From Haloactinopolyspora alba (GTDB taxonomy: Bacteria > Actinomycetota > Actinomycetes > Jiangellales > Jiangellaceae): a stretch of 64,000 bases of DNA. The stretch's first letter is position 1, and the number at the start of each line of letters is the position of its first letter. The stretch is from the NCBI RefSeq assembly GCF_003014555.1, contig NZ_PYGE01000005.1:186001-250000 (forward strand), in the 5' to 3' direction. A program made the translations under genes and the position numbers. The notes below the pieces were generated by a model. It did not search any database, had not been told where the DNA came from, and saw only the letters and a list, made by a program, of their open reading frames with translations. Positions 1-64,000 of this stretch are shown here, one piece after another.

Positions 1-1
1 G

Positions 2-808
2 GCGTTCGCCCAGGTGGCACTGGTCGCCCACGACCTGGCCCACCGCCAGGTGTTCCGCACGCGCAAGCCCAGCGAGATCGCGGGCCGGATCGTCGGCAAC
101 GTCGGCATCGGCATGTCCTATGGCTGGTGGATGGACAAGCACACCAGGCACCACGCCAACCCGAACCACGAGGAGCTCGACCCCGACGTCGCCCCCGACA
201 TCCTGGTGTGGTCCGAGCGCCAGGCCGAGAACGCCGGCGGCCTGGCCCGGTTCTTCGGCCGACGTCAGGCATTCCTGTTCTTCCCGCTGCTGACACTGGA
301 AGGGTTCAACCTGCACGTCTCGAGCGTCCGCGCCACGTTGAATCCGGCGACGAAACGGCGTCACCTCGAGCTCGCGCTGCTGCTGGTGCACTTCGCGGGA
401 TACCTGGGCGCGCTGTTCCTGGTGCTGTCACCGGCGAAGGCGATCGTGTTCCTGCTGCTCAACCAGGCCGTCTTCGGCGTGTACCTCGGGTGCACGTTCG
501 CGCCGAACCACAAGGGCATGCCGACGCTGACGGCCGAGGACGAGCTGGACTACCTGCGCAAGCAGGTGCTGACCTCGCGCAACGTCCGCGGCGGGCCGAT
601 GATGGACGTCGCGCTCGGCGGGCTGAACTACCAGATCGAGCACCACCTGTTCCCGAGCATGCCGACGCCGAACCTGCGCCGGGCCAAGCCGATCGTCGAG
701 CAGTACTGCGCCGACGTCGGAGTCACCTACCAGGAGACCGGGCTGGTGGAGTCGTACCGGATCGCGCTGCGGCACATGCACGACGTCGGCGAGCCGCTGC
801 GCGCGTGA
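2..808 (+). CDS. Fatty acid desaturase, partial (5' end outside window)
   Basis: The frame is open from base 2, so the start lies outside the window and only the C-terminal 268 residues are seen. Three histidine boxes of membrane di-iron desaturases are present: HDLAH, HTRHH and QIEHH. The Q in the third box is usual for front-end/acyl-lipid desaturases. Between the second and third boxes lie two hydrophobic stretches that would form membrane spans. The likely role is O2-dependent double-bond insertion in membrane acyl chains; regioselectivity cannot be read. It converges on the TetR gene 33 bases downstream. Confidence 0.9.
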   Translation, partial: AFAQVALVAHDLAHRQVFRTRKPSEIAGRIVGNVGIGMSYGWWMDKHTRHHANPNHEELDPDVAPDILVWSERQAENAGGLARFFGRRQAFLFFPLLTLEGFNLHVSSVRATLNPATKRRHLELALLLVHFAGYLGALFLVLSPAKAIVFLLLNQAVFGVYLGCTFAPNHKGMPTLTAEDELDYLRKQVLTSRNVRGGPMMDVALGGLNYQIEHHLFPSMPTPNLRRAKPIVEQYCADVGVTYQETGLVESYRIALRHMHDVGEPLRA

Positions 809-841
809 ATGATCACTCACCGCTCGCCGAGGCGGCGAACG

Positions 842-1531
842 TCACGCCGGCTGATCCGTGCCGGGCGCGTCCTGGTCGTCGCCGAGCCGCGGGTGGTGTT
901 CCAGGCCGGCGAGTCCGTTCCACGCGAGGTTGACGAGGTGGGCGGCGACGTCGGCCTTCGCCGGCGACCGCACGTCCAGCCACCACTGTCCGGTCAGTGC
1001 GACCATGCCCACCAGCATCTGGGCGTACATCGGGGCGTGCTCGGCGGCCAGGCCGCGGGAGGTGAACTCGGCGGCGAGGATGTGCTCGACCTGGCTGGCG
1101 GCGTCCGAGATCAGGCTGGCGAAACTGCCGGTGGAGTGCGCCACCGGGGAGTCGCGGACGAGGATGCGGAATCCGTCGGCCGAGGTCTCGATGTAGTCGA
1201 GCAACGCGAGCGCGGCGCGCTCGAGGACCACCCGCGGATGGGTCGCCGAGCCCAGTGCCGTCGTGATCCGTTCGAGCAGCTCCTCCATCTCGCGGTCGAC
1301 GACGACGGCGTACAGGCCCTCTTTGCCGCCGAAGTGCTCGTACACCACCGGTTTGGACACGCCGCCGCGAGCGGCCACCTCTTCGATCGAGGCGCCGTCG
1401 AAGCCCCGCTCGGCGAACAACGTACGTCCGACGTCGAGGAGCTGTTCGCGTCGTTGCTTTCCGGTCATCCGTACCCGGCTGGGCGTGGCGCGCGGCCTGG
1501 GAGCGACGTCGGTCACCCGCCCATCATGCAC
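842..1531 (-). CDS. TetR family transcriptional regulator
   Basis: The 229-residue protein has a TetR N-terminal helix-turn-helix at about residues 24-70, with the signature GFDGASIEEVAARGGVSKPV followed by VYEHFGGKEGLY. The C-terminal half is a helical ligand-binding domain of ordinary length. It lies 19 bases downstream of the second desaturase on the same strand, so the two are probably co-transcribed and the regulator probably autoregulates. Its neighbours suggest it senses acyl-CoA or membrane state, as other desaturase-linked TetR proteins do (inference). The outermost GTG is used; an in-frame GTG at 1516 and an ATG 21 codons into the frame are alternative starts. Neither upstream start has a convincing Shine-Dalgarno. 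Confidence 0.88.
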   Translation of the reverse strand: MHDGRVTDVAPRPRATPSRVRMTGKQRREQLLDVGRTLFAERGFDGASIEEVAARGGVSKPVVYEHFGGKEGLYAVVVDREMEELLERITTALGSATHPRVVLERAALALLDYIETSADGFRILVRDSPVAHSTGSFASLISDAASQVEHILAAEFTSRGLAAEHAPMYAQMLVGMVALTGQWWLDVRSPAKADVAAHLVNLAWNGLAGLEHHPRLGDDQDAPGTDQPA

Positions 1532-1550
1532 GCCGGGCGCCCGTACGTCG

Positions 1551-2546
1551 TCATGGTGCGATCAGTGTCGATTCACCGCCGTAATCGTCCACCTTCTTCG
1601 CCTCGATCCGCTCGGCGCTGGGCCAGCGGACGTCCCACGCCCAGCCGAGCCTCTCGAACGCCCAGATGATGCGCGCCGACGAGTCGATCTGGCCTTTGAG
1701 AACGCCGTGCCGTGCGCACGTGGGGTCGGCGTGGTGCAGGTTGTGCCAGGACTCGCCCATCGACAGCAGCGCCAGCCACCAGACGTTGCCGGACTTGTCG
1801 CGGCTCTCGAACGGGCGCTCGCCGATCGCGTGGCAGATCGAGTTGATGGACCAGGTGACGTGGTGCAACAAGCCGACGCGCACGAGCGTGGCCCAGAAGA
1901 ACGCCGTCAACGCGCCGTGCCAGGACCACGTGGCCAAACCGCCGATGATCGGCGGCAGCAGCAGCGACAGCGCCACCCACAGCGGGAACAGCTTGCTGAC
2001 GCGGCGGATGTCGTCGTCCTTGATCAGATCTGGCGCGAACTTGCGCTGATCGGTCTGCTCGACGTCGAACATCCAGCCCATGTGGGCGAAGAACATCCCT
2101 TTGAGCAGCGCGGGGATGGTGTCGCCGTAGCGCCACGGCGAGTGCGGGTCGCCGTCCTTGTCAGCGAACTTGTGGTGCCTGCGATGGTCGGCCACCCAGC
2201 GGATGACGGGCCCTTCGATGGCCATGCTGCCGGCGACGGCCAGGCCGACCTTGGTGCCCCGGTTGGCCTTGAACGCCCGGTGCGTGAAGTGCCGGTGGAA
2301 GCCGACGGTGATGCCGTGCCCGGAGATGGCGTAGAACACGACCGCCAGGACCACGTCGAGCCAGCTCAGATAGCCACCCATCCAGGCGACCGGGACCGCG
2401 GCGAGCAGCGCGATGAACGGCACCGCGATGAAGACGCCGAGAGTGATCCGTTCGCCCATGGACTGGGTGTCCTCGGAGAGCGTGCCCTGCGGCAGCTCGT
2501 CCGGTGCGGACGGAGTGCGAGCCGTGGTGGTGTCCGTGGGAGCCAT
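1551..2546 (-). CDS. Acyl-CoA (stearoyl-CoA type, delta-9-like) desaturase
   Basis: The 331-residue membrane protein has the histidine boxes of the acyl-CoA desaturase family: HRHFTH near residue 84, HRRHH near 120 and HNLHH near 255. Two pairs of hydrophobic segments (about residues 35-80 and 180-230) sit between them. It would introduce a double bond into a saturated fatty acyl chain with O2 and an electron donor. The ATG at 2546 follows a GGAG at good spacing. A pair of overlapping palindromes lies 30-60 bases upstream and a TetR gene directly downstream, which together look like a self-contained regulated operon. Confidence 0.92.
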   Translation of the reverse strand: MAPTDTTTARTPSAPDELPQGTLSEDTQSMGERITLGVFIAVPFIALLAAVPVAWMGGYLSWLDVVLAVVFYAISGHGITVGFHRHFTHRAFKANRGTKVGLAVAGSMAIEGPVIRWVADHRRHHKFADKDGDPHSPWRYGDTIPALLKGMFFAHMGWMFDVEQTDQRKFAPDLIKDDDIRRVSKLFPLWVALSLLLPPIIGGLATWSWHGALTAFFWATLVRVGLLHHVTWSINSICHAIGERPFESRDKSGNVWWLALLSMGESWHNLHHADPTCARHGVLKGQIDSSARIIWAFERLGWAWDVRWPSAERIEAKKVDDYGGESTLIAP

Positions 2547-2574
2547 GGAGTCTCCGTCGTTAGGGATACCTTCC

Positions 2575-2605
2575 TTACGCTACCGTAACCTACGATGCCG
2601 TAGGT
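2575..2605 (-). promoter_or_regulatory. Two overlapping TACG-N4-CGTA palindromes (candidate TetR operator)
   Basis: Read on the plus strand, TTACG-ctac-CGTAA occupies 2575-2588 and ACCTACG-atgc-CGTAGGT occupies 2588-2605, sharing one base. Both fit TACG-N4-CGTA, and the second has perfect 7-bp arms. They lie 29-59 bases upstream of the desaturase start, where a repressor would block transcription. The co-directional TetR gene is the natural candidate to bind them (inference). Confidence 0.6.
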
Positions 2606-2654
2606 CGCATAGGCCGGATTTGCGGGCATCCGGATCCGAGCCGATCGCCCAGCT

Positions 2655-2839
2655 GTCACCTGATCGCTCGGCGGTCACCTGATCGTCGATCCTGCACCTG
2701 ATCACCGGATGCGTGGCGATCAGGTGCAGAACGGGTGGGCCCTTCGGCGCATCGTGTCACCTGATCATGTCCGCGATGCGGACGCCGGATGATCAGGTGA
2801 CACATCGCCGATCAGGCGGCTCCGATGGTCACCTGATCG
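2655..2839. repeat. Cluster of six GTCACCTGATCR palindromic units
   Basis: Six copies of a roughly 12-base unit occur at 2655-2666, 2674-2685, 2694-2705, 2717-2727 (inverted), 2754-2767 and 2790-2803 (inverted), with a seventh-like copy at 2828-2839. Two pairs form hairpins. TGCACCTGATC/GATCAGGTGCA pairs across 2693-2727. A 14-bp perfect stem at 2754-2767/2790-2803 encloses a second stem, GTCCGC-gat-GCGGAC (2769-2783). The region is noncoding; the same unit recurs at 56838-57003. Confidence 0.8.
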
Positions 2840-2898
2840 TTCTCGCGCCGCCCGCGCATGCGGCCGACGTTGCCGGCACCGGCTGGCAGTGTTCGGGC

Positions 2899-3300
2899 AT
2901 GGGCGGAGTGCAGTTCAGCGGCGATGCTGAGCTGGCCGAGCGTGTTCGGGCGCTGCGCACCGCGGGGGCGACCTGTGCGCAGATCAAGGCGGAGCTGCAC
3001 GTCGGCGCGAGCACGATCAGTCGCCTCCTCGGGGTGTACGGCAAGGGCCGTGCCAGGCCGCGAGTCCCGACGGCTCACGAGAACGCGCCCGGGCGTTACG
3101 CCGGGACGGCTGGTCGGCGCCCGGGATCGCCCGTGGCCGGCCTGGTCAAGAGAACGACGTGGCAGCTCACCAAAGGCATCGCCTGGACGCCGGGTTCGGA
3201 CGGTGCGAGTCGGCGAGCCGAAGCCGGTCGGGTCAACTGGCGCCGGGAGCGGGCCAGGCGAGCGGTGGAACGCGAACGGCGGGAGGTGAGTGCACCGTGA
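2899..3300 (+). CDS. HTH-domain protein with a doubly frameshifted middle
   Basis: The 133-residue protein starts with a resolvase/Trp-repressor-like HTH (about residues 8-42, ERVRALRTAGATCAQIKAEL then STISRLLG). It ends in a basic tail that follows TWQLTKGIAWTPGSDGA. A second HTH is expected in between, but the reading frame there makes no sense. From about 3079 to 3135 another forward frame reads ERARALRRDGWSAPGIARG, which fits the missing helices, and the original frame resumes sensibly with AGLVKRTTWQLTKG. Two compensating indels therefore seem to scramble about 18 residues. The function is unknown; it may be a DNA-binding protein or a decaying gene. The ATG at 2899 is chosen because the sequence upstream is the repeat cluster. 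Confidence 0.55.
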   Translation: MGGVQFSGDAELAERVRALRTAGATCAQIKAELHVGASTISRLLGVYGKGRARPRVPTAHENAPGRYAGTAGRRPGSPVAGLVKRTTWQLTKGIAWTPGSDGASRRAEAGRVNWRRERARRAVERERREVSAP

Positions 3301-3324
3301 CACAATGAGGATTCGAAACTCCCA

Positions 3325-3398
3325 TCCCGGGTTGTGTAATGGCAGCACAGCTGGTTTTGGTCCAGCTAGTAGAGGTTCGATCCCTCTCCCGGGAGCCA
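3325..3398 (+). tRNA. tRNA-Gln (anticodon TTG)
   Basis: The acceptor stem TCCCGGG (3325-3331) pairs with CCCGGGA (3388-3394), followed by discriminator G and an encoded CCA (3396-3398). The anticodon arm is CTGG-TTTTGGT-CCAG, which places TTG at positions 34-36. The T-arm is AGAGG-TTCGATC-CCTCT. The 74-base gene sits just upstream of glmU, a common actinobacterial arrangement. Confidence 0.96.
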
Positions 3399-3509
3399 TG
3401 GTTCGAATCCTCGCCGGCCGGGTGGCTGTGGAGGCTGAAGTTCTCGGCGGCCGCCCAGCGGGGTATCGTCGTGCCCGGTCCCGCCATCCAAGCCGAGGAG
3501 CACGAACGC

Positions 3510-4964
3510 GTGACTACGCGCCCGGCCGCCGTCGTTGTTCTCGCTGCCGGCGAGGGCACCCGGATGAAGTCATCGACGCCCAAGGTTCTGCACGAGCTCG
3601 CGGGGCGCTCCCTCGTGGGCCATGCCGTCGCGGCTGTCCAGGAGCTCGAGCCGGACCACCTGACGGTGGTCATCGGGCACGGACGTGACCAGGTCGCGGC
3701 CCATCTCGGGCAGACCCCCGGGGTCGCGACGGTGGTCCAGGAGCAGCAGCTCGGCACCGGCCACGCCGTGCAGGTCGCGCTCGGCGCGCTGCCCGATCTC
3801 GACGGTGTGGTCGTCGTCACCTACGGCGACGTCCCGCTGCTCACCGGCGCCACTCTGCACGAGCTGGTCGACGCGCACACCGCGGACGCCAACGCGGTCA
3901 CCGTGCTGACCGCCGACGTCGCCGACCCCACCGGCTACGGCCGGATCCTCCGTGACGACGAGGGCGCCGTGCGCGGCATCGTCGAGCACAAGGACGCTTC
4001 GGCGGAGGTCCGAGCCATCACCGAGATCAACTCCGGGATCTACGCGTTCGACGCCGCTGTGCTGCGGTCCGCGCTGGGGCAGCTGACCACGGACAACTCG
4101 CAGGGCGAGCTGTACCTGACGGACGTGCTGGGCATCGCCCGCTCCGAAGGCCGCCGTGTCGGCGCGTTCGTCACCGACGACCCCTGGCAGACCGAGGGCG
4201 TCAACGACCGCGTGCAACTCGCCACGATGACCCGCGAGCTGAACCGTCGCGTCACCGAGCGGTGGATGCGCGCGGGAGTCACCATGGTCGACCCGGCCAC
4301 CACCTGGATCGACGCCACCGTCACTCTGGAGCAGGACGTCGTGCTGCGCCCCGGCGTTCAGCTGCACGGCAGCACGCACGTCGGCGCCGGGGCCGAGGTG
4401 GGCCCGGACAGCACGTTGCGCGACGTGACGGTCGGCGCCGACGCGTCGGTCGTGCGCTCGCACCTGGTCGGTGCCGAGGTCGCAGCATCGGCCAGTGTCG
4501 GCCCGTTCAGCTACCTACGCCCCGGCGCGGTAATCGACGAGCGCGCGAAGGCGGGCGCCTTCGTCGAGATCAAGGCGTCGTCCGTCGGCGAGGGGGCGAA
4601 GGTGCCCCACCTGTCGTACGTCGGCGACGCCACCATCGGTGCGGGCGTGAACATCGGCGCCGGCACCATCGTCGCGAACTACGACGGCGTCGCCAAGCAC
4701 CACACCACCGTGGGCCGGCACACCTTCGTCGGTAGCGACTCGGTGCTGGTGGCTCCGGTCGAGTTGGCCGACGGCAGTTACGTCGCGGCCGGCTCCACCG
4801 TGACGGCTGGCACCGAACCGGGAGAGCTGGCCGTGGCACGGGCACGGCAGCGCAACGTCGACGGTTGGGTCGCTCGCCGCCGCGCGGGTACTGCGACAGC
4901 CGAGGCAGCACACGCCGCACAGCAGCGTGCCGGCGACGATCACGTCGAGGGGGAATCGGTGTGA
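3510..4964 (+). CDS. glmU: Bifunctional UDP-GlcNAc pyrophosphorylase / GlcN-1-P acetyltransferase
   Basis: The cytoplasmic enzyme makes UDP-N-acetylglucosamine for peptidoglycan: it acetylates glucosamine-1-phosphate, then transfers UMP. The 484 residues start with the nucleotidyltransferase signature LAAGEGTRMKSSTPKVLH (residues 11-28). The C-terminal half is a left-handed beta-helix of hexapeptide repeats, ending in PHLSYVGDATIGAGVNIGAG and NYDG, the acetyl-CoA and catalytic-His region. GTG at 3510 is used because GAGGAG precedes it by about 10 bases; longer frames would run back through the tRNA gene. It overlaps prs by four bases (GTGA), so the two are translationally coupled. Confidence 0.97.
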   Translation: MTTRPAAVVVLAAGEGTRMKSSTPKVLHELAGRSLVGHAVAAVQELEPDHLTVVIGHGRDQVAAHLGQTPGVATVVQEQQLGTGHAVQVALGALPDLDGVVVVTYGDVPLLTGATLHELVDAHTADANAVTVLTADVADPTGYGRILRDDEGAVRGIVEHKDASAEVRAITEINSGIYAFDAAVLRSALGQLTTDNSQGELYLTDVLGIARSEGRRVGAFVTDDPWQTEGVNDRVQLATMTRELNRRVTERWMRAGVTMVDPATTWIDATVTLEQDVVLRPGVQLHGSTHVGAGAEVGPDSTLRDVTVGADASVVRSHLVGAEVAASASVGPFSYLRPGAVIDERAKAGAFVEIKASSVGEGAKVPHLSYVGDATIGAGVNIGAGTIVANYDGVAKHHTTVGRHTFVGSDSVLVAPVELADGSYVAAGSTVTAGTEPGELAVARARQRNVDGWVARRRAGTATAEAAHAAQQRAGDDHVEGESV

Positions 4965-5938
4965 GTGGGATCCGGGCGACCGGTACGAAGACCCTGATGC
5001 TGTTCGGGGGACGCGCCCACCCCGAACTGAACGCTGAGGTCGCCGATCATCTCGGTGTCGGTCTGGTGCCGAGCAAGACGCACAACTTCGCCAACGGCGA
5101 GGTCTACGTCCGCTTCGACGAGAGCGTCCGCGGCAGCGACGCCTTCGTCATCCAGAGCCACACGGCGCCGATCAACGAATGGATCATGGAGCAGCTGATC
5201 ATGGTCGATGCGCTCAAGCGGGCGTCGGCCAAGCAGATCACCGTGGTCATGCCGTTCTACGGCTACGCGCGCCAGGACAAGAAGCACCGCGGCCGCGAGC
5301 CGATCTCCGCACGGCTGGTCGCCGACATGTTCCAGACGGCCGGGGCCGACCGGTTGATGGCCGTCGACCTGCACACCGCCCAGATCCAGGGCTTCTTCGA
5401 CGGCCCGGTGGACCACCTGTGGGCGCTGCCCATCCTGGCCGACCACGTCGCCGCACAGCACGATCCGGCGAACATGACCATCGTCTCGCCGGACGCCGGC
5501 CGGGTGCGGGTGGCCGACGTTTGGGCCGACCGGCTCGGCACGCCGCTGGCGATCATCCACAAGCGCCGCGACCCGAACGTCGCCAACAAGGTCAAGGTGC
5601 ACGAGGTCGTCGGCGACGTCGAAGGGCGCACCTGCCTGCTCGTCGACGACATGATCGACACCGCCGGCACCATCACGCAGGCCGCCGAGGCGCTGCTGGC
5701 CAACGGCGCGGCGGGTGTCCTCGTCGCGGCGACGCACGCGGTGCTGTCGGGGCCTGCGGTCGACCGGCTGAAGAACTCCGGCATCAGCGAGGTCATCGTC
5801 ACGAACACGCTGCCCATCCCGGAGGAGCGCCGGTTCGACAAGCTGACGGTGCTCTCGATCGCCCCGCTGGTGGCTCGCGCGATCCACGAGGTGTTCGAGG
5901 AGGGCTCGGTCACCAGCCTGTTCAACGGCAACGCGTAG
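4961..5938 (+). CDS. prs: Ribose-phosphate pyrophosphokinase (PRPP synthetase)
   Basis: The enzyme converts ribose-5-phosphate and ATP to PRPP for nucleotide, His and Trp synthesis. The 325 residues have usual class I length. Motifs seen are RQDKKHRGREPISARLVADM, DLHTAQIQGFF and the PRPP-binding CLLVDDMIDTAGTI near residue 225. The GTG start overlaps the glmU stop. A strong hairpin lies 12 bases after the stop, so glmU-prs is probably one transcript. Confidence 0.97.
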   Translation: MSGIRATGTKTLMLFGGRAHPELNAEVADHLGVGLVPSKTHNFANGEVYVRFDESVRGSDAFVIQSHTAPINEWIMEQLIMVDALKRASAKQITVVMPFYGYARQDKKHRGREPISARLVADMFQTAGADRLMAVDLHTAQIQGFFDGPVDHLWALPILADHVAAQHDPANMTIVSPDAGRVRVADVWADRLGTPLAIIHKRRDPNVANKVKVHEVVGDVEGRTCLLVDDMIDTAGTITQAAEALLANGAAGVLVAATHAVLSGPAVDRLKNSGISEVIVTNTLPIPEERRFDKLTVLSIAPLVARAIHEVFEEGSVTSLFNGNA

Positions 5939-5950
5939 GAGGGGGTGGCG

Positions 5951-5985
5951 GCCGCGCGGACGGGGAAGCCTGCCCCGCCCGCGGC
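5951..5985 (+). terminator. Hairpin downstream of prs
   Basis: The stem pairs GCCGCG plus CGGGG with CCCCG plus CGCGGC around a short loop, with an internal asymmetric bulge. It sits 12 bases after the prs stop. No T-tract follows, as is usual for actinobacterial terminators. The rest of the 324-base gap up to rplY holds a promoter and a structured leader. Confidence 0.5.
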
Positions 5986-6100
5986 TCGTACCTCGCCGAT
6001 GCCCGAGCCGAGCCCTGGCAGGCTCCCCCGTCCACACAACCGCGCGATCGCCGGGCACCGAGCCTGCCCGGAACGCCGCCCGTCGACCAGGCGGGGTGGT

Positions 6101-6130
6101 TTCACTTTGCGGCGGGGTGACCGCTAAACT
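6101..6130 (+). promoter_or_regulatory. Candidate rplY promoter
   Basis: TTCACT (6101-6106) and TAAACT (6125-6130) are separated by 18 bases and resemble -35 and -10 elements. The predicted transcript would start near 6137, giving a leader of about 125 bases that carries the structure at 6145-6212. Confidence 0.45.
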
Positions 6131-6144
6131 TCTGTGGTTGCCTC

Positions 6145-6212
6145 GGCGAGGGCGCCGTCCATGACGGTTCCGTGATCGACGCGGTGCGCAGTCGGTGCGC
6201 GCGCCTTTCGCC
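6145..6212 (+). promoter_or_regulatory. Structured 5' leader of rplY
   Basis: GGCGAGGGCGC (6145-6155) can pair with GCGCGCCTTTCGCC (6199-6212). This gives eight pairs including two G-U, a one-base bulge, then three more pairs, closing a loop of about 43 bases that can fold further. The position between promoter and start codon suggests a ribosomal-protein-type leader (inference). No riboswitch class was recognised. Confidence 0.45.
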
Positions 6213-6262
6213 GGAGCCCGACGTGTCGCCTGATCGCCCACCGCCTTTCGAGGAGTACCACC

Positions 6263-6919
6263 GTGTCCGATGTCAAGATCGCCGCCGAGCTGCGCACCGA
6301 GTTCGGCAAGGGCGCCGCGCGCCGCCTTCGCCGCTCCGAGAAGGTTCCCGCGGTCCTCTACGGCCACGGCACGGACCCCGTCCACCTCTCGCTGCCGGGC
6401 CACGACACGATGCTCGCGATGAAGACCGCGAACGTCCTGATCAACCTCGACATCCAGGGTCGAAAGAGTGAGCTGGCGCTGCCGAAGCACGTGCAGCGCG
6501 ACCCGCTGAAGGGCTTCATCGAGCACGTCGACCTGTTGCTGGTCAAGCGCGGCGAGAAGGTCACCGTCGACATCCCCGTCGTCGTCACCGGCGACGCCGC
6601 GCCCGGCACCATGGTCAGCCTCGAGAACACGACGGTTTCCGTCGAGGCCGAGGCGACACACCTGCCCGAGTCCATCGAGGTCTCCGTCGACGAGCTCGAA
6701 GAGGGCACCCAGATCCACGCGAAGGACCTGGTGCTGGCGAGCGGCTCCACGCTCGCCGCGGACGAGGAACTGCTGATCGTCAACATCACCGCGACGCCGA
6801 CCGAGGCCGACCTCGAGGCGGAGGAGCCCACCGAGGAAGCCGCCGAGGCGGGCGCGGCCGAAGAGGGCGAAGAGGCCGCCGCCGAGGGTGGCGAGGAGTC
6901 CTCCTCCGAAGAGTCCTGA
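6263..6919 (+). CDS. rplY: 50S ribosomal protein L25 / general stress protein Ctc
   Basis: The long bacterial L25 (TL5/Ctc type, 218 residues) binds 5S rRNA in the large subunit. The N-terminal RNA-binding domain carries ELRTEFGKGAARRLRRSEKV and AVLYGHGTDPVHLSL, followed by the beta-rich TL5 C-terminal domain from about residue 95. The last 40 residues are a Glu/Ala-rich acidic tail, common in actinobacterial L25. The GTG follows GAGGAG at 6249-6254. pth begins 34 bases later. Confidence 0.95.
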   Translation: MSDVKIAAELRTEFGKGAARRLRRSEKVPAVLYGHGTDPVHLSLPGHDTMLAMKTANVLINLDIQGRKSELALPKHVQRDPLKGFIEHVDLLLVKRGEKVTVDIPVVVTGDAAPGTMVSLENTTVSVEAEATHLPESIEVSVDELEEGTQIHAKDLVLASGSTLAADEELLIVNITATPTEADLEAEEPTEEAAEAGAAEEGEEAAAEGGEESSSEES

Positions 6920-6953
6920 ACGTACACCGCGTGACGGGCCGGAGGCCGGGTGA

Positions 6954-7538
6954 ATGTCGGACGCGACGTGGATCGTCGTCGGCTTGGGCAACCCCGGCCC
7001 GTCGTATGCGGGTACGCGGCACAACGTCGGCGCGATGGTGGTCGAGCTGCTGGCGGCGCGGTGTGACGCGAAGCTGAAGGCGCAGCGGCGCAACCGCGCC
7101 GACGTGGCCGAGGTGCGCATCGGCGCGGTTCCGGGTTCGCGGGCGGTGCTGGCGGTGCCGCGCTCGTACATGAACGAGTCAGGCGGGCCGGTCGCGCGGT
7201 TGGCGGCGTTCTACTCGGTTCCGCCCGAGCGGCTGTTGATCGCGCACGACGAGCTCGACCTGCCGTTCGGCGCGGTCCGTCTCAAACGCGGTGGCGGCGA
7301 CAACGGCCACAACGGTCTGCGCTCGGTGCGCTCGGCGGTCGGATCGGGCGACTACTGCCGGCTGCGTATCGGCATCGGCCGACCGCCCGGCCGGACGGAT
7401 CCGGCCGCGTACGTTCTGAAGCCGTTCTCGGCTGCCGAGCGTCGTGATCTCGACACCGAGATCGACCGGGCCGCGGATGCGGCCGAGGCGGTCGTCGTGG
7501 ACGGTTTGACGTACGCGCAGAATCACTACAACGGCTGA
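6954..7538 (+). CDS. pth: Peptidyl-tRNA hydrolase
   Basis: The protein recycles peptidyl-tRNAs that drop off ribosomes by cleaving the ester bond. The 194 residues show the family signatures GLGNPGPSYAGTRHNVG (catalytic His), PRSYMNESGGPV, HDELDLPFG and GGGDNGHNGLRS. The length is normal. It follows rplY, the standard order, and probably shares its transcript. Confidence 0.97.
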   Translation: MSDATWIVVGLGNPGPSYAGTRHNVGAMVVELLAARCDAKLKAQRRNRADVAEVRIGAVPGSRAVLAVPRSYMNESGGPVARLAAFYSVPPERLLIAHDELDLPFGAVRLKRGGGDNGHNGLRSVRSAVGSGDYCRLRIGIGRPPGRTDPAAYVLKPFSAAERRDLDTEIDRAADAAEAVVVDGLTYAQNHYNG

Positions 7539-7611
7539 TTCCGCACGCGACTATCGGGATTGTCGAGAATTCCCGGCCGGATTCCCTCTGGCCCGCTGTG
7601 CTCCCTCGACG

Positions 7612-7676
7612 TATAGTCTCCGCATGTTCTTCGGCTCGGTGACGAGCCGGTGGGGGGTATCGGAGCCTTGGGGGGG
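7612..7676 (+). promoter_or_regulatory. Promoter and paired G-run leader of the priming transferase gene
   Basis: TATAGT at 7612-7617 is a good -10. The transcript leader then holds GGGGGG (7652-7657), followed by TATCGGAG, and CCTT plus seven Gs (7670-7676) two bases before the ATG. The same paired arrangement recurs ahead of the epimerase gene at 16091. The later run may act as a Shine-Dalgarno through G-U pairing (inference). Confidence 0.5.
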
Positions 7677-7678
7677 CC

Positions 7679-9196
7679 ATGGCTACGGTCGGTTTTTCGT
7701 CTACGAGTGCGCGCGCCCGGAATCGGCGTGGACATTCTCTGCATGACCGCCGGGGAAGTGGCGGCCGGTCCGATCCACCGGACCACCGCCGCCCGTTCCG
7801 GCGGCGCTCGGCGGTGGCCGTCGGCGACGTGCTGACGGCCACGGTCGCCGCTGCTGCGGTGTGGCCGTTTCCGAGCCGCCCGCACCTGCTCGCGGTGTGT
7901 GCGCTCGCGGTCTCGTGGCCGCTGGTGGCTGCGGCGCTGGCGCGGCGTGGCGACCGCTTCCTGAGCGCGACGCGTCCCGGTACGGGAGTCGTGCAGGCGC
8001 TGACGGTCCTGGTGGCGGCGGTCGCGATCGCTGGTTCGCTGGCGGGTGCGCAGCTGCTCGGCGGATGGCTCGTGGCGGCCGCGGCGATCCTGTTGTGCGG
8101 GTCGCTGCTGGTCCGGTTCCTGGTGGCGCGCCGGGTGCGCACGCTGCGGCGGCGGGGTGTCCCGGGTGCGCGGACCATCGTCGTCGGGACGTCGTCCGCG
8201 CTGTCGGGTGTGATCGATCGGCTGGCCGGTGACGACGACCAAGTGCTGACGGTGGTCGGTGCGTGTGTCGAGGGCGCCGACGGCGTCGTCGTCGACACGT
8301 TCCCCGTCGGAGGACCGATCGCCGCCGACGGCGCCACTCTCGCGTTGCCGTCGGCCCGCTCGCCGGTCGACACCGTCCGGGCCGCCGCGGTGGAGTCGGG
8401 TGCGCAGGTGGTCTGCGTCGCTCCCGGATCCGGGTTCACCGGTGAGCGGCTGCGGGAGCTGGGCTGGGCGCTCGAGGGCACCGGAGCGGTGCTGACGGCG
8501 GAGCTGGGACTGGCCGACGTGGCGGCGCACCGGACGCGCGTCGGTCAGGCCGGCGCGAGCACGCTGCTCCAGGTGTGCGAGGTCCGCTTCGCCGGTGCCC
8601 GGTGGGTGGCGAAGTCGGTGGTCGATCGCACCCTGGCGGCCGTCGGGCTGGCGTTGCTGTTTCCGCTGTTCGCCGCCGTGGCTCTCGCCGTCCGGGCGTC
8701 CGGGCCGGGGCCGGTGCTGTACCGGCAGGTCCGGGTGGGGCGCGAGGGCCTGCTGTTCACGATGCTGAAGTTCCGGACGATGCACACCGACGCCGATCGA
8801 CGGCGCGACGAGCTGCTGGCGTCGGCCGACGGGGCGGGTCCCATGTTCAAGATGCGCGACGATCCGAGGATCACCCGGGTCGGCCGGGTGCTGCGCAAGT
8901 ACTCGCTGGACGAGCTGCCGCAGTTGGTCAACGTGTTGCGCGGTGAGATGTCGCTGGTCGGTCCCAGGCCGCCGCTGCCGGAGGAGGTCGCCGAATACAC
9001 CACGGTGGAGCGCCGCCGGCTGCGTGCGATCCCGGGGATGACCGGGCTGTGGCAGGTCAGCGGCCGGTCCAACCTGACGTGGGACGAGACCGTCCGGCTC
9101 GACCTGCGCTACGTCGACAACTGGTCCCTCGGCGAAGACGCCCGACTGCTCGGCCGCACGGCCGGCGCGGTGCTCAAGGGGACCGGCGCGTACTGA
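7679..9196 (+). CDS. Polyprenyl-phosphate sugar-1-phosphate transferase (priming enzyme)
   Basis: The integral membrane enzyme (505 residues) would start repeat-unit assembly by moving a hexose-1-phosphate from a UDP-sugar to undecaprenyl phosphate. After a basic N-terminus it has about four hydrophobic segments (residues 45-160) and a nucleotide-binding-like domain (about 165-300). The bacterial sugar transferase catalytic domain begins with a membrane entry (SVVDRTLAAVGLALLFPLF), then KFRTMHTDADRRRDELL, RKYSLDELPQLVNVLRGEMS and VGPRPPLP. The architecture is of the WbaP/CpsE/WcaJ type; the sugar cannot be told. It opens the polysaccharide locus and is followed by rmlD. Confidence 0.92.
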   Translation: MATVGFSSTSARARNRRGHSLHDRRGSGGRSDPPDHRRPFRRRSAVAVGDVLTATVAAAAVWPFPSRPHLLAVCALAVSWPLVAAALARRGDRFLSATRPGTGVVQALTVLVAAVAIAGSLAGAQLLGGWLVAAAAILLCGSLLVRFLVARRVRTLRRRGVPGARTIVVGTSSALSGVIDRLAGDDDQVLTVVGACVEGADGVVVDTFPVGGPIAADGATLALPSARSPVDTVRAAAVESGAQVVCVAPGSGFTGERLRELGWALEGTGAVLTAELGLADVAAHRTRVGQAGASTLLQVCEVRFAGARWVAKSVVDRTLAAVGLALLFPLFAAVALAVRASGPGPVLYRQVRVGREGLLFTMLKFRTMHTDADRRRDELLASADGAGPMFKMRDDPRITRVGRVLRKYSLDELPQLVNVLRGEMSLVGPRPPLPEEVAEYTTVERRRLRAIPGMTGLWQVSGRSNLTWDETVRLDLRYVDNWSLGEDARLLGRTAGAVLKGTGAY

Positions 9197-9238
9197 CACA
9201 GCTCCGAGCGCCTTCGACGGACCGGGAAGGGAGCCGAG

Positions 9239-10138
9239 GTGCCGACATGGCTGGTGACCGGGGCCGAGGGCATGCTGGGGCGCGAGTTGGTGGCGTTGCT
9301 GCACGGAGTCGGCGAACCCGTGGTGCCCACCTCGCGTGCCGTCCTCGACGTCACCGAGGCCCGCGCGGTCGACGCGGCGGTGTCGAGCATCGTGCGTACG
9401 GCCGGTGGCGAGTCGCAGGTGCGCGCCATCGTCGTCAACCTCGCCGCGTGGACCGACGTCGATGCCGCCGAGGTCGACGAGCCAGGTGCCCGGCTCGTCA
9501 ACGTCACGGGAGCAGCGAACGTGGCCCGGGCGTGCCGCCGGGCCGGTGCTCGCATGATCCAGTTGTCCACGGACTACGTGTTCGACGGGGAGAGCGATCA
9601 GCCGTACGCCGAGGACGCGCCGGTGGCGCCGGCGACGGCGTACGGGCGGACGAAGGTCGAGGCCGAACGCGAAGTCACCGACGCGCTGCCGGACACCGGC
9701 GTCGTGCTCCGGACCGGCTGGCTGTACGGCGTGCACGGGCCGAACTTCGTGCGCACGATGGTGCGTATGTCCGACGAGCGCCCGTACGTCGATGTCGTGA
9801 ACGATCAGCGCGGACAGCCGACGTGGGCGTTCGATCTGGCGGAACGGATCGTTGACGTCGGGCGGCTGCTGGACGCGTCCGGGATCGCCGGTGTCCTGCA
9901 TGCGACGAACTCGGGGTCGACGACATGGTACGGGCTGGCCAGGGCGGTCTTCGCCGAGCGTGGGCTCGACCCGGACCGGGTGCGGCCGGTGGGCAGCGAC
10001 CGGATGCCCCGGCTGACGCCACGCCCCGCGTACTCGGTCCTGGGACACGACCGGTGGGCCCGGATCGGCCTGGCGCCGATGCGGCCGTGGCGTACCGCAC
10101 TGGCGGCAGCGGCCCCGACTGTGCTGTCCGGCGATTGA
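9239..10138 (+). CDS. rmlD: dTDP-4-dehydrorhamnose reductase
   Basis: The protein catalyses the last step of dTDP-L-rhamnose synthesis, reducing dTDP-4-keto-L-rhamnose with NAD(P)H. The 299-residue extended SDR has the Rossmann motif WLVTGAEGMLGREL at its start, STDYVFDGE, the YGRTKVEAE active site (Y-x3-K) and TGWLYGVHG. GTG at 9239 is preceded by GGGAAGGGAG. rmlA, rmlB and rmlC are not in the window. Its presence implies a rhamnose-containing surface glycan. Confidence 0.92.
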   Translation: MPTWLVTGAEGMLGRELVALLHGVGEPVVPTSRAVLDVTEARAVDAAVSSIVRTAGGESQVRAIVVNLAAWTDVDAAEVDEPGARLVNVTGAANVARACRRAGARMIQLSTDYVFDGESDQPYAEDAPVAPATAYGRTKVEAEREVTDALPDTGVVLRTGWLYGVHGPNFVRTMVRMSDERPYVDVVNDQRGQPTWAFDLAERIVDVGRLLDASGIAGVLHATNSGSTTWYGLARAVFAERGLDPDRVRPVGSDRMPRLTPRPAYSVLGHDRWARIGLAPMRPWRTALAAAAPTVLSGD

Positions 10139-10257
10139 ACCGCGGGGCGGGACACGTACTATGGCTGGGATCCAGTTGTCCCGAATGTTGAGCACGGTTC
10201 GGCGGCAACGGGGCGGGAACCTAATGTGGGGTGCTTGATGCGCCCCGGAGGAGAGTT

Positions 10258-11040
10258 GTGACCCAGGCCGACGCGATCTTGGCCGCCCGTCTCGCACACG
10301 AGGCGGGCGAACTGCTGCGGACTTTGCGCCGTGAGCACGGACCCGGTGACGGCGGGCGGGAACTGCGCGACGCGGGTGACCGCGCCGCGCAGCGTTACCT
10401 GTCCGAGGCGCTCGCGGCCGAGCGTCCGGACGACGCCGTGCTGAGCGAGGAAGCCGCCGACGACGAGGCGCGGCTCGAGGCTGATCGGGTGTGGATCGTC
10501 GACCCGCTCGACGGCACCCGGGAGTTCGCCGAAGGGCGTGCCGATTGGGCGGTGCACGTGGCGCTGTGGGCTGGTGGACGGCTGGCCGCGGGAGCGGTGG
10601 CGCTGCCGGGCCTCGGTACCACCGTGACGTCCGACCCGCCGCCGCAGCTGCCGCAGCGCACGTCCGGTGTCCCGCGCATCGCCGTCAGCCGCAGCCGTCC
10701 GCCCGAGGTCGCCGAGCGAGCCGCTCGGGAGCTGTCGGCCGAGCTCGTCCCGATGGGCTCGGCCGGGTACAAGGCCACGGCGGTCGTCCGCGGCGAGGTC
10801 GACGCCTACGTGCACGCCGGCGGGCAGTACGAGTGGGACTCCGCCGCTCCGGCCGCCGTGGCGCTGGCCGCGGGGGTGCACGCGAGCCGCCTCGACGGTT
10901 CCCCGCTGCAGTACAACAACGCCGACACCTACCTCCCCGATCTGCTCGTGGCCCGACCGGAGCTCGCCGAGGCGCTGCTCGCGGCCGTGTCCGGCCCGGA
11001 GGCCGACCCGATTCCCGCCGTCCCGAGGTCCGCACGATGA
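10258..11040 (+). CDS. cysQ: 3'(2'),5'-bisphosphate nucleotidase CysQ-like
   Basis: The Mg-dependent, Li-sensitive-type phosphatase of the inositol monophosphatase fold probably hydrolyses PAP/PAPS. The 260 residues carry the metal-site motifs [18 protein letters not shown] and [13 protein letters not shown] at 10258 is chosen because GGAGGAG lies seven bases upstream; an earlier in-frame GTG (10231) has no ribosome binding site. It overlaps cysD by four bases (ATGA), so it belongs to the sulfate-activation operon and likely removes PAP or balances PAPS. Confidence 0.9.
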
Positions 11041-11945
11041 CGACGCACGAATACCAGCTCACCCAGCTCGACGTCCTCGAGTCCGAGGCCATTCACATCT
11101 TCCGTGAGGTGGCCGCCGAGCTCGAACGTCCGGTCCTGCTGTTCTCCGGCGGCAAGGACTCGATCGTGATGCTGCGCCTGGCCGAGAAGGCCTTCTGGCC
11201 GGCGCCGATCCCGTTCCCGGTCATGCACGTCGACACCGGGCACAACTTCCCCGAGGTGATTCAGTTCCGCGACCAGCGCGTCGCCGAGCTGGGGGTGAAC
11301 CTCGTGGTCGCCTCGGTTCCCGAGGCCATCGAGCGCGGGCTGGTGGCCGAGGAGCCGAACGGCTCGCGTAACCGGATTCAGACGCCCGTCCTGCTCGACG
11401 CGATCGAGAAGCATCGCTTCACGGCGCTGTTCGGCGGCGCCCGGCGCGACGAGGAGAAGGCCCGGGCTAAGGAGCGGGTGTTCTCGTTCCGTGACGACTT
11501 CGGCCAGTGGGACCCGAAGAACCAGCGCCCCGAGCTGTGGAACCTGTACAACGGGCGGATCCACCTCGGCGAGAGCATCCGCGTCTTCCCACTGTCCAAC
11601 TGGACCGAGCTGGACGTCTGGCAGTACATCGCGCGCGAGAAGATCGCGGTCCCGGCCATCTACTACGCGCACGACCGCGAGGTGTTCGAGCGCGACGGCA
11701 TGCTGTTCGGCGTGAACGAGTTCTGCCGCCCGCGCGACGACGAGCCGACGTTCACCGCCCGGGTCCGTTACCGCACGGTCGGTGACGCGTCGTTGACGGC
11801 GGCGGTGCGTTCGGACGCCGACACCATCGAGAAGATCCTCGGCGAGGTCGCCGCGACCCGCGTGACCGAGCGCGGCGCCACCCGCGGTGACGACCGGGTG
11901 AGCGAGGCCGCGATGGAGGACCGGAAGAAGGAAGGCTACTTCTAG
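11037..11945 (+). CDS. cysD: Sulfate adenylyltransferase subunit 2
   Basis: The small catalytic subunit of ATP sulfurylase makes APS from sulfate and ATP together with the GTPase CysN. It is 302 residues long. The PP-loop [13 protein letters not shown] is near residue 38, followed by [16 protein letters not shown] and [22 protein letters not shown], and the C-terminus is the characteristic RKKEGYF. ATG 11037 overlaps the cysQ stop. cysN begins 47 bases later. Confidence 0.96.
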
Positions 11946-11992
11946 ATGGATCCCCGGACCCGCCGCACGATACGTACTTGGGAGCACACAGC

Positions 11993-13273
11993 GTGACCGC
12001 GACGACGCCCACCGAGGCCAACGCCGGCCTGCTGCGGTTCGCCACCGCCGGCTCGGTCGACGACGGCAAGAGCACCCTGATCGGGCGGCTGCTCTTCGAT
12101 TCGAAGTCGATCTTCACCGACCAGCTCGAGAGTGTCGAACGCACCAGTCAGCAGCGGGGTGACGAGTACACCAACCTCGCGCTGCTGACCGACGGGCTGC
12201 GGTCCGAGCGTGAGCAGGGCATCACCATCGACGTGGCCTACCGCTACTTCGCGACGCCGCGGCGCACGTTCATCATCGCCGACACGCCCGGGCACGTGCA
12301 GTACACCCGCAACATGGTCACCGGTGCGTCTACCGCCGACCTGGCCATCGTGCTGGTCGACGCGCGTAAGGGGCTGGTCGAGCAGAGCCGCCGGCACGCG
12401 TTCATCGTCTCGTTGCTGCGGGTTCCGCACCTGGTGCTGGCGGTCAACAAGATGGATCTGGTCGACTGGTCGCAGGAGGTCTTCGACGAGATCCATCGCG
12501 ACTTCACCGCCTTCGCCACCAAGCTGGACATCCCGGATCTGACGGCGGTGCCGATCTCGGCGCTGCAGGGCGACAACATCGTCTCCCGTTCCGAGAACAT
12601 GCCCTGGTACGAGGGGTCGTCGCTGCTGCACCATCTCGAGAACGTGCACATCGCCAGCGACCGCAACCTGGTCGACGTGCGGCTGCCGGTGCAGTACGTC
12701 ATCCGGCCGCAGTCCATGCAGCACGCCGACTACCGCGCCTACGCCGGTCAGGTGGCCGGCGGCGTGTTGAAGCCCGGCGACGAAGTCATGGTGCTGCCCA
12801 GCGGTCTCACCACGAAGATCACCTCCATCGACACCGCCGACGGGCCGGTGGAGGAGGCGTTCCCGCCGATGTCGGTGACCGTCCGACTCGAGGACGAGAT
12901 CGACGTCTCGCGCGGTGACATGATCTGCCGGCCGCACAACCAGCCGTTCGTGGCGCAGGACATCGACGCGATGGTCAGCTGGATGACCGACGCACCGCTC
13001 GTGCCGGGACAGAAGCTTGCGATCAAGCACACCACCCGGTCGGCACGGACAGTGGTCAAGGACATCCAGTACCGGCTGGACGTCAACACCCTGCACCGTG
13101 ACGACGATGCCGGTGAGCTGGGGCTCAACGACATCGGCCGGGTCCGGCTGCGCACCACCGTCCCGCTGCTGGCCGACGAGTACCGTCGGAACCGGATCAC
13201 CGGCGGGTTCATCCTGGTCGACGAGACCACGCATCGCACCGTCGGCGCCGGGATGATCACGTCGGCCGGCTGA
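11993..13273 (+). CDS. cysN: Sulfate adenylyltransferase subunit 1 (GTPase)
   Basis: The EF-Tu-like GTPase subunit of ATP sulfurylase is 426 residues long. Motifs are P-loop AGSVDDGKSTL, DTPGHVQYTRNM (G3) and NKMDLVDW (G4). It ends after the GTPase/beta-barrel domains with no fused APS kinase, unlike mycobacterial CysNC, and no separate cysC is seen here. GTG 11993 is preferred over a TTG at 11978 because GGGAG (11980-11984) lies eight bases ahead. The downstream HAD gene overlaps by one base. Confidence 0.95.
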   Translation: MTATTPTEANAGLLRFATAGSVDDGKSTLIGRLLFDSKSIFTDQLESVERTSQQRGDEYTNLALLTDGLRSEREQGITIDVAYRYFATPRRTFIIADTPGHVQYTRNMVTGASTADLAIVLVDARKGLVEQSRRHAFIVSLLRVPHLVLAVNKMDLVDWSQEVFDEIHRDFTAFATKLDIPDLTAVPISALQGDNIVSRSENMPWYEGSSLLHHLENVHIASDRNLVDVRLPVQYVIRPQSMQHADYRAYAGQVAGGVLKPGDEVMVLPSGLTTKITSIDTADGPVEEAFPPMSVTVRLEDEIDVSRGDMICRPHNQPFVAQDIDAMVSWMTDAPLVPGQKLAIKHTTRSARTVVKDIQYRLDVNTLHRDDDAGELGLNDIGRVRLRTTVPLLADEYRRNRITGGFILVDETTHRTVGAGMITSAG

Positions 13274-13959
13274 TGCAGGCACGGGCGCACGTCGTCTGGG
13301 ACTGGAACGGCACGCTGTTCGACGATTTCGACATCACCGTGCGCGCGGCGAGCGCCGCGTGCGTCGAGATCGGCGCGGGCCCGGTGGACCACGACACGTA
13401 TCGGCGGTCGTTCACCCGCCCGGTACGGTCGTTCTACGAACGGTTGATCGGTCGCGGACTCGTCGACGACGAGTGGCACGCGCTCGCCGAGGTCTACCAC
13501 GCGCACTACCGCCGGCTGCTTCCGAACGCCCGGCTGCGCGGTGAGGCGGTGGACGTGCTCGCCCGGCTGGCCGACGCGGGCGTCACGCAGTCGCTGCTGT
13601 CCATGAGCGAGCACGACGAGCTGCTCGAGATCGTCGGGGCACACGGCATCGGCGAGACGTTCCTGGTGGTCGAGGGCGCGCACCCGGAGACACGCGCGGC
13701 CAGCAAGCACGAGGCGCTGCGCCGGCACGTGGCCGGGCTCGAGCAGTACCGCGGCATGCCGGTGCGTGCCGAGGACGTCGTGCTCATCGGCGACACACTC
13801 GACGACAGCGAAGCGGCCGCGTCGGTCGGCGCGGCGTGTGTGCTGCTCGCGGACGGTTCCTACGACCCGGCGCACGCGAGCGAGCGTGGCCTGGCCGTGG
13901 AGGCGGACCTGGTCGCGGCGGCCGAAAGCGGTCTCCGGTTGGTTGCCGCTCCCGAGTAG
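13273..13959 (+). CDS. HAD family hydrolase (phosphatase)
   Basis: The 228-residue protein has the HAD fold. Motif I is DWNGTLFDDFD near residue 10, with nucleophile Asp and an Asn where DxDG is usual. A Ser-containing motif II lies in QSLLSMSEHDE, a Lys in SKHEALRRH, and motif IV is IGDTLDDSEAA. A helical cap sits at about residues 20-95. A small phosphate ester is the likely substrate, in the phosphoglycolate-phosphatase/Gph branch. Its start overlaps the cysN stop (TGATG), so it is transcribed with the sulfate genes; a link to sulfur metabolism is not shown. Confidence 0.82.
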   Translation: MQARAHVVWDWNGTLFDDFDITVRAASAACVEIGAGPVDHDTYRRSFTRPVRSFYERLIGRGLVDDEWHALAEVYHAHYRRLLPNARLRGEAVDVLARLADAGVTQSLLSMSEHDELLEIVGAHGIGETFLVVEGAHPETRAASKHEALRRHVAGLEQYRGMPVRAEDVVLIGDTLDDSEAAASVGAACVLLADGSYDPAHASERGLAVEADLVAAAESGLRLVAAPE

Positions 13960-13988
13960 GGGCACCGAGCAGCGCCCGCGTGCTCGGC

Positions 13989-14322
13989 CTAGGCGCTGAT
14001 GACCTGCGGCTCGTAGAGCTCGCAGGCGGTGCGGACGAACGTCGCCGTCGACGCCGCCCGCGCGGCTTCAGGCCAGGCGATCGCGATCGTGTACGGGCTC
14101 GCATCGACGACGGGCCGGAGAGCGACGTCGGAGCGCGGGTGCCGCTCGGCCAGCGAGGCCGGAACGAGCGCGACGGCTTGGCCCAAGGCCACGACCTCGA
14201 ACAGTTGCGTGGCGTCGCTGACCGCCGGACCGACGACGTCGTCGGCCGTCCGCTCGCGGCCGGACCAGTACGCCCGCTCGGTGGGAGTCTCGTCCGGCCA
14301 GCGTGGTGTCGGCAGTCCCTCG
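13989..14322 (-). pseudogene. 3' remnant of a LysR-family regulator
   Basis: The last 110 residues before the stop at 13989 read like the end of a LysR substrate-binding domain. Segments are DATQLFEVVALGQAVALVPA, SLAERHPRSDVALRPVVDAS and YTIAIAWPEAARAASTATFV. The N-terminal HTH and most of the sensor are missing: upstream of about 14322 the frame stays open but becomes Arg/Pro/His-rich antisense sequence. The remnant ends where an unrelated protease relic begins on the other strand, suggesting a deletion junction. Confidence 0.6.
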
Positions 14323-14336
14323 GCGGCCGGGCCCGG

Positions 14337-14816
14337 TTCGACATCGCCGCGTTGCGAGTCGACGACTCCGGCCTGCCCCCGCTGCACTCGCGCGACGGTC
14401 TCGCCGAGGCGCGGGTCGGGGATCATGCGCTTGCGGTGGGCGCGGACGAGGCCGTGGCCGTGGGATCGATCGAGGCTCTGGACGATCCTGCCACGGTGAC
14501 CGGCGGTTCCGAGGTCGCGGTCGTACGGACCGATGCAGACGTGCCACCGTCCAGCGTGGGCGGCCCGCTGGTCAACGACCGGGGCGAGGTGCTCGGCGTC
14601 CTCACGGTCACGGATGCGGGCACGGGGGCGGCCGTTCCGGTCGACGTCGCACGGGACGCCGCCCTGGGCATCGTGCGCGCCGAGTCGGCCTGGTCGTCGC
14701 GGACGGGCGGCGTCATGAAACAGCCTCGGCATGTACTTCGACCATGCGCAGGTAGGTCTCGAGCGCGTCGCGGTCGGCCGGTCGCCGGTCGGCCGGTGTG
14801 GGTGCGCGGTCGCTGA
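14337..14816 (+). pseudogene. Fragment of an HtrA-like trypsin-type serine protease
   Basis: From FDIAALRVDDSG (14337) to about 14716 the plus strand reads like the second half of a DegP/HtrA protease domain: RVGDHALAVGADEAVAVGS, then VGGPLVNDRGEVLGVLTV. Family members have GNSGGPL at the catalytic Ser; here the position reads SSVGGPL, so the nucleophile appears replaced by Val. The catalytic His region, signal peptide and PDZ domain are absent, and there is no start codon with a ribosome binding site. The frame runs on to 14816 without further homology and overlaps the next gene. Confidence 0.55.
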
Positions 14817-15876
14817 TGCCCATGCGTCCGGTCAGGCCACGTGCGCTGCGTCGGACGATGGCCGTCGACGTTCGGCCGCTGGTCGACCTGGATGACCGAG
14901 CCACCAGCCGTGCCAGCGACGACTCCCGGCGCACGCTCGACACCGGCGCGAGGCGGTCGACGGTGCCGCTGACGACGCGCAACCCGGCGGTAATGCCCAG
15001 GTCGTGGGTGAGCCCCTTTGGCAGGGGAGTGCCAAGCAGCGCACGGGCCCGCGCGAGCACGATGCCCAGCGCCGGTCCGGCGCCCCAGCTGTGTGCCCGG
15101 TCGACGAGCTCGTCCCAGTCGGCGATGCGCCGGGCGAGCTGGTCGACGTCGAGGAGCAGCAACATCCGGTGTGCCCCGGTCAGCGCCGCGTGCAGCGCGA
15201 CGTGCGCGACGGTGTCGACGGGGTCGAGCGTCCAGGTCGAGGCGCCGCCGACGGGAACCCGGACGCGGCGGTCGAGCAACTCGTCGGTGCGGACGGTGAA
15301 CTCTCGCCGGGTGGACGCCATGTTGATCACCGACCAATGCAGGTCGAGCAGGGTGCCGTGCGGACCGACCCAGTGCATCTCGCCCGGCGTGTCCGGATTG
15401 GCGAGCATGTCGTCGTAGTCGGCGACCTCCCAGCCGGCGTCCAGGAGTCGCGCTGATGCTGTGCGCAGTGACGACGGCGAGATCAGCACGTCCACGTCGG
15501 TGTAGCTGCGCAACCCCGGCGCCGGGTGTGCGTGCTCGGACAGTATCGGGCCTTTGAACGTCGCCCAGCCGATGTCGCCGAGGACGCGGCCGAGGTCGTC
15601 GAGCGCCAGGGTGGCGGCGAGATGGCGGCCCATGGCAGCGTCGCGGTCCGGCTTGAGCAGCGCAGCCAGCGGTGGATCACCCGAGCGCAGCAGGACGTGG
15701 GCCAGTGGAGCGACCCGGTGGTGCCGGACGGCGCCGCGGAACTCCCGCCGGACGGCGCTGTCGTCGGGCAGTTCGGGTGCCCGGCCTCGGCAGATGTCCC
15801 TGACAGCGGTCGAGATCGCGCGGCGGGACCGTAGCGAGGTGACACCCGGTGGCGGGCGCCGAGCGGAACGTGCCAT
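14713..15876 (-). CDS. Nucleotidyltransferase-family protein (PF14907-like)
   Basis: The 387-residue protein resembles the uncharacterised nucleotidyltransferase family NTP_transf_5. The signature TFKGPILSEHAHPAPGLRSY is followed by TDVDVLIS (metal-binding Asp pair). Further on are MHWVGPHGTLLDLHWSVIN and a helical C-terminal half. Family members occur in polysaccharide loci and beside HPr-kinase-like and PqqD genes, including some lasso-peptide clusters. The substrate is unknown. ATG 15876 follows CTGGGGGGCAC, the G-run motif shared with other genes of this locus; in-frame codons upstream are ignored for that reason. Confidence 0.8.
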   Translation of the reverse strand: MARSARRPPPGVTSLRSRRAISTAVRDICRGRAPELPDDSAVRREFRGAVRHHRVAPLAHVLLRSGDPPLAALLKPDRDAAMGRHLAATLALDDLGRVLGDIGWATFKGPILSEHAHPAPGLRSYTDVDVLISPSSLRTASARLLDAGWEVADYDDMLANPDTPGEMHWVGPHGTLLDLHWSVINMASTRREFTVRTDELLDRRVRVPVGGASTWTLDPVDTVAHVALHAALTGAHRMLLLLDVDQLARRIADWDELVDRAHSWGAGPALGIVLARARALLGTPLPKGLTHDLGITAGLRVVSGTVDRLAPVSSVRRESSLARLVARSSRSTSGRTSTAIVRRSARGLTGRMGISDRAPTPADRRPADRDALETYLRMVEVHAEAVS

Positions 15877-15879
15877 GTG

Positions 15880-16090
15880 CCCCCCAGCATCATGAGACCG
15901 GGCAGCCCCTCGCCGCCGCGGCCGATCCCTCATCGTAGACCGATATCTCGAATGTGCAGTGTTGATGACAATGCAGAATGGTTCGCTGAGGTATCGACGC
16001 AATCGTGGACTACGGGTAGATTCCTCGCAGAGATTGTTCTCCGGGCGGGGGGTCCGGAGTTCTGCGGGGCACACGGTGCCTTGGGGGGCA
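15880..16090. promoter_or_regulatory. Divergent promoter region with G-run leaders
   Basis: For the leftward gene, TACGAT (minus strand, 15937-15932) is a possible -10 and a G6 run (15885-15880) precedes the ATG. For the rightward gene, TAGATT (16017-16022) is a possible -10. Its leader holds G6 at 16047-16052 followed by TCCGGAG, and CCTTGGGGGGCA (16079-16090) directly before the ATG. No gene was recognised in this gap. Confidence 0.45.
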
Positions 16091-17134
16091 ATGATGCGTG
16101 TACTCGTGACGGGCGACCGTGGCTATATCGGCGCGGTGCTGGTTCCGTTCTTCCGCCGAGCCGGCCACGACGTCGCCGGGCTGGACGTCGGCTGGTACGA
16201 CGGCTGCGACTTCGGGACCTACGATCCGGGTGGGTCGAGCCGCGACGGCGACGTCCGTGACGTGGCGCCGGAGGACCTCGAGGGCTTCGACGCGGTCGTG
16301 CACCTCGCGGCCGTCTCGAACGACCCGATCGGCCATCTGAACCCGGACGCCACGCGCGCGGTCAACGCCGTGGGACCGGTGCACACGGCGCGTGTAGCCA
16401 AGCAGGCGGGGGTGTCCCGGTTCCTGTTCTCGTCGTCGTGCTCGCTGTACGGTGCCGCGGGGACCACGACGGTGGCCGAGGACGCCCCGTTCAACCCGGT
16501 CACGCCGTACGGCGAGAGCAAAGTCGTGGCCGAGCGGGAGCTCACGGCGCTGGCCGACGACAGCTTCAGCCCGACATACCTGCGCAACGCCACCGCCTAC
16601 GGCTCGTCGCCGCGGCTGCGCGCCGACATCGTCGTCAACAACCTCACCGGAACCGCACACACCCGCGGTGAGGTACGGCTGCAAAGCGACGGGTCGCCGT
16701 GGCGGCCACTGGTGCACATCGAGGACATCTCGCGTGCGTTCCTCGCCGCGCTGGAGGCTCCCCGTGAGGTCGTGCACGATCAGGCGTTCAACGTGGGACG
16801 GGACGAGGACGTGCTGCAGATCCGGGACGTCGCTGTTCAGGTATCGCAGCTCATGGACGTACCGGTGACCTTCGCGGACAGCGCGGGGCCGGACCAGCGA
16901 GATTACCGCGTGGACTTCGCCAAGATCACCGAGCTGTTGCCGGCGTTCCGGCCGGCGTGGACCGTCGCGGACGGCATCCGTGAGCTGGCCGGCGACTTCG
17001 CTCGGCTCGGGCTGGCGGCCGAGGACTTCGAAGGCGCCCGGTTCGTCCGGCTGGCGCGCATCCGCAACCTGCTCGACACGGGACGGTTGGACGACGAGCT
17101 GCGGCTGCGTGAGCCGGCCGGGACGTCGCGATGA
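16091..17134 (+). CDS. NAD-dependent sugar epimerase/dehydratase
   Basis: The 347-residue extended SDR acts on nucleotide sugars. The N-terminal Rossmann motif is [14 protein letters not shown], followed by [11 protein letters not shown]. Ser and Y-x3-K residues lie in SSSCSLYG and YGESKVVAE, and the substrate-domain motif [12 protein letters not shown] lies near residue 215. It resembles the epimerases that precede a Zn-finger C-methyltransferase in deoxysugar cassettes. Two adjacent ATGs (16091, 16094) are possible; the first is listed. It overlaps the methyltransferase gene by four bases. Confidence 0.88.
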
Positions 17135-18360
17135 GCCTGCCCACCTGCCGGCTCTGTGCGGCCGAGCTGACACGCACCTTCGTCGACCTGGGTATGTCGC
17201 CTCCGTGCGAGGCGATCCTGGACGCCGACCAGATCGACGGCGGCGAGACGTTCTATCCGCTGCACGTCCGAGTGTGCCCGTCCTGTCTGCTGGTGCAGCT
17301 GCCGGCTTACATTCCGGCCGAAGAGATCTTCAGCCATTACGCGTACTTCTCGTCGTACAGCGACTCGTGGGTGGCCCACGCGCGCACGTTCGTCGACCGT
17401 GCCGTGCAGCGGCGTGGTCTCGGTTCCGGCTCGTTCGTGGTGGAGGTGGCCAGCAACGACGGCTACCTGCTGCGGCACGTCCGCGACCGCGGTATCCGCT
17501 GTCTGGGCGTCGAACCGGCCGCGAACGTCGCGCAGGCGGCGCTGGACGACGGCATCGACACCGAGATCTGCTTCCTCGGCGAGGAGACCGGCGCCGGCAT
17601 CGCGGCGCGGCACGGCCGGGCCGACCTCGTCGTCGCCAACAACGTCTTCGCGCACGTGCCGGACATCGTCGACTTCGCCCGCGGGCTGCGCGCACTGCTG
17701 AGCGACGACGGCTGCGTCACCATCGAGATCCCGCACCTGCTGCGGCTGGTCGAGGGCCGCGAGTACGACACGATCTACCATGAGCACTACTCCTACCTCT
17801 CGCTGCTCACCACGGCGCGGGTACTCGCCGAAGCCGGGTTGACGGTCGTCGACGTGGACGAACTGCCCACGCACGGCGGGTCGCTGCGCACCTGGTCGGT
17901 GCCGGCCGAGTCGGCCGGCGAGCCCACCGCTGCGGTACGCAAGGTGCTGGACGACGAAGCCGCCGCCGGGTTGCACACGCTGGACGGCCACGCAGGGTTC
18001 GGCGCGGCGGTCGCCGAGGTCCGCAACGAGCTCGTCGAGTTCCTGATCGAATGCTCACGCAAAGGGGCCACGGTCGCGGGCTACGGCGCGCCGGGTAAGG
18101 GAAACACGCTGCTCAATCACTGCGGTGTCCGGCAGGACCTGCTGTCGTTCACGGTGGACCGCAACCCGTTCAAGCACGGCAAGTTCCTGCCGGGGACGCA
18201 CATCCCGGTGCATCCGGTGGAGCGTCTCGCCGAGGAACGGCCCGACTACGTGCTGATCCTGCCGTGGAACCTGCGGGCCGAGATCGCCGAGCAGCTGTCG
18301 TACGTCCGCGACTGGGGTGGGCGGCTCGTCGTGCCGCTGCCCGCACTGGACGTGTTCTGA
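17131..18360 (+). CDS. SAM-dependent C-methyltransferase of nucleotide sugars
   Basis: The 409-residue protein has the three-part architecture of NDP-sugar C-methyltransferases such as TylC3. An N-terminal zinc-binding domain carries CRLCAAEL and CPSC. The SAM-binding core ([11 protein letters not shown] near residue 110, then [13 protein letters not shown]) comes next. The C-terminal domain contains [16 protein letters not shown]. The conserved sugar-site motif [14 protein letters not shown] is present. It probably branches a keto-sugar made by its neighbours. Start ATG 17131 overlaps the epimerase stop. Confidence 0.88.
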
Positions 18361-18385
18361 GTTCGCGTCATCCGGGGGGATGAAG

Positions 18386-19201
18386 ATGAAGGTGGTGCTT
18401 TTCTGCGGAGGGTACGGGTTGCGGATGCGCAGCGGCCTCGACTCCGCGCCGAAACCGATGATGACGATCGGCGACCGTCCGGTGCTGTGGCACGTCATGC
18501 GTTACTACGCGCATTTCGGGCACCGGGAGTTCATCCTGTGCCTCGGCTACGGCGCCCAGTCGGTGAAGGACTATTTCCTCGACTATCGCGAAACCGCGTC
18601 CAACGATTTCGTGCTCACCGACGGGGGCCGCAACGTCGAATTGCTGGGTTCGGACATCGGTGACTGGCGGATCACTTTCGTCGACACCGGGATGGAGTCC
18701 GAGATCGGGGAGCGCCTGCGCCGGGTGCGCCACCATCTGGGCGACGACGACGTGTTCCTGGCGAACTACGGTGACGTCCTCACCGACGCCCCGCTGGACG
18801 GCGTCGTCGACCGGTTCCTGGCCACCGAGGCCGTTGGCAGCATGCTCGTCGTCAAGCCCCAGCACTCGTTCCACGTGGTCGACATGGACGCGGGGTCGAA
18901 CGTCACCGGCTTCCGGACCGCGGAGGACATGGGGGTGTGGATCAACGGCGGATTCTTCGTGCTCCGGCAGGGGATCTTCGACTATCTCGAGCCCGGCGAC
19001 GACCTGGTGATGAACGGCTGTGTCCGTGCCGCGAAGGACGGGCGGATGCTGGCGATCCGGCACGACGGCTTCTGGGCACCGATGGACACCTTGAAGGAGC
19101 GCACCCAGCTCGAAGTGCTGCACACCAGCGGCGCGGCGCCGTGGGAGCTCTGGCGAGCCGGTGCCGACGCGCCCGCGACTGCCGGGTCCGCGGGTCGATG
19201 A
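18386..19201 (+). CDS. Sugar-1-phosphate nucleotidyltransferase (RfbF-like)
   Basis: The 271-residue NTP transferase resembles glucose-1-phosphate cytidylyltransferase. VVLFCGGYGLRMRSG at the N-terminus is a variant of GGxGTR, with the Lys of SAPKPMMTIGDRPVLWHVM and FLANYGDVLTD as the metal-binding Asp. It activates a hexose-1-phosphate for the locus; CTP or another NTP cannot be decided. ATG 18386 is preferred because the G6 run (18374-18379) lies six bases ahead, while ATG 18380 abuts it. It overlaps the PIG-L gene by four bases. Confidence 0.85.
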   Translation: MKVVLFCGGYGLRMRSGLDSAPKPMMTIGDRPVLWHVMRYYAHFGHREFILCLGYGAQSVKDYFLDYRETASNDFVLTDGGRNVELLGSDIGDWRITFVDTGMESEIGERLRRVRHHLGDDDVFLANYGDVLTDAPLDGVVDRFLATEAVGSMLVVKPQHSFHVVDMDAGSNVTGFRTAEDMGVWINGGFFVLRQGIFDYLEPGDDLVMNGCVRAAKDGRMLAIRHDGFWAPMDTLKERTQLEVLHTSGAAPWELWRAGADAPATAGSAGR

Positions 19202-19836
19202 TCAGTCTGCTGCCGACCGCCGGCGAACTGGAGATCCTCTGCCTCGGTGCGCATCCTGACGACATCGAGATCGGGTGTGGAGCCACGTTGCTGACGCTCG
19301 CGGAGGCGCGGTCCGTGCGGGCGAACGCGCTCGTGTTGACCGGCGAGGGTGAGCGCCGCGACGAGGGGATGAAGGCGACCGGCGCGTTCCTGCCGGGAGC
19401 AGCGGTCGACGTCCGGGTCGTCGGGCTGCCGGACGGGCGGCTGCCGGCACACTGGGGCGAGGTGAAGGATGCTCTGGAAGCGGCCGGACGGGACATCCAG
19501 CCGGATGTCGTGTTCGCCCCCAGGGCGGACGACGCACACCAGGATCACCGGCTGCTCGCCGAACTCGTGCCGACGGTGTGGCGGGACGCGCTCGTGCTGG
19601 GCTATGAGATCCCGAAGTGGGACGGCGACTTGGGCACGGCGACGCATTACGTGCCGGTGAGCCCGGAGACCGCGCAGCGCAAGGTACGGCTGCTGGACGA
19701 GTGCTTCGGTTCGCAGACCGGGCGGGACTGGTGGGACGAGGAACTGTTCCTGGGCCTGTTGCGGTTGCGCGGTGTCGAGTGCCGTAGTCGTTACGCCGAG
19801 GCGTTCACGGTGTCGAAGGCCGTCCTGCGGTTCTGA
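19198..19836 (+). CDS. PIG-L family deacetylase
   Basis: The 212-residue zinc-dependent N-deacetylase of the LmbE/MshB type has the metal motif AHPDDIEIGCGATLL near residue 18 and HQDHRLLAELV near 115. It would remove an acetyl group from an N-acetyl sugar or a related small substrate. Coupled by ATGA to the nucleotidyltransferase, it makes a four-gene cassette (epimerase, methyltransferase, nucleotidyltransferase, deacetylase) seen in other glycan loci. After its stop lie about 100 bases with no gene. Confidence 0.88.
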   Translation: MISLLPTAGELEILCLGAHPDDIEIGCGATLLTLAEARSVRANALVLTGEGERRDEGMKATGAFLPGAAVDVRVVGLPDGRLPAHWGEVKDALEAAGRDIQPDVVFAPRADDAHQDHRLLAELVPTVWRDALVLGYEIPKWDGDLGTATHYVPVSPETAQRKVRLLDECFGSQTGRDWWDEELFLGLLRLRGVECRSRYAEAFTVSKAVLRF

Positions 19837-19937
19837 CGCGTGGCAGGCCCTGTGTGATCTCCTGCGCGGGCACTGTGCGGAGAACTGCGTGAGCACTGTG
19901 CGGCTGCTGGGCTTCAAGCCCCAGCACTCCAACACCG

Positions 19938-20885
19938 TTACTGCCGGAACCGTGCGGGCGTCGTGCCGAAGTGGGCGCGGAACGCGGCGTGGAACCCGAC
20001 TGCGGAGCGGTAGCCGACGCGGTCCGGTAGTGCGCCGAGCGGGAGGGGGGTCTCGGTCAGCAACCGGGCGGCCTCCTGCATGCGGCGGTTCGCCAGGTAG
20101 CGCGCCGGCGTGACGCCGACCAGGTCACGGAACGTCGCCGCGAAGGCGGACCGGGACATGTGTGCCTCGTACGCGAGCGTCTCGAGCGTCCACGCCTGTT
20201 CGAAGCGGGTGTGCACGGCCAGCAGCGACCGGGCGATTCCGGGATGGCGCAGCGCCTGTACGGCGGGTGCGTCGGAGCCGAGGTCGCTCAACGCGGCCCG
20301 CAGCGCCAGCACGAAGACGAGCTCGAACGCGCGCAGCGTCACCAGCGTCGAGCCCGGTGTCTCGAACTCGTCCCGGGAGGCCAGCTGGGCGAGCACGGTG
20401 GACAGCAGCGGTTCCCGAGCTTGCATCCGCTCGTCGACGAGCAGCACGTCCGGCAGGCTCCGGTAGATCACCGGGACGGCCGCGGCGTCGTAGTGCAGGC
20501 CGCCGCAGAGCAGCTCGGTGACCGGGCCGGTCCCGTCGAGTTCGACGACCCGCGTGCCGCCGGCCGGCCGGTCGGGAAGCACGAGCTCGAGCGGCATGAG
20601 CGCGCGTCCCGGCCGGTCCGCCAGTTCGTGCCCGGTGCCGTGCGGGAAGAGCGCGAGCTCGCCGGCGCGTATCCACGTCGGCTCGGTGGTTCCGGGAAGC
20701 GTCACGGCCAGCGCGCCGGAACGCACGTAATGCAGGATCGCGGACGATTCTCCCGCACCGCGGATGCCCCATGGCGCGGGCATGATCCACCAGCTGGCGA
20801 AGACACCGCGCAGGCGCAGCGGGGTCAGTAGGGCCGTCAGCAGATCGTCGTCGGCCTCGGCGGTGCTGTCGGTCACCGCGGTCAT
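19938..20885 (-). CDS. AraC family transcriptional regulator with cupin sensor
   Basis: The 315-residue protein has an N-terminal cupin-like domain of the AraC_binding/cupin_6 type (about residues 10-195). The C-terminal two-HTH AraC domain follows (about 215-312), with TLETLAYEAHMSRSAFAATF and ARYLANRRMQEAARLL. It is transcribed away from the NmrA-like gene with about 70 bases between, so it most likely regulates that gene and the following NTF2-like gene. The ATG at 20885 is chosen; upstream codons run into the divergent gene. Confidence 0.9.
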   Translation of the reverse strand: MTAVTDSTAEADDDLLTALLTPLRLRGVFASWWIMPAPWGIRGAGESSAILHYVRSGALAVTLPGTTEPTWIRAGELALFPHGTGHELADRPGRALMPLELVLPDRPAGGTRVVELDGTGPVTELLCGGLHYDAAAVPVIYRSLPDVLLVDERMQAREPLLSTVLAQLASRDEFETPGSTLVTLRAFELVFVLALRAALSDLGSDAPAVQALRHPGIARSLLAVHTRFEQAWTLETLAYEAHMSRSAFAATFRDLVGVTPARYLANRRMQEAARLLTETPLPLGALPDRVGYRSAVGFHAAFRAHFGTTPARFRQ

Positions 20886-20954
20886 GGACGGATCCTTATT
20901 CTCCGAGGACTTCTGTTCATGGATCGTACAACCGCGCGGCAACAGGCTGGTCTC

Positions 20955-21854
20955 ATGACACATCGAGCGAGAGAGCTGAACGGGACGTACCTGGTGATCG
21001 GTGCTGCCGGTGCCCAAGGAGGCGCGGTGGCGCGGGCGCTGACCCGTCGTGGCGCGCGGGTCCGCGGATTCGGACGTCGACGAGATCCCGCCGCGGCGGG
21101 AACCGAACGGATGAGCGGGGACCTCGCCGACCCGGATGCGCTGCGGGCCGCGTTCAACGGCGTGACGCACGTGTCCGTGACGCTGCCGCTGTCCGCCGAT
21201 GCCGAACGCGCGGACGAGTGGGTGAGCCGCGTCGCCGCGGCCGCGACCGACGCGCGCGTGGAACGGCTGGTGTTCAACGGGTCGAACCGCGTGCCGGCGG
21301 CGCCGACGGACGTGGAGATCTTCGAGTCTCGCCGCCGTGCCGCCGCGACACTGCTCGGGTGCGGCGTACCGACAGTGGTGCTGCGACCCCCGGTGTACCT
21401 GGAGAATCTGCTGATGCCGGGGATGTACGAGCCGGGCACGGAGGGCGCCACGCTGGCGTATCCGCTGGCGGCGGACCGCAGGGTGGCCTGGCTCAGCCAC
21501 GACGACCTCGCGGCGCTCACGGTGGCGGCGTTCTCGGACGACGCCCTGGTCGGCCGGGCGGTCGACGTGGGCGGTGCGGACGTGATCACCGGGCCGGAAC
21601 TGGCCGCGGCGTTCGCGTCCGTCCTCGGCTCGGCTGTCACCTACCGGGCCCTGCCTGTCGACGTGTTCGAGCGGGGCATGGCCGCCGCGATGGGCCCGGC
21701 AGCAGCGGGCAGGGTGGCGCAGACGTATCGATGGCTGAACACGCCGGAGGGCGCGGGACTCTACGACGGGTCGGCCGGCGGCGTCGAGGAGACGTTCGGC
21801 GTGCCGTTGACGCCGCTGCGCGACTGGATCGCGAAGCAGCCATGGAGGCAGTGA
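20955..21854 (+). CDS. NmrA-like NAD(P)-binding protein
   Basis: The 299-residue atypical SDR has the glycine-rich motif VIGAAGAQGGAVARAL and RRRDPAAAG as the cofactor-binding basic patch. FNGSNRVPAAP and LRPPVYLENLLMPGM follow, as in the NmrA/HSCARG and quinone-reductase-like group. It may be a redox-sensing or small-molecule reductase; the substrate is unknown. An ATG at 20919 would add 12 residues. The cassette (AraC, NmrA, NTF2) interrupts the polysaccharide locus and is probably unrelated to it. Confidence 0.82.
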   Translation: MTHRARELNGTYLVIGAAGAQGGAVARALTRRGARVRGFGRRRDPAAAGTERMSGDLADPDALRAAFNGVTHVSVTLPLSADAERADEWVSRVAAAATDARVERLVFNGSNRVPAAPTDVEIFESRRRAAATLLGCGVPTVVLRPPVYLENLLMPGMYEPGTEGATLAYPLAADRRVAWLSHDDLAALTVAAFSDDALVGRAVDVGGADVITGPELAAAFASVLGSAVTYRALPVDVFERGMAAAMGPAAAGRVAQTYRWLNTPEGAGLYDGSAGGVEETFGVPLTPLRDWIAKQPWRQ

Positions 21855-22252
21855 TGAGCGAGGCCGAGAACGAGATCGTCGAGCAGCACCGGCTGATCGA
21901 GGCGTTGCTCCGCGGCGAGGCCACCGAGGAATCGCTGGCTGCCTTCGCCGGCGTGCTGACCCCGCGGTTCGAGATCTGGATGCCGGACGGCGAGGTCGGG
22001 CGCCGTGCCGACGTCGTCGACGGGATCGCTCGTTCCGCCGGCTCGGACCCGGGACTGCGGATCACGATCGACGCCGTCCGGGTGGTGGCCGCCGACATCG
22101 CGACCGTCGTCGCCACTTACGACGAGCACCACGCCAGGCCGGACGGGGCGACGTCCAGGCGCAGCACCGCCGTCTTCGTCCGCGACCCGGACGCGCGTCA
22201 CGGGCTGCTCTGGGAGCACCTGCACGAGACGTGGCGGCCCGATCCCGCGTGA
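21854..22252 (+). CDS. SnoaL/NTF2-like protein
   Basis: The 132-residue protein has the NTF2-like alpha+beta cone fold, with helices in the first 35 residues, then ITIDAVRVVAADIATVVATY and LLWEHLHETWRP as core strands. Relatives are isomerases, cyclases or small-ligand binders; no function can be assigned. The ATG overlaps the NmrA stop by one base (TGATG), and GGAGG at 21844-21848 supports this start. It ends at a perfect hairpin. Confidence 0.72.
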   Translation: MSEAENEIVEQHRLIEALLRGEATEESLAAFAGVLTPRFEIWMPDGEVGRRADVVDGIARSAGSDPGLRITIDAVRVVAADIATVVATYDEHHARPDGATSRRSTAVFVRDPDARHGLLWEHLHETWRPDPA

Positions 22253-22256
22253 TCCG

Positions 22257-22312
22257 CGTGATGGGGGCGTGGTTACTGGTGCTATCACGCCAGTAACCAC
22301 GCCCCCATCACG
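22257..22312. terminator. Perfect 23-bp inverted repeat between convergent genes
   Basis: The left arm 22257-22279 and right arm 22290-22312 are exact reverse complements over 23 bases around the ten-base loop TGCTATCACG. The arms read CGTGATGGGGGCG and onward. It lies between the convergent NTF2-like and Wzy-like genes and overlaps the Wzy stop codon. A bidirectional terminator is the simplest role, but the perfection and length are unusual. Confidence 0.8.
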
Positions 22313-23813
22313 TCGGAGACGTCTGTTGTCCGCCCGGTTTGCTCGTTCTGTCGGCCATCAATGGTGTGGCGACGAAACGGTCGTCCGGCCCGGCGACCTG
22401 AAGCACACGCTCGTGACCGGACTCGTGGTCGAGGCGCCACAGCGCTCCGATCGCGCCGGCGGCGACGAAGACCACGCCGACGAACGTCGCGAACGACAGC
22501 GAGTCGAACGTCGCGCTGGCCAGCAGCCCGACCGGGAAGATCACCGCGAGCGCCTGTGCGAGATGGCGGGTTTCCTGGTCGGCGCCGCGTAGCCGGATGT
22601 TGCGCGCCACGAAGTAGGGGACCATGAAGAACAGGACCAGACCGACGAGGCCAACGACGCCGCCGGCCAGGAGTGTCATGTACAGCTGGTTGTCCAGCAG
22701 GATGTAACGGTCGGGGAGGACGGTCCCGGCGCCGCGCCCGATGATCGGATTCTGCTCCCACAGGTTCAGTACGTACTCCGTGTCGGCCAACCGGTTCTGG
22801 ATGCTCGGGTCGTTCTCGGCGTTGGTGAACAGGGCACGGATCGTTCCGAGGACGCCCGGCTGTACGACGGTGAACGCGGTGGCGGCACCCAGCCCGATCA
22901 TCGCGCCGTTGAACTTCTGCCGCCATGGCCACACCGTGGCCAGCAGGAACATACCGACGGCCACCGCGAGAGTGGCCGAGCGCGACAGCGAGAACGGGAT
23001 GGCGGCGGCGATGAGCCCGGCGGCTGTCCACCACGTCCACCGCTGCTTGACCGACGAGGCGAACAGCCCGTAGTGCAACGCCAACGGCAGCACCATCGAC
23101 AACACCACACCGAACTCGATGTAGTGCGTGGCAGTGGACGCGACCCGGGCGAAGCCCGGTCCGCCGCGTTCGCCGATGTCGATGAGCTCGGCGTTGTTCT
23201 GCAGTCCGGGCAGGCGGAGGTACTGAGTGAGGTCGGCGACGCCCAGGAACTGCAGGACGCCGATGAACGCCATCACGCTGGCAAGAGCCACGAGGGTGCG
23301 TAGCAGGTTGTCCAGTCGGCGACGGTCGGGTACTCCATCGGCTGTGGCCAGCGTGACGCCGACCATCGCCACCACGAAGATCAGCCACCGGTCGGCGGCG
23401 CTGGCTTCGATTCCCGGCAATCCCCGGTCGTAGCCGACGGCGTAGCCGAACAGTTGCACCGCCAGATAGCCGAGCACGACCCAGCGGATCGGCTGGACCG
23501 CCGACGGCAGCTGGTTGCGGCGTGTGAACGACACCAGCCACAGGAACATCAGCAAGATGCCGACCGCCACCGACGGGCGTCCCACGGCGCCCATCCCTCC
23601 GATGACCAAGCGTGCCGGGATGAGGAACTGGAGCGCGAGAAACACGACGAGCAGCGCCGTCGTGCTGGGGCGCATCACACGCAGCAACGCGGGTTGCCAG
23701 CCGGATGACCCGGGACCCGGAGTGTCGGGCGGGCGCAGCAGTGCCGGCTGCCAGGAAGCTGCTCGCCGGGCACGCCTGGTCCCGCTCGACGACGCTGCCT
23801 GCGAGCCGCTCAT
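22308..23813 (-). CDS. O-antigen ligase/polymerase-like membrane protein (Wzy type)
   Basis: The 501-residue protein has about ten to twelve hydrophobic segments from residue 48 to about 450. The large periplasmic-type loop typical of Wzy_C proteins lies near residues 345-385 and contains NRLADTEYVLNLWEQNPIIG with RGAGT. It probably polymerises or ligates lipid-linked repeat units outside the membrane. Its N-terminal cytoplasmic tail holds two copies of WQPALLR (near residues 21 and 38). The C-terminal tail is polar. ATGA overlap with the upstream Wzz-like gene shows one operon. Confidence 0.85.
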   Translation of the reverse strand: MSGSQAASSSGTRRARRAASWQPALLRPPDTPGPGSSGWQPALLRVMRPSTTALLVVFLALQFLIPARLVIGGMGAVGRPSVAVGILLMFLWLVSFTRRNQLPSAVQPIRWVVLGYLAVQLFGYAVGYDRGLPGIEASAADRWLIFVVAMVGVTLATADGVPDRRRLDNLLRTLVALASVMAFIGVLQFLGVADLTQYLRLPGLQNNAELIDIGERGGPGFARVASTATHYIEFGVVLSMVLPLALHYGLFASSVKQRWTWWTAAGLIAAAIPFSLSRSATLAVAVGMFLLATVWPWRQKFNGAMIGLGAATAFTVVQPGVLGTIRALFTNAENDPSIQNRLADTEYVLNLWEQNPIIGRGAGTVLPDRYILLDNQLYMTLLAGGVVGLVGLVLFFMVPYFVARNIRLRGADQETRHLAQALAVIFPVGLLASATFDSLSFATFVGVVFVAAGAIGALWRLDHESGHERVLQVAGPDDRFVATPLMADRTSKPGGQQTSPT

Positions 23814-24679
23814 GAACGGCGGCTGACCTCGTACCCCGCCTGATCCGCATGTTCGGCGTCGCTCGGTTCAGGCGCACCGTCGGCCGGCGGTTCGTTCGGG
23901 TCCGTCGTCCTCGACACATGGACGATGCCCCGGCCAGGCGCGGCGGACTGGTGGTGACCGGGTGTGCGCGACGGCGCAGCCAAGTCCGTGGGCGAGATCA
24001 CCCCGTCCCACGGAGCGGCTCTGGTGGACGACACCCCGTCCCATGGCGCGGCGCTCGTCGTCGTGGCAGCGCGCGACCGAGTTCGGTTGGACCGGAATCG
24101 GCGAACCAAACCAACGATGTCGTCGAACAGGACCGCCACCAGCAGTGAGAGTCCGGCTCCGAGCACGCCGACGACCGCCTGGACGCGGGTCTTGCCAGTC
24201 TGCACGGTGCTGACGACTGCCGGTGGCTCGAGTACCGCCAGTGAGTACCGAGCAGCTTCGTTCAGGCCAGCTTCTGTCTGCCGGGTGGCCAATTCTTGCC
24301 GCGCGAGTTCGAGAACAGCGGCACCGGTGCGCTCGGCGATCTCGGGGTCGTCCGCGCGGCTGGCGATCTGGAAGAGAGCGCTGCGAGACTCGGCGCCGAT
24401 CTCGTAGGCCGCGTCCAGGCCTTGCTGCTGGATTGCGCGGCGGCTTTCGGCGCTGTCCAGGACGATGCCGAGGGCGGCGTTCGCGGAGTCGAGCTCACCG
24501 TACGGGTTCGGGACGGCGGCTTCGACCCGGGCGGGGGTGATCATGGCCGACGTGTGGGCCTCGTATTCGGGGGCGACGCCGTTGCCCGCGGTGATGACGG
24601 CAACGCCGGTCAGGGCCAGCAGGGGCAGCAGCACGTACCACCGCCGCAACGCGGCCACGGTGATACGCCACACGTCCAT
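23810..24679 (-). CDS. Wzz-like chain-length / capsule tether protein
   Basis: The 289-residue protein has one membrane span at residues 14-34 (RRWYVLLPLLALTGVAV) and a second near 170-190. The extracytoplasmic part between them starts with YEAHTSAMITP, as in Wzz/CpsC proteins. After the second span comes a long polar, probably cytoplasmic tail with two AAPWDGV copies (near residues 213 and 223). There is no kinase domain. It is expected to set polysaccharide chain length with the adjacent polymerase. The start follows CCGGGGGGAGG. Confidence 0.78.
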   Translation of the reverse strand: MDVWRITVAALRRWYVLLPLLALTGVAVITAGNGVAPEYEAHTSAMITPARVEAAVPNPYGELDSANAALGIVLDSAESRRAIQQQGLDAAYEIGAESRSALFQIASRADDPEIAERTGAAVLELARQELATRQTEAGLNEAARYSLAVLEPPAVVSTVQTGKTRVQAVVGVLGAGLSLLVAVLFDDIVGLVRRFRSNRTRSRAATTTSAAPWDGVSSTRAAPWDGVISPTDLAAPSRTPGHHQSAAPGRGIVHVSRTTDPNEPPADGAPEPSDAEHADQAGYEVSRRS

Positions 24680-24793
24680 TCGGCCTCCCCCCGGAGAACA
24701 GGCGCGCCGACGGGCGCTCACCTGCGTAGCACTGATGGTAGATGTTTCCGGCTTATCCGGCTAGCGGGGGTCGCGGGGAATCGTGCGATAGGT

Positions 24794-24809
24794 CATACTT
24801 ACCCGCGTG
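24794..24809 (+). promoter_or_regulatory. -10 element seven bases before a GTG start (leaderless)
   Basis: CATACT (24794-24799) is followed by seven bases and then the GTG of the pyruvyl transferase gene. That spacing would put transcription initiation at the start codon. The same geometry is seen at 42872 and 43973. Confidence 0.5.
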
Positions 24810-26111
24810 GGGGGACTTCGGCTTTGCCTGGCCGGAGCGTCGATCGGCAACGGCAACCGTGGTGTGGAAGCGCTCGGTCGCTCGGTGCTCGATGTCGTCG
24901 ACGCGACTGCGCCGGGATCAACGGTGACCGCGTTCGACGACGGCTGGGGCGTGCGCCCGGATGCATCGGGCCGGTACGCGTCGACCGAGGTCGAGTTCGC
25001 CGGCGTGCGCATGTCGCGGCGCTGGTATCGGCCCGAGAGCTGGGCACAGGTGCGTGCGGCGCAGTCGGTGGGGACGCGGTTGCTGCGCGGCCGCGGCAAC
25101 CCGGTGGCCGCCAGGATCGGCCGCGCCGACGCGGTGCTCGACGTCAGCGGTGGCGACAGCTTCACCGACATGTACGGACCGACCCGGTTGCGGTCCGTCT
25201 CGGCGCCGAAGCGCGCGGCGATCCGCGCCGGGCGGACACTCGTTCTGCTGCCACAGACCTACGGTCCTTTCGACACGTCCGAGGGGCACGCCCTGGCGGC
25301 GCGGCTGGTGCGTTCGGCGCGGCTGGCGTACGCACGTGACCTGGACAGTCACCAGCGGCTGCTCGAGCTCGCCGGGCCGGACGCCGACACCTCGCGGCTG
25401 CGCGACGGTGTCGACGTGGCGTTCGCGCTGCGACCGCGTCGCCCGGCGGGCAGCGTGGCGGACAAGGTCGAAGCCGTGGCTGCGGACGGTGTGCTGGCCG
25501 GTGTGAACATCAGCGGGCTGCTGCGTGGCGCGCATGCCGTCGAGCGGTTCGGACTGGCCGGCGACTATGTCGGCACGATGTCGGCGTTGCTCGAAGAGCT
25601 GGTCGACGCCGGAGCGCACGTGCTGGCCGTGCCGCACGTGCACGTTCCGGGAGGTGGCGGCGAGAGTGACGTCGCCGCCATCGGGCAAGCGCTGGACCAG
25701 TTGCCCGACACGGCCCGCTCCCGCGTCACGGTGCTGCCGCCGGAGCTCGACGCCGCAGAGCTCAAATGGTGCATCGCGCAGTGCGCCTGGTTCGCGGGCA
25801 GCCGGATGCACTCCACGATCGGTGCTCTGTCGTCGCGGGTGCCGGCGTTCGGCTACGCCTACAGCGACAAGACGCGCGGGGTGTTCGACACCTGTGGCGC
25901 CGCCGACCAGGTACTGGAAGCGCGCCGGTGCGCAGGTCCCGCAGCGGTCGAGGCGATGGTCACGTCGTTCCACGACCGCGAGTCGATCAGGCGCGAGCTC
26001 GCCGTGCGCGTGCCGCCGGTGGTCGACCGGTCACGGGACCAGCTGACCGAGCTCCTTTCCGACGTCCGCCGCTGGCGCGACGGCGCGGACGAGTGGGAAG
26101 CGATCGCATGA
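24807..26111 (+). CDS. Polysaccharide pyruvyl transferase family protein
   Basis: The 434-residue protein of the CsaB/WcaK family would add a pyruvyl ketal from PEP to a glycan sugar. Seen are the N-terminal GASIGNGNRGVEAL, VLDVSGGDSFTDMYG, TLVLLPQTYGPF, and the C-terminal CAWFAGSRMHSTIGALS with PAFGYAYSDK. Pyruvylation gives surface glycans negative charge and can anchor SLH proteins. The start GTG carries a G6 run in codons 1-3 and looks leaderless. The FrhB-like gene overlaps by four bases. Confidence 0.88.
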   Translation: MGGLRLCLAGASIGNGNRGVEALGRSVLDVVDATAPGSTVTAFDDGWGVRPDASGRYASTEVEFAGVRMSRRWYRPESWAQVRAAQSVGTRLLRGRGNPVAARIGRADAVLDVSGGDSFTDMYGPTRLRSVSAPKRAAIRAGRTLVLLPQTYGPFDTSEGHALAARLVRSARLAYARDLDSHQRLLELAGPDADTSRLRDGVDVAFALRPRRPAGSVADKVEAVAADGVLAGVNISGLLRGAHAVERFGLAGDYVGTMSALLEELVDAGAHVLAVPHVHVPGGGGESDVAAIGQALDQLPDTARSRVTVLPPELDAAELKWCIAQCAWFAGSRMHSTIGALSSRVPAFGYAYSDKTRGVFDTCGAADQVLEARRCAGPAAVEAMVTSFHDRESIRRELAVRVPPVVDRSRDQLTELLSDVRRWRDGADEWEAIA

Positions 26112-27370
26112 GTGGGCGTGCGGCTCGGACCATCCAGGAGGTCGTGGACGCCCATCTGTGCACCGGATGCGGCGCCTGCGCCTACCTCGAGCCGGACGCG
26201 TTGCAGATGGTCGACGTTCCCGACGCCGGACGGCGTCCGCTGCCGATCGTCGGCGTCAACGGGCCGGCGAACGACGTGGTCGACGGCTCGGCGCTGAACG
26301 TGTGCCCGGGGGCGTCGCTACGCCACGACCAGCACGCTCTGGACGACGCTCCGTTCGGCGGCGAGTGGGGACCGGTGCTCGAGCTGTACGAATGCTGGTC
26401 CACCGATCCTGCGGTGCGCCACCGTGGCTCGTCCGGAGGTGTCGTGTCGGCACTGACCGCGCATGCGGTCACGTGCGGAGAGGCGGTGGGCGCGCTGCAG
26501 GTGCAGGCGCGGCCGGACGCGCCGCTGCTGAACGAGACCGTGCTGAACCGGACGTACGACGACATCGTCTCCGCGGCAGGCTCCCGGTACTCGCCGGCCA
26601 GCCCGTGTGAGCGGCTGGACCTGGTGGAGAACGCCGAAGGGCCGTGCGTCGTCGTCGGCAAGCCGTGTGACATCGCGGCGACTGCGCGGGCGGCGCGGCT
26701 GCGGCCGTCGTTGGCGGAGAAGGTCGCCTTCACGGTCGGCATCTTCTGCGCCGGTACGCCGTCCACCCGGGCGACCGAGGAGGCGGTGCGTCGACTCGGC
26801 GCCGAACCGGACGACGTCGAACGGCTGGACTACCGCGGTGACGGCTGGCCGGGCCGGTTCCGGATCCGGACCGCCGACGGGCAGCGCAGCTCGCTCAGCT
26901 ACGAGGATTCGTGGGGAGACACGCTGCAGAAGCATCGGCAGTGGCGTTGCATGATCTGCCCGGATCACACCGGCGAGTTCGCCGATCTGTCCGTCGGTGA
27001 TCCCTGGTACCGACCGGTGCGTGACGATGAACCGGGCCGCTCCCTGGTCGTGGTGCGCACGCCGGCGGGCAGCGCCGTGCTGCAGGCAGCGCTCCGAGAC
27101 GGCGCCGTGGCCGGCGGCCCGATCCCGCTCGACCGATTGCCACAGTCGCAGCCCAACCTGGCCAGCACCCGCGGATCGGTGTGGGCGCGGGTGCTGACGA
27201 TGCGCCTGGCAGGGTTGCGCGCGCCGCGGTACCGCGGCATGCCGGGCATCCGGTCGTGGTCGCGGTTGGGGACGCGGGCGAAGATCTCGTCGGTCGGCGG
27301 GACGCTCAAGCGCATTCGGCGGCGGCGCCTCCGTGAGCCGGAGAGCCGCCACCACCAGGAGGTGCGCTGA
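26108..27370 (+). CDS. Coenzyme F420 hydrogenase beta-subunit (FrhB/FdhB) family protein
   Basis: The 420-residue protein starts with an iron-sulfur motif, CTGCGAC at about residues 17-23, with another Cys in NVCPGAS near 60. The FrhB N- and C-terminal domains follow (HRGSSGGVVSAL, GKPCDIAATARAA, CMICPDHTGEFADLSVGDPW). Such proteins usually act as flavin/Fe-S reductases. Within glycan loci they often sit beside pyruvyl transferases, as here, with an unproven role in redox modification of the polymer. ATGA overlap with the pyruvyl transferase gene. Confidence 0.85.
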   Translation: MSGRAARTIQEVVDAHLCTGCGACAYLEPDALQMVDVPDAGRRPLPIVGVNGPANDVVDGSALNVCPGASLRHDQHALDDAPFGGEWGPVLELYECWSTDPAVRHRGSSGGVVSALTAHAVTCGEAVGALQVQARPDAPLLNETVLNRTYDDIVSAAGSRYSPASPCERLDLVENAEGPCVVVGKPCDIAATARAARLRPSLAEKVAFTVGIFCAGTPSTRATEEAVRRLGAEPDDVERLDYRGDGWPGRFRIRTADGQRSSLSYEDSWGDTLQKHRQWRCMICPDHTGEFADLSVGDPWYRPVRDDEPGRSLVVVRTPAGSAVLQAALRDGAVAGGPIPLDRLPQSQPNLASTRGSVWARVLTMRLAGLRAPRYRGMPGIRSWSRLGTRAKISSVGGTLKRIRRRRLREPESRHHQEVR

Positions 27371-28215
27371 TGGGTGCACGTGCCGACATCATCATGATCA
27401 CCTACCGCAGTGGTGGCTACCTGCATCTCAGCCTGCCGCGGCTGCTGGACACGCTCGGCGATGACGACCGGGTGTGGCTGTGGCACAACGGCGACGACGA
27501 GGAGACGCTGGAGGCGCTGCGCCCGTTCCGCGCCGACCACCGTGTCGCACGGTTCCATCACAGCCGCGAGAACGTCCGCCTGCGCGAGCCCACGAACTGG
27601 CTGTGGGCGGAGTCGAGTGCGCGGTTCGTGTCGAAGGTGGACGACGACTGTCTGGTCACGCCGGGCTGGCTGGACACCTTCGCGGCCGCACATGACGCGA
27701 ACCCGGAGTTCGGCGTCGTCGGCAGCTGGCGGCACCCGGAGGAGGACTTCCTGCCGGACGTCGCGGCGCGCAAGATCCGGACGTTCGACGGCGGACATCA
27801 GCTGATGCGAAACCTCTGGGTGCAGGGCAGTGGCTACCTGCTGCCCCGGTCACGCATAGAGCGGCTCGGTCCGCTGCGCACGGACGAGTCGTTCACCGGG
27901 TACTGCCACCGACTCGCTCGGGACGGTGCGGTCAACGGCTACTACTTCCCGTTCGTCGGTGAGGATCACATGGACGATCCCCGCTCGCCGCACACGTTGA
28001 TCAAGACAGATGCCGACCTCACCGACCGGATGCCGCTGTCGGCGCAGGCGAACGGCGTGCGGACCGTCGACAACTGGCTGGCTCAGTTGCGGCACAGTGC
28101 TCACGTCCTGCAGACCGCTCCGCTGGACCCGCACCACTACCGAGGCTGGCGGCGCAAGATCCGAGGCGGCCGCAACCGGCTCCGGCTGATGACCGGAAGG
28201 CCCGCCACGTGGTGA
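27370..28215 (+). CDS. Glycosyltransferase family 2-like protein
   Basis: The 281-residue protein has a GT-A-type fold: IIMITYRSGGYL at the N-terminus, an Asp-rich SKVDDDCLVTPGWLD near residue 85 as a candidate metal/NDP-sugar site, and an acceptor-side VQGSGYLLP. It is soluble or peripheral and probably adds one sugar on the cytoplasmic face. TGATG overlap with the FrhB-like gene and GTGA overlap with the next GT put it in a four-gene operon. Confidence 0.8.
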   Translation: MGARADIIMITYRSGGYLHLSLPRLLDTLGDDDRVWLWHNGDDEETLEALRPFRADHRVARFHHSRENVRLREPTNWLWAESSARFVSKVDDDCLVTPGWLDTFAAAHDANPEFGVVGSWRHPEEDFLPDVAARKIRTFDGGHQLMRNLWVQGSGYLLPRSRIERLGPLRTDESFTGYCHRLARDGAVNGYYFPFVGEDHMDDPRSPHTLIKTDADLTDRMPLSAQANGVRTVDNWLAQLRHSAHVLQTAPLDPHHYRGWRRKIRGGRNRLRLMTGRPATW

Positions 28216-29189
28216 CCGGTGATGTCCACCGTGGTGACGCCTCTGCTGGTCCGTTGACCGAGCCCGCAGCGGTGCGGGAAGCAGCCGGCGACCCCGATGT
28301 CGTGGTGGTAGCGGTGACACACGACAGCAGTGCCGTGGTGGAGCCGTTCCTGCGCGCTCTGCCGGCCGCATTGGACGGGCTGTCCAGCGCCCACGTCGTG
28401 GTGGTCGACAACGCGTCGAGTGACGGCACCGTGAAGACGGCTCGCTGCCTCGCCCCGTGGGCCACGGTGCTCGACGCCGGCGGAAATCTCGGTTACGGAG
28501 CGGGACTCAACGTCGGCCTACGGCACGCGCTGGGCCGGCGCGGGGTGCTGGTCCTGAACCCGGATGTCGTGCTGGAACCCGGCTCGGTCCGCCGGCTGCT
28601 GGACGCAGCAGAGACCGAAGACGTGGGGATCGCGGTGCCGCGCATCGTCGACACGTCGGGACGGCTGAAGTTCTCGCTGCGTCGGGAGCCGACGCTGCTG
28701 CGTGCCGTCGGTGAGGCGCTGCTCGGCGGGCACCGGGCGGCGAAATACCCGCTGCTCGGTGACATGATCCGCGATCCGGAGTACTACGTCGACGGTGCTA
28801 CCGCCGACTGGGCTACGGGCGCGGCCATGTTCATCTCCACGGCGGCGCTGGACTCGGTCGGTCTGTTGTCCGAGGAGTTCTTCCTCTACTCCGAGGAGAC
28901 CGACTACGCCCTTCGGGCGCGGGACGCCGGCTATCGGCTGCGCTACGTCGAGCGTGCCGTCGCGACTCATCCCGGTGGTGCGATGGAGACATCGCCGTGG
29001 CTGTGGAGCATTCTGGCCGTGAATCGGACGAAGCTGTACCGCAAACGGCACGGACCTGTGTCCAGCGCCGCCTACTGGGCGGTTGTCGTTCTCAACGAGG
29101 CTGTGCGCGCCGCGCTGGGGCGGCCCACGAATCGCGCGGCGTTGAGAGCGTTGCTCCGCGGGCGCGCCCCAGTACCTCCGAGGCGATGA
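28212..29189 (+). CDS. Glycosyltransferase family 2 (rhamnosyltransferase-like)
   Basis: The 325-residue GT-A enzyme has VVAVTHDSSAVVEPFLRAL, VVVDNASSDGTVKTA and NLGYGAGLNVGLRHA. VLNPDVVLEPGSV supplies the DxD-like site, and GAAMFISTAALDSVGLLSEE with FLYSEETDYALR completes the pattern. This is the WbbL-type pattern common in rhamnosyltransferases, and rmlD lies in the same locus, but the donor sugar is inferred. GTG 28212 overlaps the previous stop. It ends 22 bases from the convergent asparagine-synthase-like gene. Confidence 0.88.
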   Translation: MTGDVHRGDASAGPLTEPAAVREAAGDPDVVVVAVTHDSSAVVEPFLRALPAALDGLSSAHVVVVDNASSDGTVKTARCLAPWATVLDAGGNLGYGAGLNVGLRHALGRRGVLVLNPDVVLEPGSVRRLLDAAETEDVGIAVPRIVDTSGRLKFSLRREPTLLRAVGEALLGGHRAAKYPLLGDMIRDPEYYVDGATADWATGAAMFISTAALDSVGLLSEEFFLYSEETDYALRARDAGYRLRYVERAVATHPGGAMETSPWLWSILAVNRTKLYRKRHGPVSSAAYWAVVVLNEAVRAALGRPTNRAALRALLRGRAPVPPRR

Positions 29190-29211
29190 CCCGGTTACCG
29201 GGCAGGGCCGA

Positions 29212-31095
29212 TCAGTGCAACAGTTCCCGCCGCGCCGCGCCGCGCCGCGCGTAGTCCGCCAGCCACGTGTTCGCGGTGGCCACTCGCGCCAGCGCGGAGG
29301 CCGACCCGGTGAACGTTCCGGATCGCAGCGCGGCCACGGCGGCGAACAACTGTTCGTCGTCGAACATCGGATGAGCGCCGGCGTTGGACTCGACCCACGA
29401 CGCCAGGCGTGAGGCGTACGTGGGCCTGGTGCGAACGAGCAGGTCAGCGGGGAAAGCACTCGCGCGGGTCGCCAAGCGGTCCGCCGGGCCCGGGACGTTC
29501 AAGCGAGTGCGGAGCAGCGAAGCTCCTTGCATCGCGGCACGGCGGGCGCCCCGCCGTACGCCGGACACCGGGTGCTCGGCCGTCATCGCCAACCATTGCG
29601 CAAGAAAGGAGGTGTCGCCGGACCAGTAGAGGTGGCTCAGCCTGTCCGGGGGGTTCCCGTCATCGCTGCGCGGAACGTCTGCCGTTTGCGGAAAGACGGT
29701 TCGGTGAATCCGGAGGTACAACCGGCCGTTTCGTCGCTGCGACGGACCGAGGCGGGCCGCATAGCTCAGAAAGCGGCCGTCCATGAACGGCGTTTCGACC
29801 CGGATTCCTCTTCTCCGCATCGCGCTGACGACCATGTTTCCCCAGCGCGTCTGCCGGTTCGTCACCTGCCAATAGGTGATCATGTCCGATCGTCGGGAGA
29901 AGTCCCACGGTTCGAGGGAGGCTCGGATGCTCGCGCGGAGGATCGCATCGATGTCACCGCCGGCCCGATCGGCCAGGTAGGTCTCCGCCTGTGTGACAGC
30001 GCCCGCATACCGACCGTGGACGTGCGCAGCGACATCGTCGAGCGACCGTAGGCCGTGCGCCTTTTCGTCTCCCCAGAGCGGCCCTCCCGCGTGGCCGTTG
30101 ACCACGACGTCAGCGAACTGATGAATGGCGTCGTGAAACCACGAGTCGTAAAGCTCCGACGGCGCGTGAGCGCCATCGAGTCTCTCGGCTCCGGCGGACA
30201 TCTCGGGTAGGATTCGGTCGCCCGTCAGGGGCATGGTGGTGTGCGGCATGCCGAGTCGTTCGGCGATCGCGGTCGCGATCTCGACTTCACGTTGACCGCG
30301 CGTCCCGTAGGTGAAGGTCGACGCCCCCGACCCGAGGGCGGCAAGGGCGCAGGCGATGGCCCTGCTGTCCAGCCCTCCACTGAGGCTCAGGGCGAGCCGA
30401 CCTCCCTCTCGGCGGTCGATGATGTCGCGCATGACGACGTTCCAGGTGTCGCGGAACGTGTCGACCGCGGCGACGTCACTCATCGTCTCGCCCGAGGGAG
30501 CGAAAACGGGCTGCGATCTCACCTCGCCGACCCCGCCCGGCCGCCATGTCAACTCACCACCGGCCGGCAGAATGGAAGCTTTGGCAAGAGTGGTTCGCTG
30601 CCCCAGCGGATGGAGCATCGCCAGATACTCGACCATTCCCTGCATGTCGGGATCGGCCGGTGCACCGAGACTGACAAGTGAGGCCAGATGGGTGGAGACA
30701 CAGAGGTCGTGCGCTCCCGCGAACCAGAAAACCGGAACGACTCCGGCGCCGTCATTTCGGACCGTGATCGTGCCGTCCGGTTCCGCGGCGACGACGACAT
30801 GGCCCGCTTCGGCTCCAACGGCGGCGCTCGGCACCGTGTCCGACACGGCTTTCGACAAGCCAGATTTCGTGAGCGCGACAGCGGCCATGAGATTGTCGCC
30901 GGTGCCGGAAACCACGCCTTCGCCGGCGCCGACGGGTTCGGTGCTCACCAGCGCCGCCGTCGCGTTGGATGTCGAGACGACCTCGTGCGCCATATGTCCG
31001 GGAACCGAGTGAGCTGCGTGCTCGACAACCGTCCGACGTCGTCGAGCCGGGCCCTCCGCAGAGGGCCCGGCGACGACGAGCAATTCCTTCGACAA
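29212..31095 (-). CDS. Asparagine-synthase-related protein lacking the glutaminase Cys
   Basis: The 627-residue protein has the C-terminal ATP-PPi synthetase domain of asparagine synthetase B. LALSLSGGLDSRAIA is at about residues 234-248 (PP-loop), followed by ASTFTYGTRGQREVE and ETPFMDGRFLSYAARLGPS. The N-terminal domain (1-200) looks like a degraded class II amidotransferase, but Met1 is followed by Ser, not the nucleophilic Cys2. Glutamine hydrolysis is therefore unlikely. Related proteins form amides or lactams in antibiotics and lasso peptides, or occur in glycan loci. It is the last gene of a leftward run of surface genes. Confidence 0.82.
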   Translation of the reverse strand: MSKELLVVAGPSAEGPARRRRTVVEHAAHSVPGHMAHEVVSTSNATAALVSTEPVGAGEGVVSGTGDNLMAAVALTKSGLSKAVSDTVPSAAVGAEAGHVVVAAEPDGTITVRNDGAGVVPVFWFAGAHDLCVSTHLASLVSLGAPADPDMQGMVEYLAMLHPLGQRTTLAKASILPAGGELTWRPGGVGEVRSQPVFAPSGETMSDVAAVDTFRDTWNVVMRDIIDRREGGRLALSLSGGLDSRAIACALAALGSGASTFTYGTRGQREVEIATAIAERLGMPHTTMPLTGDRILPEMSAGAERLDGAHAPSELYDSWFHDAIHQFADVVVNGHAGGPLWGDEKAHGLRSLDDVAAHVHGRYAGAVTQAETYLADRAGGDIDAILRASIRASLEPWDFSRRSDMITYWQVTNRQTRWGNMVVSAMRRRGIRVETPFMDGRFLSYAARLGPSQRRNGRLYLRIHRTVFPQTADVPRSDDGNPPDRLSHLYWSGDTSFLAQWLAMTAEHPVSGVRRGARRAAMQGASLLRTRLNVPGPADRLATRASAFPADLLVRTRPTYASRLASWVESNAGAHPMFDDEQLFAAVAALRSGTFTGSASALARVATANTWLADYARRGAARRELLH

Positions 31096-31134
31096 TTGCC
31101 CTCCCCGGCTGGGTGCCGTGGTGGGCGTTTGTCA

Positions 31135-32412
31135 TCAGCCCACCGGCTCACCCGTGTCTGCCCACACGTTACCGGTCCATTGGTTTCCGGAACCGCTTTG
31201 TACGGCGGTAAATGGGCCGTATCGGCCGCACGTGTCGAAGTACTTTCGGCCGAAGCTGTTGTCGATGTACCGGACGTTCGCTGCCGTCGGGAATTCCTTG
31301 GAGCTCACAGATCCGCCGTAGGTGCAGTACGAGCCGGTCGTGTTGAACAGGTTGTCTTGGACCAGGACGTTCTCGACCCGTGCGAAGTCGCCGTACATCA
31401 CCAGCGCTCCCGAGCAGCCGCTTCCGCCACAGTCGATGTTGTTACCGGTGATCACGTGATCGGCGCCGCCGTTCAGGCCAATCGCCGAGCGGTGAGAGTC
31501 GGACCCGGGAAGGGTGTGGTCGGCCAAGATGAAGTTGCCATCGATGGTTGCGCCATCCGTGATCCGCACCGCGCTACCGATGTGGACGACACTCGAGTCG
31601 CGGAGTGTGTACGGGCAGGCTGAGTAGACGCCGATGGTCTCGTCGTCCAGCGTGTCGGTTCCGGTCACTTCGACGTTCTCGATCACGACGTTGGATGGAC
31701 ACGACCCGTCGCTGGCCTCGTCGATGTGCAGGCCGTAGTGCGCGTCCTCGACTGTCAGTCGGACGTTGCGAAGCGTGATGTTGTCGTGCGTGATCGTGAT
31801 GTTGCCCGAGACGTCCAACCCCTCGATGACCTGGCCGTTCTGTGTCGATGAGACAGACCCGCTGGGCTTCAGGGACGACGCCGATACCGTCGGGCCGGTG
31901 GTTTCCCGGGTTGGGAAGCCGTCGGGGTTCTCGGTCGGTGTCGGCTCCGGGCTCGGCGTCCCGGTGGGAGTGTCCTCCGGCGACGGGCTTTCACTCGGCG
32001 ACGGAGACGTGGTCGGGCTCGGTGTCTGGCTCGGCGTCTCGCTCGGCGTCGGTGTGTCGGTTGGCGATGGAGACGCGGTTGGTGATGGAGATGCGGTTGG
32101 TGTCTCTCTGGGGTGGTTACGGTCCGGCCGGTCCGGGCGTTCGGACCGCCAACGGTGCCATCCACCCCACTTTCCTACGTTCTTGAACCGGGGGTGATCG
32201 CCGAAACGGTCACGGCGGTCCTGCTCGACGTTCCGATCGCCGGGGCGGTCGCGGTCACCTTCGGAAGCATGCGCTTCCGTGGAGCTCGGGCCGGCTGGAC
32301 CGGTGTTCGATGCCCATGCGACGCCGCCCGCCAGGACGGCGGCGATGACAGTGGTGATGACGATGAGGAGGCGGTGCGTCTTGCGACCCCTGGGGGCGCC
32401 GTACTTCGGCAT
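31135..32412 (-). CDS. Membrane-anchored or secreted right-handed beta-helix protein
   Basis: The 425-residue protein has a hydrophobic segment at about residues 14-34 (signal or anchor), then a charged stretch. A Pro/Ser/Thr linker (about 103-165, repeats of PSPT) follows, which would span the cell wall. The C-terminal 250 residues are a parallel beta-helix: NITITHDNITLRNVRLTVED, VVIENVEVTG, SAVRITDGATIDGNFILAD, DHVITGNNIDCGG and NVLVQDNLFNT. Six Cys there could form disulfides. The fold suggests a polysaccharide lyase or hydrolase, or a binding protein, but no catalytic set was identified. A paralogue lies immediately upstream. Confidence 0.8.
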   Translation of the reverse strand: MPKYGAPRGRKTHRLLIVITTVIAAVLAGGVAWASNTGPAGPSSTEAHASEGDRDRPGDRNVEQDRRDRFGDHPRFKNVGKWGGWHRWRSERPDRPDRNHPRETPTASPSPTASPSPTDTPTPSETPSQTPSPTTSPSPSESPSPEDTPTGTPSPEPTPTENPDGFPTRETTGPTVSASSLKPSGSVSSTQNGQVIEGLDVSGNITITHDNITLRNVRLTVEDAHYGLHIDEASDGSCPSNVVIENVEVTGTDTLDDETIGVYSACPYTLRDSSVVHIGSAVRITDGATIDGNFILADHTLPGSDSHRSAIGLNGGADHVITGNNIDCGGSGCSGALVMYGDFARVENVLVQDNLFNTTGSYCTYGGSVSSKEFPTAANVRYIDNSFGRKYFDTCGRYGPFTAVQSGSGNQWTGNVWADTGEPVG

Positions 32413-32832
32413 GCTCTGTCCCTGCTGTCGTTGCTTGGTCGGGCTCGAGATCTCGTGACCGGTTCGTTACCGAGGCCCAATGAAACAGACGCCGCTTGGA
32501 CGCGCAAGCCCATGACCTGCTGCAAAGAGATCGGAAAGGTCTGTGCCACTGCGGCGTGTCGTGGGGTGGTTGTGGTTCGGGCATGGCGTATCGGCGCACT
32601 GATCATCATGAAACTGACCAGGGGTGTTGCCGAGATCAACAGGGTCACGGCGCCGTGCGGGCCGAGCCTCGTGATCTTGTCGTTATGTTCGCGCGATCAC
32701 GATCAAAGATCTTCACAAATCGGCGCAATCGTGACGTAGGTCTCCGGCGCCGGCCGGTTGGTCGATCTTCGTGGCCGTCCCGGGTCAAGCCGTGCGACCG
32801 AGTGATGGGCGTGTGCTGCGGGCGAGGCGGTC
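32413..32832. other. 420-base intergenic region between two beta-helix genes
   Basis: No supported coding frame is seen. Read leftward it must carry the promoter of the 32412 gene. The stretch 32690-32740 is less GC-rich and holds GATCACGATCAAAGATC and CATAAC-like words, but no confident -35/-10 pair. No riboswitch or RiPP precursor was recognised. Confidence 0.5.
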
Positions 32833-33882
32833 TCAGATCGGTTCACCTGTGTCGTCCCAGACGTTTCCTTCCCAAACGTTGCCGTTGACCTCGCTCGCGC
32901 CGGCTACCGGCCCGTAGCGACCACAGGTGTCGAAGTGTTTGCGGCCGAAGCGGTTGTCGATGTACCGAACCCCTTCGGCGAGCGGATACTCCTTGGACTC
33001 CAAGGACCCGGCGTAGGTGCAGTACGAGCCCGTGGTGTTGAGCAGGTTGGCTTGCACGAGCACGTTCTCGACCGGACTGAAGGAGCCGTACAGGACCAGA
33101 GCACCTGAGCATCCCGCCCCCACGCATTCGATGGTGTTCCCGACGATGCGGTTGTCGTGGCCACCGTTCGAACCGATCGCCGAGCGGTGCGCCTCCGAAC
33201 CGGATTCGGTGAGGTCAGCGACGATGTAGTTGTGCTCGATGGTTGCGCCGCTCGTGATCCGGATCGCGCTGCCGACGTTCACGATCCGCGAGTCGCGCAG
33301 GACGTACGGACAGGGCGAATACACCGCGATCGCTTCCACGTCGAGTTCGTCCGTGCCGGACACTTCGACGTGGTCGATCAACACGTTCTCCGGGCACGTG
33401 CCGTCGTCCTTCTCGGCCACGTGAATGCCGTAGGTGCCGACCGTTCCATCGAACCGCAGGCGGACGTCCCGTACGGTGACATCATCATTGATGATCTTGA
33501 TTCGCGACGCGACATCGAGCCCCTCGATCTCCTGGCCGTCCTCCTCCGTGACGATCGGCTCGCTCGGACGTAGCGAATCGATCGGTACTCGAGGACCGGT
33601 GCTCGACTTCGTGGGGAAGGAGTCATCGAGATTTTCCTCTGAAGCGCCCGGCTCTTCGATTCCGGATTCGGTGCGGTCCTCGGGTCCGGTTGCGGGTCCG
33701 CTGTCCTGCGCGCCGGCATTCGAACCGTCCGGCTCGTCCAAGACGGCATAGAGTCCGGCGACGACTCCCACCACGAGGCTCGCGGCGAGGACCGTGACCA
33801 GGAGCGAGCGCCGACGTGGATGTAGGGCGGCGCCGCCTGGCTGTTGACCGGCGTCGTGGTTCTGAGCGCTTCGCATGATCAT
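32833..33882 (-). CDS. Membrane-anchored beta-helix protein, paralogue of the 31135 gene
   Basis: The 349-residue protein has a hydrophobic segment at about residues 27-48 (LLVTVLAASLVVGVVAGLYA), a short acidic linker instead of the PSPT-rich one, and a beta-helix from about 115. The two paralogues share FDTCGRYGP, NTTGSYCTY, GCSGALV and HRSAIG at the same relative places, including the Cys residues. They are a duplicated pair with different wall-spanning linkers. The start overlaps the flippase stop by four bases, so it is translated from the surface-gene operon. Confidence 0.8.
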   Translation of the reverse strand: MIMRSAQNHDAGQQPGGAALHPRRRSLLVTVLAASLVVGVVAGLYAVLDEPDGSNAGAQDSGPATGPEDRTESGIEEPGASEENLDDSFPTKSSTGPRVPIDSLRPSEPIVTEEDGQEIEGLDVASRIKIINDDVTVRDVRLRFDGTVGTYGIHVAEKDDGTCPENVLIDHVEVSGTDELDVEAIAVYSPCPYVLRDSRIVNVGSAIRITSGATIEHNYIVADLTESGSEAHRSAIGSNGGHDNRIVGNTIECVGAGCSGALVLYGSFSPVENVLVQANLLNTTGSYCTYAGSLESKEYPLAEGVRYIDNRFGRKHFDTCGRYGPVAGASEVNGNVWEGNVWDDTGEPI

Positions 33883-35513
33883 TCCCTGCTCGTGAAGGCG
33901 CGATCCACCGGCAAACCGGCGAGCCGGTCGGACGCCGGGTTCGCCGCTGGTGGTGGGGCGGCTCGGCGACGGAGGTCAGAGTCCAGGAAGGGTCGTACGG
34001 CACCCCGGACCACCGGGTCGAGCAGCGCCAGGATCGTCGCGGCTACGGTTACGCCGAGCATTCCGGCGACGACCGCCCCGACAAGCGGCGACGTGATCGC
34101 GGACTGGATAGCCCAGGTCGCTGCGCCAGCGGCAACGCCGGCCGCTACGGCAGGGCCGGACGAGCCCAGGATCGTCACAATTCGGACTTCAAACACCCGG
34201 GAGGCAGCGATCATTGTCATCGTCGCTCCCACCGCCGAAGCAGCCGTGATCGCGAGGCACAGAACGAGCAGCTGGCCGTCCGTGCCGTCGACGGGCACCG
34301 TTGCCGCGCCGACCAGGGCCGCGGCTGCCGCACCGGCCCAGATCCACACCAACACGGCGACGGTGCCCGGTCGCCCACGTGCCTGCATCGCCGGACTCAG
34401 GACGAGTGCCAGAGAGTACAGACCTTGGCTGATGGCGAGGACCTGTATGGCGACGGTCGTGCCCTGCCACTCAGGACCCAGGAGCCGTTCGACGACCGGA
34501 GCGATGCCGGCGACGACTCCCAAGGTCGGGAAGGTCAGGGCCGCGACGATCCGTTGCATGCGCAGCAGGCGTTCGGCGAACGCGTCGCGGTCGTCCTGCA
34601 GTGCGGAAAGGCTCGGTAGGGCGACGGCTTGCATGGAGCGAGCGGTGACGTCGACGACCATCTGCGTCAACCGCTGGCCCATCCGGTACAGGCCGACCAC
34701 GATCGGCCCGAACAGCGCACCCGCGAGGATGATGTCGACGCGACCGCCGAGGAACAGGCCGAGACTCGACGTGGACGAACGAGCGGCGTAACTCCAGAGC
34801 TCGCGTGCGGCCTGGCCACTGAACCGCAAGCGCGGCCGCCACGAGGAGACGCCCCACAACACGACCACCGTGGTGGCGTTCATGACGAGTTGCTGGGCGA
34901 CCAGAGCCCACACACCCCAGCCCAGCACCGCGCCGCCGATTCCGGCGGCACCACCGGCGAGCACCGAGGACCACGTTCGGATCGTCAGCTTCTTGAACTC
35001 GAGGCGACGTCGCAGGATCGCTTCGTGGACGACGACCGAAGAGCTCAGCGGCACGCTGAGGGCGAGAACCTGGATCACGAGCGTGAGTTCCGGCAGGTCG
35101 TTCAGCCCGGCCCACAACGGCGCGACGAGCAGACCGACGGACGTGCAGGCGACTCCGGCACCGATCACCAGCCAGAACGCGGTGTCCTTGTGCTCGTCAC
35201 GCAGGGTCTTGCGGGCGATGATCGCCGGCATCATCCCCTGCTGCTGGATCATCTCGATGAAGTTGGTGAAGACCAGCGCCATCGCGATGACGCCGAACGC
35301 CCGCGGTCCCAGCATGGCGGCGAGGACGAGAGACAGGCCGGTGGTCATTGCCAGCTTGCCCAGCGTCATCGCGTAGGACCATACGGTCGCCGACCGAACG
35401 CCGTTCGAGTTGCCGGATCGCGCATGCCGCTTCGACCCTGCGCCGTTGGGCGTCGAAGCCTCCGGCGCGCGACGTTGTGCCGCGTGGCGTCCGGTGGTGA
35501 CGGGTGGCGTCAT
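33879..35513 (-). CDS. Oligosaccharide flippase (Wzx / MATE-like)
   Basis: The 544-residue protein has 12-14 hydrophobic segments from about residue 45 to 490. The N-terminal pair TVWSYAMTLGKLAMTTGLSL and VLAAMLGPRAFGVIAMALVF is typical of the polysaccharide-export MVF/Wzx family. It would move lipid-linked repeat units from the inner to the outer membrane face, completing a Wzx/Wzy system with the polymerase at 22308 and the priming transferase at 7679. Both ends are polar extensions. Confidence 0.88.
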   Translation of the reverse strand: MTPPVTTGRHAAQRRAPEASTPNGAGSKRHARSGNSNGVRSATVWSYAMTLGKLAMTTGLSLVLAAMLGPRAFGVIAMALVFTNFIEMIQQQGMMPAIIARKTLRDEHKDTAFWLVIGAGVACTSVGLLVAPLWAGLNDLPELTLVIQVLALSVPLSSSVVVHEAILRRRLEFKKLTIRTWSSVLAGGAAGIGGAVLGWGVWALVAQQLVMNATTVVVLWGVSSWRPRLRFSGQAARELWSYAARSSTSSLGLFLGGRVDIILAGALFGPIVVGLYRMGQRLTQMVVDVTARSMQAVALPSLSALQDDRDAFAERLLRMQRIVAALTFPTLGVVAGIAPVVERLLGPEWQGTTVAIQVLAISQGLYSLALVLSPAMQARGRPGTVAVLVWIWAGAAAAALVGAATVPVDGTDGQLLVLCLAITAASAVGATMTMIAASRVFEVRIVTILGSSGPAVAAGVAAGAATWAIQSAITSPLVGAVVAGMLGVTVAATILALLDPVVRGAVRPFLDSDLRRRAAPPPAANPASDRLAGLPVDRAFTSRE

Positions 35514-35528
35514 GCCATCACCCGCCGG

Positions 35529-37658
35529 TCATGGCGAGTCGCCGAGCGGTGACACGTCGACCGTGCCGAAGGTCGCGTCGACGTGGTGTGCGATGAGCAG
35601 AACGCCGCCGGTGTCCGGGCTGTTGTCGTCGGTCACGCTCAATGACCAACCCTGGGGTTCGCTCGTACCTTGCGGCCACCACTTGTAGCTGTAATCCGTG
35701 CCCCCGGCGACGGACTCGACACGTGCCTTCATGATGTACGTCGTTCCGAAGTCCCAGGGGGCGCCGTCGCGGCTCAACGGCCACCCGTCGTTGCCGATGA
35801 GTGCGTACCGCCCGCTGTCGTACCACTGGTACCAAGCGAAGGCACCGGTCGGGTACCAGCCGACCGCGGGTTCTTCCGTGTCGCGTGGTGTGTGGCCGTT
35901 CCAGCGCAGCGCGAGGCCGACGACGGGCGAGCCGCTTTGGGGCGTGCCGTAACCCGGGGTGAGACCGCGCACGGTCACCGGGACTTCGACCTCGTAGTTG
36001 TCCCAGCTGCTGTCTCCGACAGCGACAGTGCGGTCGTAGCCTGGCTCGACGATCGTGAGCCCACCGCTGCCGCTGGTCCACTTCCCGTCGACGACCTGCG
36101 CGACGTCGTTCGGATTCTGCGACGAGCCCCACGAAGTCGAATAGGGCAGCGACGGCGATCGGACGTCCTTGCGGACCGTGACCGACTCGGTCGCGGACTC
36201 GCCCGTCGTGTCGGTCGCTGTGATCGCGACCGTGTTGGCTCCGCTGCTCAAGTCGTCGTACGGAATCTCGACATTCACGTCGCCTTCGCCGTACAGACGA
36301 CGCAGGTCCGATCCGATCGAGAGGCCGACCGGAGCGTTGCCGTTGAGCCGGTAGTTCGCGCTCTGGATACCGTCCGCGTCGCTCACGTTGCCCAGAACGT
36401 TCACCCACCGCTGGCTGACACCGGCGACACCGAACGTCTGATCGTCGCCGTACCAGACATCCACGGACGGCGGATCGACTGAAACCTGCTCGAACGTTGC
36501 GGTGACGGATCGTGGTGCATCCATCATCACGACGACCGACTCGTCGGTTCCTGATGCGTCACCCGACCAGCCGGCGAAAGTCCAGCCTTCGGCTGGCGCC
36601 GCCGTCAAGGTGACGTCGGTGCCGTCCGGATACGTACTGGCCGACGGTGACCGCTGCACCGTGCCGTCGCCGTTCACCGAGACTGTCAGCGCGTACTCGT
36701 CTTCTTCCGGCGGTGTGTCTTGGTGGAAGGTGGCGGTGACGGTGTGGTCGGTGTTCATGGTGATGGTGGTGGTGGGGTCTGGTCCGGTGGTGTCGCCGGT
36801 CCAGCCGGTGAAGGTCCAGCCGTTGGCTGGTGTGGCGGTGAGGGTGACGTCGGTGCCTTCGGGGTAGGTGGTGTTGTCGGGGTTTCGTGTGATGGTGCCT
36901 TGGCCGTCGGTGGTGGTGGTGAGGGTGTGTGTGGTGGCGGTGTTTCCGTCTTCGGGTTCGATGGGTGCGGCGGTGTCGAAGAAGTAGTCGATGTCGGCGG
37001 TGAAGGTGGGGTAGGGCGAGCCGTTGGCGGCGAAGGGGCCGATGTGGGTGGCCTGGATGGTGTGGTTGATGGTTTCGGCGGTGATCCAGGTGGTGCCGTC
37101 GGTCGAGTGGGCCAGGGTCCAGGTGTCGCCGGTTCGGGTGAGTCGGAGTTGGGATTCGGTGCCGGCGGTGATGGTTTCGCGCAGGAGTGTGGTGGTTTTT
37201 CCGTTGACGGTTTTGGCGGCGAACATGTTCAGGCTGCTGCCGTCGGAGTGGACCTCGAAGCGCATCCAGTTGGTGGCGTCTTGTTCGACGAGGATGCCTT
37301 GGGTCTGGTATTTCGCGGTCGGCACGGACAGGAACCGGACGTGGGCTTGGAAGTCGTCGTTGGTGACGGGTTGGGTGGCGCGTAGTGCGCGGTTGGTTCC
37401 CCAGGGGTCGTAGTTCGTGCCGGAGGGCACGGACAGGCTCAGACGGGCGTTGCTGGTTCCGGCGCCGGGGAAGGCGACCGTTCCTTCACCTGCCGGGTCG
37501 GTGACCGTCCACAGCGACGGGTCGAGCACACCACTGGCGAAGTCGTCCGACACGAACGCTGCACCAGAGGCAGTCGCCGCATGCGGAGACTGTGCGAGAA
37601 GCAGGGAGCTCAGCAGGGCGAGGCCGGTACCGAGCACCCCCGTTGTCGGACGTCTCAT
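35529..37658 (-). CDS. Secreted multidomain protein with InlB-type B-repeats
   Basis: The 709-residue exported protein has a signal peptide at residues 1-31 (GLALLSSLLLAQSPHAATAS). A concanavalin-like DUF1349-type domain (about 35-235) follows, then two B-repeat/MucBP-like units (about 243-312 and 322-391, each with GTDVTLTA-P and GWTF-GW-GD). An Ig-like segment (about 400-490) and a C-terminal jelly-roll-like domain come last. It may bind or process cell-surface glycan. The DNA for residues about 70-313 is unusually C-poor on the plus strand compared with its flanks, a sign of mosaic origin. The start follows GGGGGAGGG; no sorting signal is seen. Confidence 0.78.
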   Translation of the reverse strand: MRRPTTGVLGTGLALLSSLLLAQSPHAATASGAAFVSDDFASGVLDPSLWTVTDPAGEGTVAFPGAGTSNARLSLSVPSGTNYDPWGTNRALRATQPVTNDDFQAHVRFLSVPTAKYQTQGILVEQDATNWMRFEVHSDGSSLNMFAAKTVNGKTTTLLRETITAGTESQLRLTRTGDTWTLAHSTDGTTWITAETINHTIQATHIGPFAANGSPYPTFTADIDYFFDTAAPIEPEDGNTATTHTLTTTTDGQGTITRNPDNTTYPEGTDVTLTATPANGWTFTGWTGDTTGPDPTTTITMNTDHTVTATFHQDTPPEEDEYALTVSVNGDGTVQRSPSASTYPDGTDVTLTAAPAEGWTFAGWSGDASGTDESVVVMMDAPRSVTATFEQVSVDPPSVDVWYGDDQTFGVAGVSQRWVNVLGNVSDADGIQSANYRLNGNAPVGLSIGSDLRRLYGEGDVNVEIPYDDLSSGANTVAITATDTTGESATESVTVRKDVRSPSLPYSTSWGSSQNPNDVAQVVDGKWTSGSGGLTIVEPGYDRTVAVGDSSWDNYEVEVPVTVRGLTPGYGTPQSGSPVVGLALRWNGHTPRDTEEPAVGWYPTGAFAWYQWYDSGRYALIGNDGWPLSRDGAPWDFGTTYIMKARVESVAGGTDYSYKWWPQGTSEPQGWSLSVTDDNSPDTGGVLLIAHHVDATFGTVDVSPLGDSP

Positions 37659-38587
37659 CGTGAACCCTCCCCCGAGGTTCCGGATCCGTCAGCCGAGGTC
37701 ACCGTCGTAGTGCGCCTGCGAAGGAGTAGCGACGCAGCTTCGCGCGCCAGTACCCGGCGGTGCCGTGCGCCCCACCGTGCGAGCGGCGCCACAGTTCGGG
37801 CGCGTTCGGTCGGTGGTGCAGGGCTGCGCGCGGTAGCTCGGAGATACTCGCGGAAGACCCGCCATTGAGGTGCACTGAACCGGCCCTGCCAACTCGGGTC
37901 GAACCAGAAGTTCCGGTTACGCGAGTCTTTGTACTGATGCACTGACTGCCCGGCGTGGTTGCGGTGCATGAACAGCGTCTCTGGAATCTCATGGAACCGG
38001 CCAAGTAGTGCGAGCTCCAGGAACAGGGTCCGATCGGATCCGGTGTATGCGCCGATCTTCGACGTCTGCAGCAGTTGCCGGCGTCGGGTGAGCCCGAACG
38101 ACTCGATACAAGGCGACGGGTCGAGCAGGATCGAGGAGACACGTGCCGACGGACTGCTTCCGGTGGCATAGTTCGGCAGGTCGTGGTGGTGGATCACCGT
38201 TCCGTACTCATCGATGTCGACAGCGCGCGTGTAGCACAACGAGATATCCGGCTCCGCGTCGAGCATCTCCACGCATCTGCGGAGGAAGGCCGGCTCATGA
38301 AGATCATCATGTGCGGCCCATTTGAAGTATTCGCCCTGCGCGAGGTCGACGAGACGGTTGTAGTTCCAGGCAGCGCCCCGGTTGGTGTCACTTCGGTGCA
38401 CCGATACGCGCGAATCACGTTTCGCCGCGTCACGGCAGATGGCGAGCGTGCCGTCGGTCGAGCAGTTGTCGGCCAGTAGCAGCTCGAAATCCTCGTAGTC
38501 CTGCGAGAGGATCGAGTCGACGGCCGCGCGAAGGTACTGCTCCCCGTTGAAGACGGGGAGTCCGATAGTCACCCGGGGAACGGCCAT
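37655..38587 (-). CDS. Glycosyltransferase family 2
   Basis: The 310-residue GT-A transferase has the classic start VTIGLPVFNGEQYLRAAVDS, LADNCSTDGTLAICRDA, NRGAAWNYNRLV and KWAAHDDLHEPAFL (DxD equivalent near residue 90). It adds a sugar to the growing lipid-linked unit. ATG 38587 is chosen over GTG 38614 because GGAGGAGGA precedes it and the family motif begins five residues in; the GTG would overlap the previous stop. It overlaps the InlB-repeat gene by four bases. Confidence 0.87.
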   Translation of the reverse strand: MAVPRVTIGLPVFNGEQYLRAAVDSILSQDYEDFELLLADNCSTDGTLAICRDAAKRDSRVSVHRSDTNRGAAWNYNRLVDLAQGEYFKWAAHDDLHEPAFLRRCVEMLDAEPDISLCYTRAVDIDEYGTVIHHHDLPNYATGSSPSARVSSILLDPSPCIESFGLTRRRQLLQTSKIGAYTGSDRTLFLELALLGRFHEIPETLFMHRNHAGQSVHQYKDSRNRNFWFDPSWQGRFSAPQWRVFREYLRATARSPAPPTERARTVAPLARWGARHRRVLAREAASLLLRRRTTTVTSADGSGTSGEGSR

Positions 38588-38610
38588 GTCAGCTCGGTCC
38601 TCCTCCGTCC

Positions 38611-39762
38611 TCACACCGCGACGACGTCCGCGTCGATGCCGAGCTCGCCGAGGTGCCGGGAGATCTCGGGCGCGTACGCGGGGTTGGTGATCAGGACCTC
38701 GGTGACGTCACGGCCGAGGTCGTCCGGTGCGGTGACGCGGTGCCCGGTCCCGGGCAGGTAGCGGCCCCACTTTCGGTCGTTCAGGTCGACGACGGCCAGT
38801 TCGGTGCCGTCGTCGACGGCGTTGAGGAAGCTCACGCCCTTCGAACCGGCTCCCCACAGGGCCGCGCGTGCGCCCTGGCCCATCGCCCGCGCGATGTGCT
38901 GGCGCCAACGGGACACCTGGGACTCGTGCCGCGCGGCGAATTCGTCCAGCAACGCCAGGTGCTCGGCCGGGTCCGGCGGCACGGCGCCCGGTGCGGCCTC
39001 GTGCGCGGCGGGCCTGGCCTCGACCCACAGGAACTGATCGGAGAACGCGCGGCCCGACGCGACCACGTCGAACCCGCACCGGTTCAGCAGCCACCGCAGC
39101 GACCCGGCGGAGAAGTACGACACGTGCGGGTAGATGAAGTCCCACATGCCGGCCGGTCCGAAGTCGAACTCGGCGGCGGGAACCTCGAAGTAGTGCACCG
39201 ATCCCTCGGGTGCGGCGGCTCGAAGTGAGCGCAGCACCGACTCCGGGTCGTCGAGGTGCTCCAGGACGTGCCGGCACACCAGCAGGTCGTACGGTTCCAC
39301 GTCCTGCCCGGGACGGTAGTAGTCACCGACCAGCGTCACGTTCGGGATCTCGCGGTCGGGCATCGTACTGGGGTCGTACCCGACGCCGTGTCCGCCGCAG
39401 AGCTTCGTGATCGACTCGAGGAAGTCGCCCTTGCCGGAGCCGATCTCGACGATCCGTGCCTCGCGCAGCGCGTAGGCGTCCACCAGCCGTGCGGCCAGGT
39501 CGTCGGCGTAGGCGCGGAACGTGGGCGAGAAGTGCAGCGAGTTGTCGTACTCGGCGTCGTAGTCGATCAGGCCCGGGTCGAAGGCGACGTTGACCGCGTG
39601 CGCGCAGTCCAGGCAGCCGTACAGGTCCAGCCGGCCCTGCGTCGCGGAGCGCGCCGAAGCCGGGTCGTCGAACATGACGCCGTTCAGCACGGGCGTGTTG
39701 CCGAGGTCGGCGACGGCCTTCAGCCGGTCGCCGCCGCACGCCGGGCATCGGCCGATGGTCAC
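38611..39762 (-). CDS. Zn-finger SAM-dependent methyltransferase (sugar C-methyltransferase-like)
   Basis: The 383-residue protein has an N-terminal zinc ribbon CPACGG and CLDC, then a SAM core with VEIGSGKGDFLESI near residue 105 and LVCRHVLEHLDDP. The C-terminal domain contains LWGAGSKGVSFLNAV. It has the same three-part layout as the protein at 17131 and as the next gene, with which it shares GYDPS/GIDPA, YFSAGSL and LNRCGFD. A nucleotide or lipid-linked sugar is the probable substrate. ATGA overlap on the upstream side. Confidence 0.84.
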   Translation of the reverse strand: MTIGRCPACGGDRLKAVADLGNTPVLNGVMFDDPASARSATQGRLDLYGCLDCAHAVNVAFDPGLIDYDAEYDNSLHFSPTFRAYADDLAARLVDAYALREARIVEIGSGKGDFLESITKLCGGHGVGYDPSTMPDREIPNVTLVGDYYRPGQDVEPYDLLVCRHVLEHLDDPESVLRSLRAAAPEGSVHYFEVPAAEFDFGPAGMWDFIYPHVSYFSAGSLRWLLNRCGFDVVASGRAFSDQFLWVEARPAAHEAAPGAVPPDPAEHLALLDEFAARHESQVSRWRQHIARAMGQGARAALWGAGSKGVSFLNAVDDGTELAVVDLNDRKWGRYLPGTGHRVTAPDDLGRDVTEVLITNPAYAPEISRHLGELGIDADVVAV

Positions 39763-40937
39763 AGAGCCTCCAGGGTGGCGGACAGCCGTAGCGTGCCGAG
39801 ATCGTGGCCGATCTCGGTCAGATAGGTCGGGTTCATGGCGACGACCAGGTCGGGGTCGATCGTGGGCAGCTCGTCCGGGGCGACGACCCGGTGACCGCTG
39901 CCGGCGAGGTACCGGCCCTGTTTGTGCGGGTTGATGTCGACGGCCGCGGCAACGTGCTCGGAGTCCTTGCCGAGAACCGCGAGGAACGCGACCGCCTTCG
40001 AGCTGGCCCCCCAGACGACGGTCGTTCCCCCGGACTCGGCCACCTTCCGGATACGGCCTCGCCAGTGCGCCCGCGCCTCGTCCATGCGTGCGGCGAACCG
40101 GCGGGTGGCGGCGAGGACGTCGTCACGGTCGGGCGGCATGTCCGGGCGCGGCGGGGTGCGTGCCGCCGGACGCGCCTCGACGACGAGGTACTGGTCGTCG
40201 TAGGTCGTGCGGACACCCACCGGGTCGAACCCGCAGTGCCGGAACAGCCGTTCGAGCGAGCCGGCCGAGAAGTACGAGCAGTGCTCGTAGTAGACGTCCC
40301 AGAAGGCGCCCTCACGCAGCACCCGTAGCGCGTCCGGGACCTCGAACAGCACCACCGAGTCGGTGCGCTCGCCGATGGCCGCCCGCACGGTTCCCAGCCA
40401 GGTGCCCACGTCGCCGATGTGTTCGAGGGTGTGCCGACAGACGACGCCGTCGGCGTCCAGCCGCGGGTAGTCCTCGGGGAACGTCCCGGTGATCCAGCTG
40501 GTCCGGTCGCGGACACCGGCCTCGACGCGGTCCGGGCGCAGCGCGGGGTCGATGCCGATGCCGTGACCGGCGCCCGCCCGGACCATGGTGGCGAGGAAGT
40601 CGCCCTTGCCGCAGCCGATCTCGACGACGGTGCCGCCGGCCAGCCCGTAGCGTTCGACCCACGTCGCGGACAGGTCGGTGATGTAGTCACGGAACAGCGC
40701 GGAGCAGGCCTGCGACTCCTCGTAATCGGTGCCGTACGTGGTCAGCGACGGCTCGAACGCCGTGTTGGTGACGAAGCCGCAGTCCAGGCAGACGGCAAGG
40801 CGTACGTCGCCGGTGGGGAACGCGCGCGCCGATACCGGGTCGTCGAGCATCAGGCAGCTGTTCGCCGGGACGTGCTCGACGGTGTGGAAATCCTCGAGCG
40901 CGAACCCGTCGCACGCGGGGCACGAGAACACGTTCAT
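39759..40937 (-). CDS. Zn-finger SAM-dependent methyltransferase, tandem paralogue
   Basis: The 392-residue protein has zinc ribbon motifs CPACDG and CLDC, SAM site VEIGCGKGDFLATMV near residue 108, VCRHTLEHIGDVG, YEHCSYFSAGSLERLF and a C-terminal VVWGASSKAVAFLAVLG. It lies between its paralogue and a GT4 gene, overlapping both by four bases. The tandem pair suggests two methylations or a duplicated and diverged step. ATG 40937 is chosen because the zinc ribbon starts six residues later. Confidence 0.84.
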   Translation of the reverse strand: MNVFSCPACDGFALEDFHTVEHVPANSCLMLDDPVSARAFPTGDVRLAVCLDCGFVTNTAFEPSLTTYGTDYEESQACSALFRDYITDLSATWVERYGLAGGTVVEIGCGKGDFLATMVRAGAGHGIGIDPALRPDRVEAGVRDRTSWITGTFPEDYPRLDADGVVCRHTLEHIGDVGTWLGTVRAAIGERTDSVVLFEVPDALRVLREGAFWDVYYEHCSYFSAGSLERLFRHCGFDPVGVRTTYDDQYLVVEARPAARTPPRPDMPPDRDDVLAATRRFAARMDEARAHWRGRIRKVAESGGTTVVWGASSKAVAFLAVLGKDSEHVAAAVDINPHKQGRYLAGSGHRVVAPDELPTIDPDLVVAMNPTYLTEIGHDLGTLRLSATLEAL

Positions 40938-42187
40938 GACGCGACACCTCGCACTGGAGCGGGTGCGGCCGTCAGCTCGTCGTACACGCCGACGTAGCCG
41001 CGCGCCTGGTCGGCCCAGGCGAAGTCGGTCTCGATCCGGTCCCGCCCGGCCGCGCCCATGGTCTTGCGCCGCACCGGATCGTCCAGCAGTTCCGCGAACG
41101 CTTCCGCCATCGCGACCGGCTCGCCGTCGGGCACGTACACCGCGGCGGGCCCGGCGCAGCGCATCGTCTCGCGCAGGTCGGTGGCGACGACGGCGACCTC
41201 GTGCGCCATGTACTCGAGGGTCTTGTTCATGGTGGAGCGGTGGTTGAACTCGCACGGCGGGTCCGGCGTGACGCCGATGTCGGCGGTCGACAGCCAGCGG
41301 CCCAGCTCGTCCTGATCGATGCGGCCGGTGAACGTCACCCGGTGGTCGATGCCGAGGCGGGTGGCCTGCCGTCGCAGGTCGTCGAGGCTGTCGCCGTAGC
41401 CGAGCAGGGCGAACCGGCAGTCGTCGCGGCCGAGCACGTGCACGTAGTGGGCGATGGCGTCGAGCAGCCGATCCACCCCGTCCTGCGGGCCCATGATGCC
41501 GACGTAGCAGGCCAGGTACGTGCGGCCGGCGCGCAGCTCGGGATGTTCCCGGCCGCGGATCATCGCCGCCGGGTCCGGTGTGCTCATGACCACGGTGCAG
41601 CGCGCTGCCGGGACCCGGCCGCGCCGCAACGCGACCTCTCGGTACGACGGGTTCGGGCTGACGACGCGGTCGGCGACCGCGTACGTGGCGCGTTCCAGCC
41701 ACCGCAGCACGCGGTACAGCGGGCCGCGGCGGCCGAACCTGGCCTCGTACACCTCGGGGCACAGGTCGTGCTGGTCGTACACGAACCGCTTGCCGCGAGC
41801 CTTCCACGCGAGGCCGAGCAGCCAGTACGTGTCCGGTGGGTTGCACGCCTGCAGCACGTCGAACCCCTCGGCGCGCGCGACCCGCACCGACAACCTGGCG
41901 GTGCGCAGCCAGCACACGACGAACTCGACCAGGTAGCTCAGCGGCCCGGACGTCGACGGCGGCGGCGGGTACGAGCGGACGACGACGCCGTCGAGCTCGT
42001 GCCGGTCCGGCTCGTCCGGGTGCTCCTTCGGGCAGACGACGGTGACGCCGTAGCCGGCGTCGAGCAGCGCCCGGCACTCGGAACGCACGCGCCGGTCGAT
42101 GCGGACCGGGATGTTCTGCACGACGACGAGCACGCGTGGTGATCCGCGCGCCGCGGCGGCGGATGTCGACACGCCGAAGACCTTCAT
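40934..42187 (-). CDS. Glycosyltransferase family 4
   Basis: The 417-residue GT-B enzyme has an N-terminal Rossmann half (VVVQNIPVRIDRRVRSECRA, CPKEHPD). The C-terminal half contains GYGDSLDDLRRQATRLGI, VTFTGRID, NKTLEYMAHEVAVVATDL and RETMRCAGPAAVYVPDGE, a version of the NDP-sugar E-x7-E site. It is cytoplasmic or peripheral. The ATG follows CCTGGGGGGCAT, the shared G-run motif. It is the second gene of the leftward surface operon. Confidence 0.88.
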   Translation of the reverse strand: MKVFGVSTSAAAARGSPRVLVVVQNIPVRIDRRVRSECRALLDAGYGVTVVCPKEHPDEPDRHELDGVVVRSYPPPPSTSGPLSYLVEFVVCWLRTARLSVRVARAEGFDVLQACNPPDTYWLLGLAWKARGKRFVYDQHDLCPEVYEARFGRRGPLYRVLRWLERATYAVADRVVSPNPSYREVALRRGRVPAARCTVVMSTPDPAAMIRGREHPELRAGRTYLACYVGIMGPQDGVDRLLDAIAHYVHVLGRDDCRFALLGYGDSLDDLRRQATRLGIDHRVTFTGRIDQDELGRWLSTADIGVTPDPPCEFNHRSTMNKTLEYMAHEVAVVATDLRETMRCAGPAAVYVPDGEPVAMAEAFAELLDDPVRRKTMGAAGRDRIETDFAWADQARGYVGVYDELTAAPAPVRGVAS

Positions 42188-42219
42188 ATGCCCCCCAGGC
42201 CCCGATGACGTTCACAGTT

Positions 42220-42237
42220 GCCCGCCGCTTGGCGGGC
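42220..42237 (-). terminator. Short hairpin between the LPXTG and GT4 genes
   Basis: GCCCGCC (42220-42226), a four-base loop and GGCGGGC (42231-42237) form a perfect stem eight bases after the LPXTG stop and 33 bases before the GT4 start. With no T-tract it could be an attenuator or an mRNA end. Confidence 0.4.
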
Positions 42238-42245
42238 GGCGTGCG

Positions 42246-42752
42246 TCACATGCCCGATCCGTCCTGCTCGGGCTGCTCGCGTGCCGAACGCGCTGCGCCG
42301 TAGAGCACGGCACCTCCCGCAGCCAGCGCGCCGCCGAGCGCCAGCGTGCGGGTGACGTCACCGACGCCCGTGTCCGGCAGCTCGCCCGCGGTCGTCTCCC
42401 GGTCCGGCGAGTCCGGCTTCCAGGGCTCGTCGTGATCGGGCGGCTTCACGGCCGTCGGCTCACTGTCGGGCTCACCGGGTCTGTCGGGTCTGCCGGGCTT
42501 GTCCGGCCGGGGGTGGTCCTGCTCAGGAGGCTCCGGCTCGTGCGTGGGCTCGTGATCCTCCGGCGGCTCGGTCGGCTCCGGCGGTTCCGGGGGTTCCGGC
42601 GGCTCGGGTGGTTCGCCGCTGGGCGAGGCGGCGGTCGCCGGGGTCAACGCGATCGTCGTGACCGTCGGTACGGCCCACGCTGCGCCGCCGAGTGCGGCCC
42701 CCCTGGCAAGCATCGCCCGTCGGCTCATGTCTGTGGAACGGTTCTGCTGCAT
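42246..42752 (-). CDS. Small LPXTG cell-wall-anchored Pro/Glu-rich protein
   Basis: The 168-residue exported protein has a signal sequence of Tat flavour (SRRAMLARGAALGGAAWAVP). A rod-like middle is rich in EPPEPPEP, HEPEPPEQD and PDKPGRPDRPGEP. The sorting signal LPDTG is followed by a hydrophobic stretch (TLALGGALAAGGAVLYGAA) and Arg. Sortase would attach it to peptidoglycan. The start is uncertain: GTG 42785, ATG 42779 and ATG 42728 are also in frame. ATG 42752 gives a normal signal peptide and follows TTGGGGCG. It heads the leftward surface operon. Confidence 0.72.
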   Translation of the reverse strand: MQQNRSTDMSRRAMLARGAALGGAAWAVPTVTTIALTPATAASPSGEPPEPPEPPEPPEPTEPPEDHEPTHEPEPPEQDHPRPDKPGRPDRPGEPDSEPTAVKPPDHDEPWKPDSPDRETTAGELPDTGVGDVTRTLALGGALAAGGAVLYGAARSAREQPEQDGSGM

Positions 42753-42775
42753 AAAGCAACGCCCCAACATCTCGG

Positions 42776-42812
42776 CCATTCGCACGCCCCCCGTGCGAAT
42801 GGCGAGATAATA
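42776..42812 (-). promoter_or_regulatory. -10 box and hairpin with G-run loop upstream of the LPXTG gene
   Basis: TATTAT (minus strand, 42812-42807) would start transcription near 42800. The RNA then begins with an 11-bp perfect stem, CCATTCGCACG with CGTGCGAATGG (42802-42792 and 42786-42776), around a five-G loop. A GTG and an ATG start codon lie inside the distal arm, so folding would hide them. Confidence 0.55.
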
Positions 42813-42871
42813 GCGGGAAATGCCCGATCTGTCTCTCCTGAATTCGCCGTACCGCGCGAATCGTCGCTCGT

Positions 42872-42886
42872 TACCATGACCGGGTG
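42872..42886 (+). promoter_or_regulatory. -10 element six bases before the PqqD-like start (leaderless)
   Basis: TACCAT (42872-42877) is followed by six bases and the GTG at 42884. Initiation at or beside the start codon is expected. No Shine-Dalgarno is present. Confidence 0.45.
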
Positions 42887-43165
42887 ATCAGAGCCAGCTC
42901 CGTGCCAGTGGCCGCGACGTCCGTGCGGGAACTCGAGATCGACGGCGAGATCACGCTCTTCCACGAGCCGACGCAGACCGCGTTGGTGCTGAACACGACG
43001 GCCAGCGACGTCTGGCGCCTGATCGACGGGCACCGTTCGGCCGCGGACATCGCCGCGCTGCTCGCCAGCTCCTACGGGGCCGATCCCGAGGTCGTGCGCA
43101 CCGATGTCGAGTCCGCGCTCGACACGTTGTCCGGGCACGATCTCGTCGCGACGGCGCCGGGGTGA
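42884..43165 (+). CDS. PqqD family protein
   Basis: The 93-residue winged-helix protein of the PqqD type includes ITLFHEPTQTALVLNTTASD, VWRLIDGHRSAADIAALLAS and LDTLSGHDLVATAPG. PqqD domains bind leader peptides of RiPP precursors and present them to modifying enzymes. Stand-alone relatives also sit beside HPr-kinase-like genes in glycan loci. No precursor peptide gene was recognised nearby. The start appears leaderless. It overlaps the next gene by four bases (GTGA). Confidence 0.85.
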   Translation: MIRASSVPVAATSVRELEIDGEITLFHEPTQTALVLNTTASDVWRLIDGHRSAADIAALLASSYGADPEVVRTDVESALDTLSGHDLVATAPG

Positions 43166-43974
43166 GCGGACGGCTCGTCGTCGAGGTCGCCGGCGTGTCG
43201 ATCGAGGTCGTCGGCGCCGACACCACGGCGCTGCGCTCGGTCCTCGGTGACGTGCTCACCCCCGACGACGCGCCCGCCGAGCGAGTCGTCGACCTCGGTG
43301 ACGCCGGTCCGTCCGGTGTCGAGACGGTGCTGGCGGCCGTCGCGCGGGCCGCGGTCGAGCCCGCGCGGGGCCTGCTGCTGCACGCGGGAGCGGTCGTCCG
43401 GGACGGGCGCGCGGTGCTCTTCCCCGGTGCGTCCGGGCAGGGCAAGAGCACGCTGACGGCGGCCTGTCTGCAGCAGGGCTTCGACTACCTGAGCGACGAG
43501 CTCGTCGCCGTCGACCTGGACACCGGCACCGTGACCGGCTGGCCCCGTCCGCTGATGCTGACGCCGTGGTCGGCGGCGACGCTCGGGCTCGACGGGGCCG
43601 ACGGGGCGGAGGGGGTCGCGGCCGTGGGGGCCGGGAAGACGGCGGTCGCGGCCGCGGCACTCGGCGCGGCGCCGGTGCGTTCGTCCGTCGAGGTGGCGCA
43701 CGTCGTGCTGGCCCGCCGCGACGGTGGGGCGGCGCCGCCGGTACCGGTCGCCGCCGGTGACGTGCTGCGCGAGGTGCTGGCGGCGTCCTTCAACCACTAC
43801 GTCCACGGCGCCCGGGCGTGGCAGGCGGCGGCACGGCTGGCGGGGTCGGCGCACGGCTGGCTGCTGGGCGTCGGGGACGTCGCCACCGCGGCCGACGCCG
43901 TCGCGGCGCTGCTGGACGGCTCTGGCGCCGCGGCGTGGCCGGAGGGGTCTGGCGCCGGAGGGCCACCGGCCTGA
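43162..43974 (+). CDS. HPr kinase (HprK)-like protein
   Basis: The 270-residue protein has a P-loop kinase fold close to the C-terminal half of HprK: LLLHAGAVVRDGRAVLFPGA, then SGQGKSTLTAACLQQG (Walker A near residues 89-97), YLSDELVAVDLD and a proline-rich WPRPLMLTPWS. The HprK N-terminal domain is absent. Homologues in lasso-peptide clusters phosphorylate the precursor C-terminus; others have unknown targets. Coupling to a PqqD protein suggests a small peptide or carrier substrate (inference). Confidence 0.82.
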   Translation: MSGRLVVEVAGVSIEVVGADTTALRSVLGDVLTPDDAPAERVVDLGDAGPSGVETVLAAVARAAVEPARGLLLHAGAVVRDGRAVLFPGASGQGKSTLTAACLQQGFDYLSDELVAVDLDTGTVTGWPRPLMLTPWSAATLGLDGADGAEGVAAVGAGKTAVAAAALGAAPVRSSVEVAHVVLARRDGGAAPPVPVAAGDVLREVLAASFNHYVHGARAWQAAARLAGSAHGWLLGVGDVATAADAVAALLDGSGAAAWPEGSGAGGPPA

Positions 43975-43987
43975 TACTTGCTCGGTG
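43973..43987 (+). promoter_or_regulatory. -10 element overlapping the HprK-like stop (leaderless GT2 start)
   Basis: GATACT (43973-43978) overlaps the stop codon of the upstream gene and lies six bases before the GTG at 43985, which has no Shine-Dalgarno. A separate leaderless transcript for the glycosyltransferase is plausible. Confidence 0.45.
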
Positions 43988-44827
43988 ACCAGCATCGTCG
44001 TGCCTGCCCACAACGAAGAACGCGTCCTGGGCCGGCTGCTGACCGCTCTGTTCGCCGACGCGCGGCCGGGTGAGCTGGACGTCGTCGTGGTGGCCAACGG
44101 CTGCACCGACGCGACGGCCCAGGTGGCTGCCGGGTTCACCGGCGTGCGCGTGCTCGAGACTCCGGTGCCCTCGAAGAGCGCGGCGCTGCGTCTCGGTGAC
44201 GAGGCCGCGACCTCGTTTCCGCGGCTGTACGTCGACGCGGACGTGGTGCTCGGCGCCGCCGACGTCCGAGCGCTGAGCGAGGCGGTCACTCGCCCGGGTG
44301 TGCTGGCCGCGGGGCCGGTCCGGGTGCTGCCGATGGGCGGGGCCGAGATGCGGGTGCGCTGGTACTACGACGTGTGGCAGCGGCTGCCCGCCGTCCGCGA
44401 CGAACTGTTCGGCCGCGGTGTGGTGGCCGTCGGCGAAGCGGGACACGCGCGGCTGGGTGGCTGGCGCGACGTGATGTCCGACGACCTGATGGTGACGGTG
44501 GCGTTCGGCGCTGACGAGCGGCTGGTCGCGCCCGGCGCGCGGGTGGTGGTCCACCCGCCGCGGACGTACGCCGACCTGATGCGCCGCCGGGTGCGGGCAA
44601 TGACCGGCAACGCGGAACTCGCACTGGGTGCGCCGGTTGCGCCGGGTGCGCGGCCGGCGCCCCGGACCGGACTGTCCGACCTGGCCCGGCTCGCCGCACG
44701 GCGTCCTGCATCGACGCCGAAGGTCGCTCTGTTCGCCGCGACGGCAGCGCTGGCGCGGCTACGGGCGCGGCGGGCGGTCCGCGAAGGGGATCGCACATGG
44801 CTGCGTGACGAGAGCAGCCGCACCTGA
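43985..44827 (+). CDS. Glycosyltransferase family 2
   Basis: The 280-residue GT-A protein has SIVVPAHNEERVLGRLLTAL, VVVANGCTDATAQVA, SKSAALRLGDEAA and LYVDADVVLGAADVR (DxD). The downstream MSDDLMVTVAFG is a second acidic motif, and PRTYADLMRRRVRAMTGN is the RxxRW-like end. No membrane span is evident, unlike cellulose-synthase-type GT2s. It follows the HprK-like gene by 10 bases and closes the rightward module. Confidence 0.87.
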   Translation: MTSIVVPAHNEERVLGRLLTALFADARPGELDVVVVANGCTDATAQVAAGFTGVRVLETPVPSKSAALRLGDEAATSFPRLYVDADVVLGAADVRALSEAVTRPGVLAAGPVRVLPMGGAEMRVRWYYDVWQRLPAVRDELFGRGVVAVGEAGHARLGGWRDVMSDDLMVTVAFGADERLVAPGARVVVHPPRTYADLMRRRVRAMTGNAELALGAPVAPGARPAPRTGLSDLARLAARRPASTPKVALFAATAALARLRARRAVREGDRTWLRDESSRT

Positions 44828-44850
44828 TCTGGCACCATGTGGTGCCGGGC

Positions 44851-45399
44851 TCATGTGAGCCCCTGTTCCTCAGCCCAACGCGCGAACCCTCCTGGCCCGA
44901 ACGGGAGTCGGTACTTGTCCTTCATGAGATCGTCGGCAATCGCCGAGACCAGCGGAACAGTCAGCAGATCCTTCCTGATCGCCTCGCACAACAACCCGAG
45001 CGTGCGTCGTATCGTGACGCCGCGTTTGGTCGCGACCTGTACAGCCACGCGGTCGTCGACCACGGCTACTGCGTCCGCCATCGTCTCGGCCAGTGCGAGA
45101 ACGCCGCACTCTCCGATGTTGCGTCGGCCGGGTCCAACCAGCCGCTGTTCGTAGTAGGCGAACGCGGCCAGTTGCTCTGGGCTGTCCAACGCAACGACGT
45201 CGATCCATTCCGCTTCGATGACGGCCTTCAGATGCACGTGCTGAGTGCACCCGTTGGTCAACTCAGCCGCCACGACATCGGGGACGAGCACCTGCACATC
45301 GCCAAGGATCGCTTTGAGTACGCCGAGCCATTGGCTTCGGGCGAAGTGGCTCAATGGACCGGTGTCGAGCACATAGGCACTCTGGTGGTCCACGGTCAT
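44851..45399 (-). CDS. PIN-domain protein (putative toxin ribonuclease)
   Basis: The 182-residue protein has the PIN fold acidic pattern: Asp in YVLDTGPLSHFA near residue 11, Glu in VAAELTNG near 46, NIGECGVLALAETM near 95 and VVDDRVAVQVA near 113. Such Mg-dependent RNases are the toxins of many type II toxin-antitoxin pairs. It overlaps the upstream XRE-ImmA gene by four bases, which fits an antitoxin-first arrangement. It is longer than typical VapC (about 130 residues); the extra C-terminal part ends in PFGPGGFARWAEEQG. Confidence 0.78.
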   Translation of the reverse strand: MTVDHQSAYVLDTGPLSHFARSQWLGVLKAILGDVQVLVPDVVAAELTNGCTQHVHLKAVIEAEWIDVVALDSPEQLAAFAYYEQRLVGPGRRNIGECGVLALAETMADAVAVVDDRVAVQVATKRGVTIRRTLGLLCEAIRKDLLTVPLVSAIADDLMKDKYRLPFGPGGFARWAEEQGLT

Positions 45400-46499
45400 G
45401 AGGTGATGGCCCAGATCTCGGCTCCCGGGTCTGGGATCGCAGGAAGATCGGGAAGGCCGTCCTGGTCGAACGTCCCGAGAAGGAGCCCGAGCGCACGATC
45501 GCTCGTCACGGTTTCACGCCGGTACAGGCGGAGGACGGCTTGTTCGTACACCCGAGGGAGTGACACCGGTTCCAGCTCGTGCGGGACCACGAGGTTCTTC
45601 TCCACGATGTCTGCCTTCTTCGTCCGTGCACGTCGAACATCGTCTGCCTCTTGTGCGTCCACCAGGCCTGTCTCGGCGAGGCGGCGAGCAAGGGTGGCCA
45701 TGTCCACCCGATAATGACTTCCGGCGCGAATCGCTGTGTCTCGCAATGAATCGTCCGCGATAGCGGCCCACTGCGCCCACCGATTCCGTAGATCCGCTTC
45801 CGGCAGGAGAACGGCGCGCGCGAAGCGATCGAGGCGCGCCTCGAGCGCTTCGGAGTCGGCTGCGTCGACCCGCCAATCGGTGGTGTAGGGGTCGGCGATC
45901 AGATAGTGCCCCAGTTCGTGCGCGAGTGCGAGGCGCCGACGCCCGACATGCAGGTCGCCATTGACGACGCTGACGCCGCCCTCGTCGAGTAGTACGGTTC
46001 CGGCGTCCGCTCCGGTGGTGAGGTGGATCGCGAAAGGCAGTAGACCGATCGTTGTCACGAGCTGGGACAGGTTGTGAGCTGGCTCGTCGGGGGACAGTCC
46101 AAGGAGACCGCGTGTCGTCATCGCGAGTGCGTCCGCCTCAGCCAGCGTTGCAGGTGGCCGTGCCTCTTCCGGTGGGTTCGAGATCAACCCGGACGTCTGG
46201 TCAACGACGAACTCGACATCGCGGACGATTCGATCCAGCTCAGTGTCGATCTGCTGCGTGGCTGCGCGATCCTTCGACTGGCGATACGAGATGATCGGCT
46301 GCGGACCGGGGTCGACGAACCACTCGACACGACGGCCCAGTTCCCGGGCGATCGCGACAAGCTCCACTGCGGTGACGCGCCGCGTATCGGTCTCGATCTT
46401 CGCAAGCGCACTGCGATCGAGACTCACCGTAGCTGCCAGCTGCGACTGAGTCAGTCCAGACTCAGTGCGCGCCTCCGTCACGCGCTCACCGATCGTCAT
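45396..46499 (-). CDS. XRE-HTH / ImmA-IrrE metallopeptidase fusion
   Basis: The 367-residue protein has an N-terminal Cro/C1 HTH (about residues 5-60, SGLTQSQLAATVSLDRSALA). The ImmA/IrrE (COG2856) domain includes the zinc motif HELGH at 194-198, with E-x-RLDRFARAVLLP downstream. Relatives cleave repressors on DNA damage (ImmA, IrrE) or act as antitoxins to PIN or other toxins. Here it precedes and overlaps a PIN gene, so it may repress the operon and neutralise or process its partner (inference). ATG 46499 is chosen from the HTH alignment. Confidence 0.85.
   Translation of the reverse strand: MTIGERVTEARTESGLTQSQLAATVSLDRSALAKIETDTRRVTAVELVAIARELGRRVEWFVDPGPQPIISYRQSKDRAATQQIDTELDRIVRDVEFVVDQTSGLISNPPEEARPPATLAEADALAMTTRGLLGLSPDEPAHNLSQLVTTIGLLPFAIHLTTGADAGTVLLDEGGVSVVNGDLHVGRRRLALAHELGHYLIADPYTTDWRVDAADSEALEARLDRFARAVLLPEADLRNRWAQWAAIADDSLRDTAIRAGSHYRVDMATLARRLAETGLVDAQEADDVRRARTKKADIVEKNLVVPHELEPVSLPRVYEQAVLRLYRRETVTSDRALGLLLGTFDQDGLPDLPAIPDPGAEIWAITS
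46445..46466. repeat. Inverted repeat inside the 5' end of the XRE-ImmA gene
   Basis: ACTGAGTC (46445-46452) and GACTCAGT (46459-46466) are perfect 8-bp arms around six bases, starting 33 bases inside the coding region. It could be the autoregulatory site of the XRE protein, or chance from the codons for LTQSQ. Confidence 0.35.
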
Positions 46500-46601
46500 G
46501 TGTGCGATTCTAGAACAGTGCTGGATGGATCCGAAAGAGATCTCGACAGGCAGGCACCATCGGCTGCGATCAGCCATGCTGGGCGGCATGAGGCGGCCCG
46601 A

Positions 46602-47588
46602 TCAGCCGGGAACGGTGTCCTCGACCGACGGGGTGGCCGTGACCAGCAGCTCGGCGGTGGCGGGGTCGGTGACCAGCCGATTGAAGTACCCGGCCCGGGC
46701 CGCCGTGGCGATGCCCTCGACCTTCTCCTGCCCGGCGGCGACCGCGACGACCACTGGCGTCTCGCGCAGCACGTCCAGCCCGGCGGCCACCAGCCGGTCG
46801 CTGCCGGGGAACGCGACCGGGGCGCCGTCGCGGTCGTAGAAACGTGAGCAGACGTCGCCGACGGCCTCGCGCACGTCGGCCGTGTCGGTCGGCACGAACG
46901 CCGGCAGCGAGGTGCGGGTGGCCGGGGGAGCGCCGATGCCGACGACGGCGCACTTGGCGGTGTGCCACAGGTCGACGATGCGGCGGAACGACGGCTCGTC
47001 CTGCAGGCTCGCGAACAGGTCGGGGCTCGGTAACGCTGGTGCGTACAGGAACACCGGGCGACCGCCGACCTCGGCGGCCACGGTTCTGGTGATCTCGTTC
47101 GTCTGGTACCAGGCCTCGGGATCGTCCTGTCCGCCGACGGTGGGCGCCACCAGCACGCCCGGCAGCGACGGCAGCTCGAACTGCGCGGCCTCGTAGACCG
47201 AGCGCCCGGAGGAGACCAGCAGCACGTCGCCGGGTGACCAGTCGACCGAGTCGAGCGCGGTGGACAACGGCGGCGCCAGCGAGGCTCCGAGGTGCCCGGC
47301 GGCGGTGGACGACGACAGGTACACCGCGTCGATGCCGAGCGCGCGGGCGGTGTCGGCGGCGAGGTCGTTCTCGGAGGTGTGCTCGGGCGGGACGACCTCG
47401 ATGCGCACGATCCCGCGACGACGCGACTCGGACAGCAGCCGGCTGACCGTCGCGCGGCTGGTGCCGAGCTGTTTGGCCACGTCGGCCTGGTTGGCGTCCT
47501 CGAGGTAGTAGAGCCGGGCCGCGGCGTACATCAGGTCGACGGAGAACCGCGTCGCCGGTTCATCGGAGTTCGAGTCTGATCTGTTCAT
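46602..47588 (-). CDS. SorC/DeoR-type sugar-binding transcriptional regulator
   Basis: The 328-residue protein has an N-terminal HTH (about residues 20-60, NQADVAKQLGTSRATVSRLL). The SorC effector domain follows, a Rossmann-like fold with DVLLVSSGRSVYEAAQ and VVGIGAPPATRTS; this family binds phosphorylated sugars. It is divergent from the polyol operon, with 170 bases between that contain an operator-like palindrome on the -35 of the operon. It probably senses a pathway intermediate such as a tetrulose phosphate (inference). Confidence 0.88.
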   Translation of the reverse strand: MNRSDSNSDEPATRFSVDLMYAAARLYYLEDANQADVAKQLGTSRATVSRLLSESRRRGIVRIEVVPPEHTSENDLAADTARALGIDAVYLSSSTAAGHLGASLAPPLSTALDSVDWSPGDVLLVSSGRSVYEAAQFELPSLPGVLVAPTVGGQDDPEAWYQTNEITRTVAAEVGGRPVFLYAPALPSPDLFASLQDEPSFRRIVDLWHTAKCAVVGIGAPPATRTSLPAFVPTDTADVREAVGDVCSRFYDRDGAPVAFPGSDRLVAAGLDVLRETPVVVAVAAGQEKVEGIATAARAGYFNRLVTDPATAELLVTATPSVEDTVPG

Positions 47589-47648
47589 GAGTCCAGGCTG
47601 CGAGTCGACGGCGCCGAGGACCGGCGCTGAACAAACACTCTACCCAAA

Positions 47649-47697
47649 AATTCAGTGAACAGAAGTTCTGGACAGAATTTCCGAGCCGGTCTAGTGT
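47649..47697 (+). promoter_or_regulatory. Operator and promoter of the polyol operon
   Basis: AATTC (47649-47653) and GAATT (47675-47679) flank CAGAA-G-TTCTG (47660-47670), giving a nested palindrome centred near 47665. The -35 TGGACA (47669-47674), a 17-base spacer and the -10 TAGTGT (47692-47697) overlap it. A bound SorC protein would therefore cover the -35. Confidence 0.6.
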
Positions 47698-47758
47698 GGC
47701 CCGCGTTACAGCGACGTGAGATCGCCTCCGCGATCCGGACGTGGCCGAGGAGGTCACC

Positions 47759-48880
47759 GTGACGAACCCCGCTACCGCACCGCCCGCCGCCACGGCGGGA
47801 CAGTTGCCCGAGACGATGCAGGCAGTCGTCTGCCACGGACCGCGGGACTACCGCCTCGAGGAGGTTCCGGTCCCGTCCGTCCCCGACGGTGGAGCGCTGG
47901 TCCGGGTCGAGGCCGTGGGCATCTGCGCGAGCGACCTGAAGTGCTACCACGGCGCCGCCAAGTTCTGGGGCGACGACAACCGTCCGGCCTGGGCCGAGAC
48001 CGAGGTCGTCCCCGGCCACGAGTTCACCGGTGTCGTGGTCGAGCTCGACGACGAGGCCCGCGCCCGGTGGGGTGTCGAGGTCGGCGACCGGGTGGTCTCC
48101 GAGCAGATCGTCCCGTGCTGGGAGTGCCGCTACTGCCAGCGCGGCGAGTACTGGATGTGCGCGCCGCACGGCATGTACGGGTTCAAGCGCCGGACCCCCG
48201 GTGCGATGGCCCCGTACATGACATTCCCGCCCGAAGCCCTGGTGCACAAGGTCAGCAGCGACCTGCCGCCGGCCCACGCGGCGTTCGCCGAGCCGCTGTC
48301 GTGCGCGCTGCACGCCGTCGAACGGGCGAACATCCGCTTCGGGGACGTGGTCGTCGTGGCCGGGTGCGGGCCCATCGGGCTCGGCATGATCGCCGGCGCG
48401 AGCGCTCGGTCACCGCAGCACGTCGTGGCACTGGACCTCGAACCGGGCAAGCTCGAGCTCGCGGCGAAGTGCGGCGCCGACGTCACGGTGAACATCGGCA
48501 CCGACGACGCCGAGGCCGTGGTGCGCAGTCTCACCGAGGGTTACGGTGCGGACGTCTACCTCGAGGGCACCGGCCACCCGTCTGCCGTCGCGCAGGGCCT
48601 CGGCCTGCTGCGCAAGCTGGGCACCTACGTCGAGTACAGCGTCTTCAAGGACGACGTGACCGTCGACTGGAGCATCATCAGCGACGACAAGGAACTCGAC
48701 GTCCTCGGTGCGCACCTCGGCCCCGGCTGCTGGCCGGCCGCGATCCGGATGATCGAGTCCGGCGGGCTGCCGATGGACGAGATCTGCACCCACCAGCTTC
48801 CCCTCGACCGGTTCCAGGACGGGCTCGACCTGGTCGCGTCGGGCACCGAGTCCATCAAGGTCTCGTTGCTGCCCCGCTGA
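47759..48880 (+). CDS. Zinc-dependent alcohol dehydrogenase (erythritol/threitol dehydrogenase-like)
   Basis: The 373-residue medium-chain dehydrogenase has catalytic zinc ligands in GICASDLKCYHG and GHEFTG, and a structural zinc loop CWECRYCQRGEYWMC with four Cys. The NAD site VVVAGCGPIGLGMIAGA is followed by ALDLEPGKLELA. It probably oxidises a polyol to a ketose. Overall features fit the erythritol/L-threitol dehydrogenase group, consistent with the DhaK-DhaL kinase and RpiB isomerase downstream. GTG 47759 is chosen because GAGGAGG (47747-47753) precedes it; GTG 47741 is upstream of that site. Confidence 0.85.
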   Translation: MTNPATAPPAATAGQLPETMQAVVCHGPRDYRLEEVPVPSVPDGGALVRVEAVGICASDLKCYHGAAKFWGDDNRPAWAETEVVPGHEFTGVVVELDDEARARWGVEVGDRVVSEQIVPCWECRYCQRGEYWMCAPHGMYGFKRRTPGAMAPYMTFPPEALVHKVSSDLPPAHAAFAEPLSCALHAVERANIRFGDVVVVAGCGPIGLGMIAGASARSPQHVVALDLEPGKLELAAKCGADVTVNIGTDDAEAVVRSLTEGYGADVYLEGTGHPSAVAQGLGLLRKLGTYVEYSVFKDDVTVDWSIISDDKELDVLGAHLGPGCWPAAIRMIESGGLPMDEICTHQLPLDRFQDGLDLVASGTESIKVSLLPR

Positions 48881-48904
48881 TCACTTCACGACGAGGAGGA
48901 CGCC

Positions 48905-50344
48905 ATGCCCCGATACCGCCCACAGGGCGCCGCCCGGCCGGGCGCGCCGGACCTGAGCCGGCGACGGTTCCTGCAGGCCGCGGGCCTGACCGGGCTGTCC
49001 GTCGGAGTGCCGTCGGCGCTGTCGTCGTGCGCCATCGCACCCGCCGTCGAGGCCGAGAACGGCGCGAGCGCCGTCACCGGCTCGTTCGACTGGCGCGCGG
49101 CCGAAGGAACGACGCTGCGGCTGTTGCAGACCCCGCACCCGTACCAGAAGAGCTTCCAGCCGCTGCTCGCCGAGTTCACCGAGCTTACCGGCATCGAGCT
49201 CGAGGTCGACCTGGTGCCGGAGGCGGACTACTACACCAAGCTCAACATCGAGCTGGCCGGCGCCACCGGAGCACACGACGTGTTCATGCTGGGCGCGTAC
49301 TTCATCTGGCAGTACGGCCCGCCCGGCTGGCTGGAGGATCTCGGCCCGTGGATCGAGAACTCGGCGGCCACCAACGCCGAGTACGACTTCGAGGACATCT
49401 TCCAGGGCCTGCGCGACGCGACGAAGTGGGACTTCCAGCTCGGCTCGCCCATCGGTCAGGGCGGTCAGTGGGCACTGCCGTGGGGGTTCGAGAACAACGT
49501 CGTCGCCTACAACAAGGCGTACTTCGACCGCCGCGGCATCAAGCCGGCGGACGACTTCGAGAACTTCATCCAGCTCGCCGTCGACCTCACCGACCGATCC
49601 GAGAACCGCTACGGGGTGGCGTTCCGCGGCTCGAAGTCGTGGGCGACCATCCACCCCGGCTTCATGACCCAGTACAGCCGTGAAGGAGCGGTCGACTACG
49701 AACTCGTCGACGGCGAGCTGCAGGCGCGGATGAACAGCCCCGAGGCCGTCGACTTCGTCCGCAAGTGGGTCGATCTCGCACACCGGGCGGGCCCGGTCGG
49801 CTGGACCACGTACACCTACCCGGACTGCACCAACGACCTCGGCGACGGCACCGCCATGATGGTCTACGACGCCGACAGCGCGACCTACCCGAAGAACCAG
49901 CCCGGCGCGAGCGCGGAAGCGGGCAACCTCGGGTGGCACCCGGGCCCGGCCGGTCCCGACGGAAACTACGACACCAACCTGTGGACCTGGTGCCTGGCCA
50001 TGAACTCGGTCAGCAGCAACAAGCTGGCCGCCTGGCTGTTCATGCAGTGGGCCACCGGCAAGGAGGCAATGACCTCGGCCGTGCAGCAGGGCGCGTTCGC
50101 CGACCCGGTGCGGCAGTCGGTGTTCGACGGCGCGTTCAAGCAGACCCTCGGCGGGTTCCCCGGGTACCTCGAGTCGTTCGAGACCGTCATCGACAGTTCG
50201 ACGATCCAGTTCACGCCGCAGTCGAAGTTCTTCGACACCACCGAGGACTGGGCGGTGGCCGTGCAGGACATCTTCGGGGGCGCGGACGCCCAGGAGCGGC
50301 TCGACAGCCTGGCCCGCACGAACACGTCCAAGGTCAATCTCTGA
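48905..50344 (+). CDS. ABC sugar/polyol transporter substrate-binding lipoprotein
   Basis: The 479-residue extracellular binding protein has a Tat-type signal with lipobox (SRRRFLQAAGLTG, then SALSSC near residue 42) and a cluster B (MalE/UgpB) body. FVVAYNK-like NNVVAYNKAYFDRRGIKPAD and GYLESFETVI mark the fold. It captures the substrate for the two permeases that follow. GAGGAGGA precedes ATG 48905. Confidence 0.9.
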   Translation: MPRYRPQGAARPGAPDLSRRRFLQAAGLTGLSVGVPSALSSCAIAPAVEAENGASAVTGSFDWRAAEGTTLRLLQTPHPYQKSFQPLLAEFTELTGIELEVDLVPEADYYTKLNIELAGATGAHDVFMLGAYFIWQYGPPGWLEDLGPWIENSAATNAEYDFEDIFQGLRDATKWDFQLGSPIGQGGQWALPWGFENNVVAYNKAYFDRRGIKPADDFENFIQLAVDLTDRSENRYGVAFRGSKSWATIHPGFMTQYSREGAVDYELVDGELQARMNSPEAVDFVRKWVDLAHRAGPVGWTTYTYPDCTNDLGDGTAMMVYDADSATYPKNQPGASAEAGNLGWHPGPAGPDGNYDTNLWTWCLAMNSVSSNKLAAWLFMQWATGKEAMTSAVQQGAFADPVRQSVFDGAFKQTLGGFPGYLESFETVIDSSTIQFTPQSKFFDTTEDWAVAVQDIFGGADAQERLDSLARTNTSKVNL

Positions 50345-50375
50345 AGGACCGTCCGCCCTGCGAAGGGACCGTACC

Positions 50376-51341
50376 GTGACGCACACGCTTCCGGACAACA
50401 GTCCGCCCATCGAGTCGAGATCCGCCGACCCCGAGGGCCCGCGCACCCGTGCGACCAAACCGGTGCCGCAGTGGCGCCGTGGGGCGCGGCCGTACCTGCT
50501 GGCGCTGCCGGCCCTGCTGCTGACCGTCGGCATCCTGTACCCGTTCGGCGTCGGCGCCTTCTACTCGGTGCTGAACTACGGCGCCGCCAACCCGACCCCG
50601 GACTTCGTCGGCCTCGACAACTTCTCCAGCATCCTCGGCGACCAGCAGTTCTGGACCAGCGTCCGGGTCACCATGATGTTCGCGCTGCTCGCCACCGGCG
50701 TGGAGACCGTGCTCGGAGTCGGTATCGCGCTGCTGCTGAACCGCGCGAGCCTGGTCGGCCGGATCTTCGAGAAGGTCCTGATCATGCCGCTGATGATCGC
50801 TCCGGTCATCGCGGGCGTGATCTGGAGCCTGATGTACAACTCCCAGTTCGGGGTGCTGAACTACGTCCTCGGCCTGGGCAACTCCGTCGACTGGCTCAGC
50901 GCCGACAACGCGCTGTGGTCGGTGATCCTGGTCGACATCTGGATCTTCACACCGTTCGTCGCCATCCTCGTGCTGGCCGGTCTGCGGTCGCTGCCGAAGG
51001 AACCGTTCGAGGCGTCCGACGTCGACGGTGCCGGCTGGTGGTTCCGGCTGCGCACCCTGCAGCTGCCGATGCTGTGGCCGTACATCCTGGTCGCGGTGAT
51101 CTTCCGGTTCATGGACAACCTGAAGATCTTCGACCACGTCTACGTGCTTACCGCAGGCGGGCCCGGGCTGGCGACACGCACGCTGCAGATCGGCGCGTAC
51201 GAGGACTCGATCATCAACCTCGACTACTCGCGCGGCAGCGCCTACATGTTCGTGCTCTGGGTGATCGTCTTCATCACCGCACGTTTCCTCGTCAGCGCGC
51301 TCGGCAAGGCACAACGCCGCGCCGCGGGATCGGAGGGCTGA
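50376..51341 (+). CDS. ABC transporter permease (MalF-like)
   Basis: The 321-residue inner-membrane protein has six predicted spans (first at about residues 35-57, ALPALLLTVGILYPFGVG). The EAA loop that docks to the ATPase reads EPFEASDVDGAGWWFRLRTL near residue 210. It is the first of the two heterodimeric permeases. The GTG at 50376 lies after GAAGGGACC. It is followed by the second permease after one base. Confidence 0.92.
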   Translation: MTHTLPDNSPPIESRSADPEGPRTRATKPVPQWRRGARPYLLALPALLLTVGILYPFGVGAFYSVLNYGAANPTPDFVGLDNFSSILGDQQFWTSVRVTMMFALLATGVETVLGVGIALLLNRASLVGRIFEKVLIMPLMIAPVIAGVIWSLMYNSQFGVLNYVLGLGNSVDWLSADNALWSVILVDIWIFTPFVAILVLAGLRSLPKEPFEASDVDGAGWWFRLRTLQLPMLWPYILVAVIFRFMDNLKIFDHVYVLTAGGPGLATRTLQIGAYEDSIINLDYSRGSAYMFVLWVIVFITARFLVSALGKAQRRAAGSEG

Positions 51342-51342
51342 C

Positions 51343-52209
51343 ATGGCCACCACGCTCATGCCGGGACAGAAGCGGTTCACGCCGTCGGCCATTCTCGCCG
51401 ATCTCACGCTGCTCGCGTGGTTCGTGTTCTCGCTGTTCCCCATCGTCTGGCTGGTGCTGCTCGCGCTGAAGACCGACGCCGAGCAGACGACGACGTACTT
51501 CTCGTTCAGCCCCACGCTGGACAACTTCGGCACCGTGCTCAGCGACCGTGGTGAGGAGCTGACCAGCGTCGACTTTCCCACGGCGCTGCTCACCAGCGTG
51601 CTGAACTGCGCCGGCGCCGTGCTGGTGTCGCTCGTGGTCGGTATCCCGGCCGCCTACGCCGCCGGCCGGTGGCGCTTCCGCGGTTCCAACGACCTGATGT
51701 TCACCATCCTGTCCTTCCGGTTCGCGCCGGAGTTGATGGTCATCGTGCCGCTGTTCGTCATCTACAACCAGATCGGGCTGTTCGACACCACGGTCGGCAT
51801 GATCTGGGTGCTGCAGCTGGTGACCATGCCGCTGGTGGTGTGGATCCTGCGCTCGTACTTCCAGGACCTGCCGGAGGATCTCGAGCACGCGGCACTGCTC
51901 GACGGCTACACCCGCAGGCGGGCGTTCGTCATGGTGGCGCTGCCGCTGGTCCGGCCCGGTATCGCGGCCGCGACGCTGCTGGCGTTCATCTTCGCCTGGA
52001 ACAACTACATCTTCCCGCTGGTGCTGTCCGAGAGTGAGGCGTCGACGGTCACCGTGGCGATCACGAAGTTCCTCGGCGGGGGCGGGCAGGCGTACTACAA
52101 CCTCACGGCGGCCGCCGCGGTCATCGCCGCGCTTCCGCCGCTCGTCCTCGCGCTCACCATCCAGCGATACCTGGTGCGCGGGCTCTCCTTCGGGGCGGTG
52201 AAATCCTAG
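51343..52209 (+). CDS. ABC transporter permease (MalG-like)
   Basis: The 288-residue permease has six predicted spans, the first at about residues 20-42 (LTLLAWFVFSLFPIVWLVLL), and the EAA loop EDLEHAALLDGYTRRRAFVM near residue 183. It pairs with the preceding permease to form the membrane channel. The stop TAG is directly followed by the ATG of the first ATPase. Confidence 0.92.
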   Translation: MATTLMPGQKRFTPSAILADLTLLAWFVFSLFPIVWLVLLALKTDAEQTTTYFSFSPTLDNFGTVLSDRGEELTSVDFPTALLTSVLNCAGAVLVSLVVGIPAAYAAGRWRFRGSNDLMFTILSFRFAPELMVIVPLFVIYNQIGLFDTTVGMIWVLQLVTMPLVVWILRSYFQDLPEDLEHAALLDGYTRRRAFVMVALPLVRPGIAAATLLAFIFAWNNYIFPLVLSESEASTVTVAITKFLGGGGQAYYNLTAAAAVIAALPPLVLALTIQRYLVRGLSFGAVKS

Positions 52210-53418
52210 ATGGCAACCCTCGACATCACGGGTCTGAGCAAGCGTTACGGCTCGACCGTCGGCATCGACGCGGTCGACCTGGACATCGACGACGGCGAGT
52301 TCTTCGTCCTGCTCGGCCCTTCGGGCGCGGGCAAGACGACCACGCTGAAAAGCATCGCCGGGCTGATCGAGGTCGACGCCGGCAGCGTCACCATCGGCGG
52401 ACGCGACATGAGCGGCGTCGAGCCGTACGAGCGCAACGTGGCGATGGCCTTCGAGAGCTACGCCCTCTATCCGCAGAAGAGCGTTCTGGACAACCTCGCG
52501 TCACCGCTGCGTTCGGGCCGCACCGGCAGGTACGACGACGCGGAGCAGCGCCGCCGGGTCGACGCGGTCACCGGCACGCTGGGCATCTCGCACCTGCTCG
52601 ACCGGCTGCCCAAGGAGCTGTCCAACGGCCAGCGCCAGCGAGTGGCGCTCGGACGGGTGCTGGTACGCCCCGCCGACGTGTACCTGCTGGACGAGCCGCT
52701 GTCGCACCTGGACGCCAAGCTGCGCAGCGCGATGCGCGCGGAGCTCAAGCAGCTGGGCGCGGTGTCGCAGACGACGTCGGTGTACGTCACGCACGACTAC
52801 CAGGAGGCCCTCGCGCTGGGCGACCGGGTCGGCGTGTTGCGCGACGGCCGGATCGTCCAGGTCGGCGCGCCGGAGCAGGTGTGGAACGCACCCGCCGACA
52901 CGTTCGTGGCGAAGGCGTTCGGCCAGCCCGAGATCACCCTGCTCGACGCGGTGGTCGACGACGGCCGCATCCACGGCGCCGACGGCGCGGTCGACGTGGC
53001 GGTGCCCCCCGGGCTGGCGGTCACGTCCGGTCAGCGGGTCCGGCTGGGGCTGCGCCCTCGGGACGTCGCGGTGGCCGGGGCCGGTGCGCCACCGGACGCT
53101 GCTGCCGTCGCCGGTCCCGACGCTGATCCCGTCGCCGGTCCCGGCGCAGGTCGCAGCGCCCCGGGTGAACTGCGCATGCGCGGCCGGGTCGGGCTCGTCG
53201 AACGTCTCGGCCGGCTGGTCGAGGTGAGCGTGGACGTCGGGGGCTCGACACCGGTCATCGTGGTGACCTCCGCCGAACGAGCGGCCGGTGAGGGCGAGCC
53301 CGTCGAGCTGAGCGTCCCCAACCACCAGGTGCACGTCTTCCAAGCCGGCGCGTCCGGCGAGGAGACCCCGCGGATCGGCTCGCTGGCCGGCGCGACGGAC
53401 GAGGAGGACCGGGCATGA
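52210..53418 (+). CDS. ABC transporter ATPase (MalK/UgpC type), first of two
   Basis: The 402-residue nucleotide-binding subunit has Walker A GPSGAGKTTT near residue 38, signature LSNGQRQR, Walker B VYLLDEPLSHLD and His switch YVTHDYQEA. A C-terminal OB/TOBE domain follows, with a low-complexity Ala/Gly/Pro insert (about 295-322) encoded by repeated GCCGGTCCCG words. The Q-loop position reads FESYALYP, with Glu in place of the usual Gln. It pairs with the next, different ATPase, probably as a heterodimer. Confidence 0.92.
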   Translation: MATLDITGLSKRYGSTVGIDAVDLDIDDGEFFVLLGPSGAGKTTTLKSIAGLIEVDAGSVTIGGRDMSGVEPYERNVAMAFESYALYPQKSVLDNLASPLRSGRTGRYDDAEQRRRVDAVTGTLGISHLLDRLPKELSNGQRQRVALGRVLVRPADVYLLDEPLSHLDAKLRSAMRAELKQLGAVSQTTSVYVTHDYQEALALGDRVGVLRDGRIVQVGAPEQVWNAPADTFVAKAFGQPEITLLDAVVDDGRIHGADGAVDVAVPPGLAVTSGQRVRLGLRPRDVAVAGAGAPPDAAAVAGPDADPVAGPGAGRSAPGELRMRGRVGLVERLGRLVEVSVDVGGSTPVIVVTSAERAAGEGEPVELSVPNHQVHVFQAGASGEETPRIGSLAGATDEEDRA

Positions 53419-54551
53419 GCACACTGACCCGAACCGACGGATCTGCGCAGCACACGGTCGCCCAGAGTCTGGTGCTCGACCGGCTGCACAAGACCTACAC
53501 CAGCCGGGGCAAGACCTCGTTCGAAGCCGTGAAGGGCATCGAGCTGTCCATCGAGCCCGGCGAGATGGTGGCGCTGCTGGGCCCGTCCGGCTGCGGCAAG
53601 ACGACGACGCTGCGACTGGTCGCCGGACTCGAGACGGTGACCGACGGCGACATCCGCATCGGTGCGACGTCGGTCGCGGATCTGCCACCGGCCAAGCGCA
53701 ACGTCGGCGTGGGCTTCGAGAGCTACGCGCTCTACCCGCCGCTGTCGGTGCGCCAGAACCTCCGGTACGGACTGCGGGCGCGGAAGGTTCGCGACGCCGA
53801 CCAGCGGGTGGACACGCTGGCCGCGCGGCTGGAAATGACCGAGCTGCTGGACCATCGGCCGGCCGACCTGTCCAGCGGGCAGAAGCAGCGCGTCGCGTTG
53901 GCGCGGGCGCTCATCCGCAACCCTCCGGTACTGCTGCTGGACGAGCCGCTGTCGCACCTGGACGCGGCGCAACGGCAGCGGGTGCGGCGCGAGCTGAAGG
54001 TGCTGCAGCGCGAGTTCGGCTACACCACCATCGTCGTCACCCACGACCAGCTCGAGGCGCTGAGCCTGGCGGACCGGATCGCGGTCATGGACGGCGGCGT
54101 CATCCAGCAGTTCGGCACACCGGACGAGATCTTCGACGATCCCGCCAACCGGTTCGTCGCCGACTTCGTGGGCGAGCCGAACATCAACCTCGTCGACGGC
54201 GTGGTGCAGCGCAGCGGCGGGAAGACATTCGTGCGAGTCGGTGACGCCGGCATGCTGCCGGTGACGGCGACCGGCGTGGCCGACGGGCGGGCCGTCACCG
54301 TGGGGCTGCGGCCGCAGGACTGCCACACCGGCGTCGGCGCCGAGCAGCCGGCGCTCGAGGGCGAGGTCCGAGTGTACGAGAACCTGCTCGAGTTCGGGCA
54401 GGCGACCGTCGACGTGCCGGGAGTGGACGAGCCGGTCGTCGTGCAGACGCCGGCGGACGAACGGCTGGCCGGAGGCGACGTGCTGCGTTTCGCCGCCGAC
54501 GCCGGCCAGGTGTACCTGTTCGACGACGACAGCGGGGAGCGGCTGCGATGA
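53415..54551 (+). CDS. ABC transporter ATPase (MalK/UgpC type), second
   Basis: The 378-residue ATPase has Walker A GPSGCGKTTT near residue 56, signature LSSGQKQR, Walker B LLLDEPLSHLD, His switch VVTHDQLEA and a TOBE domain. It also has FESYALYP with Glu at the Q-loop. ATGA overlaps join it to the first ATPase and to the kinase gene. Having two ATPase genes rather than one marks this as the heterodimeric subgroup of carbohydrate importers. Confidence 0.92.
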   Translation: MSTLTRTDGSAQHTVAQSLVLDRLHKTYTSRGKTSFEAVKGIELSIEPGEMVALLGPSGCGKTTTLRLVAGLETVTDGDIRIGATSVADLPPAKRNVGVGFESYALYPPLSVRQNLRYGLRARKVRDADQRVDTLAARLEMTELLDHRPADLSSGQKQRVALARALIRNPPVLLLDEPLSHLDAAQRQRVRRELKVLQREFGYTTIVVTHDQLEALSLADRIAVMDGGVIQQFGTPDEIFDDPANRFVADFVGEPNINLVDGVVQRSGGKTFVRVGDAGMLPVTATGVADGRAVTVGLRPQDCHTGVGAEQPALEGEVRVYENLLEFGQATVDVPGVDEPVVVQTPADERLAGGDVLRFAADAGQVYLFDDDSGERLR

Positions 54552-56305
54552 CGTACGTGTACAACTCCGGGCGCGCGTTCAAGGACGAGGCGCTCGACGG
54601 CCTGGTCGGTGCGTACTCGCGGATCATCCGCCGGGTGCCGGAGACCTCCGCGGTCGCCTCGGTCACCGCGGCCGAACCGGGCCGGGTGGCGACGATCGTG
54701 GGCGGTGGCTCCGGGCACTACCCCACGTTCGCCGGTCTCGTCGGTCCGGGCCTCGCCGACGCCGCCGTCTGCGGTGACATCTTCACCAGCCCGTCGGCCG
54801 AGCAGGCCTACCGGACCATCCGGGCGGTCGACGGCGGCGCCGGCGTGCTGATGATGTTCGGCAACTACGCCGGCGACGTCATGCACTTCGGCCTCGCCGC
54901 CGACCAGGCGAAGGCGCGCGACGGCATCGACGCGCGCATCGTGCTGGTCACCGACGACATCGCGTCGGCCCCGCCGGAGCGGGCACACGAGCGGCGCGGC
55001 ATCGCCGGCGACTTCTTCGTGTTCCGCGCCGCCGCGGCTGCTGCCCACCGCGGCGCCGGCCTGGACGAGGTCGAGCGGGTGGCGCGGCACTGCAACGACC
55101 GGTGCCGCACCATCGGGGTCGGCTTCGACGGCTGCACGCTGCCCGGCAGGACGGAGCCGTTGTTCACCGTGCCCGAGGGCACCATGGTGGTCGGGCTGGG
55201 CATCCACGGCGAGCCCGGCATTCTCAGCGTGCCCAGGACGTCGGCCGAGGACCTCGCCGACCAGCTGGTGCAGCGCCTGCTGGCCGAACGGCCCGAGGGT
55301 GCGGGACGGGCGCGGTTGCTGGTCAACGGGCTGGGCCAGGTGAAGTACGAGGAACTGTTCGTGCTGCACCGGTCGGTGGTCGCCGCGTTCGGCGCCGCCG
55401 GGGTCGAGGTGACCGAGCCGGAGGTCGGCGAGTTCGTCACGTCGATGGACATGGCCGGGTGCTCGGTCACGGTCGTGTGGACCGACGACGAGCTCGAAGG
55501 GCTGCTGTCCGCGCCGGCGACCACGCCCGGGTACCAGCGACCGGCCGAGCTGCCCCCGGAGTCGGCGCGCCCGCGCCCGCTCGGTGCCACCGGGGCCGAG
55601 GACTCCGCGCGCGCCGTCGTCGCCGACGACGAGCTGACGCCGTCCGGCCGGACGGCGCGGGCGATGCTCGGCGCCGCAGCGGTACGGCTTGCTGAGTTGG
55701 AGGAGCATCTCGGCGACCTCGACGCCGTGGCGGCCGACGGTGACCACGGCACGACGATGACCCGGGGAATCGACGCCGCGGTGACGGCGGCCGGGCGGTC
55801 CGGCCCGGCGGCCGCCGACGTGCTGGTCGCCGCCGGCATGGCCTTCGCGGACGCGGCCGGGGGTGCCTCCGGCGCGCTTTGGGGCAGCGGTCTCACCACG
55901 GCCGGCCACGTGCTCGAGGCAGCCGGTCCCGACACGCCGGACCCGGCGCTGCTGGTGCGGGCGCTGCGCGAGGCCGAGGCGGCCGTGGTGCGCCTGGGCG
56001 GCAGCGAACCCGGCGACAAGACTCTCGTCGACGCGCTGCGTCCGCTGGTCGACACGTTCGCCGCGGCGGTCGGTGACGGCGAGGACGTGCACGAGGCGTG
56101 GGTGCGCGCCGCGCGCGCCGCTGAGGACGCGGCCGCGGCGACCGCCGACCTGGTCGCGCAGCGCGGCCGGGCGGCACGGCTGGGTGACCGGAGCAACGGC
56201 ACCGCCGACCCGGGCGCCGTGTCGCTGGCCGCATGCGCGGTCGCGACCACGGCTGCCGTGCCCGGGACGAGTGATGTGCCAGCGACGAGCGAGGTGCGGC
56301 AGTGA
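54548..56305 (+). CDS. DhaK-DhaL fusion kinase (dihydroxyacetone/erythrulose kinase family)
   Basis: The 585-residue ATP-dependent ketose kinase has an N-terminal DhaK domain (about residues 1-330) with VGGGSGHYPTFAG, MMFGNYAGDVMHF and the substrate-binding His in GLGIHGEPG (His220). The C-terminal DhaL domain (about 375-570) carries DGDHGTTM (Mg/ATP) and GGASGALWG. Family members phosphorylate dihydroxyacetone or tetruloses. Next to a polyol dehydrogenase and RpiB, erythrulose is the likelier substrate (inference). Confidence 0.9.
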   Translation: MTYVYNSGRAFKDEALDGLVGAYSRIIRRVPETSAVASVTAAEPGRVATIVGGGSGHYPTFAGLVGPGLADAAVCGDIFTSPSAEQAYRTIRAVDGGAGVLMMFGNYAGDVMHFGLAADQAKARDGIDARIVLVTDDIASAPPERAHERRGIAGDFFVFRAAAAAAHRGAGLDEVERVARHCNDRCRTIGVGFDGCTLPGRTEPLFTVPEGTMVVGLGIHGEPGILSVPRTSAEDLADQLVQRLLAERPEGAGRARLLVNGLGQVKYEELFVLHRSVVAAFGAAGVEVTEPEVGEFVTSMDMAGCSVTVVWTDDELEGLLSAPATTPGYQRPAELPPESARPRPLGATGAEDSARAVVADDELTPSGRTARAMLGAAAVRLAELEEHLGDLDAVAADGDHGTTMTRGIDAAVTAAGRSGPAAADVLVAAGMAFADAAGGASGALWGSGLTTAGHVLEAAGPDTPDPALLVRALREAEAAVVRLGGSEPGDKTLVDALRPLVDTFAAAVGDGEDVHEAWVRAARAAEDAAAATADLVAQRGRAARLGDRSNGTADPGAVSLAACAVATTAAVPGTSDVPATSEVRQ

Positions 56306-56781
56306 TGGCGGAACAGCAGCAGTGGCGGATCGTGGTCGGCGCCGACGACGCGGGGATGGCTCTGAAGGATCTGCTGGCCGAGGCTCTACGCGGCGACGAC
56401 CGGGTCGAGGTGGTGACCGATCTCGGCGTGCACGACGCCGGGGACGAGCGCACCTACCCCGACGTCGGACTTGCGGCGGCGCAGCGGGTGGCCGACGGCG
56501 AGGCCGACCGCGCACTGCTGGTGTGCGGCACCGGCATCGGCATGGCGATCGCGGCCAACAAGGTGCCGGACGTGCGCGCGACCGTGGCACACGACAGCTA
56601 CTCGGTGCAGCGCTCGGTGCTGTCGAACAACTGCCAGGTGCTGACCATGGGCTCCCGTGTTGTCGGGCCCGAGCTCGCGCGCCTGCTGGCCACCGAATGG
56701 CTGGGGCTCACGTTCGACGACGGTTCCGCCTCGGCGGACAAGGTCGCGGTGATCTCCGCGTTCGAACGCCGAGCCGGCTGA
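56305..56781 (+). CDS. RpiB/LacA/LacB family sugar-phosphate isomerase
   Basis: The 158-residue aldose-ketose isomerase includes VVGADDAGMALKDLLAEAL and the catalytic Cys in LLVCGTGIGMAIAANK near residue 73. AHDSYSVQRSVLSNN and VLTMGSRVVG follow. Ribose-5-phosphate isomerase B and tetrulose-phosphate isomerases share this fold. In this operon it could turn erythrulose-4-phosphate into erythrose-4-phosphate for the pentose phosphate pathway (inference). The ATG overlaps the kinase stop by one base; GTG 56302 is an alternative. Confidence 0.88.
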   Translation: MAEQQQWRIVVGADDAGMALKDLLAEALRGDDRVEVVTDLGVHDAGDERTYPDVGLAAAQRVADGEADRALLVCGTGIGMAIAANKVPDVRATVAHDSYSVQRSVLSNNCQVLTMGSRVVGPELARLLATEWLGLTFDDGSASADKVAVISAFERRAG

Positions 56782-56837
56782 ACCGCCCGTCTCCGTGTGT
56801 CTGGTCGTGTGCCGGTTCGGCTCGCCGGCGGTAGTTG

Positions 56838-57003
56838 TGATCAGGTGACGCCGGCGCGGCGTGCGTGGCGAACTCGTCACCTGATCATCCGGCGATCGCA
56901 TGTTGGACATGATCAGGTGATCGACGTCCGTCTGGTTGCCGTGGTTACGTCACCTGATCGCTCCCAACAGGACGATCAGGTGACGTAACGATGATCAGGT
57001 GAC
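56838..57003. repeat. Second cluster of six GTCACCTGATCR units
   Basis: Units lie at 56838-56849 (inverted), 56876-56887, 56910-56920 (inverted, imperfect), 56949-56960, 56973-56984 (inverted) and 56992-57003 (inverted). Two of them form a 17-bp perfect stem (56944-56960 with 56973-56989) around 12 bases. The cluster fills the gap between the convergent isomerase and carboxypeptidase genes and matches the cluster at 2655-2839. Confidence 0.82.
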
Positions 57004-57017
57004 AGAGCCGGGCGAGG

Positions 57018-59414
57018 CTACTCGACCGTGACGGTGTCTCTGCGGTAGTTGCGGCCGTGACCGTCCGGGTCGTACCGGTTCTCGACGTTGCCGGCCGCGT
57101 CGACCGAGAACCAGTGCACCCGGGTCGTCCCGGTGCCCACCGGCACCGGAGCGGCGCCTTCGCGCAGTCCGGCCGAGCGCACCATCGGCGAGTCGTACGT
57201 CGGCCGGCTGCCGTCCAGCGTGTAGTGGACGGTGACCGGTTCGGTGCTGTCGAAGACGACGCCGTCGTCGGTGAGTTCGAGAGTGGTGCGCGGCGGCCGG
57301 ACGTCCGTGCCGTGGGCACGCGCGACCTCGAACAGGCCGATCAGGCCGCTGGAGAACTCCATCGCCTCCTGGTATCCCTCGGCGAAGGGTGGCTGGAAGC
57401 CGACGGAGTCCCACTCGCCCTCCTCCGGGTCCCAGATGTCCGCGCCGACTTCGAAGTCCCAGCCGTAGATGCCCTTCTCGTACCAGTGCTCGTCGGCGGA
57501 GTTGCCCGCCGCGGAGTACAGGACGTCGATGACCGGCCCGGTCCGGCCCGGCCACACCGCGGTGCCGCGCCACGAGTGCACCGCCGACAGGATGTGCCGG
57601 GACGCGGTCCAGAAGTATTCCTCCTCACCGGGCGTCGGCCGCTCCAGCGGGGTCCGCCCGTCGGCCACGTACGCCCCCGGCGGCCACATGAAGTACCCGC
57701 CGTACGAGTGGACGTTCATGGCGAAGTCGATGTTCGGGAACTGCTCGGTGAGCCAGACCTCGTTGCGGGCCTCCGGCTCGGACAGCTCGGACGGTCCGGA
57801 GTAGACGCCGCTGACGCACAATCCCGACGCACCCACATACCCGTCGTGACGGGAGCCGACGCTGAAGTTGCGGTTGATGTCCACTCCCCACGCGGTGCTG
57901 GCGTTCGGGTCGCCGTACTGCGCGCCGCAGTGGTTCGTCATGTTCTTGCGCTGGAAGTTCTCGTCGTAGAACGAGTAGTGCCCGCCGTCGGGGTTGACGG
58001 ACGGGATGATGAAGATGTCCAGGCCGTCGACCAGCTTGCGAGTGGCCGCGTCCTGACGGTAGTTGCGCAGCAGCCGCTCGGCGGTCTCGACGGCCACCAG
58101 CGGCGTCACCCATTCACGGGCGTGCTCCTGCGAGTACGCGAGGACACCGGTCTTCGAACCGTCCCGGTCCGAGCCGATGCGGATCGCACGCACCGTGAAC
58201 GGTTCCCGCGAGATCGAGTCCGGAGCGTCCAGCGAGTCGGACAGGTGCCGGCGGTCCGCGACCGCGACCCCGTCGCCGTCGTCGCCGCGGTAGGTCGAAG
58301 CCGTCATCAGCGCCGACGCCTCGGGCGTGGTGTTGATGGCCTCGACGACCTCGGCCGCGGTGCTGGCCGGGTTGCCGTCGCCGTCGGTACCCAGCGACAC
58401 CGTCACGGTGTCGCCGTCGACGGTGACGCCCAGCGGGCTGTCGGCGGTGCCGGGGTCGAGGGTCTCGACGACGAGGTCGTTGCCGCCCTCGTGCCCCCAC
58501 GCCTTCGAAGTCACGTAGAAGGTGTTCGCGGTGACGTCACCGATCAGCGCCTGGGCGTGGCGCCGGTAACCGTTCGTCTCGTACGGCAGCTCCACGATCT
58601 CCGCGAGGTCCGGGAACTCCGCGGCCAGCGCTTCGATGCGTTCGTACACCTCGGTCGGGTCCATGTAGTGGTCGACGAAACCGGTGGCGTAGTGCGGGCC
58701 CTCCGGCGGCCTGGGCTCGCCGAGCCATCTGTCGACCTGGGCCGTGGTCTCACCGCCCATACTGCTGGTGATGGTCACCTGATCGGGCACCTCGTCGACC
58801 GGTATCGGCCGGCTGAAGCGGTGATAGAGATACTCGCCGGCGTCGGCGAAGCGGTCCAGCGTGTAGGTCCGGCCGTTGACCGAGATGGTGAGGACCGTGG
58901 AGCTGTCCTCGCCGGCGGAGGTCTTCACCTCGACGTTCAGGTAGGTCCGCCCGTCGCTCTCGAACCACTCCGACCGCAGCACGGTCAACGTGTCGGCGGC
59001 GCGCGCGGACATCGTGTCCAGACGCCGTACGGCGGCCTCACGTTCGGCGACGGTCGCGGCGACCTCTTCCGCCGCGACGACCGTCTCGCCGACGTCGAAG
59101 CCCAGGTCGCGCAGCCGGTCCTGTTCGCCGGCGCCGGCGACTACATGGACCTCGACGCCGTCGGCCACCGGACGGGCGTACTCGGTCACGTCGGCGCCGG
59201 CCGAGATGAGGTCGAGGACGCCCTGGCGGTCCTCGACGACGACTTCGACCAGCTCACGTGGTGAGTCGTCGATCAACGGGGCGATCGGCTCGCCAGCGGG
59301 CTCGGCGTCGGCTCCGTGCGCGGTGGACAACCCGGCGAGCAGGAGCGGGACGGCCGCGAGCGCGGCGAGGCGCGGGGTGCGGTGGACTCGGGAACGGGTG
59401 ACGGGCGAAGCCAT
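57018..59414 (-). CDS. Secreted M14 family zinc carboxypeptidase with an inserted domain
   Basis: The 798-residue exported protein has a signal peptide (RLAALAAVPLLLAGLSTAHG, about residues 14-36) and a propeptide-like region to about 240. The M14 carboxypeptidase domain shows the zinc motif HAREW (H-x2-E, in SQEHAREW), NPDGGHYSFYDENF, DINRNFS and NVHSYGG. The domain is split by about 100 residues (DPGTADSPLGVTVDGDTVTV onward, about 310-410) before the zinc motif. The C-terminus is beta-sandwich-like (VHYTLDGSRPTYDSP). It should trim peptides outside the cell. GAGGAGGAG precedes ATG 59414. Confidence 0.9.
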   Translation of the reverse strand: MASPVTRSRVHRTPRLAALAAVPLLLAGLSTAHGADAEPAGEPIAPLIDDSPRELVEVVVEDRQGVLDLISAGADVTEYARPVADGVEVHVVAGAGEQDRLRDLGFDVGETVVAAEEVAATVAEREAAVRRLDTMSARAADTLTVLRSEWFESDGRTYLNVEVKTSAGEDSSTVLTISVNGRTYTLDRFADAGEYLYHRFSRPIPVDEVPDQVTITSSMGGETTAQVDRWLGEPRPPEGPHYATGFVDHYMDPTEVYERIEALAAEFPDLAEIVELPYETNGYRRHAQALIGDVTANTFYVTSKAWGHEGGNDLVVETLDPGTADSPLGVTVDGDTVTVSLGTDGDGNPASTAAEVVEAINTTPEASALMTASTYRGDDGDGVAVADRRHLSDSLDAPDSISREPFTVRAIRIGSDRDGSKTGVLAYSQEHAREWVTPLVAVETAERLLRNYRQDAATRKLVDGLDIFIIPSVNPDGGHYSFYDENFQRKNMTNHCGAQYGDPNASTAWGVDINRNFSVGSRHDGYVGASGLCVSGVYSGPSELSEPEARNEVWLTEQFPNIDFAMNVHSYGGYFMWPPGAYVADGRTPLERPTPGEEEYFWTASRHILSAVHSWRGTAVWPGRTGPVIDVLYSAAGNSADEHWYEKGIYGWDFEVGADIWDPEEGEWDSVGFQPPFAEGYQEAMEFSSGLIGLFEVARAHGTDVRPPRTTLELTDDGVVFDSTEPVTVHYTLDGSRPTYDSPMVRSAGLREGAAPVPVGTGTTRVHWFSVDAAGNVENRYDPDGHGRNYRRDTVTVE

Positions 59415-59506
59415 GGCTCCTCCTCGAAGGTCCGAGCGCTATGACATGAATCGCCATCCAATTCCGATCTTTGTCATACGTCAATACCTTTGTCAGGAAT
59501 TGGTGA

Positions 59507-59535
59507 TTGACGTGATCAACGGCTGTCGATACTGT
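59507..59535 (+). promoter_or_regulatory. Promoter of the G5/Excalibur gene
   Basis: TTGACG (59507-59512), a 17-base spacer and TACTGT (59530-59535) make a good housekeeping-type promoter. The leader of about 75 bases ends with CCTTGGGGGGCA (59597-59608) ahead of the ATG. A weaker leftward pair, TTGACG/TTGGAT, lies at about 59440-59490 for the carboxypeptidase. Confidence 0.6.
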
Positions 59536-59615
59536 TCGCCCACAACAATGCTGATCATGACAAGGCGCGCCGTGATGGGGCGCTCGCTGATCGGCGCCTT
59601 GGGGGGCAGAAGGCC

Positions 59616-60275
59616 ATGGGCCGCATGACCGCGCGTTCGCATGCGCATTGTCGATCGTTGCTCGTCGGCGTGGCCGTCGCACTCGGCGCGGCCGCATGTG
59701 CGGGCGCCGAGACGCCGTCGGCGTCGACCACGCAGGACGTCACGCCGACACCGTCGGTGACCACTACGACTGTGACTGAGACCGAGCCGATCCCGTTCCG
59801 CGAAGTCACGCGGGACGACCCGTCGAGGGACGCCGGCACGTCAGCACTTGTCGTGTCCGGCGTCGAGGGCGTGAAGACACTCACCTACGAGGTCGTCCTG
59901 ACCGACGGCATGGAGACGTCTCGGACCCTCGTGGGCGAAGAGGTGACCAAGAAGCCAGTCGACGAGGTGGTCGCCGTCGGCACCAAAACGAAGCCGGAGC
60001 CGGAGCCTGAACCCGAGCCGGAGCCGGAGCCTGAACCCGAGCCGGAGCCGGAGCCTGAACCCGAGCCGGAGCCGGAGCCTGAACCCGAGCCGGAGCCGGA
60101 GGTGCAGACGGACTGCGACCCGAACTACAGCGGCGGATGTGTCCCGATCGACAGTGATGTCGACTGCGCTGGTGGCAGTGGGAACGGGCCCTCGTACGCC
60201 GACGGTCCCGTCAGCGTGGCCGGTGACGACGTCTACGGGTTGGACGCCGACGGCGACGGAGTCGGCTGCGAGTAG
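59616..60275 (+). CDS. G5-domain / Excalibur lipoprotein with Glu-Pro repeat stalk
   Basis: The 219-residue lipoprotein has a signal peptide with lipobox ([12 protein letters not shown], Cys near 29) and a G5 domain at about residues 55-125 ([17 protein letters not shown] to [18 protein letters not shown]). A rigid (Glu-Pro)n stalk follows (about 127-162). The C-terminal Excalibur calcium-binding motif contains [10 protein letters not shown] and ends in [14 protein letters not shown]5 domains bind glycans or zinc; the protein probably works at the cell wall. The stalk length can vary by slippage of a 24-bp DNA repeat. Confidence 0.85.
59994..60101 (+). repeat. 24-bp tandem repeat encoding (Glu-Pro)4 units
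   Basis: The word CCTGAACCC recurs at 60006, 60030, 60054 and 60078, exactly 24 bases apart, embedded in GAGCCG units. All copies keep the reading frame, so gain or loss of a unit changes the stalk by eight residues. Confidence 0.9.
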
Positions 60276-60292
60276 TAGTCCCCGCGGCCTGC

Positions 60293-63178
60293 TCAGTCCG
60301 TGAGCAGTTGCCGCACGTCGCCGGCATCGGGGGCGCCGAGCGATTCGAGGATCTCCACCGCCTGCCGCCAGTAGGACGTGGCGACGCCGGGGTTGCCGAG
60401 CTTGTCGGCCGCGTGGCCGAGCTCGACCAGCGCATCGGCCTCGAGACGCAGATGGTGGTTCAGGCGGGCGATTTCGAGGGCCTGCGCCGCGGGCGCGCTT
60501 CCGTCGTCGCCGACCTGGCGCAGCGCCCTCGCGCAGTACCGCAGCGCGGTCGCCTGCATGTGGCTGGAGTCCAGCGCCACGCCGATGCCGTGAGCCCGGT
60601 CGTAGGCGGCGACGGCGTCGTCGCGGCGGTCGGTCTCGCGGTGAAGCTCCGCCCACCGCAGCGCCTCGTAGTACGAGTCGGGAGACACCGGATCCGGCGG
60701 CGCCAAAGCGTGTGCGTCGCGCAGCGCCCGGTCCGCCTCGGCGTAGCGGCCGAGGCGGACGTGCACGCTGGCCATGTTCTGCAGGCATCGGGCCCGTCCC
60801 TGCGCGGGCAGGACGTCGTCGGCGGCGATACAGGTCGCCAGCAGGTCGGCTGCCTCGAGGTGGCGCCCGGACCTGGCGTACGCGGTGGCCATGTTGCCGA
60901 GGGTGCTCAGCTCGCGGAACCGGTCACCGAGCTCTCGCCAGACGGCGATGGCGCGTTCACCGGCCGCGAGGGCGTCGTCGAAGCGGTGCTGTGTGGCCAG
61001 CGCCGCGCCGAGGTTCTGCCACGCCGCGCCGACGGCGGACAGACCTGCGGGAAGCGGGACGTCGGCGTCGAGCACGGCACGCGCGGCGTCGCCCGCCGTG
61101 TCGCTGAGACAGCACTCGGAGGCGACGATGTCGGAGAGCATCATCACCGCCGCGGCCTCGTCGACCGGCAGTCCGTGCGCGCCCTCCAGGCCACGCCGGG
61201 CGAGTGAGCGGATCGCCTCGAGCCGTGGGTGCAGCCATTCGTGCACCTCGGCCGCACCGGCGAAGGCGCGGGCGTGCGCGGCGTCCGGATCGTCGTCGAC
61301 GGCGTCGCGCAGTTCGCGTTCGGCGCGCAGGCACCGTTTCGCGTTCCGCAGGTTCAGGTGGGCGCGCCGGAGCAGGGCCGCCGCGGGGCGCTGTAGCTCG
61401 GCAGCGTCCGCGAGCTCGGCCATGTACTGCCCCACCAGGTCGTGCCACACGTAGCCGTGCTCGTCCGCCGGTTCCAGCAGACGCAGGTGGCTCAGGTGTT
61501 CAAGTCCGGCGCGCGCGGCCGCGGGATCCACGCCCCACACCACGCTCGCGGACTCGGTGTCGCACGCGGTCGCCGGCATCGCCGCGAGCAGCCGGAACCA
61601 GCGTGCCTGCTCCGGTTCGAGGCTGCGGTGCGTGACGTCGAGCGTGGCGCGCACGCTCATGCCGTCCACCGAGAGTGCCGCCAGCCCTGTGTTCGTGCTG
61701 AGCTGCCGGGCCAGCTGCTCCACCGACCACGACGCCCGCGTGGTCAGCCGGGCGCCGGCGATGCGCACGGCCAACGGCGAGCCGCCGCACGAGGCCAGCA
61801 CGTCCGCGGTGGCGTCCGGCTCGGTGGCCAGGCGTGCCCGCCCGACGATCGCGGTCAGCAGCTCCCCCGCCTCGGCCGGGGAGAACACGTCCAGGTCGAT
61901 CCGCTGGTCGGCGGGAAGGGACGGCAGGTGTGGCCGGGCCGTCACGAGCACCGCGCACCGGTCGGTGGTGACCAGCGGAGCCACCTGGTCGGCCGAGCCG
62001 ACGTCGTCCAGCATGATCAGCAGCCGGCGGCGCTCGCACAGCGACCGGAACAGTGTGCCGCGCTCGTCCAGCGTGGGCGGGACCGCCGAGCCGGTGACGC
62101 CGAGCGCGCGCAGGAACTGTCCCAGTACGTCGTGCGCGGCCGCCGGGTCACTGGCGCCGCGCAGGTCGGCGAAGAGCTGGCCGTCCGGGTACGCGCACCG
62201 GACCCGGTGCGCGACCCGCAGCGCCAGCGTCGTCTTGCCGGTACCGGCTGCTCCGGACACCACGATCCGTCGCGCGGGCCCCTCGGTGTCGGAGAGCAGA
62301 GTGGTCATCGACGCCACCTCGCCGGCGCGGCCGACGAAGTCGGAGACCCCGGCGGGCAGCTGCGCGGGAACCGGGACGGCACGGCCGGCGGGCGGCGCCG
62401 ATGCGGACACCAGGCCGGAGTCGGCAGCGAGCATGCGCTGGTGCAGCTCCGTCAGCTCTGGACCCGGATCGGTGCCCAGATCGCGGCGCAGGACGCCGAC
62501 GAGTTCGTGGAACGTCGCCAGTGCTTCACCCGGACGGCCACCGGCGTACAGCGCGCGCATGAGCTGCGACCAGGACCGTTCACGCCACGGGTGCTGGGCG
62601 ACGAGCCGGCGCAGAGTACCGATGAGCTCGTCGCCGACGTCGTTCAGCCGCAGCCGCAGCTCGTTCGCGCGTTCCGTGACGTCGAGGCGTTCGGCGGTCA
62701 GCGCCGCGGAGTGTTCGGTGGTCAGCGTGGCCGGGGAGAGTCCGCTCAGCGGCGCGCCCTGCCACAGCGACAGCGCTTCGCACAGCTGCCGCAACTGCTC
62801 GGCGGGATCGTCCGCGGCAGCGTCGGCGTCGGCCACCGCGGTGCGGAACCGGTGCAGGTCGACCGCTCGGCGCGGCAGGTCGAGCGCGAAGCCGTCCTGG
62901 GCTGTGGCGACGGCGTCGGCGCCGAGCACCGACCGCAGCCGGGCGACGTAGGTCTGCAGCGCCTGGCGCGGGTGTGCGGGCAGCCCTTCCGGCCACAGGT
63001 ACCCGGCCAGCGTCGCCTGCGTGACCGCCTGCCCCGGGCTGAGCGCGAGGCAGGCCAGCAGGGTGCGCGGGCGTCCCGTCGGAACCGCGGCGGGTACGCC
63101 GCGGCTGCGGACCTCGACCGGGCCGAGCAGGGCGATCTCGATGGGGTGGTGGTCCGACCCCCGGCCGGCGGCGTGCAT
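60293..63178 (-). CDS. SARP/AfsR family regulator (BTAD, NB-ARC, TPR)
   Basis: The 961-residue regulator has an N-terminal OmpR-type winged helix (about residues 13-100, RTLLACLALSPGQAVTQATL) and a BTAD domain (about 105-260). The NB-ARC ATPase follows, with P-loop VSGAAGTGKTTLALRV near 308, LLIMLDDVGSADQVAPLV and DVFSPAEAGELL. Long TPR-like helical repeats run from about 600 to the end. Such proteins activate secondary-metabolite or morphological genes. No biosynthetic cluster is visible here; the adjacent DrrB-like exporter is transcribed the same way 48 bases upstream. Confidence 0.92.
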   Translation of the reverse strand: MHAAGRGSDHHPIEIALLGPVEVRSRGVPAAVPTGRPRTLLACLALSPGQAVTQATLAGYLWPEGLPAHPRQALQTYVARLRSVLGADAVATAQDGFALDLPRRAVDLHRFRTAVADADAAADDPAEQLRQLCEALSLWQGAPLSGLSPATLTTEHSAALTAERLDVTERANELRLRLNDVGDELIGTLRRLVAQHPWRERSWSQLMRALYAGGRPGEALATFHELVGVLRRDLGTDPGPELTELHQRMLAADSGLVSASAPPAGRAVPVPAQLPAGVSDFVGRAGEVASMTTLLSDTEGPARRIVVSGAAGTGKTTLALRVAHRVRCAYPDGQLFADLRGASDPAAAHDVLGQFLRALGVTGSAVPPTLDERGTLFRSLCERRRLLIMLDDVGSADQVAPLVTTDRCAVLVTARPHLPSLPADQRIDLDVFSPAEAGELLTAIVGRARLATEPDATADVLASCGGSPLAVRIAGARLTTRASWSVEQLARQLSTNTGLAALSVDGMSVRATLDVTHRSLEPEQARWFRLLAAMPATACDTESASVVWGVDPAAARAGLEHLSHLRLLEPADEHGYVWHDLVGQYMAELADAAELQRPAAALLRRAHLNLRNAKRCLRAERELRDAVDDDPDAAHARAFAGAAEVHEWLHPRLEAIRSLARRGLEGAHGLPVDEAAAVMMLSDIVASECCLSDTAGDAARAVLDADVPLPAGLSAVGAAWQNLGAALATQHRFDDALAAGERAIAVWRELGDRFRELSTLGNMATAYARSGRHLEAADLLATCIAADDVLPAQGRARCLQNMASVHVRLGRYAEADRALRDAHALAPPDPVSPDSYYEALRWAELHRETDRRDDAVAAYDRAHGIGVALDSSHMQATALRYCARALRQVGDDGSAPAAQALEIARLNHHLRLEADALVELGHAADKLGNPGVATSYWRQAVEILESLGAPDAGDVRQLLTD

Positions 63179-63226
63179 CGGCAGCAGGATAGCCGTGCCA
63201 CCGATGCGCGCCGGACCGCGCCCGGG

Positions 63227-64000
63227 TCAGCGGCTCAGCCGCTGGAAGCGCCGGACCGCGAGCGGGACGAACACCGCGGTGATGACCAGCGGCCACACCA
63301 CCGCCATCAGCAGCGCGTGCTGCTCGATCCAGGTGTCGCTGCCGGCCACCGGGTTGCCGAACAGCTCCCGGGCGGCGGTGACGGTCGACGACACCGGGTT
63401 CCACGCGGCGATGGTGCCGAGCCAGTCGGGCATCAGCGACGGCGCCACGAACGCGCTAGAGATCATGCCGAACGGGAACGCCACCGCGAAGAGGTTCCCC
63501 GCCGCCTCCTCGTTCGGCACCATCAGGCCCAGCAGGATGCCGATCCAGATGAGCGCGAAGCGCAGCAACAGGAACAGTCCGAACGCGGCGACGGTGGCCA
63601 GCACGGAACCGTCGGAGCGCCAGCCGACCACCAGCGCCATCAGGGCCAGCACCAGCAGATCGACGCTGGCGCTGATGAGGTCGCCGACACCGCGCCCGGT
63701 GACGACGGCCGACGACGACATCGGCATCGACCGGAACCGGTCCGTGACGCCCTTGGTGGTGTCCATCACCACCGCGTACGCGGTGTTCATGAAACCGAAC
63801 GCCATGGTCATGCCGAACAGGCCCGGCATCAGGTACTCGCGGTAGTCGCCGCCTCCGGGAACCGACATCGCGCTGCCGAAGACGTAGCCGAACAGCAGCA
63901 CCGCGACGATCGGGAAGCCCAGCTGCCAGGCGATGTTGCTCGGCTGGCGGATCACGTGCGTCAGTTCGCGACGGACGACCGTCCAGCAGTCGATGACGGC
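63227..64000 (-). CDS. ABC-2 type exporter permease (DrrB-like), partial
   Basis: The frame is open to the window edge (63955 is only an internal GTG), so the N-terminus is cut. The visible 257 residues have six hydrophobic segments and DrrB-type motifs: [61 protein letters not shown] and [18 protein letters not shown]. An ATPase partner is expected just outside. Exported compounds for this family are antibiotics or lipids; the substrate is unknown. Confidence 0.88.

Follow-up and report, generated by a model that had tools for sequence, protein, structure and literature searches.

A PqqD-HprK-glycosyltransferase module that probably modifies a divergently encoded Tat-type surface protein in Haloactinopolyspora alba

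Introduction

What might a PqqD-type peptide-binding protein, a kinase related to HprK and a GT2 glycosyltransferase do together when their genes stand tightly packed beside a polysaccharide locus? An earlier note on the stretch of DNA analysed here (64,000 nucleotides from Haloactinopolyspora alba, referred to as the window) had proposed that these three genes, together with an NTP_transf_5-like gene and an asparagine-synthase-like gene in the same locus, are a reused peptide- or carrier-modifying set, akin to that of phosphorylated lasso-peptide clusters, acting on surface polymer assembly. We followed up this proposal in the window, in the 22 genomes sampled from the window's order, which consists of one family, and in more distant bacteria. 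The best reading of the data is that the module probably represents a system resembling the LPP system of Bacillota (Popov et al. 2026, PMC13381572) that works on Tat-exported proteins by means of an RRE, an HprK-like kinase and a nucleotidyltransferase, with the export signal doubling as the RRE-binding leader.

Results

Profile searches bore out the three adjacent genes, the coordinates of which had been given correctly. The first gene (42884 to 43165, + strand; an alternative start at 42908 is possible) encodes a discrete PqqD-type RRE, a peptide-binding adapter (PF05402, E = 5.6e-15), and a genome-wide search identified it as the sole PqqD of the window genome; its nearest solved chain is TbiB1, a lasso-peptide RRE (5v1u/5v1v, E = 6.7e-5). 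The second gene (43162 to 43974, + strand) encodes a P-loop kinase of the type of the C-terminal half of HprK. The top NCBIfam match of this kinase, TIGR04352 (HprK_rel_A, E = 3e-25), scores 88.8 bits, below the model cutoff of 200, and only sub-threshold models matched. Among 19 homologues, including some from Proteobacteria, H74, the P-loop residues G94-K95-x-T97 and E113 are invariant and D112 is nearly so, and the AlphaFold model (pLDDT 88.4, pTM 0.88) retrieved PEPCK (E = 1.9e-5) and HprK/P (E = 2.8e-3), which share a kinase superfamily, in a Foldseek search. The third gene (43985 to 44827, + strand) encodes the GT2 glycosyltransferase (PF00535, E = 1.3e-11) and likely starts at 43985, past the kinase stop; in relatives, its orthologue also comes after the PqqD-HprK pair. 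The module proteins found in 13 genomes, in all of which the window PqqD is conserved, show approximately 51 to 73% identity to those of the window.

The earlier note saw no precursor and overlooked a likely substrate gene just upstream. This gene (42246 to 42752, − strand) lies divergently upstream of that of PqqD, a position that it occupies in each of the 13 module genomes. Its product, 168 aa from the MQQN start, appears to consist of a Tat-like signal, a Pro-rich stalk, an LPDTG anchor and a transmembrane segment. The sortase-type LPDTG motif (42369 to 42383, − strand) precedes the C-terminal hydrophobic segment, and the stretch from residue 135 to 163 matches the LPXTG anchor model TIGR01167 at 16.9 bits (cutoff, 15.9); the protein scores 17.9 bits with Pfam model PF00746, under its cutoff of 20. 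With an LPXTG motif and a transmembrane segment, the product thus has the predicted features of a sortase-anchored protein. Its assignment as a Tat substrate is made at the level of motifs (an N-terminal RR motif, a hydrophobic region and AxA) and of weak profile matches, including one to TIGR02811.

The conserved leader of this protein, SRRAMLARGAALGGAAWAVPTVTTIALTPATAASPSG (42615 to 42752, − strand; leader stretch TDMSRRAMLARGAALGGAAWAVPTVTTIALTPATAAS), comprises the Tat-like signal and a proposed RRE-binding segment, and its 90-bit profile match is unique in the window genome. Within the hydrophobic region, the residues WAVP (42666 to 42677, − strand), a W-x-x-P followed by x-V, fit the RRE motif published for lasso and LPP systems, [Y/W]xxPx[L/V/I/F/A], or more widely W/Y/LxxP (PMC12710340; PMC13381572). 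The W and P of this motif are experimentally required in StsA-StsC, and WxxP binding has been validated for StsC-StsA and PbaB1 (PMC12710340; PMC13381572). Both residues are invariant in the nine leaders aligned here, the leaders have W-x-x-P-x-[V/I] in common although their mature parts differ, and [W/Y]-x-x-P-x-[V/I] is present in 20 of 20 compared leaders; L113, which is outside this set, has no W. Every compared leader of the window's family also carries the Ser of an (S/V)PS(G/P) motif 16 residues past the motif Pro. A conserved C-terminal Ser, as in lasso precursors, is absent from the Tat protein. RRE-guided precursors characteristically combine a conserved leader with a variable core. 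It is of note that the WxxP motif had been spotted before it was counted; the leader profile, however, was built from the window's family alone, and tests with this profile are therefore free of that post hoc problem.

Within the family, the kinase is found in 13 of 22 genomes, and PF14907, the family to which the NTP_transf_5-like gene belongs, is found in the same 13 and in none of the other 9 (Fisher p = 2e-6, with phylogeny ignored and for family genomes that are not phylogenetically independent). Every kinase-positive genome has exactly one strong match to the Tat leader (82 to 99 bits), which in all 13 lies next to the kinase; the remaining 9 genomes lack one. Two family genomes have an additional weak match of 22 to 24 bits.

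The clusters of the relatives, eight of which were mapped completely and the others in part, place PF14907 in a wider context. Most relatives have two separate PqqD-HprK sets, a lasso set (set 1) and the PqqD-HprK-GT2 genes (set 2). Set 1 adjoins cysN (11993 to 13273 in the window) and contains PqqD, a cyclase, B2, an HprK-like kinase and one or two precursors of approximately 44 aa with Y-x-x-P leaders and ends of the form ...GG-x-(L/I)S; further along, an ABC exporter and PF14907 stand side by side in most relatives. In these relatives, set 1 is a complete phosphorylated-type lasso cluster like those of paeninodin and pseudomycoidin, whose C-terminal Ser is phosphorylated by the kinase and receives hexoses on that phosphate from the nucleotidyltransferase (PMC8498205). 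The kinship with phosphorylated lasso clusters suggested previously is thus substantiated, in that the relatives' PF14907 belongs to an actual lasso cluster.

In the window, the NTP_transf_5-like gene (14713 to 16074, − strand) was confirmed as encoding a psmN/LppN-like nucleotidyltransferase (PF14907, E = 6.2e-38, with homology from near 15885), and it has an intact KG..R..D.D motif and 62 to 67% identity to its relatives. The relatives' lasso precursor, B2 and cyclase were not detected by tblastn in 124 kb of the window genome, and the statement that the window has no B2 protease holds. Likewise, there is no orthologue of the relatives' ABC exporter at the window region, and no pseudogene remnants of the lasso cluster were found between 13.9 and 16.1 kb. 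These searches indicate that the window genome lost set 1 but retained its PF14907 gene, perhaps because the Tat-PqqD-HprK-GT2 module still needs it. Consistent with such a need, the nearest neighbours of the window PF14907 in a tree with one lasso-type sequence for comparison, on a long branch, are the nucleotidyltransferases of two distant Tat-PqqD-HprK loci, L105 and L110 (support 96/94). With every lasso gene but PF14907 gone from the window region, it could be argued that PqqD, HprK, GT2 and PF14907 together are a functionless and decaying remnant of the lost cluster. This is very improbable, as 12 relatives have the PqqD-HprK-GT2 genes in addition to a separate PqqD and kinase of the lasso cluster, and as frames are open and motifs intact in 13 genomes, with PF14907 itself intact and conserved.

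Two further observations concern the lasso genes. At the place where relatives have the lasso cluster, the window has a HAD-type phosphatase gene (13273 to 13959, + strand). In G018 (C23:237517-239605) and G016 (C23:220567-222515; L031-L038), a second lasso-like precursor of 56 to 57 aa has a Y-x-R-P leader and the end ...GGFS, lacks B1/B2 of its own and is encoded divergently to an Asn-synthase-like gene of approximately 570 aa.

The association of leader and kinase extends far beyond the family. Of 396 sampled genomes from the phylum, 22 have a related kinase, and all but one of these lie outside the window's class; a further search at class level yielded a few more. Run against loci of other classes, the family-built leader profile matched 13 times, with scores of 14.8 bits or higher, at 11 loci, and for 12 of these 13 matches the kinase is no more than 1.9 kb away; no match reached 8 bits in background sequence (800 kb) from three module-carrying genomes. 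Among the best 14 distant kinase loci, a leader was identified by profile in 11 and by eye in L110 (YAAP), and none was detected in L112 and L137. A scan of 1.49 Mb revealed ten RR signals with WxxP, every one at a kinase locus, with a small number of ordinary RR signals as the baseline; a strict search for Tat signals in general, meant to show how common WxxP is, yielded too few true ones. By BLAST, the leaders of the distant Tat proteins are 40 to 69% identical over approximately 25 to 45 aa, and the mature parts are mostly unrelated, with the alignment running into the mature part for a few pairs. These mature parts have no common domain: some (L108, L110, L133) are rich in Pro and have a TG-type anchor, and others are Cys-rich, Gly-rich or of other kinds. 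Most of the distant leaders have a Ser or Thr at +12 to +16, L106 has none in that stretch, and the phospho-acceptor is not conserved across all distant substrates.

As to the neighbouring genes, PqqD is close in nearly all distant loci and PF14907 is present in roughly half, being absent near L108, L133, L134 and L136; a lasso cyclase or B2 is found in L108 only. Several distant loci lack both PF14907 and GT2, and some have GT/Wzx neighbours. The genome with locus L108 (G139) has a GT2 orthologue beside the PqqD-HprK pair (E = 5e-68). At L109 and at L136, a single PqqD-HprK locus encodes two Tat-leader proteins that differ from one another, which suggests that one modification set may serve several substrates.

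Could the Tat protein be a mere frequent neighbour at a common cell-surface locus, with the kinase acting on another peptide? Contact between PqqD and the leader is something that we infer, the distant mature parts share no domain, and in some relatives small secreted proteins are also encoded downstream of the module. We nevertheless consider this unlikely, as the association spans classes and phyla with one leader copy per genome, and as the leader is conserved beyond the needs of Tat, with an invariant W and P, despite the variable mature parts. Instead, the constant presence beside the module of a gene for an exported protein whose signal bears an adapter-binding motif suggests that the module probably decorates that protein before export.

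A single-sequence scan of genome contigs returned one relative, which is betaproteobacterial. This locus (L026) and those of Sphingomonas (L140) and Vibrio (L139) are annotated or can be recognised as HPr-rel-A loci, and all three encode a protein with an RR signal directly upstream of PqqD or the kinase. The proteobacterial leaders are without WxxP, and hence an RRE motif there, if any, must differ.

We next consider the polysaccharide locus of 25 to 30 kb (Wzx, Wzy, GTs and a pyruvyltransferase), which the module borders in 12 of 13 genomes. Such a setting would be expected if the module modified a carrier or initiator of the adjacent polysaccharide pathway; GT/Wzx neighbours at some distant loci and the occurrence of Bacillota LPP clusters in capsule loci (PMC13381572) point the same way. 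However, the module is INDEPENDENCE from polysaccharide in the congener G001, where the order is lasso cluster, ABC exporter, PF14907, Tat gene, PqqD, HprK and GT2. This block was read across two contigs (L045/L046; C99 and C72) that overlap by 434 bp at 99% identity, in an assembly that is fragmented and 99% complete, and searches of G001 found no orthologue of either the GT4 or the Wzx flippase from the polysaccharide locus. The arrangement implies that in the other genomes the polysaccharide locus sits between PF14907 and the Tat gene and that the module does not need that locus. As far as these two markers go, the genes occur without a polysaccharide locus, a situation that the earlier note had named as incompatible with its reading, and the action on surface polymer assembly that it suggested is not supported. 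Other kinase loci adjoin non-glycan genes, such as those for phosphate uptake (pst) in Sphingomonas and for phosphonate in Vibrio, and the sole constant partner is the Tat-leader protein. A role in the polysaccharide pathway therefore seems doubtful, and from gene order the module looks independent of polymer assembly. The three genes are probably a protein-modifying module for the Tat/LPXTG protein, involving phosphate, sugar and Tat export, rather than polymer-assembly enzymes.

The asparagine-synthase-like gene (29212 to 31095, − strand) was confirmed as such (PF00733, E = 9.5e-18), with the PPi-loop SGGLDSR and no Cys at position 2. We rejected it as a member of the module on account of its separate position and patchy distribution: it is next to GT2 genes or glycosyltransferases in only approximately half of the module genomes. 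Of the co-occurrence with the PqqD-HprK pair that had been put forward for both genes, the part concerning PF14907 (13/13 versus 0/9) thus stands, and that concerning the Asn-synthase-like gene does not. Within the polysaccharide locus, the gene at 35529 to 37658 (− strand) encodes a large secreted protein in which divergent InlB repeats accompany a DUF1349/GH43_C2-like domain; orthologues of this protein reach 1131 aa in relatives. In G001, the stretch from the lasso kinase to the ABC exporter includes a PIN-like gene and, at 1554-3002 of C72, one resembling argininosuccinate synthase genes.

Discussion

The nearest described system to the window module is LPP, which has a discrete RRE, an HprK-like kinase and an NTP transferase and needs no cyclase; its precursors have a conserved N-terminal [Y/W]xxPx motif and a variable rest, and its clusters are often found beside phosphorylated-lasso clusters (PMC13381572). 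The window has the same three components, with the NTP transferase 27 kb away (it is adjacent in G001). The LPP kinase phosphorylates core Ser3 of LppA (PMC13381572), which by our count lies 15 residues past the motif Pro, compared with 16 for the Ser in the window's family. In contrast to the LPP leader, YxxPxVLxHQxIxFETxxS, that of the window is a Tat-like signal that shares WxxPx[V/I] only; genes for a SipW-like peptidase (LppS) and an MsbA-like exporter (LppD) do not adjoin the window module, and the substrate proposed here is a larger, predicted wall-anchored protein. In view of the differing leader and the lack of an adjoining peptidase and exporter, the module would work like the LPP system without being a member of it. 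Moreover, the lasso precursors of the window's family have YxxP and the module has WxxP, the reverse of the situation in Bacillota.

Two other systems share components with the module. The HPr-rel-A system (TIGR04352 kinase and TIGR04353 PqqD, annotated with a PF14907 neighbour) has the same combination of PqqD, HprK-like kinase and PF14907, but the TIGR04352 score of the window kinase is far from the 384.5 bits of betaproteobacterial L026, the window PqqD scores 23.5 bits against a TIGR04353 cutoff of 35, and the window adds GT2 and an LPXTG substrate. In the literature searched, we found no paper describing the HPr-rel-A system or PF14907. Phosphorylated and phosphoglycosylated lasso peptides (paeninodin, pseudomycoidin; PMC8498205) likewise arise through an HprK-like kinase, which phosphorylates Ser, and a nucleotidyltransferase, which extends the phosphate with hexoses; the window, however, is without a lasso precursor, B2 and a lasso-type cyclase, and the RRE and kinase of the module are separate paralogues.

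Based on these comparisons, we propose that PqqD attaches to the signal peptide of the Tat/LPXTG protein at its W-x-x-P-x-V segment and would keep the preprotein in the cytoplasm. In this it would resemble REMPs such as DmsD and TorD, chaperones that bind the H/C regions of Tat signals (PMC3316669), in being a cytoplasmic reader of the hydrophobic region that holds a preprotein for modification, although PqqD is a winged-helix RRE and belongs to another family. The HprK-like kinase would then phosphorylate the preprotein, perhaps on the invariant Ser of (S/V)PS(G/P), and PF14907 and/or GT2 may attach a sugar to the phosphate. The finished, folded protein would leave by the Tat pathway, with its signal cleaved at AxA, and LPDTG would fix it to the wall. 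The precedent of the REMPs also allows a simpler scheme, in which phosphorylation of the signal region merely times export as a form of quality control and no sugar is added, with GT2 and PF14907 serving other substrates. The lack of both in several distant loci fits such a scheme; its probability seems low, since PF14907 co-occurs with the kinase in every module genome of the family and adjoins the other genes in G001 and at several distant loci.

It is conceivable, and we put this forward tentatively, that the protein of the window belongs to a widespread class of surface or secreted proteins of Actinomycetota and Proteobacteria (the latter with a divergent leader) whose Tat signal doubles as an RRE-binding leader and which are phosphoglycosylated as folded proteins before export by a RiPP-type adapter, an HprK-like kinase and a nucleotidyltransferase/GT2. 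The proposal suggests a substrate for uncharacterised, database-annotated sets of PqqD, HprK-related kinase and PF14907 and offers a simple reason for the presence of such kinases near capsule and lasso clusters. If true, RRE-guided modification would extend from small peptides to exported proteins, and one signal peptide would have two readers, the RRE and the Tat translocase. It further predicts that WxxP and YxxP separate the two coexisting RRE pathways, with the roles of the motifs exchanged relative to Bacillota.

Immediately behind the module, a gene for a probable PIN-domain-like protein (44851 to 45399, − strand; identified by eye) overlaps the end of one for an HTH/ImmA-type metallopeptidase regulator (45396 to 46589). 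This pair (44851 to 46589, − strand) is not conserved in relatives and looks like a mobile insert of the toxin-antitoxin type.
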